From assembly GCF_003201205.1 (NCBI RefSeq), contig NZ_QICN01000002.1, positions 359,780-423,779 of the forward strand: DNA of 64,000 nt. The letters are read 5' to 3'. This DNA is from Sinimarinibacterium flocculans. Its GTDB lineage: Bacteria > Pseudomonadota > Gammaproteobacteria > Nevskiales > Nevskiaceae. Every line of letters starts with the position of its first letter. Position 1 is the stretch's first letter. A program made the translations under genes and the position numbers. The notes under the pieces were generated by a model. The model saw nothing but the letters and a program-made list of their open reading frames with translations, made no database searches and had not been told where the DNA came from. Of the stretch, positions 1 through 64,000 are shown piece by piece.

Positions 1-119
1 TCGAAACTGAATTCGCTCTGAGGAATGTAGTAGCCGTCCAGATTGGACTGGTGTCCCGCGAAGGCACTGCAGGGTGCAGCGAGCGCCAGCACGACGCCGA
101 GGTTTGCCAGGGTGCGCAT
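1..119 (-). CDS. Exported protein, N-terminal fragment (runs off window)
   Basis: The first 39 codons of a minus-strand gene cut by the window edge. The start is ATG at 119, preceded by a clean GGAGGA ribosome site at good spacing. The translation opens MRTLANLGVVLALAAPCSAFA, a typical Sec signal peptide with a probable cleavage after AFA, followed by GHQSNLDGYYIPQSEF. The product is therefore periplasmic or outer-membrane. Too little is present to name a family. It lies 140 bases downstream of the aldehyde dehydrogenase gene on the same strand, so it may be the tail of the same operon. Confidence 0.6.
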   Translation of the reverse strand, partial: MRTLANLGVVLALAAPCSAFAGHQSNLDGYYIPQSEFSF

Positions 120-259
120 GAGTCCTCCGTTTCTGTGGGTGATCGCCACCGCCGGCCGACACCTGCCGCGGCGCGACTCCTGCACATTAGACGAGGATTG
201 TTCCGCTCAGCAGGAACCCTGCGTGAACTCTTCGTGACAGCAATCCGCCTACGCGGCTG

Positions 260-1759
260 TCAGCGCTTGCTGAATACGGAGGTCAGCCGGATCATGCCGT
301 TGATGGCGTTGATGGCCGCATCCGGCAGCTTGATCTCCTTGCCGAGCATCTGGCCGACCATCTTCTTGTACTTGTCCGAGTACGGCGGAAACATGATGTT
401 CGGATCGCCTGCCGGGTAGCGGTCCTCGACGACCGCCCGCGGATTGGAGCATTCGAGGAAGGTGAAACGGCCGCCGAGGCGGCCCTGACCGCTGGCGTTG
501 ACGCCGCCGAACGGCAGGTGCGGGTTGGTCCCGGACTGGATCAGGTTGTGGTTGACCACGGTGCTGCCCGAGGTCGTGCGCGCCAGGAACCAGTCGATCG
601 CCTCGCGATCCTTCGCGAAGATGTAGGAACCCAGCGGCTTGGGCCGACGCCGGACGGTCTCGATCGCATCCTCGCGGCGCGCATACGGGATCACGCAGAT
701 GATGGGACCGAAGATCTCGTCGCGCATGATGCGCATGTCCTCGGTCACGGCGGAGAGGATGGTCGGCGAGACATACAGATCGTCCGCATCGGTCTCGCCG
801 CCGAACTCGAGCTTCGCACCCTTGGCCAGCGCGTCGTCGAGCAGCGCCTTGATGCGATCGAAGTGCTTGCGGTTGACGATGCGGGGCAGCTCCGGCGAGT
901 GGCGGAAGCCCTTGCCGTCGGCGTTGTACATGGCCTGCATGGACTTGGCGAGCTCGCCGGTGAAGGCGCCGACGATCGACTCGTGCACCAGGGCATAGTC
1001 CGGCGCCAGGCAGACCTGCCCGGCATTGGCGACGCGGCCCCAGGCGATCTTGCGCCCGGCCTCGGCCGGATCGGCGCTGGCATCGACGATGACCGGATTC
1101 TTGCCGCCCATCTCCAGCGTGACCGTCGCGAAGTGCTCGGCCGCGGCGCGCAGCACGATGCGCCCCACGGCGTGACCGCCGATGTAGAAGATGTGGTTGA
1201 ACGGCAAGGCCAGCAGCGCGCTCGCCGCCTCGGCGGCGCCCTGGATCACGGCGAACTCGTCGTCGCCGAAGACCTGTCCGACGATGTCCGCGAGCACCTG
1301 CGCCGAGTGCGGGGCCAGCTCGGACGGCTTGAGCGTGAACGTGCAGCCGGCGGCGATGGCGCCGAACGCCGGAATGAACGCCTCGGCGATCGGTGCGTTC
1401 CACGTCGAGACGTGCAGCACCGTGCCCTTGGGTTCGTGGCGCACGGTGCTGACCTTGCCCAGCGTCATCAGCGAACCCTGGACGCGCTGCGGCGCCATCC
1501 ATTGCGCGAGGTTGCGGCAGATGAACTCGGCCTCGGTCTTGATCATCAGCAACTGCGCGTCGATGTCGGTCGGCGCCAGTCGCAGTTCCTTGAAGCCGGC
1601 CTCGAGGATGGCCGGTCGTGCATCCAGGATCGCCTTGAGCAGACGGCGGATCTTGTCGGCGCGCTGCGCCGCCGTGGTCAGCGAGAGTTCGCGGGACTTC
1701 GCGAGCTGGCGCTCGAACAGCTCCGCGTGGGGGTTTGCTTCCTTGAGTACCGCGTTCAT
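260..1759 (-). CDS. Aldehyde dehydrogenase, class 3 / coniferyl-aldehyde type
   Basis: A 499-residue NAD(P)-dependent aldehyde dehydrogenase that would oxidise an aldehyde to the carboxylic acid in the cytoplasm. Visible catalytic features: Asn121 in STWNAPI (oxyanion hole), the general base Glu216 in VTLEMGGKNP, the nucleophile Cys250 in NAGQVCLAPDY, and the EIFGP motif near residue 355. The CLAPDY context and the WN-P motif instead of PWNYP match the class 3 / coniferyl aldehyde dehydrogenase (CalB-like) branch. It follows the SDR gene by 39 bases. The pair could take an alcohol made by the upstream P450 or Rieske enzyme to an aldehyde and then an acid. Substrate unknown. Confidence 0.9.
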   Translation of the reverse strand: MNAVLKEANPHAELFERQLAKSRELSLTTAAQRADKIRRLLKAILDARPAILEAGFKELRLAPTDIDAQLLMIKTEAEFICRNLAQWMAPQRVQGSLMTLGKVSTVRHEPKGTVLHVSTWNAPIAEAFIPAFGAIAAGCTFTLKPSELAPHSAQVLADIVGQVFGDDEFAVIQGAAEAASALLALPFNHIFYIGGHAVGRIVLRAAAEHFATVTLEMGGKNPVIVDASADPAEAGRKIAWGRVANAGQVCLAPDYALVHESIVGAFTGELAKSMQAMYNADGKGFRHSPELPRIVNRKHFDRIKALLDDALAKGAKLEFGGETDADDLYVSPTILSAVTEDMRIMRDEIFGPIICVIPYARREDAIETVRRRPKPLGSYIFAKDREAIDWFLARTTSGSTVVNHNLIQSGTNPHLPFGGVNASGQGRLGGRFTFLECSNPRAVVEDRYPAGDPNIMFPPYSDKYKKMVGQMLGKEIKLPDAAINAINGMIRLTSVFSKR

Positions 1760-1798
1760 CGGATCACCTCGGCACTGGCGGCCAGCGGGCGGCAGGGC

Positions 1799-2665
1799 CT
1801 ACGCCCGATACGCCGGAATCTTGAAGGTCTTGCGCATCACGAACTCGAGCTGACGGTCGGACAGCAGCCGGCGCATCACGCCCATCGGTTTGACGTCCTT
1901 GCCGAGCAATTCCATCGGCGCCCAGCGGGACTTGTCGAGAATCTTCAGCGTGCCGGCCAGCGCCTGCTCCGGCGTGCTGCCGGTCTTCTCGAGCATGTCC
2001 GGCAGCACCTGCATCATCACGTGGCCCAGGTGCGGCTCGTAGACCCGGCGGATCGCCTCGGGCTGCTCGTGCCAGGTCTTCTTCGTGTTCGCATGCGAGT
2101 TGGCCGACATGCCGGTGAGTACCCCCCCGGGCACGATCGAGGTGACCTCGATCCCCAGCGGCGCCAGCTCGTGGCGCAGCGTCAGCGTCATGCCGTGGAT
2201 CGCATGCTTGGTCATGTTGTAGGCGCCGGCACCGACCGGGTTGGCGATGATCGCGCCGGAGCTGTAGTTGGCGATGCGCGCGCCCGGCGCATTGCGGCGG
2301 ATCAGCGGCAGGAACGCCTGGATCACGCGCAACTGGCCGAACAGGTTGATGTTGAACAGGCGCTGCACCGTCGCCATGTCCGCCCCTTCGAGCACGCCGG
2401 TGGCGATGTTGGCGACGCCGGCGACGTTCATCAGCAGATCCAGGCCCTTGCCGTCGAGCGCCGCATCGACGATCTCGGCGCTGCGCCTGACCGAAGTGTC
2501 GTCGGATACATCCTGATCGACGACGGTCAGCGTCCCGCCGGTCTGCAGATCGGTCGGCGCGCTCGGCAGCACGCCGGCGAACACGCGCCAGCCGCGCTGC
2601 ACCAGTGCCTTCGCCAGCAGATTCGCCTGACCGACGTTGGCTCCCGTAATGAACGCAGCTTTCAT
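1799..2665 (-). CDS. Short-chain dehydrogenase/reductase (classical SDR)
   Basis: A 288-residue Rossmann-fold oxidoreductase. N-terminal TGANVGQA is a slightly altered TGxxxGxG cofactor loop in which the last glycine is replaced. D50 and D52 follow the second strand, NVAG occurs at 80-83, and the catalytic Ser135/136, Tyr149 and Lys153 lie in YSSGA...AYNMTK. The proline-glycine after the active site (IVPGGV) is also typical. It probably oxidises an alcohol or reduces a ketone with NAD(P). It sits between the DUF1329 gene and the aldehyde dehydrogenase on the same strand. The altered glycine loop could change cofactor affinity; this is inference. Confidence 0.88.
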   Translation of the reverse strand: MKAAFITGANVGQANLLAKALVQRGWRVFAGVLPSAPTDLQTGGTLTVVDQDVSDDTSVRRSAEIVDAALDGKGLDLLMNVAGVANIATGVLEGADMATVQRLFNINLFGQLRVIQAFLPLIRRNAPGARIANYSSGAIIANPVGAGAYNMTKHAIHGMTLTLRHELAPLGIEVTSIVPGGVLTGMSANSHANTKKTWHEQPEAIRRVYEPHLGHVMMQVLPDMLEKTGSTPEQALAGTLKILDKSRWAPMELLGKDVKPMGVMRRLLSDRQLEFVMRKTFKIPAYRA

Positions 2666-2683
2666 CTTTCCGGTTTGAAGTAC

Positions 2684-2704
2684 GGGGCGGCAACGCCGCC
2701 CCGC
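2684..2704 (-). other. Intercistronic stem-loop between DUF1329 and SDR genes
   Basis: A 9-bp perfect stem (CGGGGCGGC with its complement) closed by a three-base loop lies in the 63-base gap between the two genes. No T-run follows on the minus strand, so it is unlikely to be an intrinsic terminator. It is more plausibly an mRNA processing or stability element that separates transcript levels of the exported protein and the dehydrogenases. Confidence 0.4.
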
Positions 2705-2728
2705 TGAGCAGTAATCCGAAGGATTCGA

Positions 2729-4099
2729 CTAGTGGCCGCCGCGCGCCGCCGCCTGCGGGCTGAACTGCGCCGGCTGCAGCGGCTGGTTGATCCGCCACCA
2801 GTCGTCACCGCGCTCGTTGACCAGGTAGCCGGCCTCGTAGGCCTTCGCCGTCAGGTCGTGGTAGATCGACGCGCCGCGATGGAAGGTCGCCGACTCCTGC
2901 GAATAGAAGTAGTTGACGAAGGCGATGCGCCACAGCTGGCCGCGCGCGTCGTAGTTGTCGGCCCACAGCGCCATCCACGTGTCCTCGTCGGCATAGAGGC
3001 GGCGCTTGGAGTAGATGTGGCGCATGCCGTCCTTGAGATAGCCCTCGACCACCCACACCCGGTGCAGTTCGTAGCGCACGTAGTCCGGGTTGATGGTGTT
3101 CGGCTTGATCAGCTCGCTGTACTTGAGCGCCGGATCGTTGACCTTGAAGTTGTGATACGGCACGTACATCTCGGTCTTGCCGACCAGCTTCCAGGTGTAA
3201 CGCTCGGGCGAGCCGTTGAACACGTAGTCGTCGTCCACGGTGCGCAGGCCCGCGGGCGGCACCGGGTAGTCGCAGCACACTTCCGGCGCCTGGCGCACGC
3301 GGCGCAGGCCCGGCTGGTACTGCCACGACTGGGTGGCATCGTTCGAGAAGTTGTTCGGCTGGTAACCCACGGCGACGAAGCCCTTGTCGCGCTCCGGCAG
3401 CAGGTAACCGGTGTAGAAGTAGGCGTTGATCTTCTCGGTGAACGAGCCGCGCTTGGTGGGGTTGTTGCCCGGGTTGAGCGTCATGAACTTGTTGCGACCC
3501 CAGGCGATGCTGCCGTTGGCGTAGACGTCGGCGATGTCGCAGACCGCCTTCTCGGTCCAGGCGCGATGCGGGTTGATGATGTTCCAGATGGCCTCGACGC
3601 CGCCGGACGGGAACGGGAACGGGATCGCGCCGCTGGTGCCGGTGATGCCCAGACCGTCGTCGACGACCTCGGCTTCGACGGCGTTCTTCTTGACCGTGTC
3701 GCAGACCCAATCCTGGAACCCGAAGTCGCGATGACTCGGGTAGACGTTCATCTTGTACGAGTCCGGATACAGCTTGAGCAGGGCCTTCTGGCCCTCGGTC
3801 AGCTTGTCCTCGTACTCCGTCATATTCTGCGCGGTGATCGTGAACAGCGGCTTCTCGTCCGCGTAGGGGCCGGGCTCGTAGCCGTACTCCTTGGTCATGC
3901 CCGGCCACTTGCCGACCCACTTGCCGGTGTACTCGGCGATGCCGGACGCGCTGCCCGCACGCTCGGCCCCCATGCAGGTGAGCTTGTCGCCGTCGAGCTC
4001 CGCGGCCTTCTCGGGCGAGACCTTCGCGATCGCGTGTTGCACGGGCATGCCGACTGCGCAGACCAAGGCAGCGCTTGCCACGACCAGATTGAGCTTCAT
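2729..4099 (-). CDS. DUF1329 exported protein (copy 1)
   Basis: A 456-residue secreted protein of the DUF1329 family. The start is ATG at 4099, after a GAGGAGAGGT ribosome site. An in-frame extension to 4228 is rejected because it would bury the signal peptide MKLNLVVASAALVCAVGMPV...AIA. The mature part has [36 protein letters not shown] and WVVEGYLKDGMRHIYSKR blocks, all shared with a second copy at 29306-30658. DUF1329 proteins are periplasmic or outer-membrane-associated and often sit beside transport and degradation genes for hydrophobic compounds; the biochemical role is not established. Its place inside a P450/Rieske operon suggests handling of a hydrophobic substrate at the envelope. 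Confidence 0.88.
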   Translation of the reverse strand: MKLNLVVASAALVCAVGMPVQHAIAKVSPEKAAELDGDKLTCMGAERAGSASGIAEYTGKWVGKWPGMTKEYGYEPGPYADEKPLFTITAQNMTEYEDKLTEGQKALLKLYPDSYKMNVYPSHRDFGFQDWVCDTVKKNAVEAEVVDDGLGITGTSGAIPFPFPSGGVEAIWNIINPHRAWTEKAVCDIADVYANGSIAWGRNKFMTLNPGNNPTKRGSFTEKINAYFYTGYLLPERDKGFVAVGYQPNNFSNDATQSWQYQPGLRRVRQAPEVCCDYPVPPAGLRTVDDDYVFNGSPERYTWKLVGKTEMYVPYHNFKVNDPALKYSELIKPNTINPDYVRYELHRVWVVEGYLKDGMRHIYSKRRLYADEDTWMALWADNYDARGQLWRIAFVNYFYSQESATFHRGASIYHDLTAKAYEAGYLVNERGDDWWRINQPLQPAQFSPQAAARGGH

Positions 4100-4285
4100 G
4101 ACCTCTCCTCGTAATGCCGCGGTTGTCGTGCGCATGGCGGCGCGCCGCGGCTTGCGCGCACACCGGTGCAGGAACGAGGCCGGTGGCGCCGATTGCGAAC
4201 TGCGGATCATCCTAAGTGAGCCGCGCACCGCCGCCTCGTCCGAACCGAGTATCCGCGTTCGGTCTCGCGGGAGCCACTGCGGCGA

Positions 4286-4609
4286 TCAGACCGGCGGGGC
4301 GATCTCCACGCACAGCCCTTCGATGTCGTCGTCGACGGCGATCTGGCACGACAGCCGCGACGTGGGCTTGAGTTCGACCAGTTCGCCGATGGCCTCGAGC
4401 ATCGCCGACTCGTCCTCGCTTTTCGGCGGCAGACGATCCACCCAGGACGGGTCCACGTACACATGGCAGGTGCCGCAGGACATCATGCCGCCGCAGGTGC
4501 CCTGCACGCCGGTGCTGGCGTCGCGCAACGCGTCCATCAACTGACCGCCGTTGGCGACATCCAGGTCCTGCTTGCTGCCGTCGCGGCCGATGACGCGTAC
4601 CACTGCCAT
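4286..4609 (-). CDS. [2Fe-2S] ferredoxin, adrenodoxin/putidaredoxin type
   Basis: A 107-residue electron carrier. Cysteine ligands are Cys39, Cys45, Cys48 and Cys88, with the CxxxxxCxxC spacing of the vertebrate-type (P450-reducing) ferredoxins. ATG at 4609 is preceded by GTGGAG at suitable distance. It presumably delivers electrons to the P450 and/or the Rieske oxygenase encoded upstream. No ferredoxin reductase gene is present in the window, so the reductase must be encoded elsewhere. An intrinsic-terminator-like hairpin lies directly upstream, between this gene and the Rieske gene. Confidence 0.92.
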   Translation of the reverse strand: MAVVRVIGRDGSKQDLDVANGGQLMDALRDASTGVQGTCGGMMSCGTCHVYVDPSWVDRLPPKSEDESAMLEAIGELVELKPTSRLSCQIAVDDDIEGLCVEIAPPV

Positions 4610-4625
4610 GCTCTTGTTCTCCACG

Positions 4626-4656
4626 AAAAAGGCGGCTGCGCCGCAGCGCAGCCGCC
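4626..4656 (-). terminator. Intrinsic terminator-like hairpin inside the operon
   Basis: A 10-bp perfect G+C stem (GGCGGCTGCG and its complement, 4631-4656) with a 6-base loop, followed on the minus strand by five T residues. It has the structure of a rho-independent terminator. It lies after the Rieske gene stop and the T-run ends about 15 bases before the ferredoxin start, so it could reduce read-through into ferredoxin and the downstream dehydrogenase genes. Confidence 0.7.
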
Positions 4657-4679
4657 GTGAATCCACGCGCCCGCGGCCG

Positions 4680-5690
4680 TCAGATCTTGGTCGAGTTCTC
4701 GTACCCGGGATAAAACTGCTTGAACCACTTGCGGAACTGCAGCACCGGACCGTCGCCGTCGCAGAGCAGCGGGTTCGGCCGGTACTTCTTGTTGTTCCAG
4801 ACGATGAAGTCGACGCTCTCGAAGCCGGCGCTCTCCTCGCCCTCGGCGGCACCGATCATGTGATCGATGACCTTCTTCGACGCGGCCAGCTCCGGCGTGC
4901 CCTCGGCATAGTCCACATGCCGGAACGACATGTTCATCTGCGTCTTTTCCTTGCTGATCGGCACCGAGTACGAAATCATCGTCGCGGTGATGCCGTGCTG
5001 GTTGAAGCGCATGACATTCAGGCCCGGACCGTAGGACGTGCCCTGGATGTAGCCCTGGCCGATGTCGAGTTTCATGACCGGACCTTCGTAGGTGGTCTGT
5101 ACCGGCGGAATGATCGGCGCGCCGTGCAGGAACTTCAGGTGCGCAACGTCGGGGCCGTTCTCGGCGATCTCCTGGATGCAGGTGTCGGCCGTCCACGAAC
5201 CGCGCCGCGAGCCGGTATAGCCGGTGGCATCCTCGAGCTCCGGGATGTACGGCAGTTCGAAGCTCGGCGGCTCGCACTGCGGGTGATACCAGGCCCACAT
5301 CATTCCGTACTTCTCGACCATCGGCAGTGCACGCAGGATCGCCTGCTTCTTGGCGATCGGCGGCATGAGCTTGGCGTAGGGGATGTTCTTGCACCAGCCT
5401 TCCGTGTCGTATTCCCAGTGGTGGAAGGGGCAGCGGATGTGTTCGCCGCAGACCTTGCCGCCGTGGCCCAGGTGCGCGCCCAGGTGCGGACAGTAGGGAT
5501 CGGTCATGCCCGGCTTGCCGGACTCCGTGCGGAACAGCACCCATTCCTGGTCGAAGACGAAGACGTTGCGCATCTCGCCGGCCTTGAGCGTGTCCGCGTA
5601 GTCGATGAAATACCAGCCGACCGGGATCGGGAACGGGCAACGCTCCAGGGTCTGCGATTCGAGGAGCTGCTTGAGATCGATGGTACCCAT
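4680..5690 (-). CDS. Rieske non-heme iron oxygenase, KshA / DAF-36-like
   Basis: A 336-residue oxygenase alpha subunit. The N-terminal Rieske [2Fe-2S] motif is complete: Cys67-Pro-His69 and Cys87-Pro-Phe-His90, in the setting CPHLGAHL...CPFHHWEYD. The mononuclear iron site follows as Asp181-x2-His184-x4-His189 (PDVAHLKFLH). The sequence around GWYFIDYADTLKAGE and CKNIPYAK resembles 3-ketosteroid 9-alpha-hydroxylase oxygenase (KshA) and the cholesterol 7-desaturase DAF-36/Neverland group, so a steroid-like or other polycyclic substrate is likely. AGGAGG precedes the ATG. It follows rubredoxin and P450 genes on the same strand; substrate inference rests on family resemblance only. Confidence 0.88.
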   Translation of the reverse strand: MGTIDLKQLLESQTLERCPFPIPVGWYFIDYADTLKAGEMRNVFVFDQEWVLFRTESGKPGMTDPYCPHLGAHLGHGGKVCGEHIRCPFHHWEYDTEGWCKNIPYAKLMPPIAKKQAILRALPMVEKYGMMWAWYHPQCEPPSFELPYIPELEDATGYTGSRRGSWTADTCIQEIAENGPDVAHLKFLHGAPIIPPVQTTYEGPVMKLDIGQGYIQGTSYGPGLNVMRFNQHGITATMISYSVPISKEKTQMNMSFRHVDYAEGTPELAASKKVIDHMIGAAEGEESAGFESVDFIVWNNKKYRPNPLLCDGDGPVLQFRKWFKQFYPGYENSTKI

Positions 5691-5835
5691 ACTGGCTAGC
5701 CCTCCTGAGGCTTGCTGAGGTGTTGCCGCACGAATGAAGGACCGGCCACGACCGGCTCGGAGACCGGGATACTGCCCCGGCGCCCTGCGGCCGTCTTAGT
5801 CCGTTCAGGTGAAACCGTGGTGAGGTCCGTGGGGC

Positions 5836-6000
5836 TCATGCTTCGTAGACCTCGAAGGCCGACTTGGGCGAGCCGCATTCCGGACAGATCCAGTCTTCCG
5901 GCAGGTCCTCGAAAGCCGTGCCCGCGGCGATGCCGGCGTCGGGGATGCCGACCGCCGGGTCGTAGATGTAGCCGCAGATCACGCAGATCCATTTGCTCAA
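5836..6000 (-). CDS. Rubredoxin (TTG start, copy 1)
   Basis: A 54-residue rubredoxin with both CxxCG knuckles: [10 protein letters not shown] and CPECGSPK, which bind one iron. The reading frame has no ATG near the N-terminus. TTG at 6000, preceded by GAGGAG about nine bases upstream, gives [10 protein letters not shown], the normal rubredoxin start. It lies between the P450 and Rieske genes, where it may carry electrons to one of these oxygenases, as rubredoxins do for AlkB-type hydroxylases. A second rubredoxin occurs at 30822-30983, beside the second DUF1329 gene. Confidence 0.9.
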
Positions 6001-6104
6001 TGGCCCGCTCCTCGCCCGTTCGGCCCGAGCGCCGCGTTCGCGCAGTGGACGCGGTGTGTCGCGGGCCTGCTCGATGCGAAAAAAGGAGTCTGCATCCGCA
6101 TGGA

Positions 6105-7400
6105 TCAAGCCGCCTTGCGCGCCGGTGCGACATTCGTCTTCACCACCAGGCGGTTGATGCGCCGCGCATTGTGGTGGGTCCACTCGTAGTCGATGCGGCC
6201 GTCGCCGTCGGCGAGCGTCGCGTCCGGGAAGCGCTTCATGAACTCGGTCAGCATCAGGCTGCCCTGCACGCGCACCAGATAGGTGCCGATGCAGAAGTGG
6301 GCGCCGGCGCCGAAGACGATGTTGCCGTCGAGGCGGCGGGTGATGTCGAGCTTCGTCGGCTCCGGCCATTTCGCCGGGTCGTGCCACGCGGCCATGATGT
6401 TGACGCCGATGCCTTGGCCCTTGCGGATCTGCTGGCCGGCGAACTCGATGTCCTCGGTGGCGAAGCGGAAGAACGGCATCTTGCCGAACGAACCCCAGCG
6501 CAGGCATTCGATGATCGCGTTCTCCATCAGCTCCGGTTTCTGCCGCAGCAGCGCGAGCTGGTCGGGATGGCTCAGCAGCGCCTGCAGCAGGAAGGTGTGC
6601 AGGTCGGTGGCGGTGTCGGAGCCGGCGGTGATCAGCGCGAAGATCACCGACAGGATCTCGTAGTCGGTGAGCTGCGAGCCGTTGTCGCTGGCGCTGATCA
6701 GGCTGCCGAAGAAATCGTCGCCCGGCCCTTCCGGCCGTGCGCGTCGCTCGGCGATCATCTCGCGGAAGTGCGCGTACCCCGGCAGCGTCGCCTGCATCGC
6801 GGCCTCGCGCTCCTTGGGGCCCAGGTTGATGCGCGTGGCCTTGATGATGTTGACGGCGAAATCATGGAAGAAGTCCTCCATGTTCGTCGGCACACCGACC
6901 ATGCGCGCGATCGCGCGCACCGGGATCTTGGCGGCGAGCGTCTCGTAGACGTCGAACTCCTCGGCATCGCCGATGCTGTCGAAACACTCGACGATGAGGT
7001 CGCGGATCTTGGCGTCGATCTTCGCCATCACCGGCTTGGAGAAGGCCGGCATCGTCAGCTTGCGCAGCCGCAGGTGATCCTTGGGCGGCACGGCGAAGAA
7101 GCCCACCTCGTAGGACTTGTCGAAATCGTTCTTCTGGTCCTCGGGCTTGGGCGGCGGCGCATGCTCCCAGTGCCCGAAGTACGGCGAGAAGCGGTTGTCC
7201 TTGAGCATGCGGTCCACCAGCTCGTGCGTGCTCACGATCCACATCTGCAGATCCTTGTGCCACGCGATCGGGTAGTCGCGGATCAGCGTCTGCCAGACCG
7301 GGTCCGGCTCGCGGATGTAGTCCTTCGAGTAGGGGTTGAAGATGCGGGCGTCGATCTCGATGCGGCCCGCGGGTGCAGCGGTGCTGGCAGTGTCGTTCAT
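6105..7400 (-). CDS. Cytochrome P450
   Basis: A 431-residue soluble bacterial P450. Key elements are visible: the I-helix oxygen-activation motif AGSDT at 259-263, ExxR as Glu298-Cys-Leu-Arg301, and the heme loop [10 protein letters not shown] with the thiolate Cys370. His109 in the HLRLRK C-helix would contact a heme propionate. It hydroxylates an organic substrate using electrons from a ferredoxin, probably the one encoded at 4286-4609. The gene begins 36 bases after the tetR stop on the same strand, so the two are likely co-transcribed. I cannot assign a CYP family number by eye. Confidence 0.93.
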
Positions 7401-7436
7401 CTGGGCTCTCCTCGTGGTCGTCCGGGCGGCGCGGCC

Positions 7437-8156
7437 CTAGGCCGGGAAGTCCGGCGGCGGCTCGCCGCGCGACAGCGCGATGCCGCGCAGCAGATCGTGC
7501 AACGCGCGCAGCCACTGCGACGGATCGGTGTTGACGTAGACGTCGCGGGCGCTGCGCACGCGCGGCAGCTCGTGACGGCCGCGCTCGGCGAGTGCGCGAC
7601 GCATCGCCGCGTCCTGCGGCAGACCGGCGTCGACCGCTGCCACGACCGAGGTCGCGCCCACGGCCGCCCCGATCGCGAGCATCGCCACTGCGTGGTGCAG
7701 CTGCACGCCCTGTGCAGGCGTGAAGCCGTGCGGTTCGAGCGCGGCGAGAAACTGCTCGAGAAAGTCGATCTCGACGTCCGGCCCCAGCCGCCCCTTCATC
7801 AACTCGTAGACGAGCTGCGGTTCGCGCGCGAAGGACTCGAACAGGGTCTCGGCGTAGCCGATCGCGACCGTGGTCCAGTGCCCCGCCGGCTCGGCGTCAC
7901 GACGCGGCAGGCGGCTGGTCAGGGCGACGCGGAACGCGGCGAGCCGCACCAGCTCGTCGCGGTTGCGCACATGGCGGTAGAGCGTGGCGATGCCCACGCC
8001 CAGACGGTCGGCGACCTGCTTGAGCGTGACCTTGTCGAGGCCGATCTCGATCGCCGCAGCGATGATGTCGGGGGCCTGCACGCGCGGCGGCCGGCCGACG
8101 CGCGGCGACGCGGCACCTTCCGCCGGGATCCTGAGCGCTGAGGTCGGCATCGACAC
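7437..8156 (-). CDS. TetR-family transcriptional regulator
   Basis: A 239-residue repressor. The helix-turn-helix lies at about residues 28-70 and contains VTLKQVADRLGVGIATLYRHVRNRDELVRLA, split here as the recognition core GVGIATLYRHV. The C-terminal ligand domain is helical and matches the TetR_C type seen near P450 genes. The first gene of the oxygenase operon, it is likely an autoregulator that releases DNA when a substrate or intermediate binds. A perfect inverted repeat 24 bases upstream of the start is the obvious operator. The start could also be the methionine two codons later. Confidence 0.88.
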   Translation of the reverse strand: MSMPTSALRIPAEGAASPRVGRPPRVQAPDIIAAAIEIGLDKVTLKQVADRLGVGIATLYRHVRNRDELVRLAAFRVALTSRLPRRDAEPAGHWTTVAIGYAETLFESFAREPQLVYELMKGRLGPDVEIDFLEQFLAALEPHGFTPAQGVQLHHAVAMLAIGAAVGATSVVAAVDAGLPQDAAMRRALAERGRHELPRVRSARDVYVNTDPSQWLRALHDLLRGIALSRGEPPPDFPA

Positions 8157-8179
8157 CTCCGCATGGGCCTGATGCCGAG

Positions 8180-8201
8180 TTTCGAGAATCGGTTCTCGAA
8201 A
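8180..8201. promoter_or_regulatory. Perfect inverted repeat, probable TetR operator
   Basis: Arms TTTCGAGAA and TTCTCGAAA are perfect complements separated by four bases (TCGG), a 22-bp site. It lies 24 bases upstream of the tetR start, where a bound repressor would block transcription of the tetR-P450-rubredoxin-Rieske operon. The arms are A+T-rich compared with their surroundings. Confidence 0.75.
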
Positions 8202-8305
8202 TACCTCACCCGGTCAGACGAGACCGGCTCCGCGGCAGGACGGGCGCCGGTCCCGGCGGTCATGGCGCGGCGGCGTGCCCGCGGCGCACCCCGGGCCACG
8301 CGCCC

Positions 8306-9067
8306 TCACTCTTCGCGCATCGATCGCAAGGCCGCGTACTTGTGGAAGGCGTACTGGCCGAGCATCACCGCCATCAGAAAACCGCGCCAGCCATCGAGCA
8401 GGCCCAGGCGGAACACGTACTGCTGAAGAAAATCCGTGAAGAAACGGACGCTTGCGTAGGCAAGGCTGCCGCGCTCGCCCTGCGCGTGCTTGTGCCGCGC
8501 GAGCAGAACCGCGTACTGCAGGTGCTTTTCCTGGGCGTGGGCGTAGGAGCGCCAGCTGTAGTGGTCGAGCGGCGACTTGAGGTTGAGGACGCGGCGCTCC
8601 GGCAACAGCAGCTGCTCGTGCACCGGCCGCGTGCTGTAGCGCGCCCCTTCCCGCCGGAACAGCTTGCCCTGCGGCGAGGTATAGCGTCCGAAGCGCAACG
8701 GCCGGCCGCAGAAGTAGGTCCGCCAGGGCATCTTGATCAGGGTCGCGTCGAGCGCCGGATTCGACAGCGCGGCGTCGATCTCGTCGCGCAGCGCCGGGGT
8801 CAGGCGCTCGTCCGCGTCGATCGACAGCACCCATTCGCCGTCGACCAGGCCCAGGGCGCGGTTGCGCTGCGCGCTGAAGCCCGGCCAGTCGGTCTGGTGC
8901 ACCGTGGCGCCGCGATGGCGGGCGATCTCGACCGTGCCGTCGGTGCTGCCCGAATCTAGCACGACGACCTGGTCGGCCCAGCCGCAGACCGAGGCGAGAC
9001 AGTCGTCGATGCGGTCGGCCTCGTTCTTGACGATCAGGAAGACGGACAGTCGGCGGCGGGCGCTCAT
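8306..9067 (-). CDS. Family 2 glycosyltransferase, WaaE-like (LPS core)
   Basis: A 253-residue GT2 enzyme. It has the nucleotide-sugar loop VVLDSGSTDGT with Asp38 and Asp43, and the metal-binding D84-A-D86-E motif in SIDADERL. VHEQLLLP and YSWRSYAHAQEKH blocks are typical of the WaaE/KdtX group, which add a glucose branch to the inner core heptose of lipopolysaccharide. There is no signal peptide; it would act at the cytoplasmic face of the inner membrane. It opens the lipopolysaccharide cluster and is divergent from the kinase gene at 9214. Exact sugar and acceptor are not readable. Confidence 0.8.
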   Translation of the reverse strand: MSARRRLSVFLIVKNEADRIDDCLASVCGWADQVVVLDSGSTDGTVEIARHRGATVHQTDWPGFSAQRNRALGLVDGEWVLSIDADERLTPALRDEIDAALSNPALDATLIKMPWRTYFCGRPLRFGRYTSPQGKLFRREGARYSTRPVHEQLLLPERRVLNLKSPLDHYSWRSYAHAQEKHLQYAVLLARHKHAQGERGSLAYASVRFFTDFLQQYVFRLGLLDGWRGFLMAVMLGQYAFHKYAALRSMREE

Positions 9068-9213
9068 TGCGGGCGAAAGGCGGGGGAAGGCCCGCTATTG
9101 AAGCGGCAGCCGCGGCGCAGGGCAATGGCCGTAGCCGCCGCAGATGACCCGTTTGTCATCTTTTGTCCATCAATCCTTCATAATGCCGGCGCCCCGCCCG
9201 TGAGGATCGCGCC

Positions 9214-9897
9214 GTGGAGCCACAAGAAAAAACACTGCCGGACTGCGCGCGCGCCGCCTTGCGAGGCACGCCGCTGGAGCAGGTGCACGTCATCGCCCTG
9301 CTCGGCGAAGGCAAGCGCTCGCGCGCCTGGCGCGTCCGCTGGCAGGGGCGCGACAGTGTGCTCAAGCTGTATCGCCCGGACGCCAGCGACAAGCATCTGC
9401 GCCGCCACGGCACGACACTGGCGCGCTACGAGTACCGTCGCAATCTCACGCTCTACCGCGTTCCGGGGCTGGAGTCGCACATCGCGCGTCCGTTCGCCTT
9501 CTGGTCGGACGGTCCGGTCCAGGCGCTGGTGCAGGAATACGTCGACGGCGTGCTGTTCGAGGATTTCCGCAAGACCGCGCCGCCCCATGTGCTGCGCACC
9601 CTGGTCGCGTCGCTGTCGCGCATCGTGCGCCGGGCGCACGACGCCAGGGTCTTCGACCTCGACCTGCACCCCAACAACATCATGGTCACCGGCGGATCGG
9701 TCGGCGGCGAATGCGGCCGCCACACGCTGAAGCTGTACGACTTCAACAAGATTCCGTTCCACGAGTATTCGCCCAATCCGCTGGCGACGCTGCTGTTGCG
9801 CCTGCACCTGATCGGCCCGGAATCGCGCGACCTGCGCCGCCTGCATCTGTTCACCGATCCGCCCGGGCGCTCGCGGCTCGGTACGCGACGGCAGTAG
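9214..9897 (+). CDS. LPS kinase-like protein (WaaP/InaA/KdkA fold)
   Basis: A 227-residue protein-kinase-like enzyme starting at GTG (GAGG lies upstream). Features: a glycine-rich loop LLGEGKRSRAWRV near residues 29-41, Lys51 in SVLKLY (ATP), the catalytic loop FDLDLHPNNIM with Asp150 and Asn155, and YDFNK with Asp176 as metal ligand. This set is shared by lipopolysaccharide core kinases such as WaaP, KdkA and InaA-type proteins. It probably phosphorylates a core sugar. It is a different protein from the KdkA candidate at 12218-12928, so the cluster encodes two small-molecule kinases of this fold. Confidence 0.75.
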   Translation: MEPQEKTLPDCARAALRGTPLEQVHVIALLGEGKRSRAWRVRWQGRDSVLKLYRPDASDKHLRRHGTTLARYEYRRNLTLYRVPGLESHIARPFAFWSDGPVQALVQEYVDGVLFEDFRKTAPPHVLRTLVASLSRIVRRAHDARVFDLDLHPNNIMVTGGSVGGECGRHTLKLYDFNKIPFHEYSPNPLATLLLRLHLIGPESRDLRRLHLFTDPPGRSRLGTRRQ

Positions 9898-9996
9898 GAA
9901 TCCCCCCTCGCGTCAGCGGCGCGAGTGATGCACCATCGCAGGCCGCTCTCCGCACGCGACCGTCGGAGTCATTCATTCCGTCAGGCTTTTTTCCGC

Positions 9997-10923
9997 ATGC
10001 TGATTTCCGGTCTGAGTCTCATCCGCAACGGTGTCGCGCTGGGCTACCCCTTCGTCGAGGCGATCCGTTCGGTCCTGCCGCTGGTCGACGAGATGGTCGT
10101 CGTCGTCGCGGAGTCGGAGGACGGTTCGCGCGAAGCGGTCGAGGCGATCGGCGACCCGAAGATCCGGATCATCGACTCGATCTGGCATCCGCGGATCACC
10201 CCCAAGGCAAGTGTGCTGGCGCAGCAGACGAATCTGGGGCTGCTCAGCTGTCGCGGCGACTGGATCGTCTACGTGCAGGGCAACGAGCTGTTCCATGAGC
10301 GCGACCTGCCGCAACTGCGCACGCTGATGACCGAGCACCTCGACAACCCCGAGGTCGAGGGCCTGCTGATCGAACGCCTCGTGTTCTACGGCGACTATCA
10401 GCACTTCATCCGCACCTACCCGGACCGCTTCAAGTACGTCGTGCGCGCCTTCAAGCCGTGGAACGGCGTCTACGCGATCACCAGCGCGATGACCTTCTCG
10501 GTCTTCGAGAGCTACGGCGAACGCGGCCGGGCGCTCAGGTGCGTCGACAGCGGCGTCGACATGTTCCGCTACGGCAAGCTGCTGACGCCCGAGGCGATGA
10601 CCTGGAAGCTGCGCAATGCGCCGCACAAGCTCCGCGGCAGCGATGCGAGCTTCGAAGCGGGGGCGTACTACCGCTGGATCGGACGCGACTGCATCCGGCG
10701 CTATCGCGGCGATCATCCCGCGGTGATGCAGGAGCGCATCGCGAACCATCCGATCTCGCTCGACCTCGACGACCCGCGCTGGCGCACGCAGCTCACCGGC
10801 AAGGAGCGCCGCCGCCTGCTGGAGTCGGCGTTCTATCGGCGCTTCGGCCTGCCGCGCTGGCGCAAGGGACGCTACACCCTGGTCGGCGACTTCGTGCGCA
10901 AGGACCGCAGCGCCGAGGAGTGA
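9997..10923 (+). CDS. GT2-like glycosyltransferase with altered DxD motif
   Basis: A 308-residue protein from ATG at 9997. An upstream in-frame start at 9925 is possible but would add a basic tail before the core MLISGLSLIRNG. The fold starts like GT2 enzymes: a strand, then VDEMVVVVAESEDGS. Where most GT2 enzymes have a DxD pair, this one reads YVQGNELFHE (residues 92-101). Glu97 and His100 are kept but both aspartates are absent. It lies between two lipopolysaccharide genes on opposite strands. It may be a genuine transferase of a variant family or may have lost metal binding. Confidence 0.65.
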   Translation: MLISGLSLIRNGVALGYPFVEAIRSVLPLVDEMVVVVAESEDGSREAVEAIGDPKIRIIDSIWHPRITPKASVLAQQTNLGLLSCRGDWIVYVQGNELFHERDLPQLRTLMTEHLDNPEVEGLLIERLVFYGDYQHFIRTYPDRFKYVVRAFKPWNGVYAITSAMTFSVFESYGERGRALRCVDSGVDMFRYGKLLTPEAMTWKLRNAPHKLRGSDASFEAGAYYRWIGRDCIRRYRGDHPAVMQERIANHPISLDLDDPRWRTQLTGKERRRLLESAFYRRFGLPRWRKGRYTLVGDFVRKDRSAEE

Positions 10924-10934
10924 GGCCGCGCCTT

Positions 10935-12200
10935 TTAGCGCGGCATCAACGTATCGAAGACCGCCAGCACGCGCTGCGTGGCCCCTGCGTGCGCCTGCAG
11001 GCAAGCCTGCGCAGACGCGCCGATGCGGCGCGCCTCGTCCGGATTCCCGAGCAGCCGGGCCACCGTCGCCGCCAGGTCCGCGGCATCGGCGACCTCGATG
11101 CCCCCTCCGGCCTCGAGCAGCAGCGCGCGCGCCGGCCGCTGGTTGTGCATCGCCGGGCCGAACAGCACCGGCCGTGCCAGCGCCGCGGGTTCGAGCACGT
11201 TGTGGCCGCCGACCGGCACCAGCGACCCGCCGACGAACGCCACGTCGGCCGCCGCGAGGTAGCAGAACATCTCGCCCATGCTGTCACCCAGCAGCACCGC
11301 CGGTGGGGGGCGGCCCGCGGCCGGCGACGCGTCGCTGCGGCGCGCGAACTCGAATCCGGCGTGGGCGATCTGGCGCGCCACCCCGTCGAAACGCTGCGGG
11401 TGGCGCGGCACCAGGATGAGGACGGCGTCGACGCCCGCGTCCAGCAGGGCCCGATGCGCCGCCAGCGCCGCCGACTCCTCGCCCTCGTGCGTGCTCGCCG
11501 CCACCCAGACCGGGCGCGAGACACCCAGCCAGCGGCGCAGTTGCTCGCCGGCCTGTTGCTGCGCGACCGGCACGGCGCAATCGAACTTCAGGTTGCCGGT
11601 CACCTCCACATGCCGCGCACCGAGCCCCCGGTAGGCAGCGGCATCGTCCGCGGACTGGGCCGCAATCGCGGTGATGCGCCCGACACTGCCGCGCACCAGC
11701 CCGCCGAGTCGCGCGTAGCGGCGCTGGGACCGCGGCGACATTCTCGCGTTGGCGATCAGCACCGGGATCGAGCGGCGGGCCAGCTCGCGGATCAGGACGG
11801 GCCACAGCTCGGACTCCAGGATCACCACGGCGCGCGGACGCCATACGGCGAGCCGCCGCCGCACCAGCGGGGGCAGATCGAAAGGCACGTAGGCATGGAT
11901 CACGCGGGCACCCCAGCGCTGGCGCACGAGCGCCGAACCGGTTGCCGTCATCGTCGTGACGCCGACACGCCCTTCGCCGTAGCGACCGATCAGGGCGTCC
12001 ACCAGCGGCGAGGCCGCCTGCACCTCACCGACCGAGGCGGCGTGAACCCAGACCTCCAGTCCGTCCGCAAGCTCCGGCGCATCGCCCAGGCGCTCGCGCC
12101 AGCGGCCGCCGTGCACGCTGCCCCGCGCACCGCCGCGCAGCAGCACCAGCAGGGCCAGCGGGATCGCGAGCGCGATCAGCACCTGGTAGAGGTGGTACAT
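10935..12200 (-). CDS. waaA: 3-deoxy-D-manno-octulosonic acid (Kdo) transferase
   Basis: A 421-residue GT30 enzyme that transfers Kdo from CMP-Kdo to lipid A precursor at the cytoplasmic side of the inner membrane. An N-terminal membrane anchor covers residues 6-21. WVHAASVGEVQA contains the conserved catalytic glutamate Glu59; SELWPVLI and the sugar-nucleotide site GGHNVLEPAA near residue 310 are also diagnostic. Length matches the family (about 420-430). The gene starts 17 bases after kdkA on the same strand, so Kdo addition and Kdo phosphorylation are co-expressed. Confidence 0.96.
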   Translation of the reverse strand: MYHLYQVLIALAIPLALLVLLRGGARGSVHGGRWRERLGDAPELADGLEVWVHAASVGEVQAASPLVDALIGRYGEGRVGVTTMTATGSALVRQRWGARVIHAYVPFDLPPLVRRRLAVWRPRAVVILESELWPVLIRELARRSIPVLIANARMSPRSQRRYARLGGLVRGSVGRITAIAAQSADDAAAYRGLGARHVEVTGNLKFDCAVPVAQQQAGEQLRRWLGVSRPVWVAASTHEGEESAALAAHRALLDAGVDAVLILVPRHPQRFDGVARQIAHAGFEFARRSDASPAAGRPPPAVLLGDSMGEMFCYLAAADVAFVGGSLVPVGGHNVLEPAALARPVLFGPAMHNQRPARALLLEAGGGIEVADAADLAATVARLLGNPDEARRIGASAQACLQAHAGATQRVLAVFDTLMPR

Positions 12201-12217
12201 GGGCCGGAGTCCGGTCC

Positions 12218-12928
12218 TCAGCCGCCGTAGGCGAGCAGCAGCGCCTGCCAGCCGGTGGCGGCGGCCTCGCGCTGCGCATCGCTCACGGCGAACTTGCCGA
12301 TCGACCGCTGCAGTCGCCGCAGCTCGCCGCGCAACTGCCAGGCGGGCGCCTCGAGGCGACCCTTGTCGAAGTCCAGGATGTGGATGCTACCGTCGCCGGC
12401 GCGCAGGATGTTGCGCAGGTTCAAATCCGGATGATGCACGGCGGCGTCATGGAAGCGCCGCAGCGTGCGCCCGGCCGCCTGCCAGTCTGCGGGCTCCAGC
12501 GCTCCGGACTGCAGCAGCTCGGCGAAGGGAACGGCATCCGGAATCAGCTCCGACAGCAGATGACCGCTGTAGCGCCAGCCGACCCGCCGCACGTGCGCGG
12601 CCACCGGACGCGGCACCGGCAGACCGCGCTCGCGCAGGGCGGCGAGCAGATGCCATTCGCGCCAAGGACGCGTCGCGCGCAGTCCGCCCCAGACATAGGT
12701 GTGATCGGAGAGCCGGGCGATCAGCCCCCCGCGCAGGTAGCGGCGCAGTACCCAGCGCGCATCGCCATGGCGCACCACATGCACCTTGGCGCGTCCGTCG
12801 AAGCTGCCTTGCGTCAATCCGCGGGCCTGCCACCACGGCAGGTCGAACAGCTCCGGCGACGGCGAAGCGATGAGCGTTTCGTCGTATACGATAAAATCGT
12901 TGGCGTGCCGCCAGGATCTGACCTGCAT
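12218..12928 (-). CDS. kdkA: 3-deoxy-D-manno-octulosonic acid kinase
   Basis: A 236-residue Kdo kinase, phosphorylating Kdo at O-4 in lipopolysaccharide with a single Kdo, as known from Haemophilus and related species. Diagnostic stretches are YVWGGLRATRPWREW, the catalytic loop HHPDLNLRNIL (Asp168, Asn173) and ILDFDKGR (Asp186, Asp188). Together with the adjacent waaA this suggests a mono-Kdo, phosphorylated inner core. The start codon at 12928 is only three bases from the probable start of the divergent heptosyltransferase gene, so each promoter must lie in the other coding region. Confidence 0.92.
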   Translation of the reverse strand: MQVRSWRHANDFIVYDETLIASPSPELFDLPWWQARGLTQGSFDGRAKVHVVRHGDARWVLRRYLRGGLIARLSDHTYVWGGLRATRPWREWHLLAALRERGLPVPRPVAAHVRRVGWRYSGHLLSELIPDAVPFAELLQSGALEPADWQAAGRTLRRFHDAAVHHPDLNLRNILRAGDGSIHILDFDKGRLEAPAWQLRGELRRLQRSIGKFAVSDAQREAAATGWQALLLAYGG

Positions 12929-12931
12929 GCT

Positions 12932-14011
12932 GTGTTGCGTTCCCCGCCCGCGTCGATCTGCGTGCTGCGGCTGTCTGCGATAGGCGACGTCTGCAACTCG
13001 GTCCCCCTGCTGCGCAATCTCCAGAAAGCCTGGCCGCGCACCGCCATCACCTGGCTGATCGGCACGACCGAGGCCAGTTTAGTGGGAGACATCGGGGGAA
13101 TCGAGTTCCTGCGCTACGACAAGAAGACCGGCTTGCTGGAAGGCCGGCCGGCGCGCGAAGTGCTCGCCGGCCGTCGCTTCGACGTGCTGATCCACATGCA
13201 GGCCTCGTGGCGTGCGAACGCACTCGCCTGGCGCGTGCGGGCGCCGCTCAAGCTCGGCTTCGACCGTCGGCGCGCACGGGACGGACAGTGGCTGTTTACC
13301 AATCACCGCATCGCGCCCGCCACGCAGCCCCATGTGGCCGAGGGCTTCCTGTCCTTCGGCGACGCGCTGGGTGTGCCCCGCGGCCCCCGGCGCTGGGACA
13401 TCCCCCTGAGCGATGCGGATCGCGAGTTCGCCCGGACGCACATCGCCGACGGCACACCCACCCTGGTGCTGAGCCCCTGCAGCAGCCAGCGTGCACGCAA
13501 TTTTCGCAACTGGCCCGCGGAGCGCTATGCCGAGGTGGTCCGGAACGCGCATGCGCTCGGCATCCGGACGGTCCTGACCGGCGGGCGCAGCGCGCTCGAA
13601 CTGGACTACGGCGAGCGCATCTGCAGCCAGGCGGGTGTCGCTGTCGACAACCTGATCGGCCGGACCACGCTCAAGCAGCTGCTCGCCTTGATCGAGCGCG
13701 CGCTGTGCGTGCTCGCGCCTGACTCGGGCCCGGTGCACATGGCCAGCGCCGTCGGCACGCCGGCGATCGGCCTGTACGCAACCTCGAACCCGCGCCGCAC
13801 CGGCCCCGTCGATCCGCGCTGGTGCGTCGACGTCTACGAGCAGGCCCTGCAACGGCACCTGGGGACGACCGTCGGCCGCGTCCGCTGGGGGCGCCGCGTG
13901 CGCGATCCGGCGGCGATGGAGCTGATCCCTGTCGATGCCGTCCTGGACCGCCTCCGGGCGGTCGCCGATGCAAGCCCGGCGCAGCGCCGCCCGCCGTGGT
14001 TCAGCACCTGA
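12932..14011 (+). CDS. Family 9 glycosyltransferase (heptosyltransferase-like)
   Basis: About 359 residues with both GT9 domains. The N-terminus reads ICVLRLSAIGDVCNSVPLLR, the acceptor-side motif of WaaC/WaaF-type enzymes. The donor site has LVLSPCSSQRARNFRNWP and LAPDSGPVHMASAVGTPAIG. It would add heptose or a similar sugar to the lipopolysaccharide inner core. No ATG is available near the expected N-terminus. GTG at 12932 or TTG at 12935 fits best, with AGGA somewhat distant upstream; the start is uncertain by a few codons. The GT4 gene starts five bases after its stop. Confidence 0.85.
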   Translation: MLRSPPASICVLRLSAIGDVCNSVPLLRNLQKAWPRTAITWLIGTTEASLVGDIGGIEFLRYDKKTGLLEGRPAREVLAGRRFDVLIHMQASWRANALAWRVRAPLKLGFDRRRARDGQWLFTNHRIAPATQPHVAEGFLSFGDALGVPRGPRRWDIPLSDADREFARTHIADGTPTLVLSPCSSQRARNFRNWPAERYAEVVRNAHALGIRTVLTGGRSALELDYGERICSQAGVAVDNLIGRTTLKQLLALIERALCVLAPDSGPVHMASAVGTPAIGLYATSNPRRTGPVDPRWCVDVYEQALQRHLGTTVGRVRWGRRVRDPAAMELIPVDAVLDRLRAVADASPAQRRPPWFST

Positions 14012-14016
14012 ATTCA

Positions 14017-15063
14017 ATGCCCATGCACATCGTCCACTACTGTCCGACCGCCTACCCCATCCCGCCCGTCGGCTACGGCGGCACCGAGCGCGTCGTCTAC
14101 TGGCTGATCCGGGCGCAGATCGCCCAGGGCCTGCGTGTGAGCCTGATCGCGAACGCGGCAAGCGGGATCGAGCAGGCCGTGCCCGGCGCGCGGCTGATTC
14201 CCTGCGACCGCGATACGCCGATCGCGAGCGTCGTCCCGCGCGACTGCGACGTGGCGCACCTGCACCGCATGCCGCCCGACCCGGAGGCGATTCCCGTCCC
14301 CCACCTGATCACGGAACATGGCAACCGTGGCCCGGACGCGCGCCTGCTGGCCAACACGGTGTTCGTCAGCGAATCGCATGCAAAGATCCATGGGCGACGC
14401 TGCTTCGTGCGCAACGGTGTTCCGGTCGACGACTACCGTTACTCGGAGGAGAAGGATCGCTTCCTGCTGTTCCTGGCGCGCATGGAGTGGCCGCACAAGA
14501 ACGCGCGGACCGCGATGGACCTGGCGATCGACCTCGACCTGCCGCTGAAGATGAGCGGCAAATATCCGCCGTGGGTGCGGCCGAAACTCTGGGGCGACTG
14601 GTGCCGCCACCCGCTCGCCGTGCGACGGCTCGTGCAGCGGCTGGGATACGTCGACGGCGATCTGAAACTCGAACTGCTGGCGCGTGCCCCCGTCATGTTC
14701 CACGCCGTCAACTGGCATGAGCCCGGCTCCATCGTCGTGCTCGAATCCCTCGCCAGCGGCACACCGGTGCTCGGCACGCCCAACGGCAGCCTGCCGGAAT
14801 TCATCGAGCACAACCGGACGGGCTGGATCGTCGAAGACTATGCGCAGGCACGCGAGGCCGTCCGAGAGGCGCTGTCGTTCAGTGTCGAGCAGCGGCGTCG
14901 CTGGGCGCAGCGCTGCAGAGAACGCGTCTCGCGCGTCGAAGACACCGCGCGCGGGTACCGGCTGCTCTACGAAAAGGTGATCGCCGGCGAGCGCCTGTCG
15001 ACCGCAGACGAAACACGCCCGTCCGTCGCCCGGCCGGTGGTCAGCGTCCTCAAGGGCCGCTGA
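14017..15063 (+). CDS. Family 4 glycosyltransferase
   Basis: A 348-residue GT-B enzyme from ATG at 14017 (an alternative ATG lies two codons later). The N-terminal glycine loop is IPPVGYGGTERVVYWL, as in GT4 enzymes acting on lipopolysaccharide or exopolysaccharide. The C-terminal donor-binding motif is EPGSIVVLESLASGTPVLG (E-x7-E). No membrane segment is seen. It immediately follows the GT9 gene and its last 14 bases overlap, tail to tail, with the GT25 gene on the other strand. The sugar transferred is unknown. Confidence 0.85.
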   Translation: MPMHIVHYCPTAYPIPPVGYGGTERVVYWLIRAQIAQGLRVSLIANAASGIEQAVPGARLIPCDRDTPIASVVPRDCDVAHLHRMPPDPEAIPVPHLITEHGNRGPDARLLANTVFVSESHAKIHGRRCFVRNGVPVDDYRYSEEKDRFLLFLARMEWPHKNARTAMDLAIDLDLPLKMSGKYPPWVRPKLWGDWCRHPLAVRRLVQRLGYVDGDLKLELLARAPVMFHAVNWHEPGSIVVLESLASGTPVLGTPNGSLPEFIEHNRTGWIVEDYAQAREAVREALSFSVEQRRRWAQRCRERVSRVEDTARGYRLLYEKVIAGERLSTADETRPSVARPVVSVLKGR

Positions 15064-15799
15064 ACTGCGGTGCGCGGTAGCGCAGGTTGAACCAGTAGCG
15101 TTTCAGGCTCCACAGCATGTGCGTCAGCTCGCGGCGAAGCTTCTCCACGCCGGAGCGTCGCCTGCCCCAGCGTCCTGCGCCGATCAGGGAGGCCGCCTCG
15201 GCCTCGGGAAGATGCCGCACTGGATGCGGCAGCACGGCGTAGCTGGGCACGCCATGCAGCCAGAAGGCGTCGAGATAAAGGTCGACGGCGTCGATCCAGG
15301 TGTCCGCGCGGCGCAGCAGCGCATGCGCCGCCTTCGGATGCAGGGCATAGCACTGGGTTCCGCGCGGCCCCTTGCGATATCGCGCGAGCTTGCGGCCGCC
15401 GCCCAGGTCGGCGATCTCGTCGGCATACCGGTCCGCAAGGCCTGCCAGACGGATCAGTCCACAGGCCTCGAGCCGCCTGGCGACCAGCAGAAGCACCGAC
15501 GCCAGATCCGCATCGAGCAGGACGTCGTCCTCCATCACGACCAGGGGCTCGCCGAGTTCCGCGCAGCGCTGCCACAGCAGGTAATGACTCGCGAAACAGC
15601 CGACCTCCGCCGGGGTCAGCGCGTGCCCGAGAACCCTCAAGGCGCGGGCCTCGTCGTAGCGCGATACGCCTTCGAGTTGTCCTCTCGCGGCGTCGATCGC
15701 CGCGAAGAACTCGTGCGCCAGCCCCAGCGCCGTAAGCTGGGCGTGCATCTGCTGCCGCCGCTCCACGCTGCGCTCGAGATTGATGACCGAAATCCGCAT
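15050..15799 (-). CDS. Family 25 glycosyltransferase (LOS/LPS)
   Basis: A 249-residue GT25 enzyme of the lipooligosaccharide galactosyltransferase group. ATG at 15799 follows GGGAGG; an upstream in-frame ATG lacks a ribosome site. MRISVINLERSVERR is the typical N-terminus, LTPAEVGCFASHYLLW is the diagnostic middle motif, and MEDDVLLDAD (Glu90, Asp91, Asp92) carries the metal/donor site. The C-terminal part is basic, as in membrane-associated family members. It closes the lipopolysaccharide cluster. Confidence 0.88.
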   Translation of the reverse strand: MRISVINLERSVERRQQMHAQLTALGLAHEFFAAIDAARGQLEGVSRYDEARALRVLGHALTPAEVGCFASHYLLWQRCAELGEPLVVMEDDVLLDADLASVLLLVARRLEACGLIRLAGLADRYADEIADLGGGRKLARYRKGPRGTQCYALHPKAAHALLRRADTWIDAVDLYLDAFWLHGVPSYAVLPHPVRHLPEAEAASLIGAGRWGRRRSGVEKLRRELTHMLWSLKRYWFNLRYRAPQFSGP

Positions 15800-15936
15800 C
15801 GTCGCCCTCCCTGACAACGCCATGCGAGCACGATTCGTGCCCGCCGATTATGGCGCGGGTCGGCGTCGCGGCGAAGGTCCCCGGACGGGTATGCTGCGCG
15901 CCATCCAGCCAGCCTTGACGCAAGCGGAGGTTCTCC

Positions 15937-16506
15937 ATGCTGCTCCTGATTCTCGGTGTGCTGCTGTGGGCCGGGGCGCACCTGTTCATCGCCCTCGCCC
16001 CGGACGCGCGACGAGCCCTCATCGGCCGCCTCGGCGCGGGGCCGTACAAGGGGCTGTTCTCGCTGGTCCTGGTGGCCGCGCTGGTGCTGATCGTGTTCGG
16101 CTGGCGCTCGATCCCGCCGGCCTCGCTCTGGCTGCCTCCCCCGGGGATGCGCCACGCGACGATGCTGCTGGTGCCGATCGCCGTGATCCTGTTCATCAGC
16201 GCGCGCGCACCGACCGACATCAAGCGCCTGATCCGCCATCCGCAGCTCACCGGCGTCAAGCTGTGGGCGGTCGCGCACCTGCTGTCGAACGGCGAGACGC
16301 GCTCGATCGTCCTGTTCGGCGGCCTGCTGGCCTGGGCGGTGCTGGAAGTGATCTTCATCAACCGCCGCGACGGCGCCTGGGTCAAGCCGGCGCCGGTCGG
16401 CGCCGCCAAGACGCTGGTCAGCGCCGCGATCGGACTGGTCATCAGTGCGGTGCTCATGGCCGTCCATCCCTGGCTGGCGGGGCGCGCCGTGATCGGATTG
16501 GGATGA
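15937..16506 (+). CDS. NnrU-family membrane protein
   Basis: A 189-residue integral membrane protein with about five hydrophobic segments. The family signature is clear: LWAGAHLFIALAPDARRAL at the N-terminus and YKGLFSLVLVAALVLIVFGWR after it, followed by HLLSNGETRS. NnrU proteins were named from a denitrification gene cluster, but most relatives, like this one, have no denitrification neighbours and no known activity. The isoprenoid-like NnrU domain is related to the methyltransferase-type membrane fold; a role in lipid or isoprenoid modification is possible but unproven. Confidence 0.85.
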   Translation: MLLLILGVLLWAGAHLFIALAPDARRALIGRLGAGPYKGLFSLVLVAALVLIVFGWRSIPPASLWLPPPGMRHATMLLVPIAVILFISARAPTDIKRLIRHPQLTGVKLWAVAHLLSNGETRSIVLFGGLLAWAVLEVIFINRRDGAWVKPAPVGAAKTLVSAAIGLVISAVLMAVHPWLAGRAVIGLG

Positions 16507-16721
16507 GGCAGGCGCCGGCACGTGGGGGTTCGCCCGACGGGGCTTCTGCCGCGTGCCTACGCGCCTGCTGAATGATTACCCCGTCGTGCGAAATGGCGTA
16601 CAAGACGTAGGATAGGCGCGCCTGCGTCCACTCTCGGAAGGCGCCGGCATCGCCGCCGGCCGCTGCCGGCTCAAAGCTTTTCTCGGCACGGACGCCGCTT
16701 CGCCTTCGAGGTTTGTGCGCC

Positions 16722-19700
16722 ATGAATCACTCGTTCGCCGTCCTCGCCGCGCTCGTCGCGGCGGGTTTCGTTTCCGGGGTTGCGCAGGCGGCCGATCCGG
16801 CCTCCCAGGATGTGGCCCTGCCGGTCACGCCGGGCCAGTCGGTCGTCGTCGAGTGGACCGGCACTGCGCTGCCCGGCGTCTCCGGCATCGGCACGACCGG
16901 CGGCATCGTCGACGCCCCGATTCCCTGTCTCGACGGGGGCATCGAGGACACGCACATCATCAACCTCACGGTGCCGGAAGGCGCGTACGCCGATCTGACC
17001 GTCACCGCGGAATTCCATATCGAGTGGGCCGAGGGCACGCCGGACCCGGTGGGCCTGTTCACTGACCCGGACCTGGTGCTGGCGGTCTACCGTGACGGCG
17101 AGATGGTCGGCTACAGCGACGGCGGCAGCCCCGAGGAGAACGTCGGCGTCAACAATCCCGAAGGCGGCAGCTACAGCATCGTCGCCTGCCCGTTCATCGC
17201 CTCGCAGCCGACGGCGTACAGCGGACGCCTGACGCTCACGGCACTGGCACCGGCGGACTGCGTGCCGGCACCGAGCAAGGCGCTGGCGCATTCCACGATC
17301 AGCTCTGGCTTCGGCGGCTTCAAGAACCCGGAGCGCCCGGGCCTCGCCAACTTCGACGTCTTCGGCCTCACGACGGCCGACGTCGTTCACCCGGTCGTCG
17401 ACCTGTATGGCCGCCACCAGGCCGCGCAGTACGACCGCACCCAGGGCAAGCCGACGTTCCTGTGGGCGAAGACCGATGCGCCGGTCGCCGCCGTCGGCGC
17501 GCTTAGCGAGCGCGAGCTGCTGATCGCCCGCGCCCGCGAGCACCTGCGCAGCGAAGCCAAGTCCCTGCGCCTGACCGCCGCCATGATCGACGAGGCCCAG
17601 GTCAGCGACGCCCAGTTCAACGGCAACGGGCCGGCCGTCGTGCGCTTCCGCCAGCGCGTCGACGGCATCGAAGTGTTCTACCGTTCCCTCAACGTGCTGC
17701 TCGACCGCAGCTACAAGCCGGTGGCCGTGTCCGGCTACTTCGCGACCGGCTACGATCCGACGCTCACCTCGGCGCTGAGCTACGCGCATTCCGCGCCGCA
17801 GGCCATCGCCGCCGCGTGGAGCAGCCTCGGCGGCGCGCTCAGCGCGGCGCTGCTGCAGCAGACGGACGTCCGCGGCGACTGGAGCCTGTTCTCGATGCCG
17901 GTGCTGACGGGCAGCCACGCCTTCGAGCGTGCACCGCGCGTCAAGCGCGTGTGGTATCCCCGCAGCGGTGCGCTGGAGCCCGCGTACTACGTGGAGCTGT
18001 TCGCCCGGGCCAAGGTCAACCATGACCTCGTCGCCTACGCCGTGATCGTCTCGGCGAACGACCTGCGCGTGCTGCACCGCAAGAACCTCGTCGCCGACGC
18101 TGCCTTCAGCTATCGGGTGTTCGCCGACGCCACGCCGCCGTACCAGCCGTACGACGCGCCGCTGGGCAACGCCTACTCGCCGTTCCCGGGCAGTGCGCCA
18201 GACGCCCCGATCACCCGCATCGGCGTCGACACCAACCTGGTGACGCTCGAGCACGCCGGCATCGTCACGGGCGACCCGTGGCTGGCCGACGACGCGACGA
18301 CCACCACCGGCAACAACGTCGACGCCTGTCTCGACAACATCGACCTGCCGTCCGTGGGCCTGGCGGTGCCGCCGCCGGTGAACTCCTGCGTGCCGGAACT
18401 CGAACTGCGCGCCACCACCACCGGCGATCGCAGCTTCGACTATCCGCTGACCGCGGACGAGGATCCCGCGAGCGCGACTGCCCAGTCGGCCGCCGTCGTC
18501 AACCTGTTCTTCATCAACAACTGGCTGCACGACTGGTGGTACAACCACGGCTTCGACGAGGCCGCGGGCAACGCGCAGTCCGACAACTACGGTCGCGGCG
18601 GCCTCGACGGCGATCCGCTGCTCGCCCAGGGCCAGGACGGCTCGGGCCGCAACAACGCCAACATGGCGACCCCGTCCGACGGCAGCTCGCCGGTCATGCA
18701 GCAGTACCTGTTCGACGGCATCACCGTCGGCGAGGTGCGGCAGACCGGACCGGCCGCCGGCGAGCCGCTGAAGTTCGCTGCGGCCGCGTTCGGCCCGACC
18801 ACCTACAGCATCGACGGCACGCTGGTGCTGGCCGCCGAAGCCGAAGGCGTGGCGGCCAACGACGGTTGCGGCGAGGCCATTCCCGACCCCGGTCTGCCGC
18901 TGCCGCCGCCGGCGGTACCGGCGCTTCCGGACCCCGCGCTCGCCGGCAACATCGCGCTGATCGACCGCGGGAACTGCAACTTCACGACCAAGGCACAGCA
19001 CGCGCTGCTGTCCGGCGCGGCCGCGCTGATCGTCGTCAACAACGCCGACGGCGATCCGATCTCGATGGGCAACGGCGACATCCCGATCAATGCCGGCGCC
19101 AGCCCGACCGATCCGATCTACCAGATTGCCTCGGTGATGATCCGCAAGGCCGACGGCGAGGCGCTCAAGGCGCAGCTCGCCGCCGGCGCGACGGTGACGA
19201 TGCACCTGGAACGCGAACCGTCGATGGACATCGACGGCACGCTGGACAACCAGATCATCGCGCACGAGTTCTTCCACTACGTGCACCACCGCCTGACCGA
19301 CTCCAGCAGCCAGCAGACCGGCGGCATGAGCGAGGGCTGGGGCGACATCAACGGCTTCATGCTGTCGGTGCGCGCCGACGACAGCATGGTCCCCGGCAAC
19401 GACGCCTACCAGGGCGCCTACAGCCTGGCCTGGTATGTCAGCAACAACTTCTTCAGCGGCATCCGCCGTGCACCGTACTCGACGGATTTCGCGAAGAACG
19501 CGTTCACGTTCAAGCACATCTCGGACGGCGAGCCGACCCCCGACGGCGGCCCCGGCACCAGCAACTCGGAGGTGCACAACGCCGGCGAGATCTGGGCCAA
19601 CGCCGTGTGGGAGTGCTACGCCGGCCTGATCGCCCGCCATCCGTTCGACGAGGCGCAGAGCCGCATGAAGGACTACATCATCGGCGGCCTGAAGATGACG

Positions 19701-20030
19701 CCGGCCGACGCCACCTACACCGAGGCGCGTGACGCCGTGCTGTCGGTCGCGCTGGCCGCGGACTACGACGACTACGCGGCCTGCTCGCGGGGCTTCGCCA
19801 AGCGCGGCATGGGCCTCAACGCGATCTCGCCGTCGCGCTCGAGCACCGACCTGGTCGGCGTCATCGAGGACTACACCGAATTCGCCTGCAAGACCACGGG
19901 CGGTGGCGGTGGTGGCGGTGGCGGTGGCGGCAGCGATGGCAACAATGACCGCTTCGGCGGCGCCCTCGGCCTCGGCGGACTGCTGGCGCTACTCGGCCTG
20001 GTCGCGCTGCGTCGGCGCGCGGCGCGCTGA
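16722..20030 (+). CDS. Secreted M36 (fungalysin-like) metallopeptidase with PA domain and GlyGly-CTERM-like tail
   Basis: An 1102-residue exported protease. The start ATG at 16722 leads into a Sec signal (FAVLAALVAAGFVSGVAQA). A long propeptide region (to about residue 480) precedes the peptidase. The zinc site is His848-Glu849-Phe-Phe-His852 with the third ligand Glu871 in GMSEGWGD, as in family M36. A protease-associated domain (IALIDRGNCNFTTKA) is inserted at roughly residues 690-830. The C-terminus has a run of glycines, then a hydrophobic helix and RRRAAR, which resembles the GlyGly-CTERM signal processed by rhombosortase. It should be exported and probably released at the surface. Confidence 0.9.
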   Translation: MNHSFAVLAALVAAGFVSGVAQAADPASQDVALPVTPGQSVVVEWTGTALPGVSGIGTTGGIVDAPIPCLDGGIEDTHIINLTVPEGAYADLTVTAEFHIEWAEGTPDPVGLFTDPDLVLAVYRDGEMVGYSDGGSPEENVGVNNPEGGSYSIVACPFIASQPTAYSGRLTLTALAPADCVPAPSKALAHSTISSGFGGFKNPERPGLANFDVFGLTTADVVHPVVDLYGRHQAAQYDRTQGKPTFLWAKTDAPVAAVGALSERELLIARAREHLRSEAKSLRLTAAMIDEAQVSDAQFNGNGPAVVRFRQRVDGIEVFYRSLNVLLDRSYKPVAVSGYFATGYDPTLTSALSYAHSAPQAIAAAWSSLGGALSAALLQQTDVRGDWSLFSMPVLTGSHAFERAPRVKRVWYPRSGALEPAYYVELFARAKVNHDLVAYAVIVSANDLRVLHRKNLVADAAFSYRVFADATPPYQPYDAPLGNAYSPFPGSAPDAPITRIGVDTNLVTLEHAGIVTGDPWLADDATTTTGNNVDACLDNIDLPSVGLAVPPPVNSCVPELELRATTTGDRSFDYPLTADEDPASATAQSAAVVNLFFINNWLHDWWYNHGFDEAAGNAQSDNYGRGGLDGDPLLAQGQDGSGRNNANMATPSDGSSPVMQQYLFDGITVGEVRQTGPAAGEPLKFAAAAFGPTTYSIDGTLVLAAEAEGVAANDGCGEAIPDPGLPLPPPAVPALPDPALAGNIALIDRGNCNFTTKAQHALLSGAAALIVVNNADGDPISMGNGDIPINAGASPTDPIYQIASVMIRKADGEALKAQLAAGATVTMHLEREPSMDIDGTLDNQIIAHEFFHYVHHRLTDSSSQQTGGMSEGWGDINGFMLSVRADDSMVPGNDAYQGAYSLAWYVSNNFFSGIRRAPYSTDFAKNAFTFKHISDGEPTPDGGPGTSNSEVHNAGEIWANAVWECYAGLIARHPFDEAQSRMKDYIIGGLKMTPADATYTEARDAVLSVALAADYDDYAACSRGFAKRGMGLNAISPSRSSTDLVGVIEDYTEFACKTTGGGGGGGGGGGSDGNNDRFGGALGLGGLLALLGLVALRRRAAR

Positions 20031-20051
20031 CGCAGTGAGCGGCTGCGCGAC

Positions 20052-20279
20052 TCAGGCGGGCGGCGGGCGCAGCGCCCGCCCGAGACGCGCGACGAGCCAG
20101 CCGACGAGCAGGGCACCAGCGGTCAAGCCGAGCATGACCAGAAGCTCGGCCCCGGCCTCGTTGCCGCGGGTACCGATGAAGCCCTTCAGGTAGATGGCCG
20201 AGAAGCTCAGGCCGACGACCGCGCTCCACGCGAAGAACGACCATCCGGCGATCTGCAGCAGCAAGCCCAGTGTGCGCAT
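20052..20279 (-). CDS. Small two-helix membrane protein
   Basis: A 75-residue protein with two hydrophobic segments (about residues 4-26 and 44-66) and a positively charged end. The start is the ATG inside TGATG, where the amidohydrolase stop and this start share one base; GGAGATTGCTG supplies the ribosome site. Translational coupling is therefore likely. No family recognised. The gene converges on the M36 peptidase gene with a 21-base gap. It is the last gene of the 20-30 kb catabolic operon. Confidence 0.7.
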   Translation of the reverse strand: MRTLGLLLQIAGWSFFAWSAVVGLSFSAIYLKGFIGTRGNEAGAELLVMLGLTAGALLVGWLVARLGRALRPPPA

Positions 20280-21676
20280 CAGCAATCTCCGGTCAGAGCA
20301 TGGTGCTCGAACACCACCCCGCCCGCGACGAGGGTCAGGCGCACGCGCACCTCACCCGGTCGCGTCAGCGCCTGCGCGAGTCCGCGATCGAGCAGACACA
20401 GATCGGCGCAAGCCCCCGGCACGACGCCACGCGCGCCTGCGCCGGGCCGCGCGGCAGTCGTCAGGAAACCCGCGAGCGCCTGCGCCGGTGACAGCGCCTC
20501 CTCGGCTCCAAGCACTGCGCCTGCGGCCGTGCGGCGCGTGACCGCCGCCGCGATCGCCGTCCACGGATTGGGATCGGTGAACGGCGCATCGGTCGACAGG
20601 GCCAGTCCGACGCCGGCATCAACGAAGCCGCGCAGACGATACAGCCACGGCTGCTCGCCGGCCTCGACGTCGCGCAGATAGTCGTCGCCGCGCTCGGCAA
20701 CGAGGCCGGGCTGGGTGACGACGGTCAGGCCCAGTTCGGCGATATCGGCAACCAGCTCGGGGGGCGAGACCGCGGCATGCTCGATGCGATCGCCCGCACG
20801 CACGCCGGCGACGCGCAGTGCCGCGAGCGCGAACACCAGCTCGGTGCGCGTCACGCAATGGAACGCGCAGCCGCGGCCGTGATCGTGGCTGCGGCGGATC
20901 GCGTCGATCAGCGCATCGAGCGCCGGTAGCGCGTGCTCGTGCAGATGGAACTTGTGCTCGCCGCATTGCACGCCGACGCGACCGGTTTCGCCATCCAGCC
21001 GCGCATCGCCCATCACGCGCACACGCTGCAGCAACTCGCCGCGCGCCTGCGCCGTGGCGAAGGCATCGAGCGCCTCGGGGCCGTTGTGATGGGTGGTGTC
21101 GGTGACGCCGGTGACGCCGTAGGCGGCCAGCTCGCGGCTTATCGCGTGCAGCGACGGCGGCTGCGTGCGCAGCCGCGCGCGCAGCCAGTCGTCGGCATCG
21201 AGCAGATGACCGCGGCGCAGGTCCAGCGGCGCCGCGGCATCCGGTTCCAGTCGCGAGATCGCCGCGCTGTTGAACACCCACAGCCGGCCGCTGCGGTGCT
21301 GGATGCGCAGCGGCCGCTGCGGCAGCAGCGCGTCGAGCACGTCGCGGTCGAGTTCACCGGCGACGCTCTCGTGATAAGCGGTGCCGCGCAGCCAGGCGTC
21401 GGCCTCGAGGCGCGCGTCGGCGGCGCGCAGCGCCTGCGCGAGCGCGGCCCGATCGCGCACCTGTGGCGGACCGCAGCGCACCGAGGCGCGCGCCGCGGCG
21501 AGCGCGCGCAGGTGGATGTGGTGATCGTGCAGGCCCGGCAGCAGCGCCGCACCATCGGCATCGATGACCTGCTCATCGGCGCGGACGGCCAGCGCCTCGC
21601 CGATCTCTTCGATGCGCGCATCGAAGAGGCGCACATCGAGCCGACGGCCACCGATTTCGGCATCGTGGATCAGCAT
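20279..21676 (-). CDS. Amidohydrolase family protein (YtcJ-like)
   Basis: A 465-residue member of the metal-dependent amidohydrolase superfamily. LLPGLHDHHIHLRAL supplies the first metal-binding histidine pair, CAFHCVT and DRIEHAAVSPPE supply the later histidines, and LALSTDAPFTDPNPW supplies the catalytic aspartate. It resembles the amidohydrolase-3 / YtcJ group, which hydrolyse amide or ester-type bonds and are rarely characterised. Its start overlaps the stop of the CoA transferase gene by seven bases, and its stop overlaps the small membrane protein start. Tight coupling in a CoA-catabolic operon suggests hydrolysis of a ring or side-chain intermediate; substrate unknown. Confidence 0.82.
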   Translation of the reverse strand: MLIHDAEIGGRRLDVRLFDARIEEIGEALAVRADEQVIDADGAALLPGLHDHHIHLRALAAARASVRCGPPQVRDRAALAQALRAADARLEADAWLRGTAYHESVAGELDRDVLDALLPQRPLRIQHRSGRLWVFNSAAISRLEPDAAAPLDLRRGHLLDADDWLRARLRTQPPSLHAISRELAAYGVTGVTDTTHHNGPEALDAFATAQARGELLQRVRVMGDARLDGETGRVGVQCGEHKFHLHEHALPALDALIDAIRRSHDHGRGCAFHCVTRTELVFALAALRVAGVRAGDRIEHAAVSPPELVADIAELGLTVVTQPGLVAERGDDYLRDVEAGEQPWLYRLRGFVDAGVGLALSTDAPFTDPNPWTAIAAAVTRRTAAGAVLGAEEALSPAQALAGFLTTAARPGAGARGVVPGACADLCLLDRGLAQALTRPGEVRVRLTLVAGGVVFEHHALTGDC

Positions 21677-23025
21677 GCGAGCCCCCAGTCTGCGAACACG
21701 TGGGCATTGTCGTCGCCGGGCGCAGCGGCTCGCGCCGACGCGCTGCGCGCCTGCGGCGGGCGGACGTTGACGGACGTGAGCACGGCGGCCCAGTCGCGCG
21801 CACGTCGGTGCCAGCCGTCGGCATTCGTCGGAGCCTCGAAGCCGACGACATGGCGGATCACGTCGACCAGCGAGACCGACAGCAGGCCGCCGCCCCCCGC
21901 CCGCCAGCCAGCCCAGGCGGCCAGCGCCGCATGCAGTCCGGCGAGCGGATCGGCGATCGCGTCACCGACGAAGCAGGCGTGGCCGTGCACCTGACGCATC
22001 AGGTAGGCCAGACCGCCGGCGACGCCGGCGTCGTCGCCGTAGGCGACCCACTGTGCCGCCGGCGCTTCGCGGCCGTAGCCGGTGAGACTGATCCAGGTCA
22101 GGCCGGGACGTTCGCGCACCAGGGCTTCGGCATCGATCCCGAGCTGGCGCAGCGCGCGCGGGCGCGAGGCCTCGATGACGATATCGGCCCGCGCGATCAG
22201 CGCCGCGAGCTGCCGTCGACCCCCGGGGCTGCCGAAGTCGAGCGCCACACAGCGCTTGCCGGCGTTCATCAGGTCGAAGAAGGCGGCGGGCCCGCGACGC
22301 GCGCCGTCCGGGCGCTGCAGGCCCTCGAGCTTGACCACCTCGGCGCCGCAACGCTGCAGCAGATGACCGCACAGCGGCCCCGCCCACAGCGACGACAGGT
22401 CGAGAACGCGAGGACGCGGAGCCGGACGCGGGTCAGGCCGCGCGCTCGCCACCGTGCGCACCCACGGCGGCGGCTGCGACGGCGGCGGCACCACCGGCGC
22501 GACCGCCAGTCCGAGTTCGCGACCGCGTTCGACGACGTCGTGCATGCGCAGGCCGGACACCGCACGCGTCACCGCCGGCCAGTCCGCATCGAGGTCGCGT
22601 TCGAACAGGGCCGGCAGCAGCGACCAGTCGTCGTCGCGCGCCAGGTTCAGCGCAACGGCGCCGTCGCCCGTCGCCAACAGCCGGCAACTGCCACCGGGCG
22701 ACACCGCACCGCGGCGCGCGTGTCCGAACACCGCGGCGCGTTCGGTCAGCAGGTCGCGACCGGCCAGTCCCTCGAATGCACCTTCCGGCGCCAGCGTGGC
22801 GAGCGCGGCCAGCGCCGCATCGGCGGCCGCTGCGAGCGGCGCCGGGCAGATCAGCGCCGGACCGTCGGACTCACCGGTCAGCGCCTGCAGTCCGCAGGCG
22901 GCGGCGGCGAGCGCAGGGTGCAGCGGCGCCAATGCTGGCGCCGGCACCGCAAGGTCGAGCGACTGCAACAGCGCGGCCGCATAACGGCTGGCGAGGCGAT
23001 CGTCGTCGGTGGGGCGCGCGGACAT
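21670..23025 (-). CDS. Class III CoA transferase (CaiB/BaiF) with permuted domain order
   Basis: A 451-residue protein of the formyl-CoA transferase superfamily. The usual N-terminal signature, here RVLDLSSLWAGPLCGHLL, followed by GAEVVKLEG and KRCVALDFG, appears only at about residue 207. The first 200 residues instead read like the normal C-terminal half: ALTGESDGPAL, then LATGDGAVALNLARDDDW and a final GLAVAPVVPP. The protein then ends with DPLAGLHAALAAWAG...GGGLLSVSLVDV, which is normally mid-protein. So the chain is circularly permuted. It probably moves CoA between acids or serves as a racemase. It is coupled to the amidohydrolase. Confidence 0.82.
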   Translation of the reverse strand: MSARPTDDDRLASRYAAALLQSLDLAVPAPALAPLHPALAAAACGLQALTGESDGPALICPAPLAAAADAALAALATLAPEGAFEGLAGRDLLTERAAVFGHARRGAVSPGGSCRLLATGDGAVALNLARDDDWSLLPALFERDLDADWPAVTRAVSGLRMHDVVERGRELGLAVAPVVPPPSQPPPWVRTVASARPDPRPAPRPRVLDLSSLWAGPLCGHLLQRCGAEVVKLEGLQRPDGARRGPAAFFDLMNAGKRCVALDFGSPGGRRQLAALIARADIVIEASRPRALRQLGIDAEALVRERPGLTWISLTGYGREAPAAQWVAYGDDAGVAGGLAYLMRQVHGHACFVGDAIADPLAGLHAALAAWAGWRAGGGGLLSVSLVDVIRHVVGFEAPTNADGWHRRARDWAAVLTSVNVRPPQARSASARAAAPGDDNAHVFADWGLAC

Positions 23026-23058
23026 GCGCGCAGTACAGCAGATTCCGCGCGCGGCGCG

Positions 23059-23511
23059 TCAGCGGCGCGCCTCGGCCTCGGCCTGGCGCTTGAGGCCCTG
23101 GGCCATGTCCTCGAAGCCCTTGCGCAGGCCGTCGCCGAGTACGGCCGTCACCAACGGGTGCAGCCAGCCGGCCAGTTCGAAATGCGAGGTGTAGCGGCAG
23201 CGCCCGGCATCCAGCGCCGCCACGGTCTGCACGCGCTCGCTGCGCAGCGCCCCGAGCGGCACCGGCTTCATGCTGTAGCTGAACGTCGTGCCCGGCGTCA
23301 CGCTGTTGACCCACTCGCGCTGGAACTGGCGCTTGGCGCCAGGCTTGTCGCGCAGCCTTACCTGCATCTCGAGCGCGCCGCCGGGGCGCAGATCGCAGCG
23401 CGCCTCCGGCACGAAGGGATTCCATTCGCCGTAGCGCGCGAAGTCGGTGAGCACCTTCCAGACGACCTCGGGCGGAGCGTCGATCTCGAGCGTGCGGTCG
23501 ATCGTGAACAT
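23059..23511 (-). CDS. SRPBCC (START/polyketide-cyclase-like) lipid-binding protein
   Basis: A 150-residue helix-grip protein starting at ATG 23511 after GGAGG. MFTIDRTLEIDAPPEVVWKVLTD is the standard SRPBCC opening, with WNPFVPEARCDLRPGG in the first strands and a long C-terminal helix (KGFEDMAQGLKRQAEA). Such proteins bind hydrophobic ligands in a deep cavity and may act as carriers, cyclases or isomerases. It sits between the acyl-CoA synthetase and the CoA transferase genes on the same strand, so a role in holding a hydrophobic acid or CoA ester is reasonable, but unproven. Confidence 0.82.
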   Translation of the reverse strand: MFTIDRTLEIDAPPEVVWKVLTDFARYGEWNPFVPEARCDLRPGGALEMQVRLRDKPGAKRQFQREWVNSVTPGTTFSYSMKPVPLGALRSERVQTVAALDAGRCRYTSHFELAGWLHPLVTAVLGDGLRKGFEDMAQGLKRQAEAEARR

Positions 23512-23582
23512 GAAGCCTCCTCGTGTGTGATCCAGCCGCCCGGGCGTGCCGGTGTCGCGGGCTGCTGCAGCCGGACGCCGGT

Positions 23583-25073
23583 TTACGCGAACTCCTGCCG
23601 GATCACGCGGCGCAGCACCTTGCCGGTCTCGTTGTACGGCAGCGCATCCTTGAACACGATCTTCTGCGGCACGCGCGAGGAACGCAGGGCACCCTTGACC
23701 ATGTCCTGCAGCTCCGACACGCCGGCCTGCGTGCCCGGCTTGAGCACGATCGCGGCGGCCACCGCCTCGCCCCACTGCTCGTCCGGCATCGCCACGCAGG
23801 CGCAGTCCGCGACCGCGGGGTGGCTCAGCAGCACGTCCTCGATCTCGCCCGGCGAGATGTTCTCGCCGCCGCGCACGATGACATCGTCGGCACGGCCGTC
23901 GAGATACAGGTAGCCGTCGGCATCGAGATAGCCGCGATCCTTGGTCGGGAACCAGCCGTCGGCATCGAGCTGGCTGCCCAGCGACTCGTACTCGCCGGAC
24001 ACCTGCGGTCCGCGGACGAAGACCAGGCCGGCTTCTTCGGCGCCGAGCACCCTGCCGTCCTCGTCGCGGATCTCGATCTCGACCGCGGCCGGCTTGCCGA
24101 CCGAGCCGAGCCGGCGACGGATCATCGGATCGTCGCTGGCCGCCGCGAGACGGTGGTCCTCCGGCCCGAGCACCGCCACGGTGGAGCTGGTCTCGGTCAG
24201 GCCGTAGGCATTGGTGAAGTCGACGCCCGGAAACAGCGCCATCGCACGCGTGATCGTCGACAGCGGCATCTTGCCGCCGCCGTAGGCGAGCGCACGCAGG
24301 GCCGGCAGATCGGGCTGGGCGCCGGCCGCGTCGAGATGCTCGACGATCCGCTGCAGCATCGTCGGCACCAGAAACGCATTGCTGACGGACTCGCGGCGCA
24401 TCGCGTCGAGCCAGGCGCGGGGCTCGAAGTTCTCCAGCTGCACGATGCGGCGACAGGCATAAGTGCTCGACAGCACCGCCGAGATACCGGCGATGTGATA
24501 CGGCGGCACCGTCACCACGATCGCATCCGCCTCGTCCGCACTGGCGAACTCGACCGTGCCCATGATGTAGGACATCAGGTTCTCGTGGCGCAGGATCGCC
24601 GCCTTCGGCTTGCCGGTCGTGCCGCTGGTGAACAGCTGCACGGCGACCGCGCGCGGGTCTTCCTCCGGCTGCGGCGGCTCGTCGCCCGCCGGCGGCAGCG
24701 CGAGAAAGTCGGCGCGCGACACGAGCTGCAGATCGTCGCGCGGCTCCACCAGCGCCCGGTAGGCGTCGCCGACGATCACGTAGCCCGGTGTCACGCGCGC
24801 GAGCAGCTCGTTGATCTCGGGCTTGGTCAGGCGATAGTTGAGCGGCACGTAGGGCACGCCGGCATAGGCCGCGCCGAAGATCGCGACCGGCGCCGCGGGG
24901 CTGCTGACGTCGAGCATGACGACATACCGGGCGCCGCTGGCCTTGATCGCCGCCGCGGCCGCATGCGCACGGACACGCAGGCTGGCGTAGTCCATGCGCG
25001 TGCCGGCGTGGACCACACCGGTACGCTCGCCGAAGGCCTCGGCCGCCATGTCGAGGATGGTGGAGATGTTCAT
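23583..25073 (-). CDS. Acyl-CoA synthetase (AMP-binding family)
   Basis: A 496-residue adenylate-forming ligase that would convert a carboxylic acid to its CoA thioester with ATP. Motifs: LFTSGTTGKPKAA (P-loop, about residue 147), NAYGLTETSS (about 284), the hinge region YLDGRADDVIVRGGENISPGEIE (quoted here as its core GRADDVIVRGGENISPGEIE), and the catalytic lysine in NETGKVLRR near the C-terminus. Length is normal. The substrate is unknown; the surrounding Ltp/DUF35, hydrolase and CoA-transferase genes point to a steroid side chain, a terpenoid acid or a similar hydrophobic acid. Confidence 0.93.
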   Translation of the reverse strand: MNISTILDMAAEAFGERTGVVHAGTRMDYASLRVRAHAAAAAIKASGARYVVMLDVSSPAAPVAIFGAAYAGVPYVPLNYRLTKPEINELLARVTPGYVIVGDAYRALVEPRDDLQLVSRADFLALPPAGDEPPQPEEDPRAVAVQLFTSGTTGKPKAAILRHENLMSYIMGTVEFASADEADAIVVTVPPYHIAGISAVLSSTYACRRIVQLENFEPRAWLDAMRRESVSNAFLVPTMLQRIVEHLDAAGAQPDLPALRALAYGGGKMPLSTITRAMALFPGVDFTNAYGLTETSSTVAVLGPEDHRLAAASDDPMIRRRLGSVGKPAAVEIEIRDEDGRVLGAEEAGLVFVRGPQVSGEYESLGSQLDADGWFPTKDRGYLDADGYLYLDGRADDVIVRGGENISPGEIEDVLLSHPAVADCACVAMPDEQWGEAVAAAIVLKPGTQAGVSELQDMVKGALRSSRVPQKIVFKDALPYNETGKVLRRVIRQEFA

Positions 25074-25122
25074 GTCGCTGATCCTGGCGCTTGCCCTCTC
25101 CGACTCGGAGAGGAGGAACGAC

Positions 25123-25434
25123 CTAGTCGCTCGACGGCAGCTGCTTCGCCTGCTTGATCTCCAACGGCGTGCCGTTGAAAACCAGGGTGCCCTTGCCGCC
25201 CTTGGTGCACAGCAGTTCTAGCGACTCGTCGGCGTTCACGTAGCGCTTGCCGATCAGCACCTCGCCGGTGTCGTCGGCCGGCAGGCTGCCGCTGCCTTCC
25301 GCGTTGCCGGCGAGCATGTCGGTGCCGCCGCAGCCGAGTTCGTGTTCGCCGGCCGGTGCCTTGACGACCATGACCTGCGCGTCGCTGACCGCGCTCTTGA
25401 AACGGCCGCCGGGCTTGAGTGCCGTTTTCGCCAT
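25123..25434 (-). CDS. Conserved small protein with HELGCGG motif, function unknown
   Basis: A 103-residue protein starting at ATG 25434; an ATCAC-GATGG context gives only a moderate ribosome site (GGAGGCATCACG). It opens with LKPGGRFKSAVSDAQVMVVK, then HELGCGGTDM (residues 31-40), GKRYVNADESLELLCTKGG and LEIKQAKQLPSSD. Two cysteines (35 and 76) are present. No signal peptide or membrane segment. From memory, similar proteins occur beside acyl-CoA synthetase genes in actinobacteria, which fits here because the synthetase begins 49 bases downstream. It could be an accessory or metal-binding partner; no activity can be assigned. Confidence 0.75.
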   Translation of the reverse strand: MAKTALKPGGRFKSAVSDAQVMVVKAPAGEHELGCGGTDMLAGNAEGSGSLPADDTGEVLIGKRYVNADESLELLCTKGGKGTLVFNGTPLEIKQAKQLPSSD

Positions 25435-25571
25435 CGTGATGCCTCCAGAAGTGCAGTGAACCGGGAATGCGGAAGGATACGGCCTGCCGCAGACTGGCCC
25501 GCACTCTAAGCAAGCGCCGGGCAGCCTGCCCCGTCCACTTGCAGGATGTGCGCGCGGAGCGCTGTCGACGC

Positions 25572-26510
25572 TCAGGCCAGGAACCGCAGCCAGGCCCATC
25601 CGCCATGGCCGACCAGTGTCGCCAGCGGCAGCACCAGCCGCGCGGCCGCGGCGGCCGCCGAGGCGTGCAACTTGCCGTCGCGTCCGACGCGCGGCTTGCC
25701 GGCCATGCCGTCGAAGACCACGGCACGCCCGAGGTCGTGCGGATCGTAGAGCACCGCCTCCTGGGCCTCGTCCTCGAGCTCTTCCGGTTCGTGCGATCGG
25801 GCCTGTGCCTGTCCGGTCCGGCCGTCTCGGGTGCGGTACTCGAAGCGCAGGCGGTAGACGGTGCGGTCGTTGATGCGCGTGTTGGTCGGCGACTTCTCGA
25901 TCAGCCGTCCGTGCGCCGGCAGACCATGGCGCAGCAGGTGCAGCTCGCGCAGCCGCCCGGGCACGGCCCCGAGGACGAACGCGAGGCCGATGGCCGGGAA
26001 GACCAGCACGATCAGGACCATCGGCCCGAACATCGTGCTGCGCATGCCGCGGATGCGCGACATCTGAGGCCGGGCCAGCGAATACTCGACCGTTGCCGTC
26101 TGGCCGGTACCGAGACGGCGCCCGGTCGCATACGACACCGCCTCGAAGTCGCGTCCGCCGACGCTGAAGCGATACCGCGTGCCGTACACCGGGGTGTCGT
26201 TGATCGACGCGCGCGTGTCGACGGTGCCCAGCACCCGTGCCTGCGTCTCGCCGAGCGCGCCGGCACGCAGCGACCAGGCGATTTCCGCCTGCGCGGCGAA
26301 GACCCAGACGAAGATCATGCCGAAGCCGAAGAACAGCCAGCCCATCTGCTGCAGGACGCCGCCGAACAGGGTCTGCAAGACCAGCGCGACCGCGAGCCGA
26401 CGCGGCGGGCGTGCGAGGAACTGCATCGCGACGCGTCGCTGGTAGGCCGCTGCCGCGGCATCGGCGGCCGCGGTTCCGCCGCGGCGCCATGCATCGATGG
26501 GATTGCGCAC
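25572..26510 (-). CDS. DUF3592-type membrane protein
   Basis: A 312-residue membrane protein with about four hydrophobic segments: residues 45-75, 160-185 and one near the C-terminus. Between them are two related soluble beta-domains. Each carries an INDxxVYxxRYRF-type sequence (INDTPVYGTRYRF and INDRTVYRLRFEY) and a conserved tyrosine-aspartate-proline (VEYSLARP, VLYDPHD). This tandem arrangement is that of DUF3592. Function unknown. It lies in the minus-strand catabolic run but has 61- and 137-base gaps on each side, so it may not belong to the same pathway. Confidence 0.75.
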   Translation of the reverse strand: MRNPIDAWRRGGTAAADAAAAAYQRRVAMQFLARPPRRLAVALVLQTLFGGVLQQMGWLFFGFGMIFVWVFAAQAEIAWSLRAGALGETQARVLGTVDTRASINDTPVYGTRYRFSVGGRDFEAVSYATGRRLGTGQTATVEYSLARPQMSRIRGMRSTMFGPMVLIVLVFPAIGLAFVLGAVPGRLRELHLLRHGLPAHGRLIEKSPTNTRINDRTVYRLRFEYRTRDGRTGQAQARSHEPEELEDEAQEAVLYDPHDLGRAVVFDGMAGKPRVGRDGKLHASAAAAAARLVLPLATLVGHGGWAWLRFLA

Positions 26511-26600
26511 CGCCCCGCTCCCTGATCCCCGGAAAGCGCCGATCTTACGCCGCGCGCGCGTCCCTGCCCGCGTGCGCCGAAGCGGCGCGTGCGCCGGTTC

Positions 26601-27584
26601 TCAGTCGAAGGACTGCAGCCAGCGCGAGAGCCGTTCGAACAGGCGCGCGCGCGCCGGAAACAGGAAATGGCTGTGCCCGGTTTCCGGCAGGATGCACAGG
26701 CTCACGTCATGGCTGCCGGAGAACGCGGCCGGCACCTGGTGCGTCGGCCCGACCATGTCGCGTTCGCCGATGCCGAGAAACACCGGCACGGCGAGCGCAG
26801 CGGCTTCCGGCGCGACGTTGCCCGGCACCATCGACATCGCCGCCGGAATCGGCAGCACGCAATCGGTCGCGGCCTTGAGTGCTGCCACGCCGCGCGGATC
26901 GGCCTTGCGGCTGCCGAACAGCTCCGCATTGTCGCCGCGCCCGGCGCCGTTTCGCTGGCCGTGGATGACCGGATACGGCTGCCCGAACATCTTGCGCGCG
27001 ATCTCCGGCAGCAGCGGGCGCACCGCCGTCGGATCGGTCGCGTCCCTGACCGCAGGCGGCGCGTACTCCGGCAGGCCGCGCGTCGAAAAGCCGAGCAGCA
27101 CGACACCGGCATGCTGCGCGGCCGCATGCTGCTGCAGGATGGTCAGCATCGCACCCATCGAGTGCCCGACGCCGACGCTGCGCAGCGCCGGGAGCGCCGG
27201 CAGGTCGGCAGACAGTCGCCCTTCACGCAGTCGTGCAAGCAGTTCCGCGGTGGCCGCGACGTTGGCCCGCACGAGGACCTCGGCGGTGAGCTGCCAGCCG
27301 TCCTGCGGCTTGCTGCTGTCGCCCAGGCCCAGATGATCGAGCGCCGCGACGACGAAGCCGCGCGCCGTCATCTGTGCGGCGAACGAGAAGCTGTCGTCAC
27401 CGTCGTCGGGCGACGGCGGACGCAGATCGAAATAGCGGCGGTTCATGTTGCCGCCGGGCAGGCACAGCAGCAGTGTGTCCGCCTGCGCGGCCTGCTCCGG
27501 CCACCACACCGAGGCGCCGATCTGCAGCGGCGCTTCGCCGGGCAGTTCGACGCTGGTGTCGAGCTTCAGGTGCACGGCCGGCAT
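26601..27584 (-). CDS. Alpha/beta hydrolase
   Basis: A 327-residue cytoplasmic hydrolase. The nucleophile Ser142 lies in GVGHSMGAML; the acid is probably the aspartate in GIGERDMVGP and the base the histidine in ETGHSHFL. LLLCLPGGNMNRRYFD is the oxyanion-hole strand. It could hydrolyse an ester, a lactone or a CoA thioester. The gene starts seven bases after the Ltp-type thiolase gene, so the two are almost certainly co-translated. Substrate unknown. Confidence 0.85.
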   Translation of the reverse strand: MPAVHLKLDTSVELPGEAPLQIGASVWWPEQAAQADTLLLCLPGGNMNRRYFDLRPPSPDDGDDSFSFAAQMTARGFVVAALDHLGLGDSSKPQDGWQLTAEVLVRANVAATAELLARLREGRLSADLPALPALRSVGVGHSMGAMLTILQQHAAAQHAGVVLLGFSTRGLPEYAPPAVRDATDPTAVRPLLPEIARKMFGQPYPVIHGQRNGAGRGDNAELFGSRKADPRGVAALKAATDCVLPIPAAMSMVPGNVAPEAAALAVPVFLGIGERDMVGPTHQVPAAFSGSHDVSLCILPETGHSHFLFPARARLFERLSRWLQSFD

Positions 27585-27591
27585 GCGGCCT

Positions 27592-28761
27592 TCAGTCCTT
27601 GCTGAGAATCGCGCCCGCCATGCCGGACGAGATCAGCACGTTCTGCACGCGCTGCACCTGGTTGGGCGAGGTGCCGCGGATCTGGCGCACGCCCTCGGCC
27701 ATGCTGTTCATGCCGTGGATGTAGGCCTCGCCGGTGAGACCGCCGTTGGTGTTGACCGGCAGCTCGCCGTCGATCGCCATGCCGCCGGCCTTGACCCACT
27801 CGGCCGCCTCGCCACGCTTGCAGAAACCGAAGGCTTCGAGCTGCAGCAGCACGTGCGGCGTGAACGCGTCGTAGATCATCGCCGCCTGCATGTCGGACGG
27901 ACGCAGGCCGGTCTGCTTCCACAGGCGCTTGGCCACGCCCTGCGCCTCCGGCATCACGGTCAGGTCGTCGTGGTAGTAGTTCGAGATCACTTCCACGTTG
28001 TACGGGATCGACTGCGCGGCGCCGAGGATGCGCACCGGTTTCTGCTTGAGATCGCGCGCGCGCTCGAGGCTGGTGACGAGGATCGCAACGCCGCCGTCGG
28101 ATTCCTGGCAGCAGTCGAGCATGCGCAGCCACGGCTCCTGGATCCACTTGGAATTCTGGTGATCCTCGAGCGTGATCGGCTTGCCGTAGAACCACGCCGC
28201 CGGATTGTTGGCCGCGTACTTGCGCTGCTGCACCGAGATGTAGCCGAGGTCGCGATTGGTGACGCCGTAGGTGTGCATGTAGCGCTGCGCCTGCAGCGCG
28301 CCCCAGCTCGCCGGCGTCATCGCGCCATAGGGCACGCACCACAGCAGCGAACCGGTGCCGTTGCCGGACTGGTAGCTCATCATCTGCTGGTTCGGGTTCT
28401 GCCCGAATCGGTACTGGCTGCGCTCGTTCATCGCGCGCCAGATCAGCACGTTGTTGCACAGGCCGGCGTTGACCATCGCCATGGCCTGGTAGATGGTCGC
28501 CGCGGCGGCGGCGCCGCCGCCGGGGATGCGCGTGGTGTACGCCAGATCCTTCACGCCCAGGCAGCGCGCGAGGTTGACCTCGTCGCTGTTGTCGATCGTG
28601 AAGGTGATCATGCCGTCGATGTCGTGCGGCGAGATGCCGGCGTCCTGGCAGGCGGCGAGCGAACACTCGGCGGCCAGCTGCAGCTCGCTGCGGCCGGAGG
28701 CCTTCGAGAACTCGGTCTGGCCGATGCCGGCGATTGCGGCTTCGGTGAAGGTGCGGGCCAT
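27592..28761 (-). CDS. Ltp-type thiolase-like protein (probable retro-aldol lyase subunit)
   Basis: A 389-residue thiolase-fold protein of the lipid-transfer (SCP-x/Ltp) group. It shows AAIAGIGQTEF at the N-terminus, the RIPGGGAAAAATIYQAM helix, and the strongly conserved C-terminal blocks IYDAFTPHVLLQLEAFG and NTNGGLTGEAYIHGMNSM. In actinobacterial steroid degraders Ltp2 works with a DUF35 partner as an aldol lyase that releases the side chain as a C2/C3 CoA unit. Here the DUF35 gene is directly upstream (gap of ten bases), which supports the same type of complex. No MaoC-type hydratase is encoded nearby. Confidence 0.88.
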   Translation of the reverse strand: MARTFTEAAIAGIGQTEFSKASGRSELQLAAECSLAACQDAGISPHDIDGMITFTIDNSDEVNLARCLGVKDLAYTTRIPGGGAAAAATIYQAMAMVNAGLCNNVLIWRAMNERSQYRFGQNPNQQMMSYQSGNGTGSLLWCVPYGAMTPASWGALQAQRYMHTYGVTNRDLGYISVQQRKYAANNPAAWFYGKPITLEDHQNSKWIQEPWLRMLDCCQESDGGVAILVTSLERARDLKQKPVRILGAAQSIPYNVEVISNYYHDDLTVMPEAQGVAKRLWKQTGLRPSDMQAAMIYDAFTPHVLLQLEAFGFCKRGEAAEWVKAGGMAIDGELPVNTNGGLTGEAYIHGMNSMAEGVRQIRGTSPNQVQRVQNVLISSGMAGAILSKD

Positions 28762-28771
28762 GGTCGGTTCC

Positions 28772-29206
28772 TTACTTGCTGCGCGGCCGGAACACCGGCA
28801 CCTTGTGGTTGTTCATCGTCGGCTCGAAGCAGACCTCCACCTCCATGTCCTGCCGGATCTCGTCGTAGCCGACGCCGACGACGTTGGACACGAAGCGGAT
28901 GCCCTCGGCGAGCTGGATCACCGCGACGATGGGCGACTCCCTGAAGCCGAACGGATGCGGATGCCGCGGAATCGTCCACGCATGCACGGTGCCCTTACCG
29001 GACAGCTCGACGTCCTGGCGGTTGAGGCTGTGGCAATGCGGGCACATCGGCCGCGGCGGAAACGTGAACTTGCCGCAGTCACCGCACTTCTGGCCGATGA
29101 ATTTCTCCTGGTCCGCCGCCTCCCAGAAGCTCTTGGCGTCGAGGGTGACGATGGGCGCGATGCGCGTCGGCTTGGGCGCTGCCGGTGGGTCGGTCGGTGC
29201 GGTCAT
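28772..29206 (-). CDS. DUF35 OB-fold / zinc-ribbon partner protein
   Basis: A 144-residue protein starting at ATG 29206 (longer starts up to 29293 are possible). The N-terminal rubredoxin-like zinc ribbon has Cys41, Cys44, Cys55 and Cys58 (CGDCGKF...CPHCHS), followed by an OB-fold domain from GKGTVHAWTIP to EVCFEPT. DUF35 proteins partner with thiolase-fold enzymes, where they are required for activity and for acyl-CoA binding. The Ltp-type gene begins ten bases downstream. This gene follows the second DUF1329 gene after a 99-base gap. Confidence 0.88.
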   Translation of the reverse strand: MTAPTDPPAAPKPTRIAPIVTLDAKSFWEAADQEKFIGQKCGDCGKFTFPPRPMCPHCHSLNRQDVELSGKGTVHAWTIPRHPHPFGFRESPIVAVIQLAEGIRFVSNVVGVGYDEIRQDMEVEVCFEPTMNNHKVPVFRPRSK

Positions 29207-29305
29207 GGCGTTGTTCTCTTGGTTCTTCCTCGGTCTGCTGTTGCAGTCCATGGCCGACGATAGCGGCGCGGTCTGCGGCGTTGCCTGATTCAAACGGATG
29301 ATTCG

Positions 29306-30658
29306 TCAGCGCCCTGCCTGCGCCGCCGCCTGCGGAGAGAACTGCGCGGGCACCATCGGCCTGTTGAGTCGCCACCAGTCCGCGGCCGGCCGCTCGTTGA
29401 CCAGGTTGATGGCCGCATAGGCCTTCGCCGTCAGGTCGTGGAAGACCTGCAGGCCGCGGTGATGCGATGCCGATTCCTGCGAATAGAAATACAGGATCAT
29501 CGGCACGCGCCACAGCGCATCGTGGTTGTCGTAGTGATCGGCCGTGAGGATCTGCCAACTGTCCTCGTCGATGTAGATCGTGCGTCGCGAGTAGATGTGG
29601 CGCATGCCCGGCTTCAGCCGCGCCTCGACCACCCAGACGCGATGCAGTTCGTAGCGCACATGGTCCGGGTTCAGGGTGTGCGGCGTCAGCAGATCGTCGT
29701 AGCGCAGCGCCGGATCGTTGATGCCAAAGTTGTGATACGGCACATAGATCTCGCGCTTGCCGAGCAGCGTCCACTCGTAGCGGTCGGGCGCGCCGTTGAA
29801 GCCCGAGTCCTCGTCGGAGACATGCAGGCCGCCGGGCGGCACCGGGTAGTCGTAGCCGACTTCGGGCGCCTGGCGCACGCGCCGGGTGCCCGGCTGGTAT
29901 TGCCAGGCCTGCGTCGAACCCTCGCCGTAGTGATTGAACTGGAAGCCCACCGAGGTCAGGCCGCGGTCGCGCTCGGGCAGTTTGTAGCTCGCAAAGAAGT
30001 AGGCCGCGATCTTCTCGGTCAGCGACGGCCGCGGGTCCGCGTCCGGCCGGTTCATCGCGCTCATCGAGCGCAGCTCATAGCGCCCCCAGGCAATCTTGTT
30101 GCCGGGATAGACATAGGCGATGTCGCCGACGACCTGCTCGGTCCAGGCGCGGTAGGTGGTCTTTGCCGACCAGATCGCCTCCAGCCCGTTGCGCGGCGCC
30201 GGAAACGCCGGCGCACCGCCGAGGCCGTCGACGCCCTGGCCGTCATCGATCAGTCGCGCATGCTGCGCGTTGTGATCCGCAACCGCGCAGGCCCATTCCG
30301 GAACGCCGAAGTCGCGGTGACCCGGATAGACCTTCATCCGGTAGGCATCGGGGTACTGTGCGAACAGGGCCTTCTGGCCCTCCGTCAACCGGTCCTCGTA
30401 CTGCGCGAGGTTCTGCGCGGTGATCGTGAACAAGGATTGCTCGTCGGCGTAGGGGCCGGGCTCGTAGCCGTGCTTGTTCGTCATGCCCGGCCACGTACCG
30501 ATCCACTGCCCGCCGTAGGCGGCGACGCCACCATCGCTGCCTGCGCGCTCCGCGCCCATGCAGGTCTTTCCGGTGTCTGCGGCGAACGCCGGCGTGCCGC
30601 AGGCGAGCAGCAGGGCGGCAAGGCCGATGGCTTGGCGCCGGCTGTGCACGAACCGCAT
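29306..30658 (-). CDS. DUF1329 exported protein (copy 2)
   Basis: A 450-residue relative of the protein at 2729-4099. ATG at 30658 follows AGGGAG. The N-terminus [21 protein letters not shown] has a paired arginine before the hydrophobic stretch, so export could be Tat or Sec; it ends in [51 protein letters not shown] and [11 protein letters not shown] are shared with copy 1. Family members are envelope proteins without a proven function. It heads the 20-30 kb catabolic run and is divergent from a rubredoxin gene. Confidence 0.87.
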
Positions 30659-30821
30659 GTCTGGCTCCCTGGTCGTTTCCCTCGATCGGTCCATGGTCGA
30701 TGCCGGGCGCCGCACATGCCTCCCTCAAACCGATGAAGCGCGCGGCTCGTCTGAACGCAGCACGCCATGGGCGGAGGGTACGTCCATGCTTCGACCAGAG
30801 ATTCGAAGAGGGAGCCCAGCC

Positions 30822-30983
30822 GTGGCCAGGTACGAGTGCGTGATCTGCGGACACATCTACGACGAGGACCTGGGCGACCCGGAGACCGGCATCGCACCGG
30901 GCACCCGGTGGGAGGACATTCCCGACGACTGGATGTGCCCGGACTGCGGCGCCGGCAAGGACAGCTACGAGAAGATCACGTAA
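30822..30983 (+). CDS. Rubredoxin (GTG start, copy 2)
   Basis: A 53-residue rubredoxin with [10 protein letters not shown] and CPDCGAGK knuckles. GTG at 30822, behind GAGGGAG, gives [10 protein letters not shown]; an in-frame ATG at 30786 would add a 12-residue basic tail not seen in the family. It is divergent from the second DUF1329 gene. With the first rubredoxin at 5836-6000 the window carries two rubredoxins, each close to a DUF1329 gene. Confidence 0.9.
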
Positions 30984-30996
30984 CGAACACACCTTC

Positions 30997-31070
30997 GTAG
31001 AAGCGCCTGCAGGCGCGGGCTTTCCCGGACGATGCAGATCGCGGTCGCGCCCGGGAGGCGCTCCTGCAAC
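30997..31070. repeat. Inverted pair of REP-like elements
   Basis: Two copies of a short G+C-rich dyad face each other: 30997-31017 (GTAGAAGCGCCTGCAGGCGC core) and, inverted, 31042-31069 (core GCGCCCGGGAGGCGCTCCTG). Each can fold into its own hairpin and the two can pair with each other. A third copy lies at 56713-56740. The pattern GTAGGAGCGCCT-CAGGCGCGACC resembles repetitive extragenic palindromes spread by RAYT transposases in other gammaproteobacteria. It sits between the rubredoxin stop and the flavoprotein start. Confidence 0.65.
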
Positions 31071-31099
31071 GACAGCAGGACGTGCGCGAGGAGAAGCGC

Positions 31100-32620
31100 G
31101 TGAACGATGAGCCGAACGGCCGCCGGCAGTTCCTGAAATCGCTGGGCCTTGCCGCTGCCGGCGCGGCGACGCTGAACGTCGATGCCGCCGCGCCGATGGG
31201 GCGTGGCGACGTCCGGCGCTGGGACCTCGAAACCGACCTGCTGATCGTCGGCTCCGGCGTCGCCGGTGTGTCGGCGGCCATCGAAGCGCGCCGCAGCGGC
31301 ATCGCCGCGCTCATGCTCGAACGCCAGCACCTGCCCGGCGGTTCGTCCGGCATCTCCGGCGGTGTCTGCTACCTCGGCGGCGGCACGCCGCTGCAGAAGG
31401 CGCTGGGCTTCGATGACAGCGTCGAGGCGATGCTCGGTTACATGCTCGCGGCCAGCGGGCCCTACGCCTCGACCGACAAGATCCAGCTCTACTGCGAGCA
31501 GAGTCTCGAGCACTTCGACTGGCTCGTCGCCAACGGCGTGCGCTACGCCCAGAAGTATTCCGACGAGAAGGAAATCTCCATCCCCGACGGTTCGCTGTAT
31601 CACTGCGGCAGTGAGCGCGCCTGGCCGTTCCGCGAACGGTTCAAGCCGGCGCCACGTGGCCACGTGCCGCCGTCGGAGCACCTGACCGGCGGGCGCGAAC
31701 TGATGCGCGCGCTGCTGGCGGCGGCGGATGCGCTCGGTGCGCGGCTCATCGTCAATGCGGAGGCACAACGCCTGATCGTCGAGACCGACGGCCGTATCGC
31801 CGGTGCGCGCATCCATCTCGACGGCAAGGTCCGACACGTCCGCGCACGCCGCGGTGTGGTGCTCGCCGCCGGCGGCTTCATTCACGATGCCGAGATGGTG
31901 AAGACCTACGCGCCGGAACTCGCCGCCTGTTCGACGCCCTGGGGTCGCGCCGGCGATCTGGGTATCGGCATCCGCATGGGCATTGCCGCCGGTGGCGCGA
32001 CGCTGCGCATGCATCATGGCTTCGTGATCACGCCGATGTATCCGCCTGAAACGATCCTGCGCGGCATTGCCGTCAACGCCGCGGGCCAGCGCTTCACGCC
32101 GGAGGACGGCTACTACGGCATGGTCGGGCACGACATCGCCTACCGCCAGAACGGCCGCGCGTGGATGATCGTCGACGCCGACAGCGCCTACGGCTGGAAC
32201 GACTTCCGTCTGCCGGTCGCGGCCGAGGCCGCGGACATCGCCACGCTCGAGAAGACGCTGGCGTTGCCCGACGGCGCGCTGCTGCAGACCGTCGACTACT
32301 ACAACCGCCACGCCGAACACGGGCGCGATCCGCTGTTCCACAAGGAAGCGAAGTTCATCGCGCCGCTGAAGACCGCGCCGTTCAAGGCCTACGATCTGAG
32401 CACGCAACACGCGTTCACGCCGGCGCACACCTTCGGCGGCCTGCACACCGACCTCGACGCCCGGGTGCTCGATGCCTGGAACGAGCCGATTCCCGGCCTC
32501 TACGCCGCCGGCCGCAGCTCCGCCGGCCTGCCGGTGGCGCCCTACATCGCCAGCGGCGTGTCGATCGGCGACGGCAGCTTCTTCGGCCGCCGCGCCGCGC
32601 GCCACGCGGCGCGCGCGTGA
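31100..32620 (+). CDS. Tat-exported FAD-dependent dehydrogenase, KstD / flavocytochrome-like
   Basis: A 506-residue flavoprotein of the fumarate reductase / 3-ketosteroid dehydrogenase superfamily. GTG at 31100 follows GAGGAG and gives NGRRQFLKSLGLAAAGAA, a canonical twin-arginine signal (Arg8-Arg9), so the folded, FAD-loaded enzyme is exported. The FAD site is LLIVGSGVAGVSAA (residues 47-60); HTFGGLHTDLDARVLD and GLYAAGRSSAG are the C-terminal FAD signatures. A c-type cytochrome gene begins 11 bases downstream, and is the probable electron acceptor. It would dehydrogenate, or reduce, a substrate in the periplasm. Substrate unknown; a steroid-like compound is possible. Confidence 0.85.
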   Translation: MNDEPNGRRQFLKSLGLAAAGAATLNVDAAAPMGRGDVRRWDLETDLLIVGSGVAGVSAAIEARRSGIAALMLERQHLPGGSSGISGGVCYLGGGTPLQKALGFDDSVEAMLGYMLAASGPYASTDKIQLYCEQSLEHFDWLVANGVRYAQKYSDEKEISIPDGSLYHCGSERAWPFRERFKPAPRGHVPPSEHLTGGRELMRALLAAADALGARLIVNAEAQRLIVETDGRIAGARIHLDGKVRHVRARRGVVLAAGGFIHDAEMVKTYAPELAACSTPWGRAGDLGIGIRMGIAAGGATLRMHHGFVITPMYPPETILRGIAVNAAGQRFTPEDGYYGMVGHDIAYRQNGRAWMIVDADSAYGWNDFRLPVAAEAADIATLEKTLALPDGALLQTVDYYNRHAEHGRDPLFHKEAKFIAPLKTAPFKAYDLSTQHAFTPAHTFGGLHTDLDARVLDAWNEPIPGLYAAGRSSAGLPVAPYIASGVSIGDGSFFGRRAARHAARA

Positions 32621-32631
32621 GGGATCGACCG

Positions 32632-33009
32632 ATGCACTACCGTCTCGCCGTTGTCGCCCTGATACTTTGCACCGGCGCCACCGCACAGGAGCCCGTGCAG
32701 GGCGATGCCGGCCGTGGCCGCCTCGCGTTCGCGCCCTGCCGCACCTGCCACTACCCGGAACAGGGCTACGGCCACCACAACGGCCCGAGCCTGTGGGACC
32801 TGTTCGGCCGCCGCGCCGGCAGCGCCGAGGGTTACGCCCACTACTCGGACGCGCTGAAGGCCGCCGACTTCGCCTGGACCCCGGAACTGCTGGACTTCTG
32901 GCTCGCGAACCCGCGCCGCTTCCTGCCGGACAGCAGCATGGTCGTGTTCGAGACCACGCCGCAGCAGCGCGCGGACCTGATCGAGTATCTGAAGCAGTTC
33001 CGCGAGTAG
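32632..33009 (+). CDS. Periplasmic c-type cytochrome
   Basis: A 125-residue exported class I cytochrome c. A short signal peptide (MHYRLAVVALILCTGATA) precedes the heme motif Cys36-Arg-Thr-Cys39-His40; Met103 in LPDSSMVVF is the likely sixth ligand. GAGGGATCGACCG provides a ribosome site. It lies 11 bases after the Tat-exported flavoprotein gene and so probably takes electrons from it, a split version of a flavocytochrome c. It may pass them to a terminal oxidase or another carrier. Confidence 0.9.
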   Translation: MHYRLAVVALILCTGATAQEPVQGDAGRGRLAFAPCRTCHYPEQGYGHHNGPSLWDLFGRRAGSAEGYAHYSDALKAADFAWTPELLDFWLANPRRFLPDSSMVVFETTPQQRADLIEYLKQFRE

Positions 33010-33014
33010 CGCCA

Positions 33015-33410
33015 ATGCCCACCGAAGTCCGTCACATCAGCATCTCGATCGATCGCGACTGGTGCGCGGTCTACGACTACGCCTGTCTGCCCGAACACTT
33101 TCCGGAGTGGGCGTCGGGTCTGGGCAGCGGGCTGCGTCGCGACGCGCAGGGATGGATCGTGGCCGCGCCCGAAGGCGAGGCACGCGTGCGCTTCACTCCC
33201 CGCAACGACCACGGCGTGCTCGACCACTGGGTCACGCTGCCGTCCGGCCAGACTGTCTACATCCCGCTGCGCGTGATCGCCAACGGCGACGGCGCCGAGG
33301 TGACGCTGAGCCTGATCCGCCAGCCGCAGATGTCGGCTGCCGACTTTGCGCGCGATGCCGAGTGGGTGCTGCGCGACCTGCGGCGGCTGAAGGCCTTGCT
33401 GGAGCGCTGA
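33015..33410 (+). CDS. SRPBCC-family protein
   Basis: A 131-residue helix-grip domain protein without a signal peptide, starting at ATG 33015, five bases after the cytochrome stop. MPTEVRHISISIDRDWCAVYDYACLPEHFPEWASG is the standard opening strand-helix-helix (key part YACLPEHFPEWASG), and the chain ends in a long amphipathic helix (FARDAEWVLRDLRRLKALLE). It probably binds a hydrophobic small molecule. As third gene of the flavoprotein-cytochrome operon but lacking an export signal, it would act in the cytoplasm, on a different side of the membrane from its neighbours. Confidence 0.75.
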   Translation: MPTEVRHISISIDRDWCAVYDYACLPEHFPEWASGLGSGLRRDAQGWIVAAPEGEARVRFTPRNDHGVLDHWVTLPSGQTVYIPLRVIANGDGAEVTLSLIRQPQMSAADFARDAEWVLRDLRRLKALLER

Positions 33411-33679
33411 CGCGAAGCGACGACGGTCGGCGCACGCGCCTCGCATCGTTGCCGCGGATCTGTTGTTCTCCTCGACAGACGCGGCGGCATCAAGGACAAT
33501 GCCGCAATGCAGCATTTGATCTCTTCCGGGCATCGGTCACCGATGCCGCCGTAGCCGTTGCTGCGTCGCGGACCGTCCGCGTCCGCCCTCCGAGCCGCCT
33601 CGCGCGCTCATCCCGTCTGTCCCCTACGGCCGACCGCGCGAGCGGCGGCGTGCCCTGCCGTCCCTCTCGTGGAGCGCCC

Positions 33680-35200
33680 GTGTTCAAGCTGTCCTCGCCG
33701 GAACTCAAGACCAACCTGCTCAGCGGACTCACCGTGGCCCTGGCCATGGTGCCGGAGGCCATCGCCTTCGCCCTCGTCGCCCAGGTGTCGCCGCTCACCG
33801 GGCTCTATGCAGCCTTCATCGTCTCGCTGATCACCTCGGCCTTCGGCGGACGCCCCGGCATGATCTCCGGCGCCGCCGGCGCGCTGGCCGTGGTCATGGT
33901 GGCGCTGGTCGTGGAGCACGGCGCCGAGTACCTGTTCGCCGCCGTCGTGCTGATGGGCGTGCTGCAGCTGCTGTTCGCCGCGGCCAAGCTCGGCAAGTTC
34001 ATCCGCATGGTGCCGCACCCGGTGATGCTCGGCTTCGTCAACGGCCTGGCGATCGTGATCTTCCTGGCCCAGTTCGGGCACTTCAAGGTCACCGCCGACG
34101 ACGGCAGCACGCAGTGGCTGCAGGGCACGCCGCTGGCCGTGATGGTCGGCCTCACGGTGCTGACGATGCTCGTCATCTACCTGCTGCCGCGCCTGACCCG
34201 CGCGGTGCCGGCCACGCTCGTGGCCATCGTCGGCGTGAGCCTGCTGGTGATCGGCCTGGACATCGACACGCGCACCGTCGGCGATCTCGGCTCGATCAAG
34301 GGCGGACTGCCGGATTTCCACGTGCCGCAGGTGCCGCTGACGCTGGAAACGCTACAGATCGTCCTGCCCTACGCACTGGTTCTCGCGGCGATCGGCCTGA
34401 TCGAGTCGCTGCTGACGCTCAACCTCATCGACGACATGACCGACACCCGCGGACGCCCCAACCGCGAGTGCGCCGCGCAGGGCGCCGCCAACGTCGTCAC
34501 CGGCTTCTTCGGCGGCATGGGCGGCTGCGCGATGATCGGCCAGAGCATGATCAACGTGAACAACGGCGCGCTGCACCGGCTGTCCGGCATCGCCACGGCG
34601 CTGTTCCTGCTGTCGTTCATCCTGTTCGGCTCGGCCCTGATCGAGCGGATTCCGCTCGCGGCGCTGATCGGCGTGATGTTCGTCGTCTGCGAGAAGACCT
34701 TCGAGTGGGCCAGCTTCCGCCTGTTCGGCAAGGTGCCGCGCGCCGACATCTTCGTCGGCCTGCTGGTCGCGGCCGTCACCGTGGTGGCGGATCTCGCCGT
34801 CGCCGTGATCGTCGGCGTCATCGTCTCGGCGCTGGTCTTCGCCTGGGAACACGCCAAGCACGTGCGCGTGAGCGCCAGCGTGCGTGACGACGGCACCAAG
34901 GTCTACGAGGCACAGGGCACGCTGTTCTTCGCCTCCGTCGCCGAATTCCAGCAGCAGTTCGTGCCGCGCGACGATCCGGACGAAGTCGAGATCGATTTCC
35001 GCCTTGCCAAGCTGATGGACCACTCCGCGATCGAGGCCGTGAACACGCTCGCCGAGCGTTACCAGCGCGCGGGCAAGCGCCTGAAACTGCGTCATCTGAG
35101 CCGCGACTGTCTCGACCTGCTCGACCGCGCGCGCTCGATGATCGAGGTCAACTACCGCGAGGACCCGCAGTACCGCGTCGCCGACGACAAGCTCGCCTGA
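33680..35200 (+). CDS. SulP-family anion transporter with STAS domain
   Basis: A 506-residue inner-membrane transporter. GTG at 33680 follows GGAG; upstream in-frame sequence is not protein-like. The transmembrane part (about residues 10-400) has the SulP N-terminal motif LSGLTVALAMVPEAIAFALV, then ISGAAGALAVVMVALV and GQSMINVNNGALHRLSG. A short cytoplasmic STAS domain follows (LFFASVAEFQQQF...DEVEIDFRLAKLMDHSAIEAV). SulP proteins move sulfate, bicarbonate or dicarboxylates, often with sodium or protons. The clustered glycines in GGMGGCAMIGQS fit a bicarbonate or sulfate carrier; which one cannot be read. Confidence 0.92.
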   Translation: MFKLSSPELKTNLLSGLTVALAMVPEAIAFALVAQVSPLTGLYAAFIVSLITSAFGGRPGMISGAAGALAVVMVALVVEHGAEYLFAAVVLMGVLQLLFAAAKLGKFIRMVPHPVMLGFVNGLAIVIFLAQFGHFKVTADDGSTQWLQGTPLAVMVGLTVLTMLVIYLLPRLTRAVPATLVAIVGVSLLVIGLDIDTRTVGDLGSIKGGLPDFHVPQVPLTLETLQIVLPYALVLAAIGLIESLLTLNLIDDMTDTRGRPNRECAAQGAANVVTGFFGGMGGCAMIGQSMINVNNGALHRLSGIATALFLLSFILFGSALIERIPLAALIGVMFVVCEKTFEWASFRLFGKVPRADIFVGLLVAAVTVVADLAVAVIVGVIVSALVFAWEHAKHVRVSASVRDDGTKVYEAQGTLFFASVAEFQQQFVPRDDPDEVEIDFRLAKLMDHSAIEAVNTLAERYQRAGKRLKLRHLSRDCLDLLDRARSMIEVNYREDPQYRVADDKLA

Positions 35201-35273
35201 GTCACGGCGCACCCCGGACAAGTCTGTATAGTGGGTCGGACCGTGCTCTCGCGGCGATGCTGAGGATGCACCC

Positions 35274-35537
35274 ATGGCACGTGTCACCGTCGAGGACTGC
35301 CTCGCGCACATCCCCAATCACTTCGACCTGTGTCTGGTCGCCGCCAAGCGTGCGCGCCAGCTCGCGCGCGGCGCCTCGTCGCAGCTCCCCTGGGGCGACC
35401 ACAAGTCGACCGTGCTCACGCTCAAGGAAATCGGCGCCGGCCAGATCGGACGCGAAGTGCTGAACGAAAGCGACCTTCCGTTCGCCAGGGACAGCTCCGG
35501 CGACATGATCCTGCCGGACCCGAGTGGCGACATCTGA
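35274..35537 (+). CDS. rpoZ: RNA polymerase omega subunit
   Basis: An 87-residue omega subunit. MARVTVEDCLAHIPNHFDLCLVA and AAKRARQLARGASSQ match the conserved N-terminal half that contacts beta-prime. The tail after TLKEIGAGQIG differs from common gammaproteobacterial forms. A TATAGT hexamer at 35227-35232 is a possible -10 element. The gene is not between gmk and spoT, its usual place, but between a SulP transporter and an acyltransferase. This may be the only copy after rearrangement or a second copy; the window cannot decide. Confidence 0.85.
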   Translation: MARVTVEDCLAHIPNHFDLCLVAAKRARQLARGASSQLPWGDHKSTVLTLKEIGAGQIGREVLNESDLPFARDSSGDMILPDPSGDI

Positions 35538-36219
35538 GGACCCGCAACGACTCACGCGTCGCCAGAGCCTGCGGCTCGTGCTGATGCATCGGCTGGCGAT
35601 CGCTGCCGGCTATCGCATCGTGCGTGCGCTCGCGGGCACCTATCGCTATCGCTTCGAAACCGCCAGCCGCAGTCCTGCGGCACCCTGTTACATCCTCGCG
35701 ATCTGGCATCGCAACCTGTTCGCGGGAATTCTCGCGCAGACCGGTCGCAGCCATGTCGTGATGGTGTCGCGATCCGGTGACGGCGATGCTGTCACGACGC
35801 TGTGCACACGCCTTGGGCACCACGTGGCCCGCGGCAGCTCGATGAACAACGGCGTCGACAAAGGAGGTCGCGCCGCGAAGGACGAGATGATCGACATGCT
35901 CCAGCAGGGCCTGCCCGGCGCCCTCACCGTCGACGGCCCCCGCGGACCGGCATGCGTCGTCAAGCCCGGCATCATCGAGATGGCACGCATCACCGGTTTG
36001 CCGATCGTGCCGTATGTACCCTTGGCCGCGCGCAACTGGCGTTTCCGCAGCTGGGACGGCTTTTGTCTGCCGAAGCCTTTCTCACGCATCGACATCCGCT
36101 ACGGCGCGCAGATGCACGTGCCGCGCGACACACCCTTCGAGGCCTTTGCAGGCTACCAGCAGCGCATCGCCGACGAACTCGACGCGCTCGAACGCAGTCA
36201 CGACGTCGCTGCAGGCTGA
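35524..36219 (+). CDS. Lysophospholipid acyltransferase family protein (DUF374)
   Basis: A 231-residue protein of the DUF374 branch of the PlsC-like acyltransferases. It has AIWHRNLFAGILAQ (HxxxxF in place of HxxxxD of PlsC), VMVSRSGDGDAVTTLCTRLG, RGSS and TVDGPRGPACVVKPG. Such proteins are linked to lipid A-type or phospholipid acylation at the inner membrane, but few are characterised. GTG at 35524 overlaps the last 14 bases of rpoZ and so would couple translation. ATG at 35584 is an alternative start. It converges on the transglutaminase gene. Confidence 0.8.
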   Translation: MATSEDPQRLTRRQSLRLVLMHRLAIAAGYRIVRALAGTYRYRFETASRSPAAPCYILAIWHRNLFAGILAQTGRSHVVMVSRSGDGDAVTTLCTRLGHHVARGSSMNNGVDKGGRAAKDEMIDMLQQGLPGALTVDGPRGPACVVKPGIIEMARITGLPIVPYVPLAARNWRFRSWDGFCLPKPFSRIDIRYGAQMHVPRDTPFEAFAGYQQRIADELDALERSHDVAAG

Positions 36220-36233
36220 CTGCGTCCCGCCGT

Positions 36234-37070
36234 TCACGCAACGACCGGCAGCTCCGTCACCCAGACGCCGACATCCATGGTCGTGCCCGCAGGCCCCGTG
36301 ATGGAGCCGGCAACCGGCGGCACCGACTCGGGCAGGCGCGCCACCGACACCGGAAAGTGCTCCGGGCCGCTGGCACGGCCCAGCGTCGGATCGAAACCAC
36401 ACCAGCCGCAGCCGACGACATAGACCTCGGCCCATGCGTGGGTCGCACCGAAGTGATCCGGTGACGGCGCAGCGTGCAGATAGCCACTGACGAATCGCGC
36501 GGCGTAGCCCCAACTCCGCGCCGCCTCGATGAAAAGATGAGCGAAATCGCGACAGGACCCGCTACCCGACTGCAGCGTCTCGGCGACGCTCTGCACACCC
36601 GGCTCGTCGCGCACCCGGTAATGCAACACCTGCTGGACCCGTTGGCAGAGCGCCTCGAGCGCCGCGTGGGATTGCGCCGAGGTGGCGGGGCGCGGGGTTG
36701 CGGGCAGCCATCCGGTCAGTTGCGAATCAACGACCACGCGCAGATACGGCGACAGCACGGCCTCGTCCACGGCCGTGTCGGAAAAGGTCGCGCTGCAGGG
36801 ATCGGTCGTTGGCGGGGGGAACTGCTGCACGATCAGCTCGCTGAGAATCGCCAGCTTCGCCGAGCGCCCCGAGAACCGTGCCGTGGCGACCGAATTGCTC
36901 TCGGCATCCCGGTGCCATTGCAGCGTGGCCGGGGGATCGAGCTCCAGCGTCGATGCCTCGATGCGCAGATCGTGACCCTCGCGCGGCCGCAGGCGCAGCG
37001 TGTGCGGCCCCAGCTCAACCGGCGCCGCGAAGTTGTAGTAAGTGTTGTGAACGATCCGGTAACGTCGCAT
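36234..37070 (-). CDS. Transglutaminase-like cysteine peptidase family protein
   Basis: A 278-residue protein from ATG 37070 (GGAG ten bases upstream; two more in-frame ATGs lie just before). The N-terminal half is the bacterial transglutaminase N domain (MRRYRIVHNTYYNF...LGPHTLRLRPREGHDL). The C-terminal half has the Cys-His-Asp triad: SGSGSCRDFAHLFIEAARS, GATHAWAEVYV and GFDPTLG. These cytoplasmic proteins act as peptidases or amidases and are often next to ATP-grasp or circularly linked peptide genes, none of which are present here. Function unknown beyond the fold. Confidence 0.85.
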   Translation of the reverse strand: MRRYRIVHNTYYNFAAPVELGPHTLRLRPREGHDLRIEASTLELDPPATLQWHRDAESNSVATARFSGRSAKLAILSELIVQQFPPPTTDPCSATFSDTAVDEAVLSPYLRVVVDSQLTGWLPATPRPATSAQSHAALEALCQRVQQVLHYRVRDEPGVQSVAETLQSGSGSCRDFAHLFIEAARSWGYAARFVSGYLHAAPSPDHFGATHAWAEVYVVGCGWCGFDPTLGRASGPEHFPVSVARLPESVPPVAGSITGPAGTTMDVGVWVTELPVVA

Positions 37071-37355
37071 CTGCATCTCCATGGCAGACAACCCGCGCAG
37101 CTCACTGCGCAGCAGCGGCGGCATGTTGGCCTCGGGAAAAGGGCGTAGGATGCAGAGATCGACGTCACGACTCTCGTCGACCCCACTGCCGCAACGCCGA
37201 CACTCCTCGACCTCGTCGACATCCCGTGCCGGTTGCGCCACAACACCCTTCGCTGATCGACGCGCGTCGCCGCCCAGCGTCACTCACGGCACCGACCTTC
37301 CTGCATGGCTTTCACGCCCTGCGAAGCGCGGCGCCGCCTATCCCGGACGGACACC

Positions 37356-38144
37356 ATGACCGCGACACACACCCACACTACGCCTTCTGCGCGACGGCTG
37401 CCGTGCGCAGCACTGATGCTGCTGGCACTTTGCACGACCCCGCTCGCTGCCCAGGAGCCGCGACAGGTGCCCGACAACGCCAGCGCCAAGCGCTATGGCG
37501 ACGGCTGGACCTGCAACGAAGGCTATCGCCCGAGCGGTAGCGGCTGCGCAGAAATCGAGGTGCCCGCCAACGCCTACGCCACAGGCTCGTCCTACGGCTC
37601 CGGCTGGGCCTGCAGCTACGGATACACCGAGAGCAACGGACAGTGCGCCGAAGTGCTCGTACCGGCGAATGCACACCTGACCTCGACGTCCGGCGACCGC
37701 TGGGCCTGCGACGACGGCTATCGTGTGCAAGACGGCGGCTGCGTCGCGATCGTCGTCCCGGCCAACGCCTACGCGGTGAACTCGCGATCCGGCACAGGCT
37801 GGAAGTGCGAGCGTGGCTACCGGGAAACCCAGGGCCGCTGTGTCGCGATTCGCGTTCCCGAGCATGGCTATCTGTCCGACTCACCCTCCTCAGGAGGCTG
37901 GGCCTGCGAACGCGGCTATCGCGCCGAGCGCAATGACTGTGTCGCCATCAACGTGCCGGACAACGCCCGTCTCAACGGCTCTTCCTACGGCAGCGGCTGG
38001 GACTGCAAGCGCGGCTTTCGCGAAGTCGATGACGCCTGTGAACCGCTGCAACTGCCCGAGAATGCGCACATCGATTACTCGGGCAACGACTGGGACTGCA
38101 ATCGTCCGAACCGGAGGCAGCAGGATCGCTGTGTCCCGCGCTGA
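37356..38144 (+). CDS. Secreted protein with seven cysteine-paired GWxCxxGY repeats
   Basis: A 262-residue exported protein from ATG 37356. A signal peptide (LPCAALMLLALCTTPLAAQ) is followed by seven repeats of about 31-33 residues. The consensus is VPxNAyxxxSxxGxGWxCxxGY, then a variable stretch, a second cysteine, and xxIx. Each repeat holds two cysteines that could form one disulfide. The final repeat ends DYSGNDWDCNRPNRRQQDRC, a form that I recall as a single module at the C-terminus of other secreted proteobacterial proteins. No enzyme domain. It may be an envelope or surface binding protein; function unknown. Confidence 0.8.
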   Translation: MTATHTHTTPSARRLPCAALMLLALCTTPLAAQEPRQVPDNASAKRYGDGWTCNEGYRPSGSGCAEIEVPANAYATGSSYGSGWACSYGYTESNGQCAEVLVPANAHLTSTSGDRWACDDGYRVQDGGCVAIVVPANAYAVNSRSGTGWKCERGYRETQGRCVAIRVPEHGYLSDSPSSGGWACERGYRAERNDCVAINVPDNARLNGSSYGSGWDCKRGFREVDDACEPLQLPENAHIDYSGNDWDCNRPNRRQQDRCVPR

Positions 38145-38185
38145 ACGCCGGCGCCCGTGCTTTCCGCAGCTACACACCGCACGCC

Positions 38186-38725
38186 ATGGCATTGACCGCA
38201 ACGCTGCGCCACTTCGCCGTACAGCTTGCCGACATGGATCGCGGCGTGTTCGCAGACTTCGAGCTGCGCGTTGCGCAGCAACCGTCCGAAACGATCGAGT
38301 TCATGCTCGTGCGCGTACTCGCCTACAGCCTGGAGTACACGGACGGCATCACGCTGACCGAAGGTGTGGCCGCCACCGACGAACCTGCGGTACTCGTCCG
38401 CGATCTCACCGGGCGGGTCACGGCCTGGATCGAAGTGGGCGCGCCGGACGCAGAGCGCGTGCATCGCGGCAGCAAGCTCGCCGGACGCGCAGCGATCTAC
38501 ACCCATCGCGATCCCCGGCAGCTGCTCACGCAGTACGCCGGCCGCAAGATCCATCGCAGCGAGGATGTCCCCGTCTACTCGTTCGATCGCGAAGTGCTCA
38601 GGCAGGCCGCCGCGCGCCTGCAGCGCCGGTCGAAGCTCGCGCTGTCCGTCACCGAGCGCCAGCTCTACCTGGACATCGACGGTCACAGCCTGCAGACGGC
38701 CATCGAGGAATGCCGCACCGGCTGA
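38186..38725 (+). CDS. YaeQ-family protein
   Basis: A 179-residue protein matching the YaeQ family over its whole length: MALTATLRHFAVQLADMDRGVF, EFMLVRVLAYSLEY, WIEVGAPDAERVHRGSKLA and QLYLDIDGHSL. YaeQ has a PD-(D/E)XK nuclease-like fold; the likely metal residues are the aspartate/glutamate pair before GSK. E. coli YaeQ was once linked to RfaH suppression, but that claim was not upheld and the role is open. It stands alone with about 40 bases on each side. Confidence 0.9.
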   Translation: MALTATLRHFAVQLADMDRGVFADFELRVAQQPSETIEFMLVRVLAYSLEYTDGITLTEGVAATDEPAVLVRDLTGRVTAWIEVGAPDAERVHRGSKLAGRAAIYTHRDPRQLLTQYAGRKIHRSEDVPVYSFDREVLRQAAARLQRRSKLALSVTERQLYLDIDGHSLQTAIEECRTG

Positions 38726-38742
38726 CCCGCCTCTCGAAGCAC

Positions 38743-38967
38743 TCAGGCATCGGTCGTAGCCCTCTGTTTGCCGGCCTCCGTGGCCTCCCAGGCGGCGACG
38801 CCGATCTTCCGCGCCAGTCCAAACTTCTCCAGGGAATCCATCGTTGCCACCGTGCATACGCGGTTGCCGTTGACCTCGACGCGCGATGTATCCACGGCGT
38901 AGGCCTTCCAGCCGCGGCTCAGCCAGTTCATTGCGACGACCTGCGACTTGCTCAGCTTCTTGCCCAC
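38743..38967 (-). CDS. Small conserved protein of unknown function
   Basis: A 74-residue protein if GTG at 38967 is used (upstream frame to 39006 is possible). It reads GKKLSKSQVVAMNWLSRGWKAY, then VNGNRVCTVATMDSLEKFGL and AWEATEAGKQ. The pattern of two short helices, a strand pair and a third helix recalls a winged-helix DNA-binding mini-domain (a terminal LTxxG-like WEATEAGK is common in those). No catalytic residues. It is convergent with yaeQ and divergent from truD (start 67 bases away). Confidence 0.55.
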   Translation of the reverse strand: MGKKLSKSQVVAMNWLSRGWKAYAVDTSRVEVNGNRVCTVATMDSLEKFGLARKIGVAAWEATEAGKQRATTDA

Positions 38968-39033
38968 CGGACACCCCCGGGTTGTCGGCAACCGCTCCGC
39001 GTGCATCAGAAAGTTGCCACACTATGAACCACC

Positions 39034-40062
39034 ATGATCGCACTTCCCCACGCCCACGGCGGTCCGCCGCTGCGCGCGCGTATGCGCGTCGCGCCGGAGG
39101 ACTTCGTCGTCGACGAGCTGCAGGACATCACGCCGGACGGTGAGGGCGAACATGCCTGGCTGGTGGTACGCAAGCGCGGGGCGAATACCGACTGGGTGGC
39201 GCGCGAGCTGGCGCGCTTTGCCGGCGTGGCGCCGATGGACGTCGGCTACGCCGGCCTGAAGGACCGGCATGCGGTGACGACGCAGGCGTTCTCGGTCTAC
39301 CTGCCCGGACGCGCGTCACCGGACTGGCAGCAGCTCGGCCTCGAAGGCGTCGACGTCGTCGCGCACAGCCGGCACGGCCGCAAGCTCAAGCGCGGCGCCC
39401 TGCGCGGCAACCGTTTCCGCATCACGCTGCGCGACGCCGCCGGCGACCGCGCGAGCGCCGCGGATGTCCTCGCCTCCATCGTCGCGCGCGGCGTCCCCAA
39501 CTATTTCGGCGAGCAGCGCTTCGGCCTTGGCGGTGCCAACGTCGAACGGGCCGAGCGCATGTTCGCCGGCCAGCGCGTGGACCGGAAGCTGCGCTCGCTG
39601 CTGCTGTCGGCGGCCCGCTCGCAACTGTTCAACGCCGTGCTCGCCGAGCGCGTGCGACGGGCGTGCTGGGATCGTGGACTGGCCGGCGAGGTGTGGTCGC
39701 TGGCGGGGTCGCGCTCGTGGTTCGGTCCCGAGCCGTCGTCCGCCGTTCTCGACGCACGCCTGGCATCCGCAGACATCCACCCCAGCGGCCCGCTGTGGGG
39801 GCGCGGCGCACTGCCCTGCGCCGACGAGGCACGCGACCTGGAGGAAGCGGTCTGCGCCGCCTACGAGACACTGCGCACGGGACTGGAGCGCGCCGGCCTG
39901 GAGCAGGAGCGGCGCGCGCTGCGCCTGATGCCGCAGGCCCTGCGCTGGGACTGGCTGGAGGAAGACGCGCTGCGGCTGGAGTTCGAGCTGCCGCCGGGGG
40001 CCTACGCCACCGTCGTGCTGCGCGAAGTCGCGGACTGGACCGAGGCGAACGCCGCCGCGTAG
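39034..40062 (+). CDS. truD: tRNA pseudouridine(13) synthase
   Basis: A 342-residue TruD, which isomerises U13 in tRNA-Glu. The catalytic aspartate is Asp77 in GYAGLKDRHAVTTQ. APEDFVVDEL at the N-terminus, NYFGEQRFGLGGANV and the inserted TRUD domain around GPLWGRG are family markers. Length and motif order are normal. Its usual neighbours (surE, ispF, mutS) are missing. Its 3' end overlaps the convergent SDR gene by 61 bases, so the C-terminal 19 codons are shared on both strands. Confidence 0.95.
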   Translation: MIALPHAHGGPPLRARMRVAPEDFVVDELQDITPDGEGEHAWLVVRKRGANTDWVARELARFAGVAPMDVGYAGLKDRHAVTTQAFSVYLPGRASPDWQQLGLEGVDVVAHSRHGRKLKRGALRGNRFRITLRDAAGDRASAADVLASIVARGVPNYFGEQRFGLGGANVERAERMFAGQRVDRKLRSLLLSAARSQLFNAVLAERVRRACWDRGLAGEVWSLAGSRSWFGPEPSSAVLDARLASADIHPSGPLWGRGALPCADEARDLEEAVCAAYETLRTGLERAGLEQERRALRLMPQALRWDWLEEDALRLEFELPPGAYATVVLREVADWTEANAAA

Positions 40063-40979
40063 TCGCAGCCGGTCAGTCGCTCCGATACCTCCCACAAGCG
40101 TTTCGCGATCGCGGGATCGCGCGCCGCGGCGCTCGGTTGCACGCGTGTCGGCCGGCCACGGAACTGCATGAAGCCGTCCGGGCCGAAGAAGTCCGCACCG
40201 CGCACCTCGTCCGCGCTCGCGGCGTGAATGATCGGCAGCGCGCCCTGCGCCGGGGCCTGGCCGAAACCGCGCATCGCGATCTGGAAGGCGACGCCTTCGA
40301 GCCAGTCGGTGAGGCTGCTGCGTCGCTCGCTCCGGCGTCCGTCGCCGATACCGGTGCGCGAAATACCGGGATGCGCCGCCACGCTGATCAGCGGCGCGCT
40401 GGCGGCCTCGCTGCGGCGCTGCAATTCGAGCGCGAAGATCAGGCAGGCCAGCTTGGTCTGCGCGTACGAGCGCGAGGACAGATAGTCGCGCTCGGCCTGC
40501 AGATCGTCGAAATCGATGCGGCCGCTGGACTGCACGATGCTGGACACGCTGACCACGCGCGGCGCGGGTGAGCGGAGCAGGCGCGGCAGCAGGCCGGCCG
40601 TGAGGGCGAAGTGGCCCAGATGGCTCACGCCGAACTTCAGCTCGAAGCCATCCCGGGTCGTGGCCCGCCGCAACGGCGGCAGCAGGCCCGCGTTGTTGAC
40701 GAGCACATCGAGCGGGCCGTCGAATCCGGCCGCGAACGTCCGGATCGCCGCGAGGTCGCCTAGATCGAGCGCGCAAAAGTCGACCTCGGCACCGGTCTCG
40801 GCGCGCAGGCGCTGCACGGCCGCCTTGCCTCCTTCGACATTGCGGTCGGCGATGACCACGGCGTAGCCGTTCTGCGCCAGTCCGCGCGCGGTCTCGAACC
40901 CCAGCCCGCCCGCACCGCCCGTGATCAGTGCGCGCCTGCGCGCGGCGCCCGCTGCCTGCGGTCCCGTCCACTCGGCCAT
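40002..40979 (-). CDS. Short-chain dehydrogenase, retinol-dehydrogenase-like
   Basis: A 325-residue SDR starting at ATG 40979 after GGGGAG. ALITGGAGGLGFETARGLAQ is the cofactor loop, DVLVNNAGLL the NNAG motif, SVSSIVQ the catalytic serine and SYAQTKLACLIFALEL the Tyr-x3-Lys pair. LxxLGHFALTAGLLP and the C-terminal extension (about 60 residues after FFGPDGF) match the retinol dehydrogenase/WW-domain oxidoreductase type. It probably acts on a hydrophobic alcohol or ketone. Its last 61 bases overlap the end of truD on the opposite strand. Confidence 0.85.
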   Translation of the reverse strand: MAEWTGPQAAGAARRRALITGGAGGLGFETARGLAQNGYAVVIADRNVEGGKAAVQRLRAETGAEVDFCALDLGDLAAIRTFAAGFDGPLDVLVNNAGLLPPLRRATTRDGFELKFGVSHLGHFALTAGLLPRLLRSPAPRVVSVSSIVQSSGRIDFDDLQAERDYLSSRSYAQTKLACLIFALELQRRSEAASAPLISVAAHPGISRTGIGDGRRSERRSSLTDWLEGVAFQIAMRGFGQAPAQGALPIIHAASADEVRGADFFGPDGFMQFRGRPTRVQPSAAARDPAIAKRLWEVSERLTGCDYAAAFASVQSATSRSTTVA

Positions 40980-41137
40980 CGTCGATCGCTCCCCCGCAAA
41001 ACCCTCAGTGGCGGATTCGCTGCCGCAGGTCCGCGACCGCACACGAAACGGTCGGCCCGGGAATCCGCGCGATGGCGGCAGTGATCTCACAGCCGAGTGC
41101 CGGCGTCCTCGTCCGAGCGCAGTACGCGTCGCGAGGG

Positions 41138-41581
41138 TCATCGCGGCGGTACCTTCGACTTGCCTGCCTTGTAGGTGGCGCGCGCGGTGCCGCGCTGCTG
41201 CGCGGCGCGCAGGATGCGCCGGAACTTCGGGCACTCCAGGTGGCTGGGCGCCGGGCACACGGCCGCATGTCTTAGTCCCTTGCTCAAGGCACGCAGGCGA
41301 AGGATCGTCCGGTCGAGTGCGTCGGCCCGGGCGGCGAGCGCCTTGCGGTCGATGCGCATGCGGCCGTCGCTGCCGAACATCGCCGCGATCTCGTCCAGCG
41401 AAAACCCTGCCGTGCGTCCCACGGCAATCAGGGCCAGCCGTTCGAGCACGTCGGCGTGGTACTGCCGACGCAGGCCGCGCCGGCCGATGGACGCGACCAG
41501 CCCCTTGTCCTCGTAATAGCGCAGCGTCGACGGGCGCACGCCGGACTGGCGGGACACGGCACCGATATCGAGTTCGGTCAT
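41138..41581 (-). CDS. MerR-family transcriptional regulator
   Basis: A 147-residue regulator. MTELDIGAVSRQSGVRPSTLRYYEDKGLV is the MerR winged helix (core SGVRPSTLRYYEDKGLV), followed by QYHADVLERLALIAVGRTAGFSLDEIAAMF and a coiled-coil helix. The C-terminal CPAPSHLECPKFRRIL holds two cysteines that could bind metal or sense thiols. The gene is divergent from a methyltransferase gene, and a perfect 20-bp dyad lies between them seven bases from this start, so it probably controls both. The ribosome site is weak. Confidence 0.88.
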   Translation of the reverse strand: MTELDIGAVSRQSGVRPSTLRYYEDKGLVASIGRRGLRRQYHADVLERLALIAVGRTAGFSLDEIAAMFGSDGRMRIDRKALAARADALDRTILRLRALSKGLRHAAVCPAPSHLECPKFRRILRAAQQRGTARATYKAGKSKVPPR

Positions 41582-41588
41582 GGGCTTG

Positions 41589-41608
41589 ACTTCAAGTTGG
41601 CTTGAAGT
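41589..41608. promoter_or_regulatory. Perfect dyad, probable MerR operator
   Basis: Arms ACTTCAAG and CTTGAAGT are exact complements around TTGG. The dyad lies in the spacer between a -35-like TTGACT (41586-41591) and a weak -10-like CAACTT 19 bases later, the lengthened spacing expected of MerR-activated promoters, reading toward the methyltransferase gene. It resembles SoxR-type boxes (CCTCAAG...CTTGAGG). Confidence 0.7.
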
Positions 41609-41655
41609 GGCAACTTGCCCGCCCGATCAAGCGAACGCAAGTACAGGAGACGACG

Positions 41656-42507
41656 ATGACCCCCTCGCAGAACCCGGACAGCGAACAGGCCGCGCTGTGG
41701 AACGGCACGGCCGGGCAGGCCTGGGTGGACCTGCAGGCGCTCATGGATGGCGTGCTGGCACCGTTCGAGAAGCTGCTGGTCGACGCGGCCGCGCGGGCCG
41801 GTGCGACGCGGGTGCTCGACGTCGGCTGTGGCACCGGCGGCACGACGCTGGCAATCGCCGGCGCACTCGGCCCGCAAGCCCGCTGCACCGGCATCGATCT
41901 CTCGGCGCCGATGATCTCCGCCGCCCGCGACCGGGCGAGCGCCCATGCCGCCGCGGCGGACTTCATCTGCGCGGACGCACAGACGCATGCCTTCGTGCCG
42001 GCGTCCTTCGACCGGATCGTCTCGCGCTTCGGCGTGATGTTCTTCGACGACCCGACGGCGGCCTTCAACACCCTGCGCCGCGCAGCCAGGCCGGGCGCCG
42101 GCCTGCATGTCATCGCCTGGCGCGATGCCGCCGAGAACCCGTTCATGACCGCCGCGGAGCGCGCCGCGGCGCCACTGCTGCCGGCGATCCCACCGCGACA
42201 GCCGGACGCGCCCGGCCAGTTCGCCTTCGCCGACCGCCGCCGCGTGCATCGCCTGCTCGACACCACCGGCTGGCAGGCCATCGACATCCAGCCGGTCGAC
42301 CTTGCCTGCACGCTGCCCACGCACGAACTCGAACGCTACTTCACGCGGCTGGGTCCGCTGGGTCGCGTCCTGCACGAGGCCGACCCCGCACTGCGCGTGC
42401 GCATCGTCGACGTCGTCCGCGCTGCGTTCCAGCCTTACGTCGACGGCGAGACGGTGCGCTTCACCGCCGCGTGCTGGTCCGTGGTCGCGCAGGCGCCGGC
42501 GATGTGA
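41656..42507 (+). CDS. Class I SAM-dependent methyltransferase
   Basis: A 283-residue methyltransferase starting at ATG 41656 after AGGAGA. VLDVGCGTGGTTLAIAGAL is motif I for S-adenosylmethionine; GIDLSAPMISAARDRA is motif II, FICADAQTHAF the acidic motif, and RIVSRFGVMFFDDP motif IV. LWNGTAGQAWVDLQALMDG at the N-terminus matches ubiquinone/small-molecule methyltransferases often found near MerR regulators. Substrate not readable. The divergent merR gene and shared dyad suggest stress- or ligand-induced expression. Confidence 0.87.
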   Translation: MTPSQNPDSEQAALWNGTAGQAWVDLQALMDGVLAPFEKLLVDAAARAGATRVLDVGCGTGGTTLAIAGALGPQARCTGIDLSAPMISAARDRASAHAAAADFICADAQTHAFVPASFDRIVSRFGVMFFDDPTAAFNTLRRAARPGAGLHVIAWRDAAENPFMTAAERAAAPLLPAIPPRQPDAPGQFAFADRRRVHRLLDTTGWQAIDIQPVDLACTLPTHELERYFTRLGPLGRVLHEADPALRVRIVDVVRAAFQPYVDGETVRFTAACWSVVAQAPAM

Positions 42508-42523
42508 GGGCGTCACACCGCGC

Positions 42524-42554
42524 TTGACCTCGAGTGCGCTCCAGCACGTTCAAT
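42524..42554 (+). promoter_or_regulatory. MerR-type promoter upstream of SnoaL-merR pair
   Basis: TTGACC at 42524-42529 and TTCAAT at 42549-42554 form -35 and -10 elements separated by 19 bases, the long spacer used by MerR activators. An imperfect dyad (CTCGAGTG / CGCTCCAG, six of eight positions matching) lies in the spacer. The start codon of the SnoaL-like gene is 42 bases downstream, and the merR gene is the second gene, so autoregulation is likely. Confidence 0.6.
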
Positions 42555-42595
42555 GCGGTCGCCGGCCCGAACGGCACGACAGCAGGAGCAGACAG

Positions 42596-43012
42596 ATGGA
42601 CAGCGAACACTACCGGGCGCAGTTCCGCGGCATCTTCGATGCGCTCGCCAACGGCGACAGCCGCCCCTTCGTCGCCGCGATGGCGGACGATTTCACCTGG
42701 ACGATGCGTGCGGCGGACTCGCCCTGGGGGCGCAGCTGGCGCGGCAAGCGGGCGGTACGCGAGGAGTTGTTCGCGCCGCTGTTCGCGCAGTTCGCGACGC
42801 CGTACCGCAACCACGCGCATCGTATTCTGGTGGACGGCGATACCGTGGTCGTCCTGTGCCGGGGCGATGTCGTGACCCGCGCCGGCCGGCCGTACTGCAA
42901 CGAGTACTGTTTCGTGATCCGCATGCGAGGCGCGCAGATGATCGAACTGGTGGAGTACCTCGATACGGCACTGGTCCACGCGGTGCTGGCACCGCCGGTT
43001 CTCGCCGCATGA
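42596..43012 (+). CDS. SnoaL / NTF2-like domain protein
   Basis: A 138-residue cone-shaped NTF2-like protein from ATG 42596 (CAGGAG upstream). YRAQFRGIFDALANGDSRPFVAAMADDFTWTM is the usual helix-hairpin opening (key part ALANGDSRPFVAAMADDF), and GDTVVVLCRGDV with CNEYCFVIRM forms the sheet. Such proteins bind or isomerise small hydrophobic ligands; ketosteroid isomerase shares this fold. The stop overlaps the following merR gene start (ATGA), indicating coupled translation. Confidence 0.82.
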   Translation: MDSEHYRAQFRGIFDALANGDSRPFVAAMADDFTWTMRAADSPWGRSWRGKRAVREELFAPLFAQFATPYRNHAHRILVDGDTVVVLCRGDVVTRAGRPYCNEYCFVIRMRGAQMIELVEYLDTALVHAVLAPPVLAA

Positions 43013-43431
43013 GCGGCGCACGCCAGCCGTCGTTCCGCATCGGCGAGCTGTCGGCGCGCTGCGGGCGCAGCGTGCACGCGATCCGCTGGTACGAGGCGCA
43101 GGGCCTGATTCCCGGCGTGCTGCGCGACACCGGCGGACGGCGCGTCTACAACACCCGCCACGTGGGCTGGCTGACGCTGATGGAACGCCTGCGCATCACC
43201 GGCATGAGCGTGGCGCAGATGCGGCACTACACGCAGCTCGTCGTGCAGGGGCGTTCGACGCTGGCGGAACGCAGGCGCATGCTGGCGGAGCATCGCCGGG
43301 CAGTCGAGGCGCGCATTGCCGACTACCGGCGCGCGCTCGCGCTGATCGATCGCAAGATCGGCTTCTACGAGGAGTGGATCGACAGCGGCCAGCGTCCTGA
43401 CGACCCGATCGCACCCGACAAACCGCACTGA
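43009..43431 (+). CDS. MerR-family regulator, coupled to SnoaL gene
   Basis: A 140-residue regulator whose ATG overlaps the SnoaL stop (ATGA). FRIGELSARCGRSVHAIRWYEAQGLI is the HTH/wing (core SARCGRSVHAIRWYEAQGLI), with GGRRVYNTRHVGWLTLMERLRITGMSVAQM and a C-terminal coiled coil (RRRMLAEHRRAVEARIADY). No sensory cysteine motif. It probably responds to an organic ligand and acts on the 19-bp-spaced promoter at 42524. The two MerR proteins of this region are different in sequence. Confidence 0.87.
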   Translation: MSGARQPSFRIGELSARCGRSVHAIRWYEAQGLIPGVLRDTGGRRVYNTRHVGWLTLMERLRITGMSVAQMRHYTQLVVQGRSTLAERRRMLAEHRRAVEARIADYRRALALIDRKIGFYEEWIDSGQRPDDPIAPDKPH

Positions 43432-43521
43432 GCACATTTTTGGGTGGCGATGTCGAAACGACACACCGGCGCACGACTACTGCATGCCCGGCTCACAAGA
43501 GCCCCCTGACCGGAGATTCCC

Positions 43522-43965
43522 ATGCCCAACACGATTCGCCTGCACCGCGTCCTGCGCACCACACCCGAGAAAGCCTGGCGCGCCTTCGTCGAGCCCGATG
43601 CGCTGGTCAAGTGGATGGCGCCACACGGCTTCACCGCCAAGGTCCATGAGCTCGATGCCAGGGTGGGCGGCCGCTACCGGATGTCGTTCAGCAACTTCAC
43701 CACCGGACAGTCGCATGCCTTCGGCGGCACCTACCAGGAACTCGCACCCGGCGAGCGCCTGCGCTACACCGACCGCTTCGACGATCCGAACCTGCCCGGC
43801 GAGATCCAGATGACGGTCACCTTCAGGAAGGTGCTCGTCGGCACCGAGATCGAGATCGTGCAGGAAGGCGTGCCCGACATGATTCCGGCGGAAGCCTGCT
43901 ATCTCGGCTGGCAGGAGTCGCTGAGCCTGCTGGCGCAGCTCGTCGAGCCGGACATCCAGCAGTGA
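43522..43965 (+). CDS. AHSA1/SRPBCC-domain protein
   Basis: A 147-residue helix-grip protein. IRLHRVLRTTPEKAWRAFVEPDALVKWMAPHGF, here reduced to its core TTPEKAWRAFVEPDALVKWM, is the AHSA1 signature. It continues with GGRYRMSFSNFTTG, FGGTYQELAPGERLRYTDRF and CYLGWQESLSLLAQL. Bacterial members are thought to bind hydrophobic ligands or act in toxin defence; the Hsp90-activator role belongs to eukaryotic members. It is followed directly by a strong 16-bp stem terminator. Confidence 0.85.
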   Translation: MPNTIRLHRVLRTTPEKAWRAFVEPDALVKWMAPHGFTAKVHELDARVGGRYRMSFSNFTTGQSHAFGGTYQELAPGERLRYTDRFDDPNLPGEIQMTVTFRKVLVGTEIEIVQEGVPDMIPAEACYLGWQESLSLLAQLVEPDIQQ

Positions 43966-43967
43966 AC

Positions 43968-44010
43968 GCCGGCCGGTGGTGGCAGGCGACGCACGCCACC
44001 ACCGGCCGGC
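43968..44010. terminator. Strong bidirectional hairpin terminator
   Basis: A 16-bp perfect stem (GCCGGCCGGTGGTGGC and complement) with an 11-base loop, followed on the plus strand by TTT. It lies between the AHSA1 stop and the convergent AhpD-like stop at 44017, so it can end transcripts from both sides. Confidence 0.75.
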
Positions 44011-44016
44011 TTTGCG

Positions 44017-44562
44017 CTACGCCGCGAGCGCCACGTCCACGGCCGGGAAATCGTTGACCGTGTCGATGAGATTGTTGGCGTAGTTGGTCAGCGTCATCGC
44101 CGCGACGTTGGCGACGACTTCCAGCAGATCGCTGTCCGTCAGCCCGTCGGCGCGGCTGCGCTCGCGCGTGGCGGCATCGATATGGCCACGCGAATCCACC
44201 AGCGCCTTCGCCAGCGCGGCCAGCGCCGCTTCGCGCGGGGTGGCGCCGCTGCCGGCGCGGGCCGCCTGCGTCTGCTCCGGCGTCAGGCCGGCATGCTTGC
44301 CGAGCAGGGTGTGGGCGCTCAGGCAGTAGCCGCAGCCGTTGGCCTGGGACGTAGCGAGTGCAACGATCTCGCGCTCCTTGGCCGTGAGCCGGCCGCCGCC
44401 GACCGCCTCGTTGATCTGCAGCAGACCGTTGAGCGCGGCCGGCGCCCGGGCCAGCGTGGCGTAGAGGTTGGGGATCATGCCGATCTTGGCCTTGACCGCC
44501 TGCAGCGTGGCGGCGGTGGCGGGATCGGCGGCCTGGGGGTCGAGCGGGGTGATGTGGGGCAT
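44017..44562 (-). CDS. Carboxymuconolactone decarboxylase / AhpD-like protein
   Basis: A 181-residue protein from ATG 44562, behind CAGGAGA. Two AhpD-like helical repeats are seen; the first holds the redox CxxC: NGCGYCLSAHTLLGKHAG, with the conserved glutamate in LTAKEREIVALATSQ. Proteins with CxxC and the downstream histidine reduce peroxides or are general peroxidases of the AhpD superfamily rather than decarboxylases. It is divergent from an AraC regulator (102-base gap), a common pairing, so it is probably induced by that regulator. Confidence 0.88.
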   Translation of the reverse strand: MPHITPLDPQAADPATAATLQAVKAKIGMIPNLYATLARAPAALNGLLQINEAVGGGRLTAKEREIVALATSQANGCGYCLSAHTLLGKHAGLTPEQTQAARAGSGATPREAALAALAKALVDSRGHIDAATRERSRADGLTDSDLLEVVANVAAMTLTNYANNLIDTVNDFPAVDVALAA

Positions 44563-44664
44563 TGCAGTCTCCTGTTGGAGGTGTGGGTTGGCGAGCGCCA
44601 TCGTAGGGACCAGCATCGGACGCCAGTTGACCGATCGTCTTCATTTGTTTGCGCATCGTCCGCC

Positions 44665-45564
44665 ATGACTGCCGACCCCCTCTCCCCGCTGCTGAGTCGC
44701 TTCAGCGCCCGCGCGCAGGTCTTCTACACCGGCAACCTGTGCGGCCAGGCCACGTTCGACGCCGACCAGGATGTCGGCTTCCTGCATCTGCTCAGGGACG
44801 GCCGCCTGCGCGTGCGCGACGACCGCGGACGACTGACCACGCTGTCGCAACCGACACTGGTGTTCTACTCGCGCCCCCTGACCCACAGCTTCGAAACCGA
44901 TCCCGACGCAGGCGCCGACGTCGCCTGCGCCTCGGTCGCCTTCGACCACCCGGCGTTCAATCCGGTGATGCAGGCGCTGCCGGCGTACTTCCAGTGCGCG
45001 CTCGACGAACTGGACGACGCACGCGCCCTGCTCGACCTGCTGTTCGCCGAGGCCTTCGCACAGCGTCCGGCCCGCGACGAGGTGCTGAACCGGCTGTTCG
45101 AGCTGGTGCTGATCCAGCTCCTGCGCACGACGATCGCCCGGCGCGGCAACGACGTCGGCCTGCTGCGTGCGCTGGCGCATCCGCAGCTCGGCAGGGCCCT
45201 GCACGCGATGCACGCCCACCCCGATCAGGACTGGTCGCTGGCGTCGCTGGCGCGGGAGGCGGCGATGTCGCGCAGCAGCTTTGCCGAAACCTTCCGGCGC
45301 GAGGTCGGGCAGGCCCCGGGCGAATACCTGGCGCGCTGGCGCATCACCACGGCCCAGGCGCTCCTGCGTCGCGGCACACCGCTCAAGTGGGTCGGCGAAC
45401 GCGTGGGCTACGCCAGCCAGGCGGGTTTTCTGCGCGCGTTCCGGCAGTTCGTCGGCGCCTCACCGACGCAGTGGCTGCGCGCCGGGGACGACGCGCACCG
45501 GGCGCAGGACGGCACGGCGGCGCGTGCGGGTCAGCGCGCGCCAGCGGCCATCAGCGTCCCTTGA
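44665..45564 (+). CDS. AraC-family regulator with N-terminal cupin domain
   Basis: A 299-residue regulator. The N-terminal cupin-6-type sensor spans about residues 1-170 (QVFYTGNLCGQATFD...GFLHLLRDGRLRV). The C-terminal AraC double helix-turn-helix covers residues 190-285, with WSLASLAREAAMSRSSFAETFRREVG (core SLAREAAMSRSSFAETFRRE) and RVGYASQAGFLRAFRQFVG. It is divergent from the AhpD-like gene and likely its activator. Its 3' end overlaps the convergent enoyl-CoA hydratase gene by 14 bases. Confidence 0.9.
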   Translation: MTADPLSPLLSRFSARAQVFYTGNLCGQATFDADQDVGFLHLLRDGRLRVRDDRGRLTTLSQPTLVFYSRPLTHSFETDPDAGADVACASVAFDHPAFNPVMQALPAYFQCALDELDDARALLDLLFAEAFAQRPARDEVLNRLFELVLIQLLRTTIARRGNDVGLLRALAHPQLGRALHAMHAHPDQDWSLASLAREAAMSRSSFAETFRREVGQAPGEYLARWRITTAQALLRRGTPLKWVGERVGYASQAGFLRAFRQFVGASPTQWLRAGDDAHRAQDGTAARAGQRAPAAISVP

Positions 45565-46327
45565 ACACCGCGTCGCGACGTTCGAGGAAGGACTGCACGC
45601 CTTCATGCGCGTCCTCGCTGTGCATCACCGCGCCCATGTCCTCGAAGACGCGCGCCGCGGCGGCGTGCTCGCCTTCGTGCAGGGCGATGCGCGAAGACTT
45701 GAGAATCGCACGCACGCCCAGCGGCGCCGCGGCCGCGAGCCGCCGTGCCATCTCGCGCGCCGCGGCGAGCTGCTCGCCCGGCTTGACCACCTGCTGCACC
45801 AGCCCGGTCCGGTACGCTTCCTCGGCGCTCCAGGCATCGCCGGTCAGCAGATAGCGCTGTGCGTTCGACCAGCCCATCTGCTGCGGCAAGCGCAGCGTGG
45901 CGCCACCACAGGGATAGATGCCGCGCTTGACCTCAAGCATCGCGAAGCGGGTGTCCTCGGCCGCCACGCGCACATCCGTGGTCAGCATGAATTCCACGCC
46001 CCAGGTGTAGCAGTAGCCCTGCGCGGCCATGACCACCGGCTTGCTGCAGCGCGGCCCGCTCAGGGCGAACGGGTCGATGCCGCCCTCCGGCACCGGAAAG
46101 CTGCCTTTCGCGAACAGCGGCGCCCACTTGTCCAGCTCCACGCCCGCGCTGAAGTGCTTGCCCTCCGCGTACACCAGCCCGACGCGAAGCTCCGGATCGC
46201 GATCGAGCCGCCCGAGGGCCAGCGCCAGGTCGCCGTACATCTCGGGCGACAGCGCGTTGAGCTTCTCCGGCCGGTTGACGCGGATCTCCAGCACCTGGCC
46301 GGCCACGCTCGATTCGATGTAGGACAT
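45551..46327 (-). CDS. Enoyl-CoA hydratase/isomerase (crotonase family)
   Basis: A 258-residue crotonase starting at ATG 46327 after GGAAGG. RVNRPEKLNALSPEMYGDLALAL is the first signature (core RPEKLNALSPEM), GKHFSAGVELDKW gives the first oxyanion-hole glycine, and CYTWGVEFMLTTDVRVA the second (GxxGGG-type loop replaced by YTWGVEF). The catalytic glutamates of true hydratases are not obvious: LEVKRGIYPCGGA has E at one site, but the other is replaced. So it may be an isomerase, hydrolase or inactive relative rather than a hydratase. Confidence 0.87.
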   Translation of the reverse strand: MSYIESSVAGQVLEIRVNRPEKLNALSPEMYGDLALALGRLDRDPELRVGLVYAEGKHFSAGVELDKWAPLFAKGSFPVPEGGIDPFALSGPRCSKPVVMAAQGYCYTWGVEFMLTTDVRVAAEDTRFAMLEVKRGIYPCGGATLRLPQQMGWSNAQRYLLTGDAWSAEEAYRTGLVQQVVKPGEQLAAAREMARRLAAAAPLGVRAILKSSRIALHEGEHAAAARVFEDMGAVMHSEDAHEGVQSFLERRDAVFKGR

Positions 46328-46403
46328 GACGCCTTCCATGGGGAACGGACCGCGAGTGTACGGTGCCGGCGGGCCTCCGGACCGGCTGCCTGAGACCGCT
46401 GCC

Positions 46404-46778
46404 TCAGCCACCGGTCACGCCGCTCAGCACCCGTCCTGCCGCATACAGGCCGACTGCGAAGGCGGTGTGGTTGATTAGGCTGCGGATGCGCGCACCACGC
46501 GGGGCCGGGAGGCGCCGCGCTGCGAGCGCTACGAGCGCTGCGAGCCCAGCGACCATCGCCGGCTGCATCGCCGACATCGGCACCGCTACTGAACCCAACC
46601 CCGCGATCAGTGTCGGTCCGATCGTCGGCTCCTGAAGCAACGTCATCCCCCCAGTCAGTAGCAGCAACGCCGCGAAGGCAATGCCGGTCAGGTAGTGCGT
46701 CACCCAGCCGATCGCCAGTTCGCTGGGCATCGGCGGCGTCGCGGCGATCGCCGCATGGCGAAAGCGTCTGTGCGGCAT
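46404..46778 (-). pseudogene. DUF2938 membrane protein, N-terminally truncated
   Basis: The 124-residue frame matches DUF2938 from its middle onward: RFRHAAIAATPP, then ELAIGWVTHYLTGIAFAALLL, MQPAMVAG and RSLINHTAFAVGLYAAGRVL. Family members carry about 45-50 more residues at the N-terminus with the first membrane helix. Here they are missing, and the sequence upstream of the ATG runs into a stop. Three membrane helices remain. A deletion joined to the next gene upstream is the simplest reading; residual function is doubtful. Confidence 0.6.
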
Positions 46779-46844
46779 GTGTCCGATCCATACAATGGAC
46801 CGCCAAGGGTTATTCGGCGCGCGGCCTCCAACGCCGTTGCACCA

Positions 46845-47159
46845 TCACAAGCGCTCGTCGAAACTGACCCCGCAATGCGCGCAGAAGTTGATGCTCCGCT
46901 TGTTGCCCCGACCGGGCTCTCCGAACGCCAGCCCCATGCTGCCTTGCGCCAGCTTGAAGCCACAGCGAGGGCACTTGATAAAGAGCGTGGCGTACAGCAC
47001 TGCCCCCATGAAGAGCGCGAACGTGCCGAACGCGAACACCGGATTGAGACCCTGACCGATGCCGACGACTCCGATGCCGGCAAACACCAGCCACGTCGCG
47101 AAGACCGCCGCCATGCTGCGCCGGACCTGTCGTCTGAGCTGTTCACGGATGGTGGTCAT
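46845..47159 (-). CDS. Membrane protein with C-terminal zinc ribbon
   Basis: A 104-residue protein from ATG 47159 (in-frame extension to 47183 possible). Two hydrophobic helices (about residues 15-37 and 41-62) precede a zinc-ribbon-like end: IKCPRCGFKL and NFCAHCGVSF, two CxxC knuckles. The family is not recognised; small two-helix proteins with a cytosolic zinc ribbon are common and uncharacterised. It lies between the truncated DUF2938 gene and a lower-G+C gene. Confidence 0.65.
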   Translation of the reverse strand: MTTIREQLRRQVRRSMAAVFATWLVFAGIGVVGIGQGLNPVFAFGTFALFMGAVLYATLFIKCPRCGFKLAQGSMGLAFGEPGRGNKRSINFCAHCGVSFDERL

Positions 47160-47186
47160 GTCGTGTTTGTGTCGATGGAGCATTCT

Positions 47187-47885
47187 TTAGAGCTCCATCA
47201 CGCGTCCATGGTCTCTTGGGTCAATGAGTATCAAACGGTCCCAATCGTGCTCGATCCTGATCATCTTCCGGAACAACTGTTGATCAGATTCACCAAGACC
47301 GTAGCCAATAAGATCGACAAGCACCAACCACCATGTCGGGTAACGCGTCCGGACGCTCAGAATCTTTGCCGTCTTCTCAGCGACGCAGATTTCAATGTTC
47401 CTCTTCATCTCCGCGAGGACCCAGCCACCGGCATCGTGATCAACGTAGCCAGCGAAAAGGAAGCCCCCGGGGCATGTTTCCGGACCAGCACGTACCTCAA
47501 GCTTGAACGTTCCTAGGCTGAACGTTCGTGTTTCCTCTTTGTCACCGGGGCGAAGCGCCTCTAGCTGTGCGGTAACCCATGGCCTTATATCCTTCCATCT
47601 TGGGATAGGTCTGCGAAACGAGAACGACACCCAGAACGCTCGCTCCTTGTTGGCAAGAGAGATCTTCTCAAGTAGCGAGCGCATTCCCATATGGAGCGGA
47701 ATGGATGACTCCTCAAGGCTGCGAAACTGACCGGTTGAGGCCTCGTTCTGGTTTAGGCGGCGTACCTCCACAGCTACTGCATCGTCGGCCAGAAAATCTG
47801 GAGGTACATTCCCATCAGGCTCGTGGACCACACGCGCGAACCGCTTTCTCAGGAAGGCCTCCACAAGTCGCTCTGCTCCATCCAT
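47187..47885 (-). CDS. Hypothetical protein, possible PD-(D/E)XK-like fold, low G+C
   Basis: A 232-residue protein of unknown family. The N-terminal part RKRFARVVHEPDGNVPPDFL is followed by AVAVEVRRLNQN. The order PDF-(spacer)-VEVRRL resembles the PD-(D/E)XK nuclease core with the lysine replaced by arginine. The rest has mixed alpha/beta character and many tryptophans (WKDIRPWV, YPTWWLVLVDL). Base composition is about half G+C in spot-counted lines, much lower than most neighbours, consistent with recent acquisition. Could be a restriction-related or DNA-repair protein; only the motif supports that. Confidence 0.5.
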   Translation of the reverse strand: MDGAERLVEAFLRKRFARVVHEPDGNVPPDFLADDAVAVEVRRLNQNEASTGQFRSLEESSIPLHMGMRSLLEKISLANKERAFWVSFSFRRPIPRWKDIRPWVTAQLEALRPGDKEETRTFSLGTFKLEVRAGPETCPGGFLFAGYVDHDAGGWVLAEMKRNIEICVAEKTAKILSVRTRYPTWWLVLVDLIGYGLGESDQQLFRKMIRIEHDWDRLILIDPRDHGRVMEL

Positions 47886-48119
47886 GCCACGGATAGTACG
47901 GCAGCTAACCTAACTGTCGTATGTCTCGATCGCCGTCGTCCGGGAATCGGAACAGCTCGGACTCACCGACTCATGCCCGTGCATCCGGGACAAGGTTTCT
48001 CAGACGCCAACCGGCTACCCCGAGGCATGCCGAGTACCGAAGCTCCCGCCCCCACCCCTGTGCCGTCCGCCTCCCTGGAGCTCCTTGTCCAGGCGCGAAC
48101 CCATCGATCGACATTCTCG

Positions 48120-49307
48120 TCAGCGTGAAGAACCGAAATTGAAGTAGATCGGGTTCGACAGCGCGACCATGTTGCCGCCGACGGCGATGGACAGCGGCAC
48201 TTGCGGATAGAGCGTCGGCGGGCCGGTGACTTCGACGCGGTAGTACTTGCGCTGCCCGACCGGCGGGGTGTCGGTGAACTGCACGCCGGACTGGCCCGGG
48301 AATATCGTCAGCGACATCAGCTCGTAGCCGTCGGTGACGACGCGCACCGTGTACGGCAGCAGCGCCGGCGCACTGCCGACCAGCTTCACCTGAAAGGTCA
48401 CCGGCTCGCCGCTGGCCACAGCGTTGTCGCCCATCATCAGGTCGGGCGCACCATCGGCATCGAGGTCGGCGTGGAACTCGACGCGCGGCGCGGCCGGATT
48501 GGCGCTGACCGACACCCGACCGTTGTCCAGCGCGTCGACGACGGCCTGCGCGCTACGGTCAGCCGCGAACACCCAGGTCGTGGGTGTGCCGACGTTGTTG
48601 GCCGGCGCCTGATACGAGTTGCTCGACGGCGTCTCGCCCGGCTGCGGATAACCATGATGCGAGTCGCTGCCGCCGCGGCCGGTGAGATCGCGGCCCGACT
48701 TGAGCATGTCGTCCCAGATGACCAGCGCGGCCTCGTTGGTGCCGTTGGGCCAGATCGCCGACTGCCACACCTCGATCGAGCGCACGATGTCGTAGCTGAA
48801 GCCGAAGTGGTCCGAGGTGGCCGGATGGTTCGCGGACAGGTGGATGCCTTCGCGGCGCACGTGCTCGCCGATGCGCGTGTCGGCCTCGTCGCGCAGGTCA
48901 TACAGCGTCTGGTGATCGTAGGGCCGCGCCGAGAAGGTGTTGCCGTGACCGCGCTGCGTGGTCCACTCGGCACCGTAGAGCATGATCAGCGGGCTGTTCA
49001 GGAAGTCCGGATCGGTCCAGGTGTGATGGGCGACATCGCCGTCGACGTGGTTGTCGTGATCGGTGAGAGCCAGGTAATCCATGCCGGCGGACTGCGCCAG
49101 CGCGGTGATCCGGGCGACCGGATTGAGGCTGGAGTCGTCGCTGTGCTCGGAGTGCACATGCAGGTCGCCCGCGAGCCATTCGCCGTCGGTGAGGCCGGGC
49201 GCCGGCGCGCTGCCCGGCCCTGCCGGCGGTTCGGTGCCGTCGCCGCACGCGAGCAGGCACACCGCCGTACCGCAGACCACGACCATCCGTGAAATCGCAC
49301 GCTTCAT
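48120..49307 (-). CDS. PHP-domain lipoprotein (CehA/McbA-type metallohydrolase)
   Basis: A 395-residue secreted lipoprotein from ATG 49307. The lipobox is CLLAC with lipid-carrying Cys21. The PHP metal site begins with LAGDLHVHSEHSDDS and continues with LALTDHDNHVDG, YGAEWTT, HLSANHPATSDHFG and GGSDSHHGYP. This is the CehA/McbA group, whose carbaryl-hydrolysing members are known. The C-terminal 120 residues form a beta-sandwich. It would be anchored in the outer membrane and hydrolyse a phosphoester or carbamate-type ester. Confidence 0.85.
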   Translation of the reverse strand: MKRAISRMVVVCGTAVCLLACGDGTEPPAGPGSAPAPGLTDGEWLAGDLHVHSEHSDDSSLNPVARITALAQSAGMDYLALTDHDNHVDGDVAHHTWTDPDFLNSPLIMLYGAEWTTQRGHGNTFSARPYDHQTLYDLRDEADTRIGEHVRREGIHLSANHPATSDHFGFSYDIVRSIEVWQSAIWPNGTNEAALVIWDDMLKSGRDLTGRGGSDSHHGYPQPGETPSSNSYQAPANNVGTPTTWVFAADRSAQAVVDALDNGRVSVSANPAAPRVEFHADLDADGAPDLMMGDNAVASGEPVTFQVKLVGSAPALLPYTVRVVTDGYELMSLTIFPGQSGVQFTDTPPVGQRKYYRVEVTGPPTLYPQVPLSIAVGGNMVALSNPIYFNFGSSR

Positions 49308-49383
49308 CAGTACATTCCGTATCGACCGAACCGGTGATTGTCGACGACCGCTGTTACGGCGATGCGATGGACGCCGCCCACGC

Positions 49384-49746
49384 CTACTCGATCTGCAATT
49401 CCGCGGTGATGGCATCGCCGTCCGACAGGTTCTCCGCCTTGCGCACCTCGGCCTTCACCGCGAACAGGTAGGTCCCGGATTTGCGATCGGGGAATAGCGA
49501 CGTCCGCCACTGAGTCTGGCCGATGCGCACGCTGACGCGGATCGAACCCCAGCCGCGCGCCGTGCTGCCGAAGCGCGAGCGGATCTGTGCGGACAGTTCC
49601 GGCGGCAGGTTGGCGAAATGCCAGGCCGCCGTTCCCTTGTAGCGCCGCAGTGTCGTGTGCACCGTGTAGTCGCGATCGCCGGCAAGCTCGTCCGCCGGCA
49701 GCAGCGGCAGCCAGCGTGGATCGGGCGAGGTCGGTTTTCGCGTCAT
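49384..49746 (-). CDS. DUF1905 protein (intact copy)
   Basis: A 120-residue protein. RYKGTAAWHFANLPPELSAQIRSRF and GWGSIRVSVRIGQTQWRTSLFP give the DUF1905 pattern (cores KGTAAWHFANLPPELSA and WRTSLFPDRKSGTYLF). The sheet-rich domain has no known activity; related domains sometimes accompany YdeI-type proteins. It has about 80 bases between it and the PHP gene. A frameshifted, truncated relative is present at 56470-56648, showing that the gene or its region was duplicated. Confidence 0.8.
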   Translation of the reverse strand: MTRKPTSPDPRWLPLLPADELAGDRDYTVHTTLRRYKGTAAWHFANLPPELSAQIRSRFGSTARGWGSIRVSVRIGQTQWRTSLFPDRKSGTYLFAVKAEVRKAENLSDGDAITAELQIE

Positions 49747-49921
49747 TCGAGCAGCCTATCGCCAAACCATGGAACCCGGCACTCGTGCGGCCGGGCGGCG
49801 GCATCGATCCGGCGCGCGTGCCGCGGCCGCGGGGGATCGCGCAGAATGCCGGCATGCAAGGGCTTCAGCTTCCAGCCGATCACGTGGTGTCGCTGCACTT
49901 CTGCGCGGGGCAGGAGCAGTC

Positions 49922-51415
49922 GTGAAGGCGCGGCTAGGAACGGGCGGCCCGACGGAGGTGGCGGCAGCGCGACACGACGAGCAGCTCAGGCAGTTGCGAC
50001 GCGACCTGGTCGAGCAGCTCTGGACCGGCATGCGCCTGATCGCCCTGATCGGGGTGCCGGTATCACTGTCACGCTACTTCATCACCGGATGGACCTCGGT
50101 CTATTCGGTGCACGTGGGCGTGGGGCTCTTCACCCTGATCGTGGCCGCCTGCCGCAGATGGCTGCCCTTCGATGTGCTGGCCATCGCCTTCCTGTGCCTG
50201 TTGTGGACCGTCGGACTGCCCGGGGTGGTCGCGTTCGGGCTCTCGGCGTCCAGCATCTGGTGGCTCGTGCTCAGCAGCTTCGTCGCGAGCACGCTGTACT
50301 CGGTGCGCGTGGGAGTCTACCTGGCCCTCGCCACGGGGCTGGTCATGGGCATCGTCGGCCTGGGCTTCATCACCGGCAGCCTGACTCCGCCGATGGACGT
50401 GAGCCGCTACCACGCCGAACCCACGGCGTGGATGACGCTGCTGCTGGTGACGGGTGCGTTCGCGTTCCTGTTGCTCAAGACCCTGGGCAGCCACCAGCGC
50501 GCGGTCTACCAGTTGCTGGGGAGGGTCCGCGTGCAGCGCGACGAGGTTCGCGACCTCTACGACCATGCGCCGTGCGGCTACCAGTCACTCGACGCGCAGG
50601 GACGCATCGTCAAGGTGAACCTCACGGCGCTGCGATGGCTCGGCTACACCGAAAAAGAGCTGCTGGGGCGCGCCTTCGCCGATGTGCTGACGGCCGAAAG
50701 CCAACTGCTGTTCTCGCCGGCGTTCTCCGATTTCGTCATGGGCGGCGACACCCTGGACCTCGAACTCGACCTGCGGCGCAAGGACGGCAGCAGCATCCCG
50801 GTGCTGCTGAGCGCATCGGCCTTGCGCGACAGCGATGGCCGGTTCCGGATGAGCCGAGCCACGATGTTCGACATCAGCGATCGCCGCCAGCTGGAGAACG
50901 AACTGCGCCGGCTGGCCCGCACCGACGCGCTGACCGGCCTGTCCAACCGGCATCACTTCTATGCCGAGGCCACGCGCGAGATCGCACGCGCGAGACGCCG
51001 GACGCTGCCGCTGAGCGTGCTGCTGCTGGATGCGGATCACTTCAAGCGGATCAACGACCGCCACGGTCACGCCGCCGGAGACCAGGTCCTGCAGGCGTTG
51101 TCCGGGACACTGCGCGAGGTACTGCGCGAAGTCGACCTGCCGGCAAGGCTGGGGGGCGAGGAATTCGCCGTCCTGCTGCCAGAGGTCGACATCGAGGACG
51201 CACTGGCCGTCGGCGAGCGCCTGAGAGATGCCATCGAGCAACAGCAACTCGTGCTCGAATCGGGCGCAACCGTGCGCTTCACCGTCTCGGTCGGCGTCAG
51301 CAGCCTCGGCGCGGCAGACCCGCACATTGACGAGCTACTGCGTCGCGCCGATACCGCGCTGTACGAAGCCAAACGTCAGGGGCGCAATCGCGTCATCGCG
51401 GAACATCCGCCATGA
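49922..51415 (+). CDS. Membrane-bound PAS-GGDEF diguanylate cyclase
   Basis: A 497-residue protein from GTG 49922 (AGGAG upstream). The N-terminal region has about five transmembrane helices (residues 38-195). A PAS domain (about 215-335; LYDHAPCGYQSLDAQGRIVKVN) follows, then a GGDEF domain: TDALTGLSNRHHFY and the active-site loop LGGEEFAVLLP at about 411-415. An RxxD inhibitory site (REVD) precedes it by five residues, so product inhibition by c-di-GMP is expected. It makes cyclic di-GMP in response to an unknown membrane or ligand signal. Confidence 0.92.
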   Translation: MKARLGTGGPTEVAAARHDEQLRQLRRDLVEQLWTGMRLIALIGVPVSLSRYFITGWTSVYSVHVGVGLFTLIVAACRRWLPFDVLAIAFLCLLWTVGLPGVVAFGLSASSIWWLVLSSFVASTLYSVRVGVYLALATGLVMGIVGLGFITGSLTPPMDVSRYHAEPTAWMTLLLVTGAFAFLLLKTLGSHQRAVYQLLGRVRVQRDEVRDLYDHAPCGYQSLDAQGRIVKVNLTALRWLGYTEKELLGRAFADVLTAESQLLFSPAFSDFVMGGDTLDLELDLRRKDGSSIPVLLSASALRDSDGRFRMSRATMFDISDRRQLENELRRLARTDALTGLSNRHHFYAEATREIARARRRTLPLSVLLLDADHFKRINDRHGHAAGDQVLQALSGTLREVLREVDLPARLGGEEFAVLLPEVDIEDALAVGERLRDAIEQQQLVLESGATVRFTVSVGVSSLGAADPHIDELLRRADTALYEAKRQGRNRVIAEHPP

Positions 51416-51513
51416 CCCGGACCACCTGCGCGCGGCGATAGGGACCGTGAGCCGCGTCGTCCCGGCCGCGCGCGGCGGCGTTTCCCGGACTGCATCACCT
51501 CGTCGAGCGGTCC

Positions 51514-53832
51514 TCAGCGATCCCGCACCGGATAGACGAAGGCCCCGGCCTGCGTACCGGTCGCGGACTGCGCCGGGGGCGGCGGCAGCGGGGCGCCGCC
51601 GACGATGACGCGGCCGTGGGCGTCGACGTAGCTCAGCCACGAGACGGTCCTCTGCTTGCCGCGACCGGGCGCGCGGTAGTCGCAGACGCCGTCGCCGAAC
51701 ACCGCTTCGAGCTGCGCCCATTGGTCGTCGGTGAACGGCACCAGTCCGTAGTCATCGCTGCGGTCGAGCGGCTTGAGCACGCAGTCGAAGTTGTCGGCGG
51801 TGTCGGTATCGCCGGCCACGGTGCGCGGCGTGCCGTAGGCGTACAGCGGCTGCAGCAGGTCGATGCATTCCTGGCCGAGCAGTCGCTGGCCGTCCGCCAG
51901 CGCGCAACTGTCCTGCACGTCGCCCGGACGGTTCACCGAGAGCTTGTCGGCGAGCGGCAGGTCCGAGCCATCGGCCTCGACCGCGGCGAGCCAGCGATCC
52001 ATCGCGTCCAGGCCGTCGTAGACGTAGGTGAGATCGCCGAGCAGCGGCACCGGGCCAGCCCACATCACGTGGTTGCGCGCGCTGCCGTGCTCGCGCTCGA
52101 TGCGCCAGCGCACCCACCACGCGTGGACCGAGTCGTGCGCGATGCCCGGGTCCGGGCCGACGAAGTTGATGATGGCCACGGTGTCGAGATTGTTGGCCAT
52201 GTTGATCATGCCGCTGCGGTAGGCATTGTCCACGGCGGGATGATCGGCGCGGATGCGCTCGGCAACCGGCTGGATGTCCACGTCCAGCCCGCCGACCTTC
52301 ACGTTCAGGTCCACGAACATCGCCGGCGTGATCAGGCCGGCGCGCAGCGCATTGAGGCCGTACTGCACGCCGGTGTTGCCGAGCGGAATGCCGGTGAACC
52401 CGTAGCCGACCTGCTGCTCCGTGGCCTGCCAGACATCGGGCGTGCGCTGGCCGAAGATGTGCGGCGACCACTCGATGATGCCGCAGCGCTGGCCGGTGGG
52501 ATTGTCCTGCGGGTGATAGCTGTCGTCGCCCACGCAGGTGCCGGTGACGGCGGTGGCCGCCTTGAACAGGCCCTCGTCCGCCACCACGGCGTTGACGTGC
52601 GTGAGATGGCCCTCCACCGGCCCCCAGGTGGCCGGATTCCACACCACGCCGGGCGCCCAGCGGGACGGGTCCTCGAAGTACAGGCGCATCAGGTGCAGGT
52701 CGAGGAACTGCAGGCCGGCGGACAGCGAATCCGGGTAGGCGCACATCGTCAGCAGGCCCTGGTACAGCCCCGGGTAGGCATTGGCGATAGTGGCCTGCGC
52801 GATCGAGCCGCCCGAGCAGCCGGTGCCGATGGTGTAGCGCAGCGGGCCGTACTGCTCCACGAAGCGCTCCTTGGCCATCATGATCGACTCGGCATTGAGC
52901 GCCACATCGCAGTTGTGGCCGGTGTTGGCCAGCGCCGTGGATATCACCGCGTAGCCCTTGCCCAGCGCGTAGACGTAGCTCGGCTCGATCAGCGGCACAT
53001 CGCCGAAGGTGCCGGAGTAATCGTCCAGCGGCGCGTTTCCGGGCGTGTAGCGCGCACCGCAGTTGCCGCCGTGCGTGACCAGCATCTTGCCGTTCCACTG
53101 CGGCTGCGGTGCCCACGGTTCCCAGGGCGCATTCGGATTGAACAGCGTCAGGATCTTGTACTGGTCGCGGTCCTGGTAGCCCAGCTCCTGGCGCACGATG
53201 AAGGGCACCGTCTCGCCGGTCTGCGTGGTGGTCATCGCCACGTCGTCGGGCGGATTGGCCGGGTCGTAGGGCTGCAGCTCCACGCCCAGTTGCACCACCG
53301 GCGTCTCGCCGCCGAGCGCATCGCCCACGCCGTCCTGCAGCGGCGCCGTCGGGCGGTACAGGAAGGTGTACACCGGCGGCTGGTTGCAGGCCATGTCCAC
53401 CGCGCCGTCCTGGCAGCGGATGCGCTTGATCTCGGGCCGCGAGAAGATCGGGCCTTCGTTGGGATAGTTGCGGATCGTGTGGGACGACGCGGCGCCACCG
53501 AGCCGGGCGCTCAGCATGTTCTCGCCCACGCGCAGGCCTTCCACCCGGCCCAGCACGCGACCGTTCGCACGCCTGGCGAATGCGGCGCTGATGTCCGCGC
53601 CGTTCAGGCTCACGCGCAGGTCCTGCACCGCGGCGCCGTCCGGGAGCCGCAACTCCACCAGCGCATCGCCGCCGCTGATCAGGTCAGACCGGTTGGACAG
53701 CACCTCGATGACCGGCGCGCCCTGCGCATCACCCTCCACCGGAAGTCCGTCCACTTGCTGGCTGCTGCCGCACGCCACCACGAACAGACCCGTGCACGCC
53801 AGCGCAAACACGCCAGCCATCCGCTTTGACAT
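51514..53832 (-). CDS. DUF6351 family lipoprotein, alpha/beta-hydrolase-like
   Basis: A 772-residue exported protein from ATG 53832 (GAGGAA at good spacing; the upstream ATG is too close). The lipobox is LFVVAC. A beta-domain (residues 30-120) precedes a large domain with the hydrolase-like elbow YTIGTGCSGGSIAQAT, NGKMLVTHGGNCGARYTPG and a distal histidine in DSVHAWW. These hints suit a hydrolase of a hydrophobic ester, as recognised for DUF6351, but no activity is established. The protein is large, secreted, and rich in aromatic residues. Divergent from the ATPase gene at 54176 across a 343-base gap. Confidence 0.7.
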   Translation of the reverse strand: MSKRMAGVFALACTGLFVVACGSSQQVDGLPVEGDAQGAPVIEVLSNRSDLISGGDALVELRLPDGAAVQDLRVSLNGADISAAFARRANGRVLGRVEGLRVGENMLSARLGGAASSHTIRNYPNEGPIFSRPEIKRIRCQDGAVDMACNQPPVYTFLYRPTAPLQDGVGDALGGETPVVQLGVELQPYDPANPPDDVAMTTTQTGETVPFIVRQELGYQDRDQYKILTLFNPNAPWEPWAPQPQWNGKMLVTHGGNCGARYTPGNAPLDDYSGTFGDVPLIEPSYVYALGKGYAVISTALANTGHNCDVALNAESIMMAKERFVEQYGPLRYTIGTGCSGGSIAQATIANAYPGLYQGLLTMCAYPDSLSAGLQFLDLHLMRLYFEDPSRWAPGVVWNPATWGPVEGHLTHVNAVVADEGLFKAATAVTGTCVGDDSYHPQDNPTGQRCGIIEWSPHIFGQRTPDVWQATEQQVGYGFTGIPLGNTGVQYGLNALRAGLITPAMFVDLNVKVGGLDVDIQPVAERIRADHPAVDNAYRSGMINMANNLDTVAIINFVGPDPGIAHDSVHAWWVRWRIEREHGSARNHVMWAGPVPLLGDLTYVYDGLDAMDRWLAAVEADGSDLPLADKLSVNRPGDVQDSCALADGQRLLGQECIDLLQPLYAYGTPRTVAGDTDTADNFDCVLKPLDRSDDYGLVPFTDDQWAQLEAVFGDGVCDYRAPGRGKQRTVSWLSYVDAHGRVIVGGAPLPPPPAQSATGTQAGAFVYPVRDR

Positions 53833-54113
53833 CGGCATCTTTCCTCGCACCTCGAATGTTGACGATCGGGCACTCCGGCCCGTTGCCACCGGCAGCCCCG
53901 CTCCCGGGGTCTGGACGCGCGAGTCGTTTCACCGCAGATCGCGCAGACGCGACTTTACGGACAAGTGCGACGCCGTGTCATCCCGCAGGGCGACTGTTCA
54001 TGGGTTCAGACGATGCTGACCCGCGCGGCGACAAGGACCGCCGCCATGGCCCGGCTGCTCTTTGCGAAGGCTCTCACGAGTGCCTGAGGCTGGTCGCACA
54101 CGCCCCACTTCCC

Positions 54114-54141
54114 TTGACCCTCTCATCGCCACCCTTATGAT
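54114..54141 (+). promoter_or_regulatory. Sigma-70-type promoter of the ATPase-DUF4435 pair
   Basis: TTGACC (54114-54119) and TATGAT (54136-54141) each match five of six consensus bases with a 16-base spacer, 34 bases before the ATG at 54176. The rest of the 343-base gap between 53833 and 54175 shows no gene or repeat that I can support. Confidence 0.7.
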
Positions 54142-54175
54142 CCTGTGATGATGACACCTTCTATACGAGGCCCTA

Positions 54176-55579
54176 ATGGACGACTCTCCGATAGTCCGCC
54201 GATTCTCGATTCACGCTCTGCACGGATACAAGGATGTACAGATAGCCTTCGATAGCCGCAGCCGCATCATCATCGCTGAGAATGGCTCTGGAAAGACCAC
54301 GATACTCGGTGCGCTAGCTAGCTTCCTGAAGGGCCACTTCTACGAGCTTCAGAAGCTGAGATTCGAGAGAATCGAATGCGAACTTAATGGGCAGCCAGAG
54401 CCGGTTGTCCTTCTCCATGATCATCTGATTCCTGCAGGTGGCCAGTCATTGGCGACGCTGCGCGAATGGTCTCGCATCTCCGGGCGAAGCTTGTCCGAAC
54501 TACAAACTGCGCTCTTGGCAGACGCCGATACAACAACGCCGTTCGGCTCGGGCGTACTACACGAAGTCTATTCACGCAGCCCTCACGACCGCCAAACTTT
54601 TCAACAGCAAGTCAACGAGCTCCGTGGCTTAGTCCGTGAGCAAACTAGTGCCCCTGCGCTTAAGGCCATGGATGCTGTCCGGCGAGTAATGAGTAACTAT
54701 CAAATCCTGTACCTCCCAACGTACAGGCGCGTTGAACTGCCAAAGGTGCGCGACAGAAGGGCTCAGGCGCTTGAGCTCGAACGAAGAAGGTATACGCGAG
54801 GTCTCTCCGAAGAACCCGGGAGAACTGCTGCCGACTCGATTCAGTTTGGACTAGCTGACGTTGAGGAACGATTGCAGGCGCTAATGGTGGAGATTCAGAG
54901 ACAGTCCAACATTGGCTACAGAAAGATTACGGCGACAATCATTGATGATGCCTTGAGTGGAGGCCTGCGTGCGGAGTCACTCTTTCCGCAAGGCCTCCCT
55001 ACTGTAGAAGATCTCGGGCTCTTCTTCTCGCGAGTCGAGGAGACCTTCTCTACGAAGAGGAGACTGGAGCAGTTAGAGGAGCTTTACGCAAACGGCAGCA
55101 TCAATAGTACTGACAACGTACTTCTCCGCTATTTCCTCGGCAAGTTTGCTGAAGTGATGAGCAAAACTCGAGAGATGGAGTCCAGGGTAGAAGCGTTCGT
55201 GGAGAGAGCAAACACGTATCTCGCCCAATCCACTGACGAAAAGCAGCTTCAGTATTCCGCGAACACCATGAAAGTTGCGGTATTCGATAAGTGGACCAAT
55301 TCGAACATCGACTTCGACAGCTTATCGTCGGGCGAAAAGCAAGTGCTTTCCCTAATGGCGCATATGTACCTTGGAACCCGCAAGAAGATCGTGCTTATCG
55401 ATGAGCCAGAGCTCTCTCTATCTATAGAGTGGCAACGTCGAATCCTCCCTGATATCGCCGATGCTCCCACGTGCGCGCAGCTCCTAGCTATTACGCATTC
55501 TCCTTTCATTTTTGAGAATAAGCTAGATCCGTTCGCCGCACCATTGACGGTGAAGAAAACTCGCGGGGACTCCGCATGA
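54176..55579 (+). CDS. ariA: ABC-type AAA ATPase, AriA-like (PARIS defence system)
   Basis: A 467-residue ATPase with all ABC/SMC-type motifs: Walker A ENGSGKTT (35-42), signature LSSGEKQ (about 382-388), Walker B KIVLIDEPELSL (about 402-413) and the switch histidine in AITHSP (about 442). A long helical insertion lies between. The size, single ATPase domain and following DUF4435 gene match AriA of the two-gene PARIS anti-phage system. In that system an ATPase senses an anti-restriction protein and releases AriB. The stop overlaps the next ATG (ATGA). Base composition is far lower in G+C than the flanks (32 of 60 at 54181 against 45 of 60 at 53521). The name rests on architecture and needs a homology search. 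Confidence 0.72.
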   Translation: MDDSPIVRRFSIHALHGYKDVQIAFDSRSRIIIAENGSGKTTILGALASFLKGHFYELQKLRFERIECELNGQPEPVVLLHDHLIPAGGQSLATLREWSRISGRSLSELQTALLADADTTTPFGSGVLHEVYSRSPHDRQTFQQQVNELRGLVREQTSAPALKAMDAVRRVMSNYQILYLPTYRRVELPKVRDRRAQALELERRRYTRGLSEEPGRTAADSIQFGLADVEERLQALMVEIQRQSNIGYRKITATIIDDALSGGLRAESLFPQGLPTVEDLGLFFSRVEETFSTKRRLEQLEELYANGSINSTDNVLLRYFLGKFAEVMSKTREMESRVEAFVERANTYLAQSTDEKQLQYSANTMKVAVFDKWTNSNIDFDSLSSGEKQVLSLMAHMYLGTRKKIVLIDEPELSLSIEWQRRILPDIADAPTCAQLLAITHSPFIFENKLDPFAAPLTVKKTRGDSA

Positions 55580-56490
55580 GCGCCGAGCTCCTTGATTCCC
55601 TGAGGCACGGGAGGTCGAGCGGCTCAGTTCTAAAGATTAGGGTTAGTCAGGTTCGGTCGAAGCACCCGAGCCATCCAATTTTCGTTTTCGAAGGCGACGA
55701 GGATATCGGCCCCTATGAGGTATGGTTAAGAGGCTGCTTTGGAAGAGCCTACCAACCGGTTCCAGGCAAAGGCAAAGGCCAGCTACTGAGCTGCAGAGAT
55801 AGTCTGCTATCGGATAAGACAGGCTCGTTTGAATGCGTCTATTTCTTCGTCGATAGGGACTTCGATGGTCTGCGGGAAAGACCTCCTGGTGATGATATCT
55901 ACGTAACTGGGTGCTACTCTGTTGAGAATGAAATGCTCGTGCCCGAAGTTCTACATAGCCTGCTAGTCGACGAGTTCAAACTGTTTGTAGGCGGAGAGGA
56001 GATCGATCGCCTAGCGGCACATGCAGAGCGCGTTCTTGAGTCGATATGCGTCGCTCTGAAAGCAGCGAACAAGAGGATATTTGTTGCTCGCAGACTTGGG
56101 GTGCCGCTGCAAATCGACGACTCGGTCACAAAATACATCGCTCTTGATGCCAACGGCGCATCAGTTCGTCACACCGAAGAGCAGCTCGAACGGCTCGTAA
56201 AATATGAGCGCCCAGTACCCTCAGAACTGTGGGCCGCTATGGACGCTGCGTTTGAGAACCTTGAACCGAGAGTTGATTACCGCGGAAAGTTTCTGCTACG
56301 AGGACTAGCGAATTGGTTTCGGCTTCTAGCCGAACTTAGAGAAAGCGGAGCTAACAACTTCTTTTCAGATCCACTATCAATTCGATTTAGTCCTGAGCAT
56401 CTTTCACTGCGCGCGCTTGCGTCTCGGCGCAAAGCTCCAGATTCGTTGGTTAGATTCGTTTCAAAGATTGGGCACCCAAGCGCGATTTGA
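55576..56490 (+). CDS. ariB: DUF4435 TOPRIM-type nuclease, AriB-like (PARIS effector)
   Basis: A 304-residue protein. Its N-terminal half has the TOPRIM-like DUF4435 acids: Glu39 in FVFEGDED, Asp93-Arg-Asp95-Phe-Asp97 in FVDRDFDG and Glu117 in YSVENEML. In PARIS, AriB cleaves a host tRNA upon release and arrests growth. The C-terminal helical half ends at SKIGHPSAI. Its last twenty-odd bases run into the remnant of a DUF1905 gene on the other strand, so the right junction of the insertion is near 56470. Identification shares the caution stated for the ATPase. Confidence 0.72.
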   Translation: MSAELLDSLRHGRSSGSVLKIRVSQVRSKHPSHPIFVFEGDEDIGPYEVWLRGCFGRAYQPVPGKGKGQLLSCRDSLLSDKTGSFECVYFFVDRDFDGLRERPPGDDIYVTGCYSVENEMLVPEVLHSLLVDEFKLFVGGEEIDRLAAHAERVLESICVALKAANKRIFVARRLGVPLQIDDSVTKYIALDANGASVRHTEEQLERLVKYERPVPSELWAAMDAAFENLEPRVDYRGKFLLRGLANWFRLLAELRESGANNFFSDPLSIRFSPEHLSLRALASRRKAPDSLVRFVSKIGHPSAI

Positions 56491-56648
56491 TGGCGGATTG
56501 TTCGGTCGAGAGGTCGGCGAAGTACCAAGCGGCGGCGCCCTGGTAGTGGCAAGCCCGGCTTTGGACGGTAGTCGTGGCCGGCTACCGGGTCGTCCGCCGG
56601 CAGCAGCGGGGACCAGCGGTCTTCGGGCGGCGTCGGCTTTCGTGGCAT
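56470..56648 (-). pseudogene. DUF1905 gene remnant, frameshifted and truncated
   Basis: Minus-strand sequence from ATG 56648 reads MPRKPTPPEDRWSPLLPADD, like MTRKPTSPDPRWLPLLPADE of the intact gene at 49384-49746. After GHDY a two-base deletion shifts the frame. The alternative frame then gives YQGAAAWYFADLSTEQSA and SRLGA, matching YKGTAAWHFANLPPELSA and SRFGS. Similarity stops where the DUF4435 gene ends. The remaining C-terminal half was not found at the left edge of the island. Confidence 0.75.
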
Positions 56649-56712
56649 GGCGCGAAAGCGTATATGCGCGGCGTGGGGAGCGGACGGAGTTTGCGCTCGC
56701 CGACGTGCAGAA

Positions 56713-56740
56713 GCGGTCGCGCCTGAAGGCGCTCCTACAG
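56713..56740. repeat. REP-like element (single copy)
   Basis: The stretch contains TCGCGCCTGAAGGCGCTCCT, whose complement AGGAGCGCCTTCAGGCGCGA matches the two inverted copies at 30997-31070. The core GCGCCTgaAGGCGC is itself a dyad. It lies just outside the right end of the ATPase-DUF4435 island and the DUF1905 remnant. Confidence 0.6.
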
Positions 56741-56754
56741 GTGACACAAACCAA

Positions 56755-56780
56755 GAACCCCGCAGTTGTCTGCGGGGTTC
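56755..56780 (-). terminator. Intrinsic terminator of the tandem CoA-transferase gene
   Basis: An 11-bp perfect stem (GAACCCCGCAG and complement) with a TTGT/ACAA loop lies 22 bases after the minus-strand stop at 56803, followed by TTGGTTTG. It should end the CoA-transferase transcript and insulate the island on its right. Confidence 0.7.
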
Positions 56781-56802
56781 GGCGGTACAGCGGCGCTTCG
56801 CC

Positions 56803-59313
56803 CTACTTCTTCGATTCCTGCTCCAGCATGCCGGCCATGCCCTGCTTGGGCGCGGCGGCCTGGGTGGCGGCCGGGCGCGGGGGCATGCGCGGCATGCCGG
56901 GGAAGCCGATGGCGAACTGTTCTTCCATGGTCTTCATGTCGTCCTCGCTGTAGCCCATGGACGCCATGATTTCCTTGGTGTGTTCGCCGACGAGCAGCGG
57001 GCGGCCCTGGATCACGCCCGGGGTATCGGACAGCGAGAACAGCAGGCCGATCTGGTCGAGCTTGCCGACGACCGGGTGCGGATAGGACACGACCCACTTG
57101 TTCTTCTGCGCCACCGGATCGTCGTGCAGCTTGCGCGAGAACTCGGCATCGACGATCTCCACGGGCACGCCGGCGCCGTCGAGCGTCTTGAACGCCTCGC
57201 TGGCGCTCATCGTCTTGAGCTTGGCGCCGATCTGGCCGGCGTCGGTGACGCCCAGTGCCGACAGCAGTTGGTCCTGCTCGGCCTTCGCGCGCGCGGCCAC
57301 GCAGATCCAGGCGTCGCCGGTCTCGTAGAGGCGATGGAACGGTCCGTAGCCGAGCTGGTCGCCGCCGATGCGCGGACGCTCGAAGCCCTTGCCGTCCTTG
57401 GTCGCCACGGCGTAGCTGGTGTTGAGCAGCGCGGCGTTGATGATGGAGGTGTCGACGAACTGGCCTTCGCCGGTGCGGTCGCGGTGATAGATCGCCTGCA
57501 CGATCGAGGTTGCGGACAAAAAGCCGTTGCCGGTGTCGCCGAAGCTGGTGAAGCTCCACAGCGGGCGGCCGACCTCGCCGTTGTCGCCGGTGCGGCCCAT
57601 GCCGCCGTCCTCGAACTGGATGCCGGAGAGGCAGGCGCCGGTCTGGTCGTTGCCGGGCAGCGCCGCACGCGCGCCGCGCTCGAAGCCGCGCGAGTGCGCG
57701 TAGATCAGCTTCGGGTTGATCTTCTTGAGCGATTCGTAGTCGATCTTCAGTCGCTCGGCGGCGTCGTAGCGCATGTTGTGCTGGACGACATCGGCCTTGG
57801 CGACGAGATCGAGCAGGATTTTCTTGGCGCGTGGGTCTTTGAGGTTGAGGGTGATGCTCTTCTTGCCGCGGTTGGCCATGTAGGCGATGTGCACGCGGTG
57901 CCAGAACAGGTCGTACAGGCCGTTGATCTTGATGACCGTGGCGCCCAGGTCCGACAGCAGCTGCGTGCCGAAGGGTCCGGCGATGGCCAGGCCCAGGTCC
58001 AGCACCACGATGCCGTCGAGCGGCGCCTTGAGATCGCCCTTCTTCTGCGCGGCGGTGGCCGCCTTGGCTTCGGCGATGATCTTCGCCGCCTCGGCCTTGA
58101 TCTCGTCGGTGTTGGCGCCGGGCTTCACCGGCGGTGCGCCGGGCGCACCCTGGGTCACGCTCATGTTGTAGGCGTTGCCGACGGTGCGGATCGTGCCCAG
58201 TTCCGGATGCGTGGTTTCGGTGACGCAGCCGTCCTCGAGGAAGGCCGGGTCGGCGAGCGAGTCCTCAATGCTGCGCACCGGCTGCATCGTCATCTCGGCG
58301 GTCGCGGCGGCCTCGATCCAGTCCTTGACCGGGAACTTGGCGACCGCCTCGGCCAGCAGCGGTTGGTAGTGCGACATCACCAGGATTTCTTCCGGGCCGG
58401 TGCCGAAGCGGTCCGGATCGTTCTGCACGGTGAGGTCGGGTGAGGCATTGAGCGTGTCGCCGGCCGCGGCCTGCAGGATGAAGCGCGGGTTGGGCACCCA
58501 GTTGTGCAGCCAGTGTCCGTCCTTGGCCTGGAAGTGACCCTTGGACGACTTGCTGTTGAGAATCCAGGTGTCGAAGCCCGGCGAGTCCGGCTTCTCCGCG
58601 CGCTGCCAGACGCCGGCGGCGCCGGCGAGCGCGCCCTGCAGCAGCGAGGTTTCCACCCACTGCCCCTTGCCGGTGATCTCGCGCGCGCGCAGCGCGGCGG
58701 CGATGCCCAGCGAGGCGTTGAAGAAGGCGCCCAGGCTCGGCCACTGCGAGGCGACGAACAGCGGGCCGGGACGCGGCGCGCCCTGCACCTGGTCCTGCGG
58801 AATCTCCAGGTCCGGATACGGGTCGGGCAGGCCGCTGATGTGGTTGAGCGCGCCCTCGGGCCAGCCGCGCTGCTCGAACATCAGGCCGGTGCGCGCCTGC
58901 ACCAGCGCGTCAATGGCCGGCCGGTCGCTGTGCGGGTTGTCGCGGCCGTAGCCGGTGATCGAGCAGACGATCAGGCGCGGGTTGAGCTTCGACAGCGACG
59001 CGTAGTCGATGCCGAGCCGGGCCGCTTCGCCCGGCGCGTAGGACTCGACGAGGATGTCGGCCGTCTTCGCCAGCGCCAGCAGCACGTCCTTGTCCTCGGG
59101 CTGGGTCAGATCGAGAAACGCGCTGCGCTTGCCGCGCTGCCACACCGCGTAGCCGAGCTTATGCGGGCCGTCGAGCGTGCGGGCGGGGTCGCCGCCGGGC
59201 GGTTCGATCTTGATGACGTCGGCGCCGTTGTCGCCGAGCAACATCGCCGTCATCGGTCCGGCGATGCCGGACGTCAGGTCGAGCACTTTGAGGTTGTGGA
59301 GAACGCCTGCCAT
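56803..59313 (-). CDS. Tandem (two-domain) class III CoA transferase
   Basis: An 836-residue fusion of two CaiB/BaiF-type CoA-transferase units. Unit 1 (about 5-400) has LKVLDLTSGIAGPMTAMLLGDNGADVIKIE and the catalytic-region AIDALVQARTGLM with its aspartate. Unit 2 (about 415-790) repeats the plan with IVVLDLGLAIAGPFGTQLLSDLGATVIKI; its active-site region GNDQTGACLSG keeps an aspartate but loses the Gln-Ala pair. Normal enzymes are interlocked dimers of one unit, so this chain may form both halves by itself. The C-terminus is a proline/alanine-rich tail (PRMPPRPAATQAAAPKQG). It pairs with the metal-dependent hydrolase upstream. Confidence 0.9.
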   Translation of the reverse strand: MAGVLHNLKVLDLTSGIAGPMTAMLLGDNGADVIKIEPPGGDPARTLDGPHKLGYAVWQRGKRSAFLDLTQPEDKDVLLALAKTADILVESYAPGEAARLGIDYASLSKLNPRLIVCSITGYGRDNPHSDRPAIDALVQARTGLMFEQRGWPEGALNHISGLPDPYPDLEIPQDQVQGAPRPGPLFVASQWPSLGAFFNASLGIAAALRAREITGKGQWVETSLLQGALAGAAGVWQRAEKPDSPGFDTWILNSKSSKGHFQAKDGHWLHNWVPNPRFILQAAAGDTLNASPDLTVQNDPDRFGTGPEEILVMSHYQPLLAEAVAKFPVKDWIEAAATAEMTMQPVRSIEDSLADPAFLEDGCVTETTHPELGTIRTVGNAYNMSVTQGAPGAPPVKPGANTDEIKAEAAKIIAEAKAATAAQKKGDLKAPLDGIVVLDLGLAIAGPFGTQLLSDLGATVIKINGLYDLFWHRVHIAYMANRGKKSITLNLKDPRAKKILLDLVAKADVVQHNMRYDAAERLKIDYESLKKINPKLIYAHSRGFERGARAALPGNDQTGACLSGIQFEDGGMGRTGDNGEVGRPLWSFTSFGDTGNGFLSATSIVQAIYHRDRTGEGQFVDTSIINAALLNTSYAVATKDGKGFERPRIGGDQLGYGPFHRLYETGDAWICVAARAKAEQDQLLSALGVTDAGQIGAKLKTMSASEAFKTLDGAGVPVEIVDAEFSRKLHDDPVAQKNKWVVSYPHPVVGKLDQIGLLFSLSDTPGVIQGRPLLVGEHTKEIMASMGYSEDDMKTMEEQFAIGFPGMPRMPPRPAATQAAAPKQGMAGMLEQESKK

Positions 59314-59429
59314 GTCACACCTTCGGGAACGAATTCAAATGGAGTACAACGCCCGAGTCTAAGCCCGGGACGACGATGCAGTGCCGTCCTTTCGGACGAC
59401 ACGGCATCCAAGCACCGAAGCGCCGCCGC

Positions 59430-60530
59430 TCAGCCCAGCCCGAAGGTCTTCAGCGCGTTGCCGGACGTGATCTTCACGCGATCGGCCTCGGGGATGCCGG
59501 CTTCCTTGAACTGGCTGACCACCTGCTTGCGCGAGTTCGGCCAGCAGGTCGCCGGATGCGGGAAGTCGGTCGACCAGTACAGGCAGTCGGGGCCGAAGTA
59601 CTCGTAGCAGTCCTTGAGGCCGCGCGGCTCGTACATGAAGGTCGCGCCGCACTGCTGGCGGAAGGTCTCGCTCGGCGGGCGGTTCACGCCGGGGAAGGTG
59701 TAGTGCTGGTTCATGCGCGGATCGAGCAGCGCGTCGAAGAACCACGGCAGCCAACCCAGGCCCGGCTCGACGAAGAGCACGCGCATCTTCGGATACTTCT
59801 CCAGCGTGCCGGTGAGAATCCACATGCAGATGGTTTCGGCCAGCGGCGCCCACGGCAGTCCGGTGAAGATGCCCTTCTGCGGCGTCGGGTCGCGGCGAAA
59901 GACGTCCCACAGTTCCTTCTTCAGGTCCAGGTGGTTGAGGATCGTCAGGCCGGTTTCCTCGATGGTCTTCCACAGCGGCACGTAGCGCTCGTGGTAGAAG
60001 TCCGGCAGGCCCAGGTCCGACGGAAACGGCGTGAGCTGCACGCAACGCGCCTTGCGGTCGCGCGCCAGGCGCTCCACTTCCTTGACCGCGAAGTCGATGT
60101 CGTAGAGCGGCAACTGGTAGGCGCACATCAGGCGCACCGGATCGTGCGCGGCGAAGTCCGCCATGGCGTTGTTGTAGCCCTGGAAGACCTCCTTCCAGTC
60201 GTCGCCCATCAGTGCGGGGCTGACGATCTTGGCGCCGGCCAGCTCGGGAAAGATCACCTCGGCGTAGACGCCGTCGAGGTCCATGGCCTTGAGCTTGCCT
60301 TCCGGGTTGAAGTGCCCGGGGTCCTTGGACGCCTCCGGATCGACGAAGTCCTCCAGCTCCAGGTTCGGCTGGCCGCCGCGCAGCACCTCGGCCGCGTATT
60401 TCTCGGCCTTGCGGTTGGCGTCGTCCCAGACCGCATGCATCTCTTTGCGCAGGCGCTCCTTCACCCAGTCATCGGTGAAGTGCACGTGCGAATCCACCGA
60501 CACCAGCTTTTCGGTCGCCAGTTCGCTCAT
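59430..60530 (-). CDS. Metal-dependent amidohydrolase (ACMSD-like)
   Basis: A 366-residue TIM-barrel hydrolase of the amidohydrolase-2 family, starting at ATG 60530 (GGAGG eight bases upstream). SVDSHVHFTDD has the HxH metal pair His15/His17; LNHLDLKKELWD has a further histidine and WSTDFPHPATCWP the metal-binding aspartate. ACMSD and gamma-resorcylate decarboxylase share this scaffold, and related genes occur in sterol- and aromatic-degrading operons, so it could be a decarboxylase, hydratase or ring hydrolase. The CoA transferase follows on the same strand after 116 bases. Confidence 0.85.
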   Translation of the reverse strand: MSELATEKLVSVDSHVHFTDDWVKERLRKEMHAVWDDANRKAEKYAAEVLRGGQPNLELEDFVDPEASKDPGHFNPEGKLKAMDLDGVYAEVIFPELAGAKIVSPALMGDDWKEVFQGYNNAMADFAAHDPVRLMCAYQLPLYDIDFAVKEVERLARDRKARCVQLTPFPSDLGLPDFYHERYVPLWKTIEETGLTILNHLDLKKELWDVFRRDPTPQKGIFTGLPWAPLAETICMWILTGTLEKYPKMRVLFVEPGLGWLPWFFDALLDPRMNQHYTFPGVNRPPSETFRQQCGATFMYEPRGLKDCYEYFGPDCLYWSTDFPHPATCWPNSRKQVVSQFKEAGIPEADRVKITSGNALKTFGLG

Positions 60531-60651
60531 CGTCATGTCCTCCGTTTGCTCGCAGAGCGCCCGCTGTTGCCGACCGCCACGGGGCGTCCCGGGCAGGCGG
60601 CATGGGCATCCTGACCGCACGTTAGCCAGCGCCCGTCACCCCCCGCATGCT

Positions 60652-60669
60652 GCAAACGGGGTAGTTTGC
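60652..60669. promoter_or_regulatory. Inverted repeat upstream of the amidohydrolase operon
   Basis: GCAAAC and GTTTGC are complements around six bases (GGGGTA). The site lies 122 bases upstream of the hydrolase start at 60530 and 32 bases beyond the stop of the upstream membrane protein gene. It is A+T-rich for this region and could be a regulator site; no cognate regulator gene is nearby. Confidence 0.35.
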
Positions 60670-60700
60670 GAAAGGCTTTCCGGAATTTGCCCGGAATCCG

Positions 60701-61246
60701 CTAGGAACGGGCGCTCGCGACCGCCCGATCCGCCCTGAACCGCACGATCCATGGCAGCAAGCCCGCGGCATGCAGGGCGAGGTCCGCGGGCAGCCCGCCG
60801 GCCGTCAGTGCGTACAGGCCGAACACCTGGTGATCGAGCGCTGAAAGCAGCATCCAGGCCAGGGCAAAACCGGCTGCCACACGATGTCCGGACCGCTGCA
60901 TCGGCTGCACCGGCTCGCGGCGCAGCAAAGCCAGGGCCGCTGCGGCTGCGAGCACCGCCGCTCCGGCGAGCAGCACCGTCCGCAAGGTCCAGCGCGCAGC
61001 GACCCATGTCACCGGCACCGCCACCACCCCGGCCGGCGACCCGCACCAGCCGGTCGCATCGACATGCACGGCCATGTCGCCGGCGAGCAGCAGCATCACC
61101 GCGGTGACATACGCGAGCCCGCCCAGGCCTGCGCCCCACAGTACCCACGCCGCCGTGTGCCAGCGGACGCTGGCAGGCGTCGCCGCGGCGCCCGAACGCA
61201 GTCCCAGCCAGGCGAGCAGCAGTACGGGCATGGTGCAGCAGAGCAT
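60701..61246 (-). CDS. Multi-pass membrane protein of unknown function
   Basis: A 181-residue hydrophobic protein with about five membrane segments (residues 5-25, 34-56, 78-88 region, 90-108, 125-145). ATG at 61246 lies four bases after the TonB receptor stop (TGATCCGATG), so translation is probably coupled. A later start at 61231 is possible. Histidines occur in VRWHTAAW and DHQVFGLYAL but form no recognised motif. Its place behind a TonB receptor suggests an inner-membrane partner for uptake or energy coupling, without further support. Confidence 0.65.
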   Translation of the reverse strand: MLCCTMPVLLLAWLGLRSGAAATPASVRWHTAAWVLWGAGLGGLAYVTAVMLLLAGDMAVHVDATGWCGSPAGVVAVPVTWVAARWTLRTVLLAGAAVLAAAAALALLRREPVQPMQRSGHRVAAGFALAWMLLSALDHQVFGLYALTAGGLPADLALHAAGLLPWIVRFRADRAVASARS

Positions 61247-61250
61247 CGGA

Positions 61251-63707
61251 TCAGAACGCCCAGTTCAGCCGCAGGCCATAGGTTCGCGGCGGCGCCAGCG
61301 TACGGTTCACGCCCGTGTCGATCTGGAACACTCCGCCGGTGTAGAAGGTGTCGGCGAGGTTCTCGCCGAAGGCCATGACACGCAGCTGCCATGGATCGTA
61401 GTAGTAGCTGAGCCGCGCGCCGTAGATCTCGTAGCCTGCCTGGCGCGCCACCTCGCTGTTCTGGGCGGTGAAGAAGAACTCGTCGGAGTGGTAGACATCC
61501 CCGGAAAGCTCCAGCTCGCCGCGGCCGAGCAGCCACACCTTGGTCAGCGACGCCGATCCCGACCAGCGCGGTGCTCGCGGAATGCGATGCCCGGAAAAAT
61601 CCTGCCCGGTGAGCAGCAGGCCGGTCACGTCGCTGTAGCCGGTACCGTTGCTGTACTCGGTGAACCGCGCGTCGAGGTAGGCCGCTCCCAGCGTCATCAC
61701 CAGACCGTCGAACCACTGCGGGAACAGCACGACGGTGCTGTCGAAGTCGAAGCCGCGCACCTCCGACTCGTCGGCATTCTCGAAGTTGACACCGCCGCCG
61801 CCGAGCACGTTGGCGTACTGGATCTGGAAGTTTTCGAGCGTGTAGTGGAAGACGGCGGCGTCGAAGCTGACGAGCCCGTCGAGGAAGCGGGTCTTGACCC
61901 CCAGCTCGTAGGCGGTCAGGTCCTCCGGCTTCACGTAGTCCGGCCGGGCAAGGATCTTGATGGTGTTGTAGGTCGCGCTCTTCACTGCCTCCTGCCACGA
62001 CAGGAACAGCAGCGTCTCCTCACCCAGCGAGAACTCGAGCCCGACCTTGGGGCTGAAGCTGTGCTGCGTGTCGGACAGCAGGTTGCTGTCCGGATCGGCA
62101 GGGAACAGGGCGGGCGCGTCGCGGTTGCGCGTGAGCGTCTGGTAGGACTCGATGATGAAGCGCTCCTCCGACTGGTAGCGCGCGCCCAGCGTCATCCGCA
62201 GCCGGTCCGTGAAGCTCACGGTCATCTGCCCGAAGTAGGCCAGCGACCGCGCGCCGAGTTGGCCGTACTGGTTGATGCCGGGCCCTTGCCCGTCGCCGAG
62301 AACCGGCAGGTCGAGCAGTCCGGTGATGGGGCCGAGCAGCGGATTGGCGAGATTGAGCTTGATGCTCAGACCTTCCTTGTAGCCCTGGTCCGCCCGGAAG
62401 TAGTACATGCCGGCGATCCAGTTCAGCCAGCCGGCGCCCCAGGTGCCGTCGTTGGACAGCAGCTGCAGCTCGGCCGTCTGCACGTCGCCGAACAGGTCGC
62501 CGTCCACCGACAGCAGCGGCGTCGGCGAACCGTCGAGATCGTAGAACGCCGTGTTCTCGATGGACTGATCGGAGGTCAGCACGCGGATGTCGAGCCACGG
62601 CAGCGTCCATTCGGCGCGCCCGTAGAAGACCGTGTTCTCGACACCGTTGTCGACCGGTGCGCTGAGCTCGCCGTCGTATCCGGTCTGCGGCTGGATGAGG
62701 GCGCCGAGGAGCGGGCTCGGTGCGTAGTTGAGCTGGAACAGCGAGCCCGCTCCGTCCTGCTCCGAGCGCAGGGCCGCAAGCTCGATCTCCAGCGTATCCG
62801 TCGGCCGTATCGCCATCTTCACGCGCGCGCCCTTCGCGACGACGGGTTCGAGCGGCTGCCCGGCCGCGACGCCGTCCATGTAGAAGTCCTCGCGGTTGTG
62901 GTAGGCGGAGACGCTCATCGCCATGGACTCGCCCAACGGCAGATTCAGGTAGCCGCGGTTCTTGATGCTGTTGAAGGCACCGACGCTGCTCTGCACCGAA
63001 CCGGAGAACACCTCGAAATCCGGCGCCGGGGTGTGAATGCTGATGGCCCCGCCGACGGCGTTGCGGCCGAACAAGGTGCCCTGCGGCCCCTTGAGCACCT
63101 CGATGCGCTCGACGTTGCCGAAGTTCTGCGCAAGGCCCTGGCCGAACGGGAAGTAGATGTCGTCGATGTAGTAGGCGACGCTCGGGTCGCCGAGCAGGAA
63201 CACGTCCGAGCCGAGGCCGCGCAGATAGACGATCGCGAAACCGATGCTGTTGGAGAAGTTCAGCGCCGGCACGATCAGCGACAGCTTGGTCGGATCGTCC
63301 ACGCCCAGCGCATCCAGCTTGTCGCCGCTGAAGGCTTGGACGGAGATCGGCACGTCTCGCAGGTTTTCCTCGCGCTTCTGCGCGGTGACGACGATTTCCT
63401 CGACCAGGCGGTTCGTCGGCCGCTCGCGCACGACCGGGGGCGGTGGGTCCTCGGCCACGCGAATCACGTCCAGCTCGTCCGCCACCTCGACGTCCGCCGC
63501 CGGAGAATCCGGCGTGCCCAACGTGGTCTGCGGCGCGTCCGGTGCGTCACCTTTGCTGTCCCCGGCAGGCGCCTGCTGCGGCTCGCTGCCGAGCAGAAAG
63601 TCCAGATCATCCTGCGCCGACGCGGCGCCCGCGACGAGGATCAGTGCCAGAGAGACCAGCCCCGGCGAGAGGGCCCGTTCGTGACGCTTGCGCACACCCG
63701 CGTTCAT
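61251..63707 (-). CDS. TonB-dependent outer-membrane receptor
   Basis: An 818-residue receptor. The signal peptide ends in AGAASAQ. A proline- and aspartate-rich stretch (residues 35-100) leads to the TonB box/plug region EEIVVTAQKREENLRDVPISV and the plug core VYLRGLGSDVF, GDPSVAYYIDDIY and RIEVLKGPQGTLFGRNAVGG. The C-terminal barrel ends in LRLNWAF, with a terminal phenylalanine for BAM recognition. EEIVVTAQKREENLQDVP-type receptors are abundant in degraders of steroids, terpenes and sugars. The start overlaps the monooxygenase stop by four bases (ATGA). Confidence 0.94.
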   Translation of the reverse strand: MNAGVRKRHERALSPGLVSLALILVAGAASAQDDLDFLLGSEPQQAPAGDSKGDAPDAPQTTLGTPDSPAADVEVADELDVIRVAEDPPPPVVRERPTNRLVEEIVVTAQKREENLRDVPISVQAFSGDKLDALGVDDPTKLSLIVPALNFSNSIGFAIVYLRGLGSDVFLLGDPSVAYYIDDIYFPFGQGLAQNFGNVERIEVLKGPQGTLFGRNAVGGAISIHTPAPDFEVFSGSVQSSVGAFNSIKNRGYLNLPLGESMAMSVSAYHNREDFYMDGVAAGQPLEPVVAKGARVKMAIRPTDTLEIELAALRSEQDGAGSLFQLNYAPSPLLGALIQPQTGYDGELSAPVDNGVENTVFYGRAEWTLPWLDIRVLTSDQSIENTAFYDLDGSPTPLLSVDGDLFGDVQTAELQLLSNDGTWGAGWLNWIAGMYYFRADQGYKEGLSIKLNLANPLLGPITGLLDLPVLGDGQGPGINQYGQLGARSLAYFGQMTVSFTDRLRMTLGARYQSEERFIIESYQTLTRNRDAPALFPADPDSNLLSDTQHSFSPKVGLEFSLGEETLLFLSWQEAVKSATYNTIKILARPDYVKPEDLTAYELGVKTRFLDGLVSFDAAVFHYTLENFQIQYANVLGGGGVNFENADESEVRGFDFDSTVVLFPQWFDGLVMTLGAAYLDARFTEYSNGTGYSDVTGLLLTGQDFSGHRIPRAPRWSGSASLTKVWLLGRGELELSGDVYHSDEFFFTAQNSEVARQAGYEIYGARLSYYYDPWQLRVMAFGENLADTFYTGGVFQIDTGVNRTLAPPRTYGLRLNWAF

Positions 63708-64000
63708 TCCACCCGCTCCTGTGCCTGATCCCGGAAATGCGAGCGCTCGGTGCTGGCCTGCGCTGGCGTGAGTTCGTACTCGGCCAGGTCCGGCCGACGC
63801 ATGTCGCGGTAGAAGCGCGCCGGTGGATGCGCGTAGAGATTCGGGTCGCCCGAGGCATCGATGTACCAGCTTCGACAGCCGCCCGTCGCCCAGATGGTCC
63901 GGCGGACGGCCTGCGCCAGATCGGCGTTGTAGCGCTCGAACGACAGGCGCCGCGGCGATACCGCTGCGAGGCCGCGCCTGCGCATCGCGTCGAGCACCTG
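63704..64000 (-). CDS. Flavin-containing (Baeyer-Villiger-type) monooxygenase, C-terminal fragment
   Basis: The last 98 codons of a minus-strand gene that continues beyond the window. The visible end (GCRSWYIDASGDPNLYAHPP, then FYRDMRRPDLAEYEL) matches the conserved C-terminus of class B flavin monooxygenases of the Baeyer-Villiger type, where SWY-D-G precedes a proline and an arginine-rich helix. Such enzymes insert oxygen next to a ketone using NADPH. It shares four bases with the TonB receptor gene start, so oxygenase and receptor are translationally coupled. Confidence 0.7.
   Translation of the reverse strand, partial: QVLDAMRRRGLAAVSPRRLSFERYNADLAQAVRRTIWATGGCRSWYIDASGDPNLYAHPPARFYRDMRRPDLAEYELTPAQASTERSHFRDQAQERVE

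Follow-up and report, generated by a model that had tools for sequence, protein, structure and literature searches.

Gene content and composition of the locus

The window, i.e. the whole stretch of 64 kb that was analysed, contains two neighboring ORFs on the same strand: an ariA-like gene at 54176-55579 (+; 467 aa, ATG start), which encodes an AriA-like ABC ATPase and predicted sensor, and an ariB-like gene at 55576-56490 (+; 304 aa, ATG start), which encodes an AriB-like DUF4435/TOPRIM protein and predicted effector nuclease. The two ORFs are separate and are joined by an ATGA overlap at 55576-55579. An earlier note had described this arrangement together with the ATPase motifs and a DUF4435/TOPRIM protein carrying Glu39 and D-R-D-F-D, and we found each of these features in place. 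The consensus-like promoter mentioned there is also present, as a sigma-70-like TTGACC-16-TATGAT sequence at 54114-54141 (+), 34 nt upstream of the ATPase start. It is the single exact match to the pattern TTGACN{16,19}TATNNT in the 64 kb; shuffled sequences contained 0.15 matches on average, and 14 of 100 shuffles contained at least one. Being a consensus match only, the site is a plausible promoter of the pair.

The island of low G+C content around the pair is sharply bounded. Calculated per 100 bases, G+C is 0.44–0.59 across 54100-56499, as against 0.64–0.73 in the left flank (53400-54099) and 0.58–0.75 in the right flank (56500-57199). At codon position 3 the G+C content is 0.59 for ariA and 0.51 for ariB, compared to 0.83–0.93 for five other genes of the neighborhood. 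A further stretch of low G+C content in the window holds an ORF of 273 aa at 46695-47516 (+), whose value at codon position 3 (0.595) is low like that of ariA and ariB; this ORF is without a Pfam or PADLOC match at 0.001. An Rfam scan of 53500-57200 found no RNA family.

Similarity of the ATPase to AriA

The ATPase carries a Walker A motif (ENGSGKTT, residues 35-42), the signature LSSGEKQ (383-389), a Walker B motif (VLIDEP, 406-411) and a switch histidine (H441). Walker A, the signature, the Walker B glutamate and the switch histidine are unchanged across 31 aligned ATPases. A search with AriA and AriB profiles had been set as a test beforehand: the best PADLOC matches are AriA for the ATPase (PDLC04164, 3e-30) and AriB for the partner (1.2e-11), with no other family ahead. 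The ATPase additionally matches many PtuA models, the best of them at 4.5e-22, and AriB is the sole family matched by the partner. With Pfam, AAA_21 (60.4 bits) and AAA_15 (55.3 bits) were detected in the ATPase and DUF4435 alone (41.9 bits) in the partner, which has no HNH nuclease match. NCBIfam gave no match at all for the partner protein, and none among the best 25 of its 41 matches to the ATPase reached the curated cut-off. The detection rule for PARIS (PMC9122126, excerpt) combines AAA_15 at 32 bits or more, or AAA_21 at 27 bits or more, with DUF4435 at 27 bits or more in adjacent genes; all three scores of the window pair lie above these values, and its genes overlap.

When a profile of 31 ATPases was compared with the PDB, AriA was matched at 2.9e-31 and the next family at 3.4e-14. 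Alignment of the window ATPase family to the E. coli-type AriA pair alignment by hhalign gave 99.8% with an E-value of 3.6e-29. The predicted ATPase fold (monomer; mean pLDDT 80.8, pTM 0.78, residues 185-220 below 50) was searched against 350,542 chains using Foldseek. Ranks 1–15 are all occupied by AriA, with retron and Septu ATPases after them; for these AriA chains the TM-score is 0.43–0.55 by query length and 0.57–0.63 by target length at an rmsd of 8.4–10.2, and the top alignment has 16% identity, TM-scores of 0.54/0.62 and an rmsd of 8.6. Both in sequence and in structure, AriA is the nearest of the defence ATPases to the window protein.

Similarity of the partner protein to AriB

The DUF4435 protein carries E39 and, at 93-97, DRDFD. 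A PDB search with this single protein gave no match and a search with a 3-row profile gave unrelated matches only. Using a 30-row profile, AriB came first, at a weak value (0.013), with its E26 opposite E39 of the window protein. The hhalign comparison of the partner family with the E. coli-type AriB pair alignment gave 94.6% and an E-value of 6.6e-8. The predicted fold of the partner (monomer) has a mean pLDDT of 88.6 and a pTM of 0.86, and the model places E39 directly after its first strand (35-38). Against the same 350,542 chains the AriB chains of 8ux9 and 8v46 occupy ranks 1 and 2 and are the sole fold matches with E < 0.001 (AriB E 1.3e-6; TM-scores 0.44 and 0.43). The top alignment covers the whole protein (318 columns including gaps) at 18% identity, TM-scores of 0.44/0.44 and an rmsd of 9.1. 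The TM-scores are moderate; the window pair and E. coli AriA/AriB are distant relatives. The PARIS identity proposed earlier is borne out in that AriA and AriB rank first in sequence profiles, in profile-profile comparison and among predicted folds, and the TOPRIM glutamate that was to be looked for in the predicted structure is there.

Across 30 aligned partners E39, D43, D93, D95, E117, R236, G237 and K238 are invariant (30/30). At the matching places, as counted in the alignments, E. coli AriB has E26, D88, E90, E122 and R236-G237-H238; compared with 8ux9, the 8v46 chain has Ala at position 90 within the aligned stretch. When 33 partners are considered, the glycine of the RG motif is found in 33/33 and the arginine in 31/33, with His in Planktothrix and Asn in Vibrio instead. 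R236 of E. coli AriB has been modelled in contact with U17 in the D-loop of the tRNA, and K60 and K64 have been modelled as holding the anticodon loop and are needed for defence (PMC12409363, excerpt). The RG motif kept by all 30 partners corresponds to an E. coli residue that is only modelled on the D-loop, which makes it a sharp target for tRNA-recognition mutants. For K60 the alignments differ: HMMER places it opposite the lysine of a conserved GK motif (K67 in the window protein) and MAFFT has gaps at this position; the Pseudoalteromonas protein lacks K60.

Relatives of the pair and co-inheritance of the two genes

Relatives were collected by scanning a two-row ATPase alignment against a collection of genomes that the tool describes as covering 84,980 species. 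The scan matched 221 stretches, 30 of them encoding a relative, and at 29 of these 30 an ORF of 269–381 aa starts at or near the ATPase stop. All 29 neighboring ORFs as well as the window protein (30/30) contain a DUF4435 match. The occurrence of the same partner type in 29/30 relatives indicates that the pairing is more than chance. AriA models are matched by all 31 ATPases, PtuA models too by many. The sole ATPase relative without a DUF4435 neighbor (L064) has only short ORFs at this place. Two of them, at L064:7359-7987, follow the ATPase and overlap each other, and the second is a protein that we take to resemble a PIN-domain toxin.

The AriA and AriB genes are inherited as a unit: over 33 pairs the distances between the AriA proteins and those between the AriB proteins are correlated with r = 0.92 (Mantel test), and 0 of 2000 permutations reached a value as high. 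The 33 pairs comprise the window, 29 of the 30 loci (L064 being left out) and three plasmid pairs. Trees were calculated with FastTree and rooted at the midpoint, with no outgroup. The window falls into one group with Janthinobacterium sp. BJB426 (L051), Rhizobium leucaenae (L052) and a Ramlibacter MAG (L053) in the AriA tree (support 0.90) as well as in the AriB tree (0.99), but the order inside this four-member group is not the same in the two. The AriA tree (0.99), but not the AriB tree, joins the four-member group to the two E. coli-type pairs. The latter had been reached via an AriB fragment and stem from a Pseudoalteromonas plasmid (47% identical over the fragment) and from Planktothrix (33%).

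The three nearest relatives are uncharacterised PARIS-like pairs, in which the genes overlap as well and which share 36–41% identity with the window ATPase and 28–31% with its partner. Downstream of the Ramlibacter pair (L053:6104-8614) we observed a protein with matches to UvrD-helicase and PD-(D/E)XK nuclease. Another pair is located on L025:1-6012 (G129, MAG AqS3, a gammaproteobacterium), a few kb from further ORFs, which presumably resemble type I restriction genes (HsdR- and HsdM-like). Viral contigs contained no relative of the window AriB or of the E. coli AriB fragment at E 1e-3. Among plasmids, 11 Vibrio records partially match the window AriB, and among phages 8 records partially match the ATPase with a coverage of 14–26%.

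Horizontal acquisition and the edges of the island

At E 0.001 we detected relatives of the partner in 1 of 100 related genomes, which is the host itself, and in 0 of the remaining 99 including 10 congeners. Both ariA and ariB are present as a single copy in the host genome. In class-wide samples, 369 genomes included 3 with an ATPase match at 1e-12, one of them the host itself, and DUF4435 was found in 13 of 339 genomes, 11 of them over the cut-off.

The right edge of the island lies in the broken 5’ part of a DUF1905 gene (56471-56648, -), whose inner end overlaps with the last ariB codons. A tblastn search with the intact paralogue of the window, itself located at 49384-49746 (-), recovered the broken gene as two pieces in different frames. 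Its DNA matches the intact gene of a congener (G004), with 0 of 300 shuffles as good, and in this congener about 1 kb separates the intact DUF1905 gene from the CoA-transferase that is also found in the window. On the left edge, 54010-54028 (-) may correspond to the 3’ end of this DUF1905 gene: it is identical to the congener gene at 18 of 19 bases, a match that is suggestive but not significant alone, as 9 of 300 shuffles score as high. An exact empty site was not found in the congeners, in which the flanking tannase-like and CoA-transferase genes are not side by side; the right edge alone is therefore fixed. Repeat pairs of at least 14 bases bracketing the island were not found. The earlier note had found no transposase or integrase at the edges; a Pfam scan of 9 ORFs in the flanks or nearby agrees with this.

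On the host side of the right edge, beyond the CoA-transferase gene, there is a terminator-like hairpin of 11 pairs (56755-56780, -). It is to be read as a consensus match only, since the region contains two terminator-like sites compared to a shuffle mean of 2.9. A short element at about 56704-56754 is matched at 15 further sites in the host genome, over 24–39 bases and often in opposed pairs.

Around the nearest relatives 10 of the 21 other ORFs were scanned. The Janthinobacterium pair adjoins two integrase genes (61.6 and 45.2 bits) and the Rhizobium pair a borderline integrase match (27.2 bits at a cut-off of 27.1); none was seen for the Ramlibacter pair. In all three cases the pair is poorer in G+C than its locus (0.443/0.541, 0.453/0.547 and 0.514/0.631 for L051, L052 and L053, respectively). 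The foreign origin of the DNA that had been proposed for the window is supported by the aberrant G+C content at codon position 3, the absence from the 10 congeneric genomes and the right edge inside the broken DUF1905 gene. We therefore consider the island as DNA acquired horizontally, and the pair is most naturally read as a mobile defence module.

Proposed mechanism and possible tRNA targets

Taking together homology, folds, motifs, co-inheritance and acquisition, the pair is very probably an intact, horizontally acquired two-gene PARIS system, in which, by analogy with the characterised one, AriA would be the sensor and AriB a tRNA nuclease with an abortive outcome. In characterised PARIS, three AriB are sequestered by an AriA hexamer. 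AriA would keep the TOPRIM nuclease AriB inactive until it is bound by a phage protein, which in the cases known so far is an anti-restriction protein that mimics DNA, such as Ocr; AriB would then be released. The released AriB would dimerise and nick host tRNAs via a two-metal TOPRIM site (E39, D93, D95), so that translation would stop and the infected cell would yield no phage. This follows the published PARIS scheme, which comprises the holding of AriB by AriA, its release by anti-restriction proteins, the AriB dimer, tRNA nicking and the stop of translation (PMC12409363, excerpt; PMC11455837). The description of the host as unusual was overstated: PARIS is present in 5.2% of genomes (PMC9122126, excerpt). 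The system is common, and to find it here is unsurprising.

In the host genome HSDR_N and N6_Mtase matches lie about 7 kb from each other on C10 and about 4 kb on C4; C15 has two more HSDR_N matches. As judged from these domain matches, the host is likely to have restriction as its first defence, with PARIS as a possible back-up.

The host tRNAs gave 46 genome matches, of which 30 were taken as loci and 12 were read. Positions 36-41 of tRNA-Lys(UUU) (L085:1501-1576) read UAACCA, compared to UAAUCA in the E. coli target. UAAUCA, the motif at the published E. coli AriB cleavage site, occurs in host tRNA-Thr(UGU), tRNA-Thr(CGU), tRNA-Lys(CUU) and tRNA-Asn(GUU). We also considered that the host tRNA-Lys was changed to escape AriB, and rejected this idea: C39 of tRNA-Lys(UUU) is found in 11/11 genomes of the genus (the host and L112-L121; UAACCA in 10, UAACUA in one), 10 of which are without the system, so that it is not an adaptation to PARIS here. 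The window pair and its three nearest relatives might be a separate branch of PARIS, remote from the E. coli pair and with another trigger and another set of tRNAs, though we regard this as rather doubtful; on the tRNA sequences above, the main target would in that case be tRNA-Thr or tRNA-Lys(CUU).

Alternative interpretations

Several findings count against the PARIS reading. Identity to the E. coli pair is only 16–18%, sequence alone hardly reaching E. coli AriB; in the D-x-D motif the window protein has Asp (D95) as its second acid where E. coli AriB has Glu (E90); and K60 and K64 of E. coli AriB have no agreed counterpart in the alignments. As OLD-group ATPase/TOPRIM systems can act on DNA, homology at such a distance does not prove tRNA cutting. 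The pair could accordingly be PARIS-like in its ATPase and TOPRIM parts and differ in its action, cleaving phage or host DNA in the manner of OLD-type nucleases, or another RNA. A TOPRIM OLD nuclease has been reported to cleave DNA (PMC12409363, excerpt), the similarity of the window partner to E. coli AriB is remote, and C-terminal domains of OLD appear at ranks 4, 6 and 24 of the partner fold search. These OLD matches are, however, far weaker (E 0.25, 0.36 and 1.4, compared to 1.3e-6 for AriB) and are preceded by an unrelated NAD synthetase, whereas the AriB match spans the whole partner; in addition, the RG kept in all 30 partners falls on the residue of E. coli AriB for which a contact with the tRNA D-loop was modelled. 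We consider such a different action improbable.

That the ATPase belongs to a Septu-like system (PtuAB) or to a retron is highly unlikely. The many PtuA matches of the ATPase and its similarity to Septu and retron ATPase structures point in this direction, but AriA outscores these ATPases in sequence as well as in structure. Instead of the HNH nuclease of Septu the partner contains DUF4435 only; for a retron, Pfam detected no reverse transcriptase in the 9 flanking or nearby ORFs, and the Rfam scan of the region was without a match. Equally slight is the chance that the pair is a decayed or silent remnant without function on foreign DNA. Its absence from the 10 other genomes of the genus and the broken gene at the right edge would fit such a remnant, yet both ORFs are full length with intact catalytic motifs, a promoter-like site is present and the end of ariB is close to the ends of its relatives. 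A PARIS system thus remains the preferred reading of the pair.

Comparison with known systems

OLD and Gabija GajA carry ATPase and TOPRIM on a single polypeptide; the window contains two separate ORFs, and the TOPRIM match to OLD in the fold search is only marginal. Common to these systems and the window pair is the combination of an ABC ATPase with TOPRIM (PMC12409363 and PMC9122126, excerpts). PtuA of Septu and the ATPases of retrons Eco7/Ec78 belong to the same ATPase superfamily as the window protein, with weaker scores, and are partnered with HNH or retron parts (PMC12409363, excerpt; PDB titles) in place of DUF4435.

The E. coli PARIS system (PDB 8ux9, 8v45-8v49) shares with the window pair the gene order and the protein sizes (467/304 aa here, 464/308–316 aa in E. 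coli). The ABC ATPase motifs, the Walker B glutamate (E410 in the window, E393 in E. coli) and the switch histidine of AriA are the same. In AriB, the TOPRIM acids correspond (E39 to E26, D93 to D88 and D95 to E90), R236-G237 is found in both proteins, and E. coli AriB is the best fold match. The two systems differ in sequence, with D-R-D in the window nuclease and D-R-E in that of E. coli, and in the middle of AriA, where the E. coli type has YFPAFR and the window YLPTYRR in a stretch left unaligned by hhalign. PARIS is hereby extended to a pair at 16–18% identity from the characterised one, in which the catalytic features are kept.

The window pair differs from two of its nearest relatives in its surroundings, as L051 lies beside integrases and L052 beside the borderline match, and none was detected among the ORFs scanned around the window pair. 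It shares with all three the overlapping genes and a G+C content below that of the surroundings.
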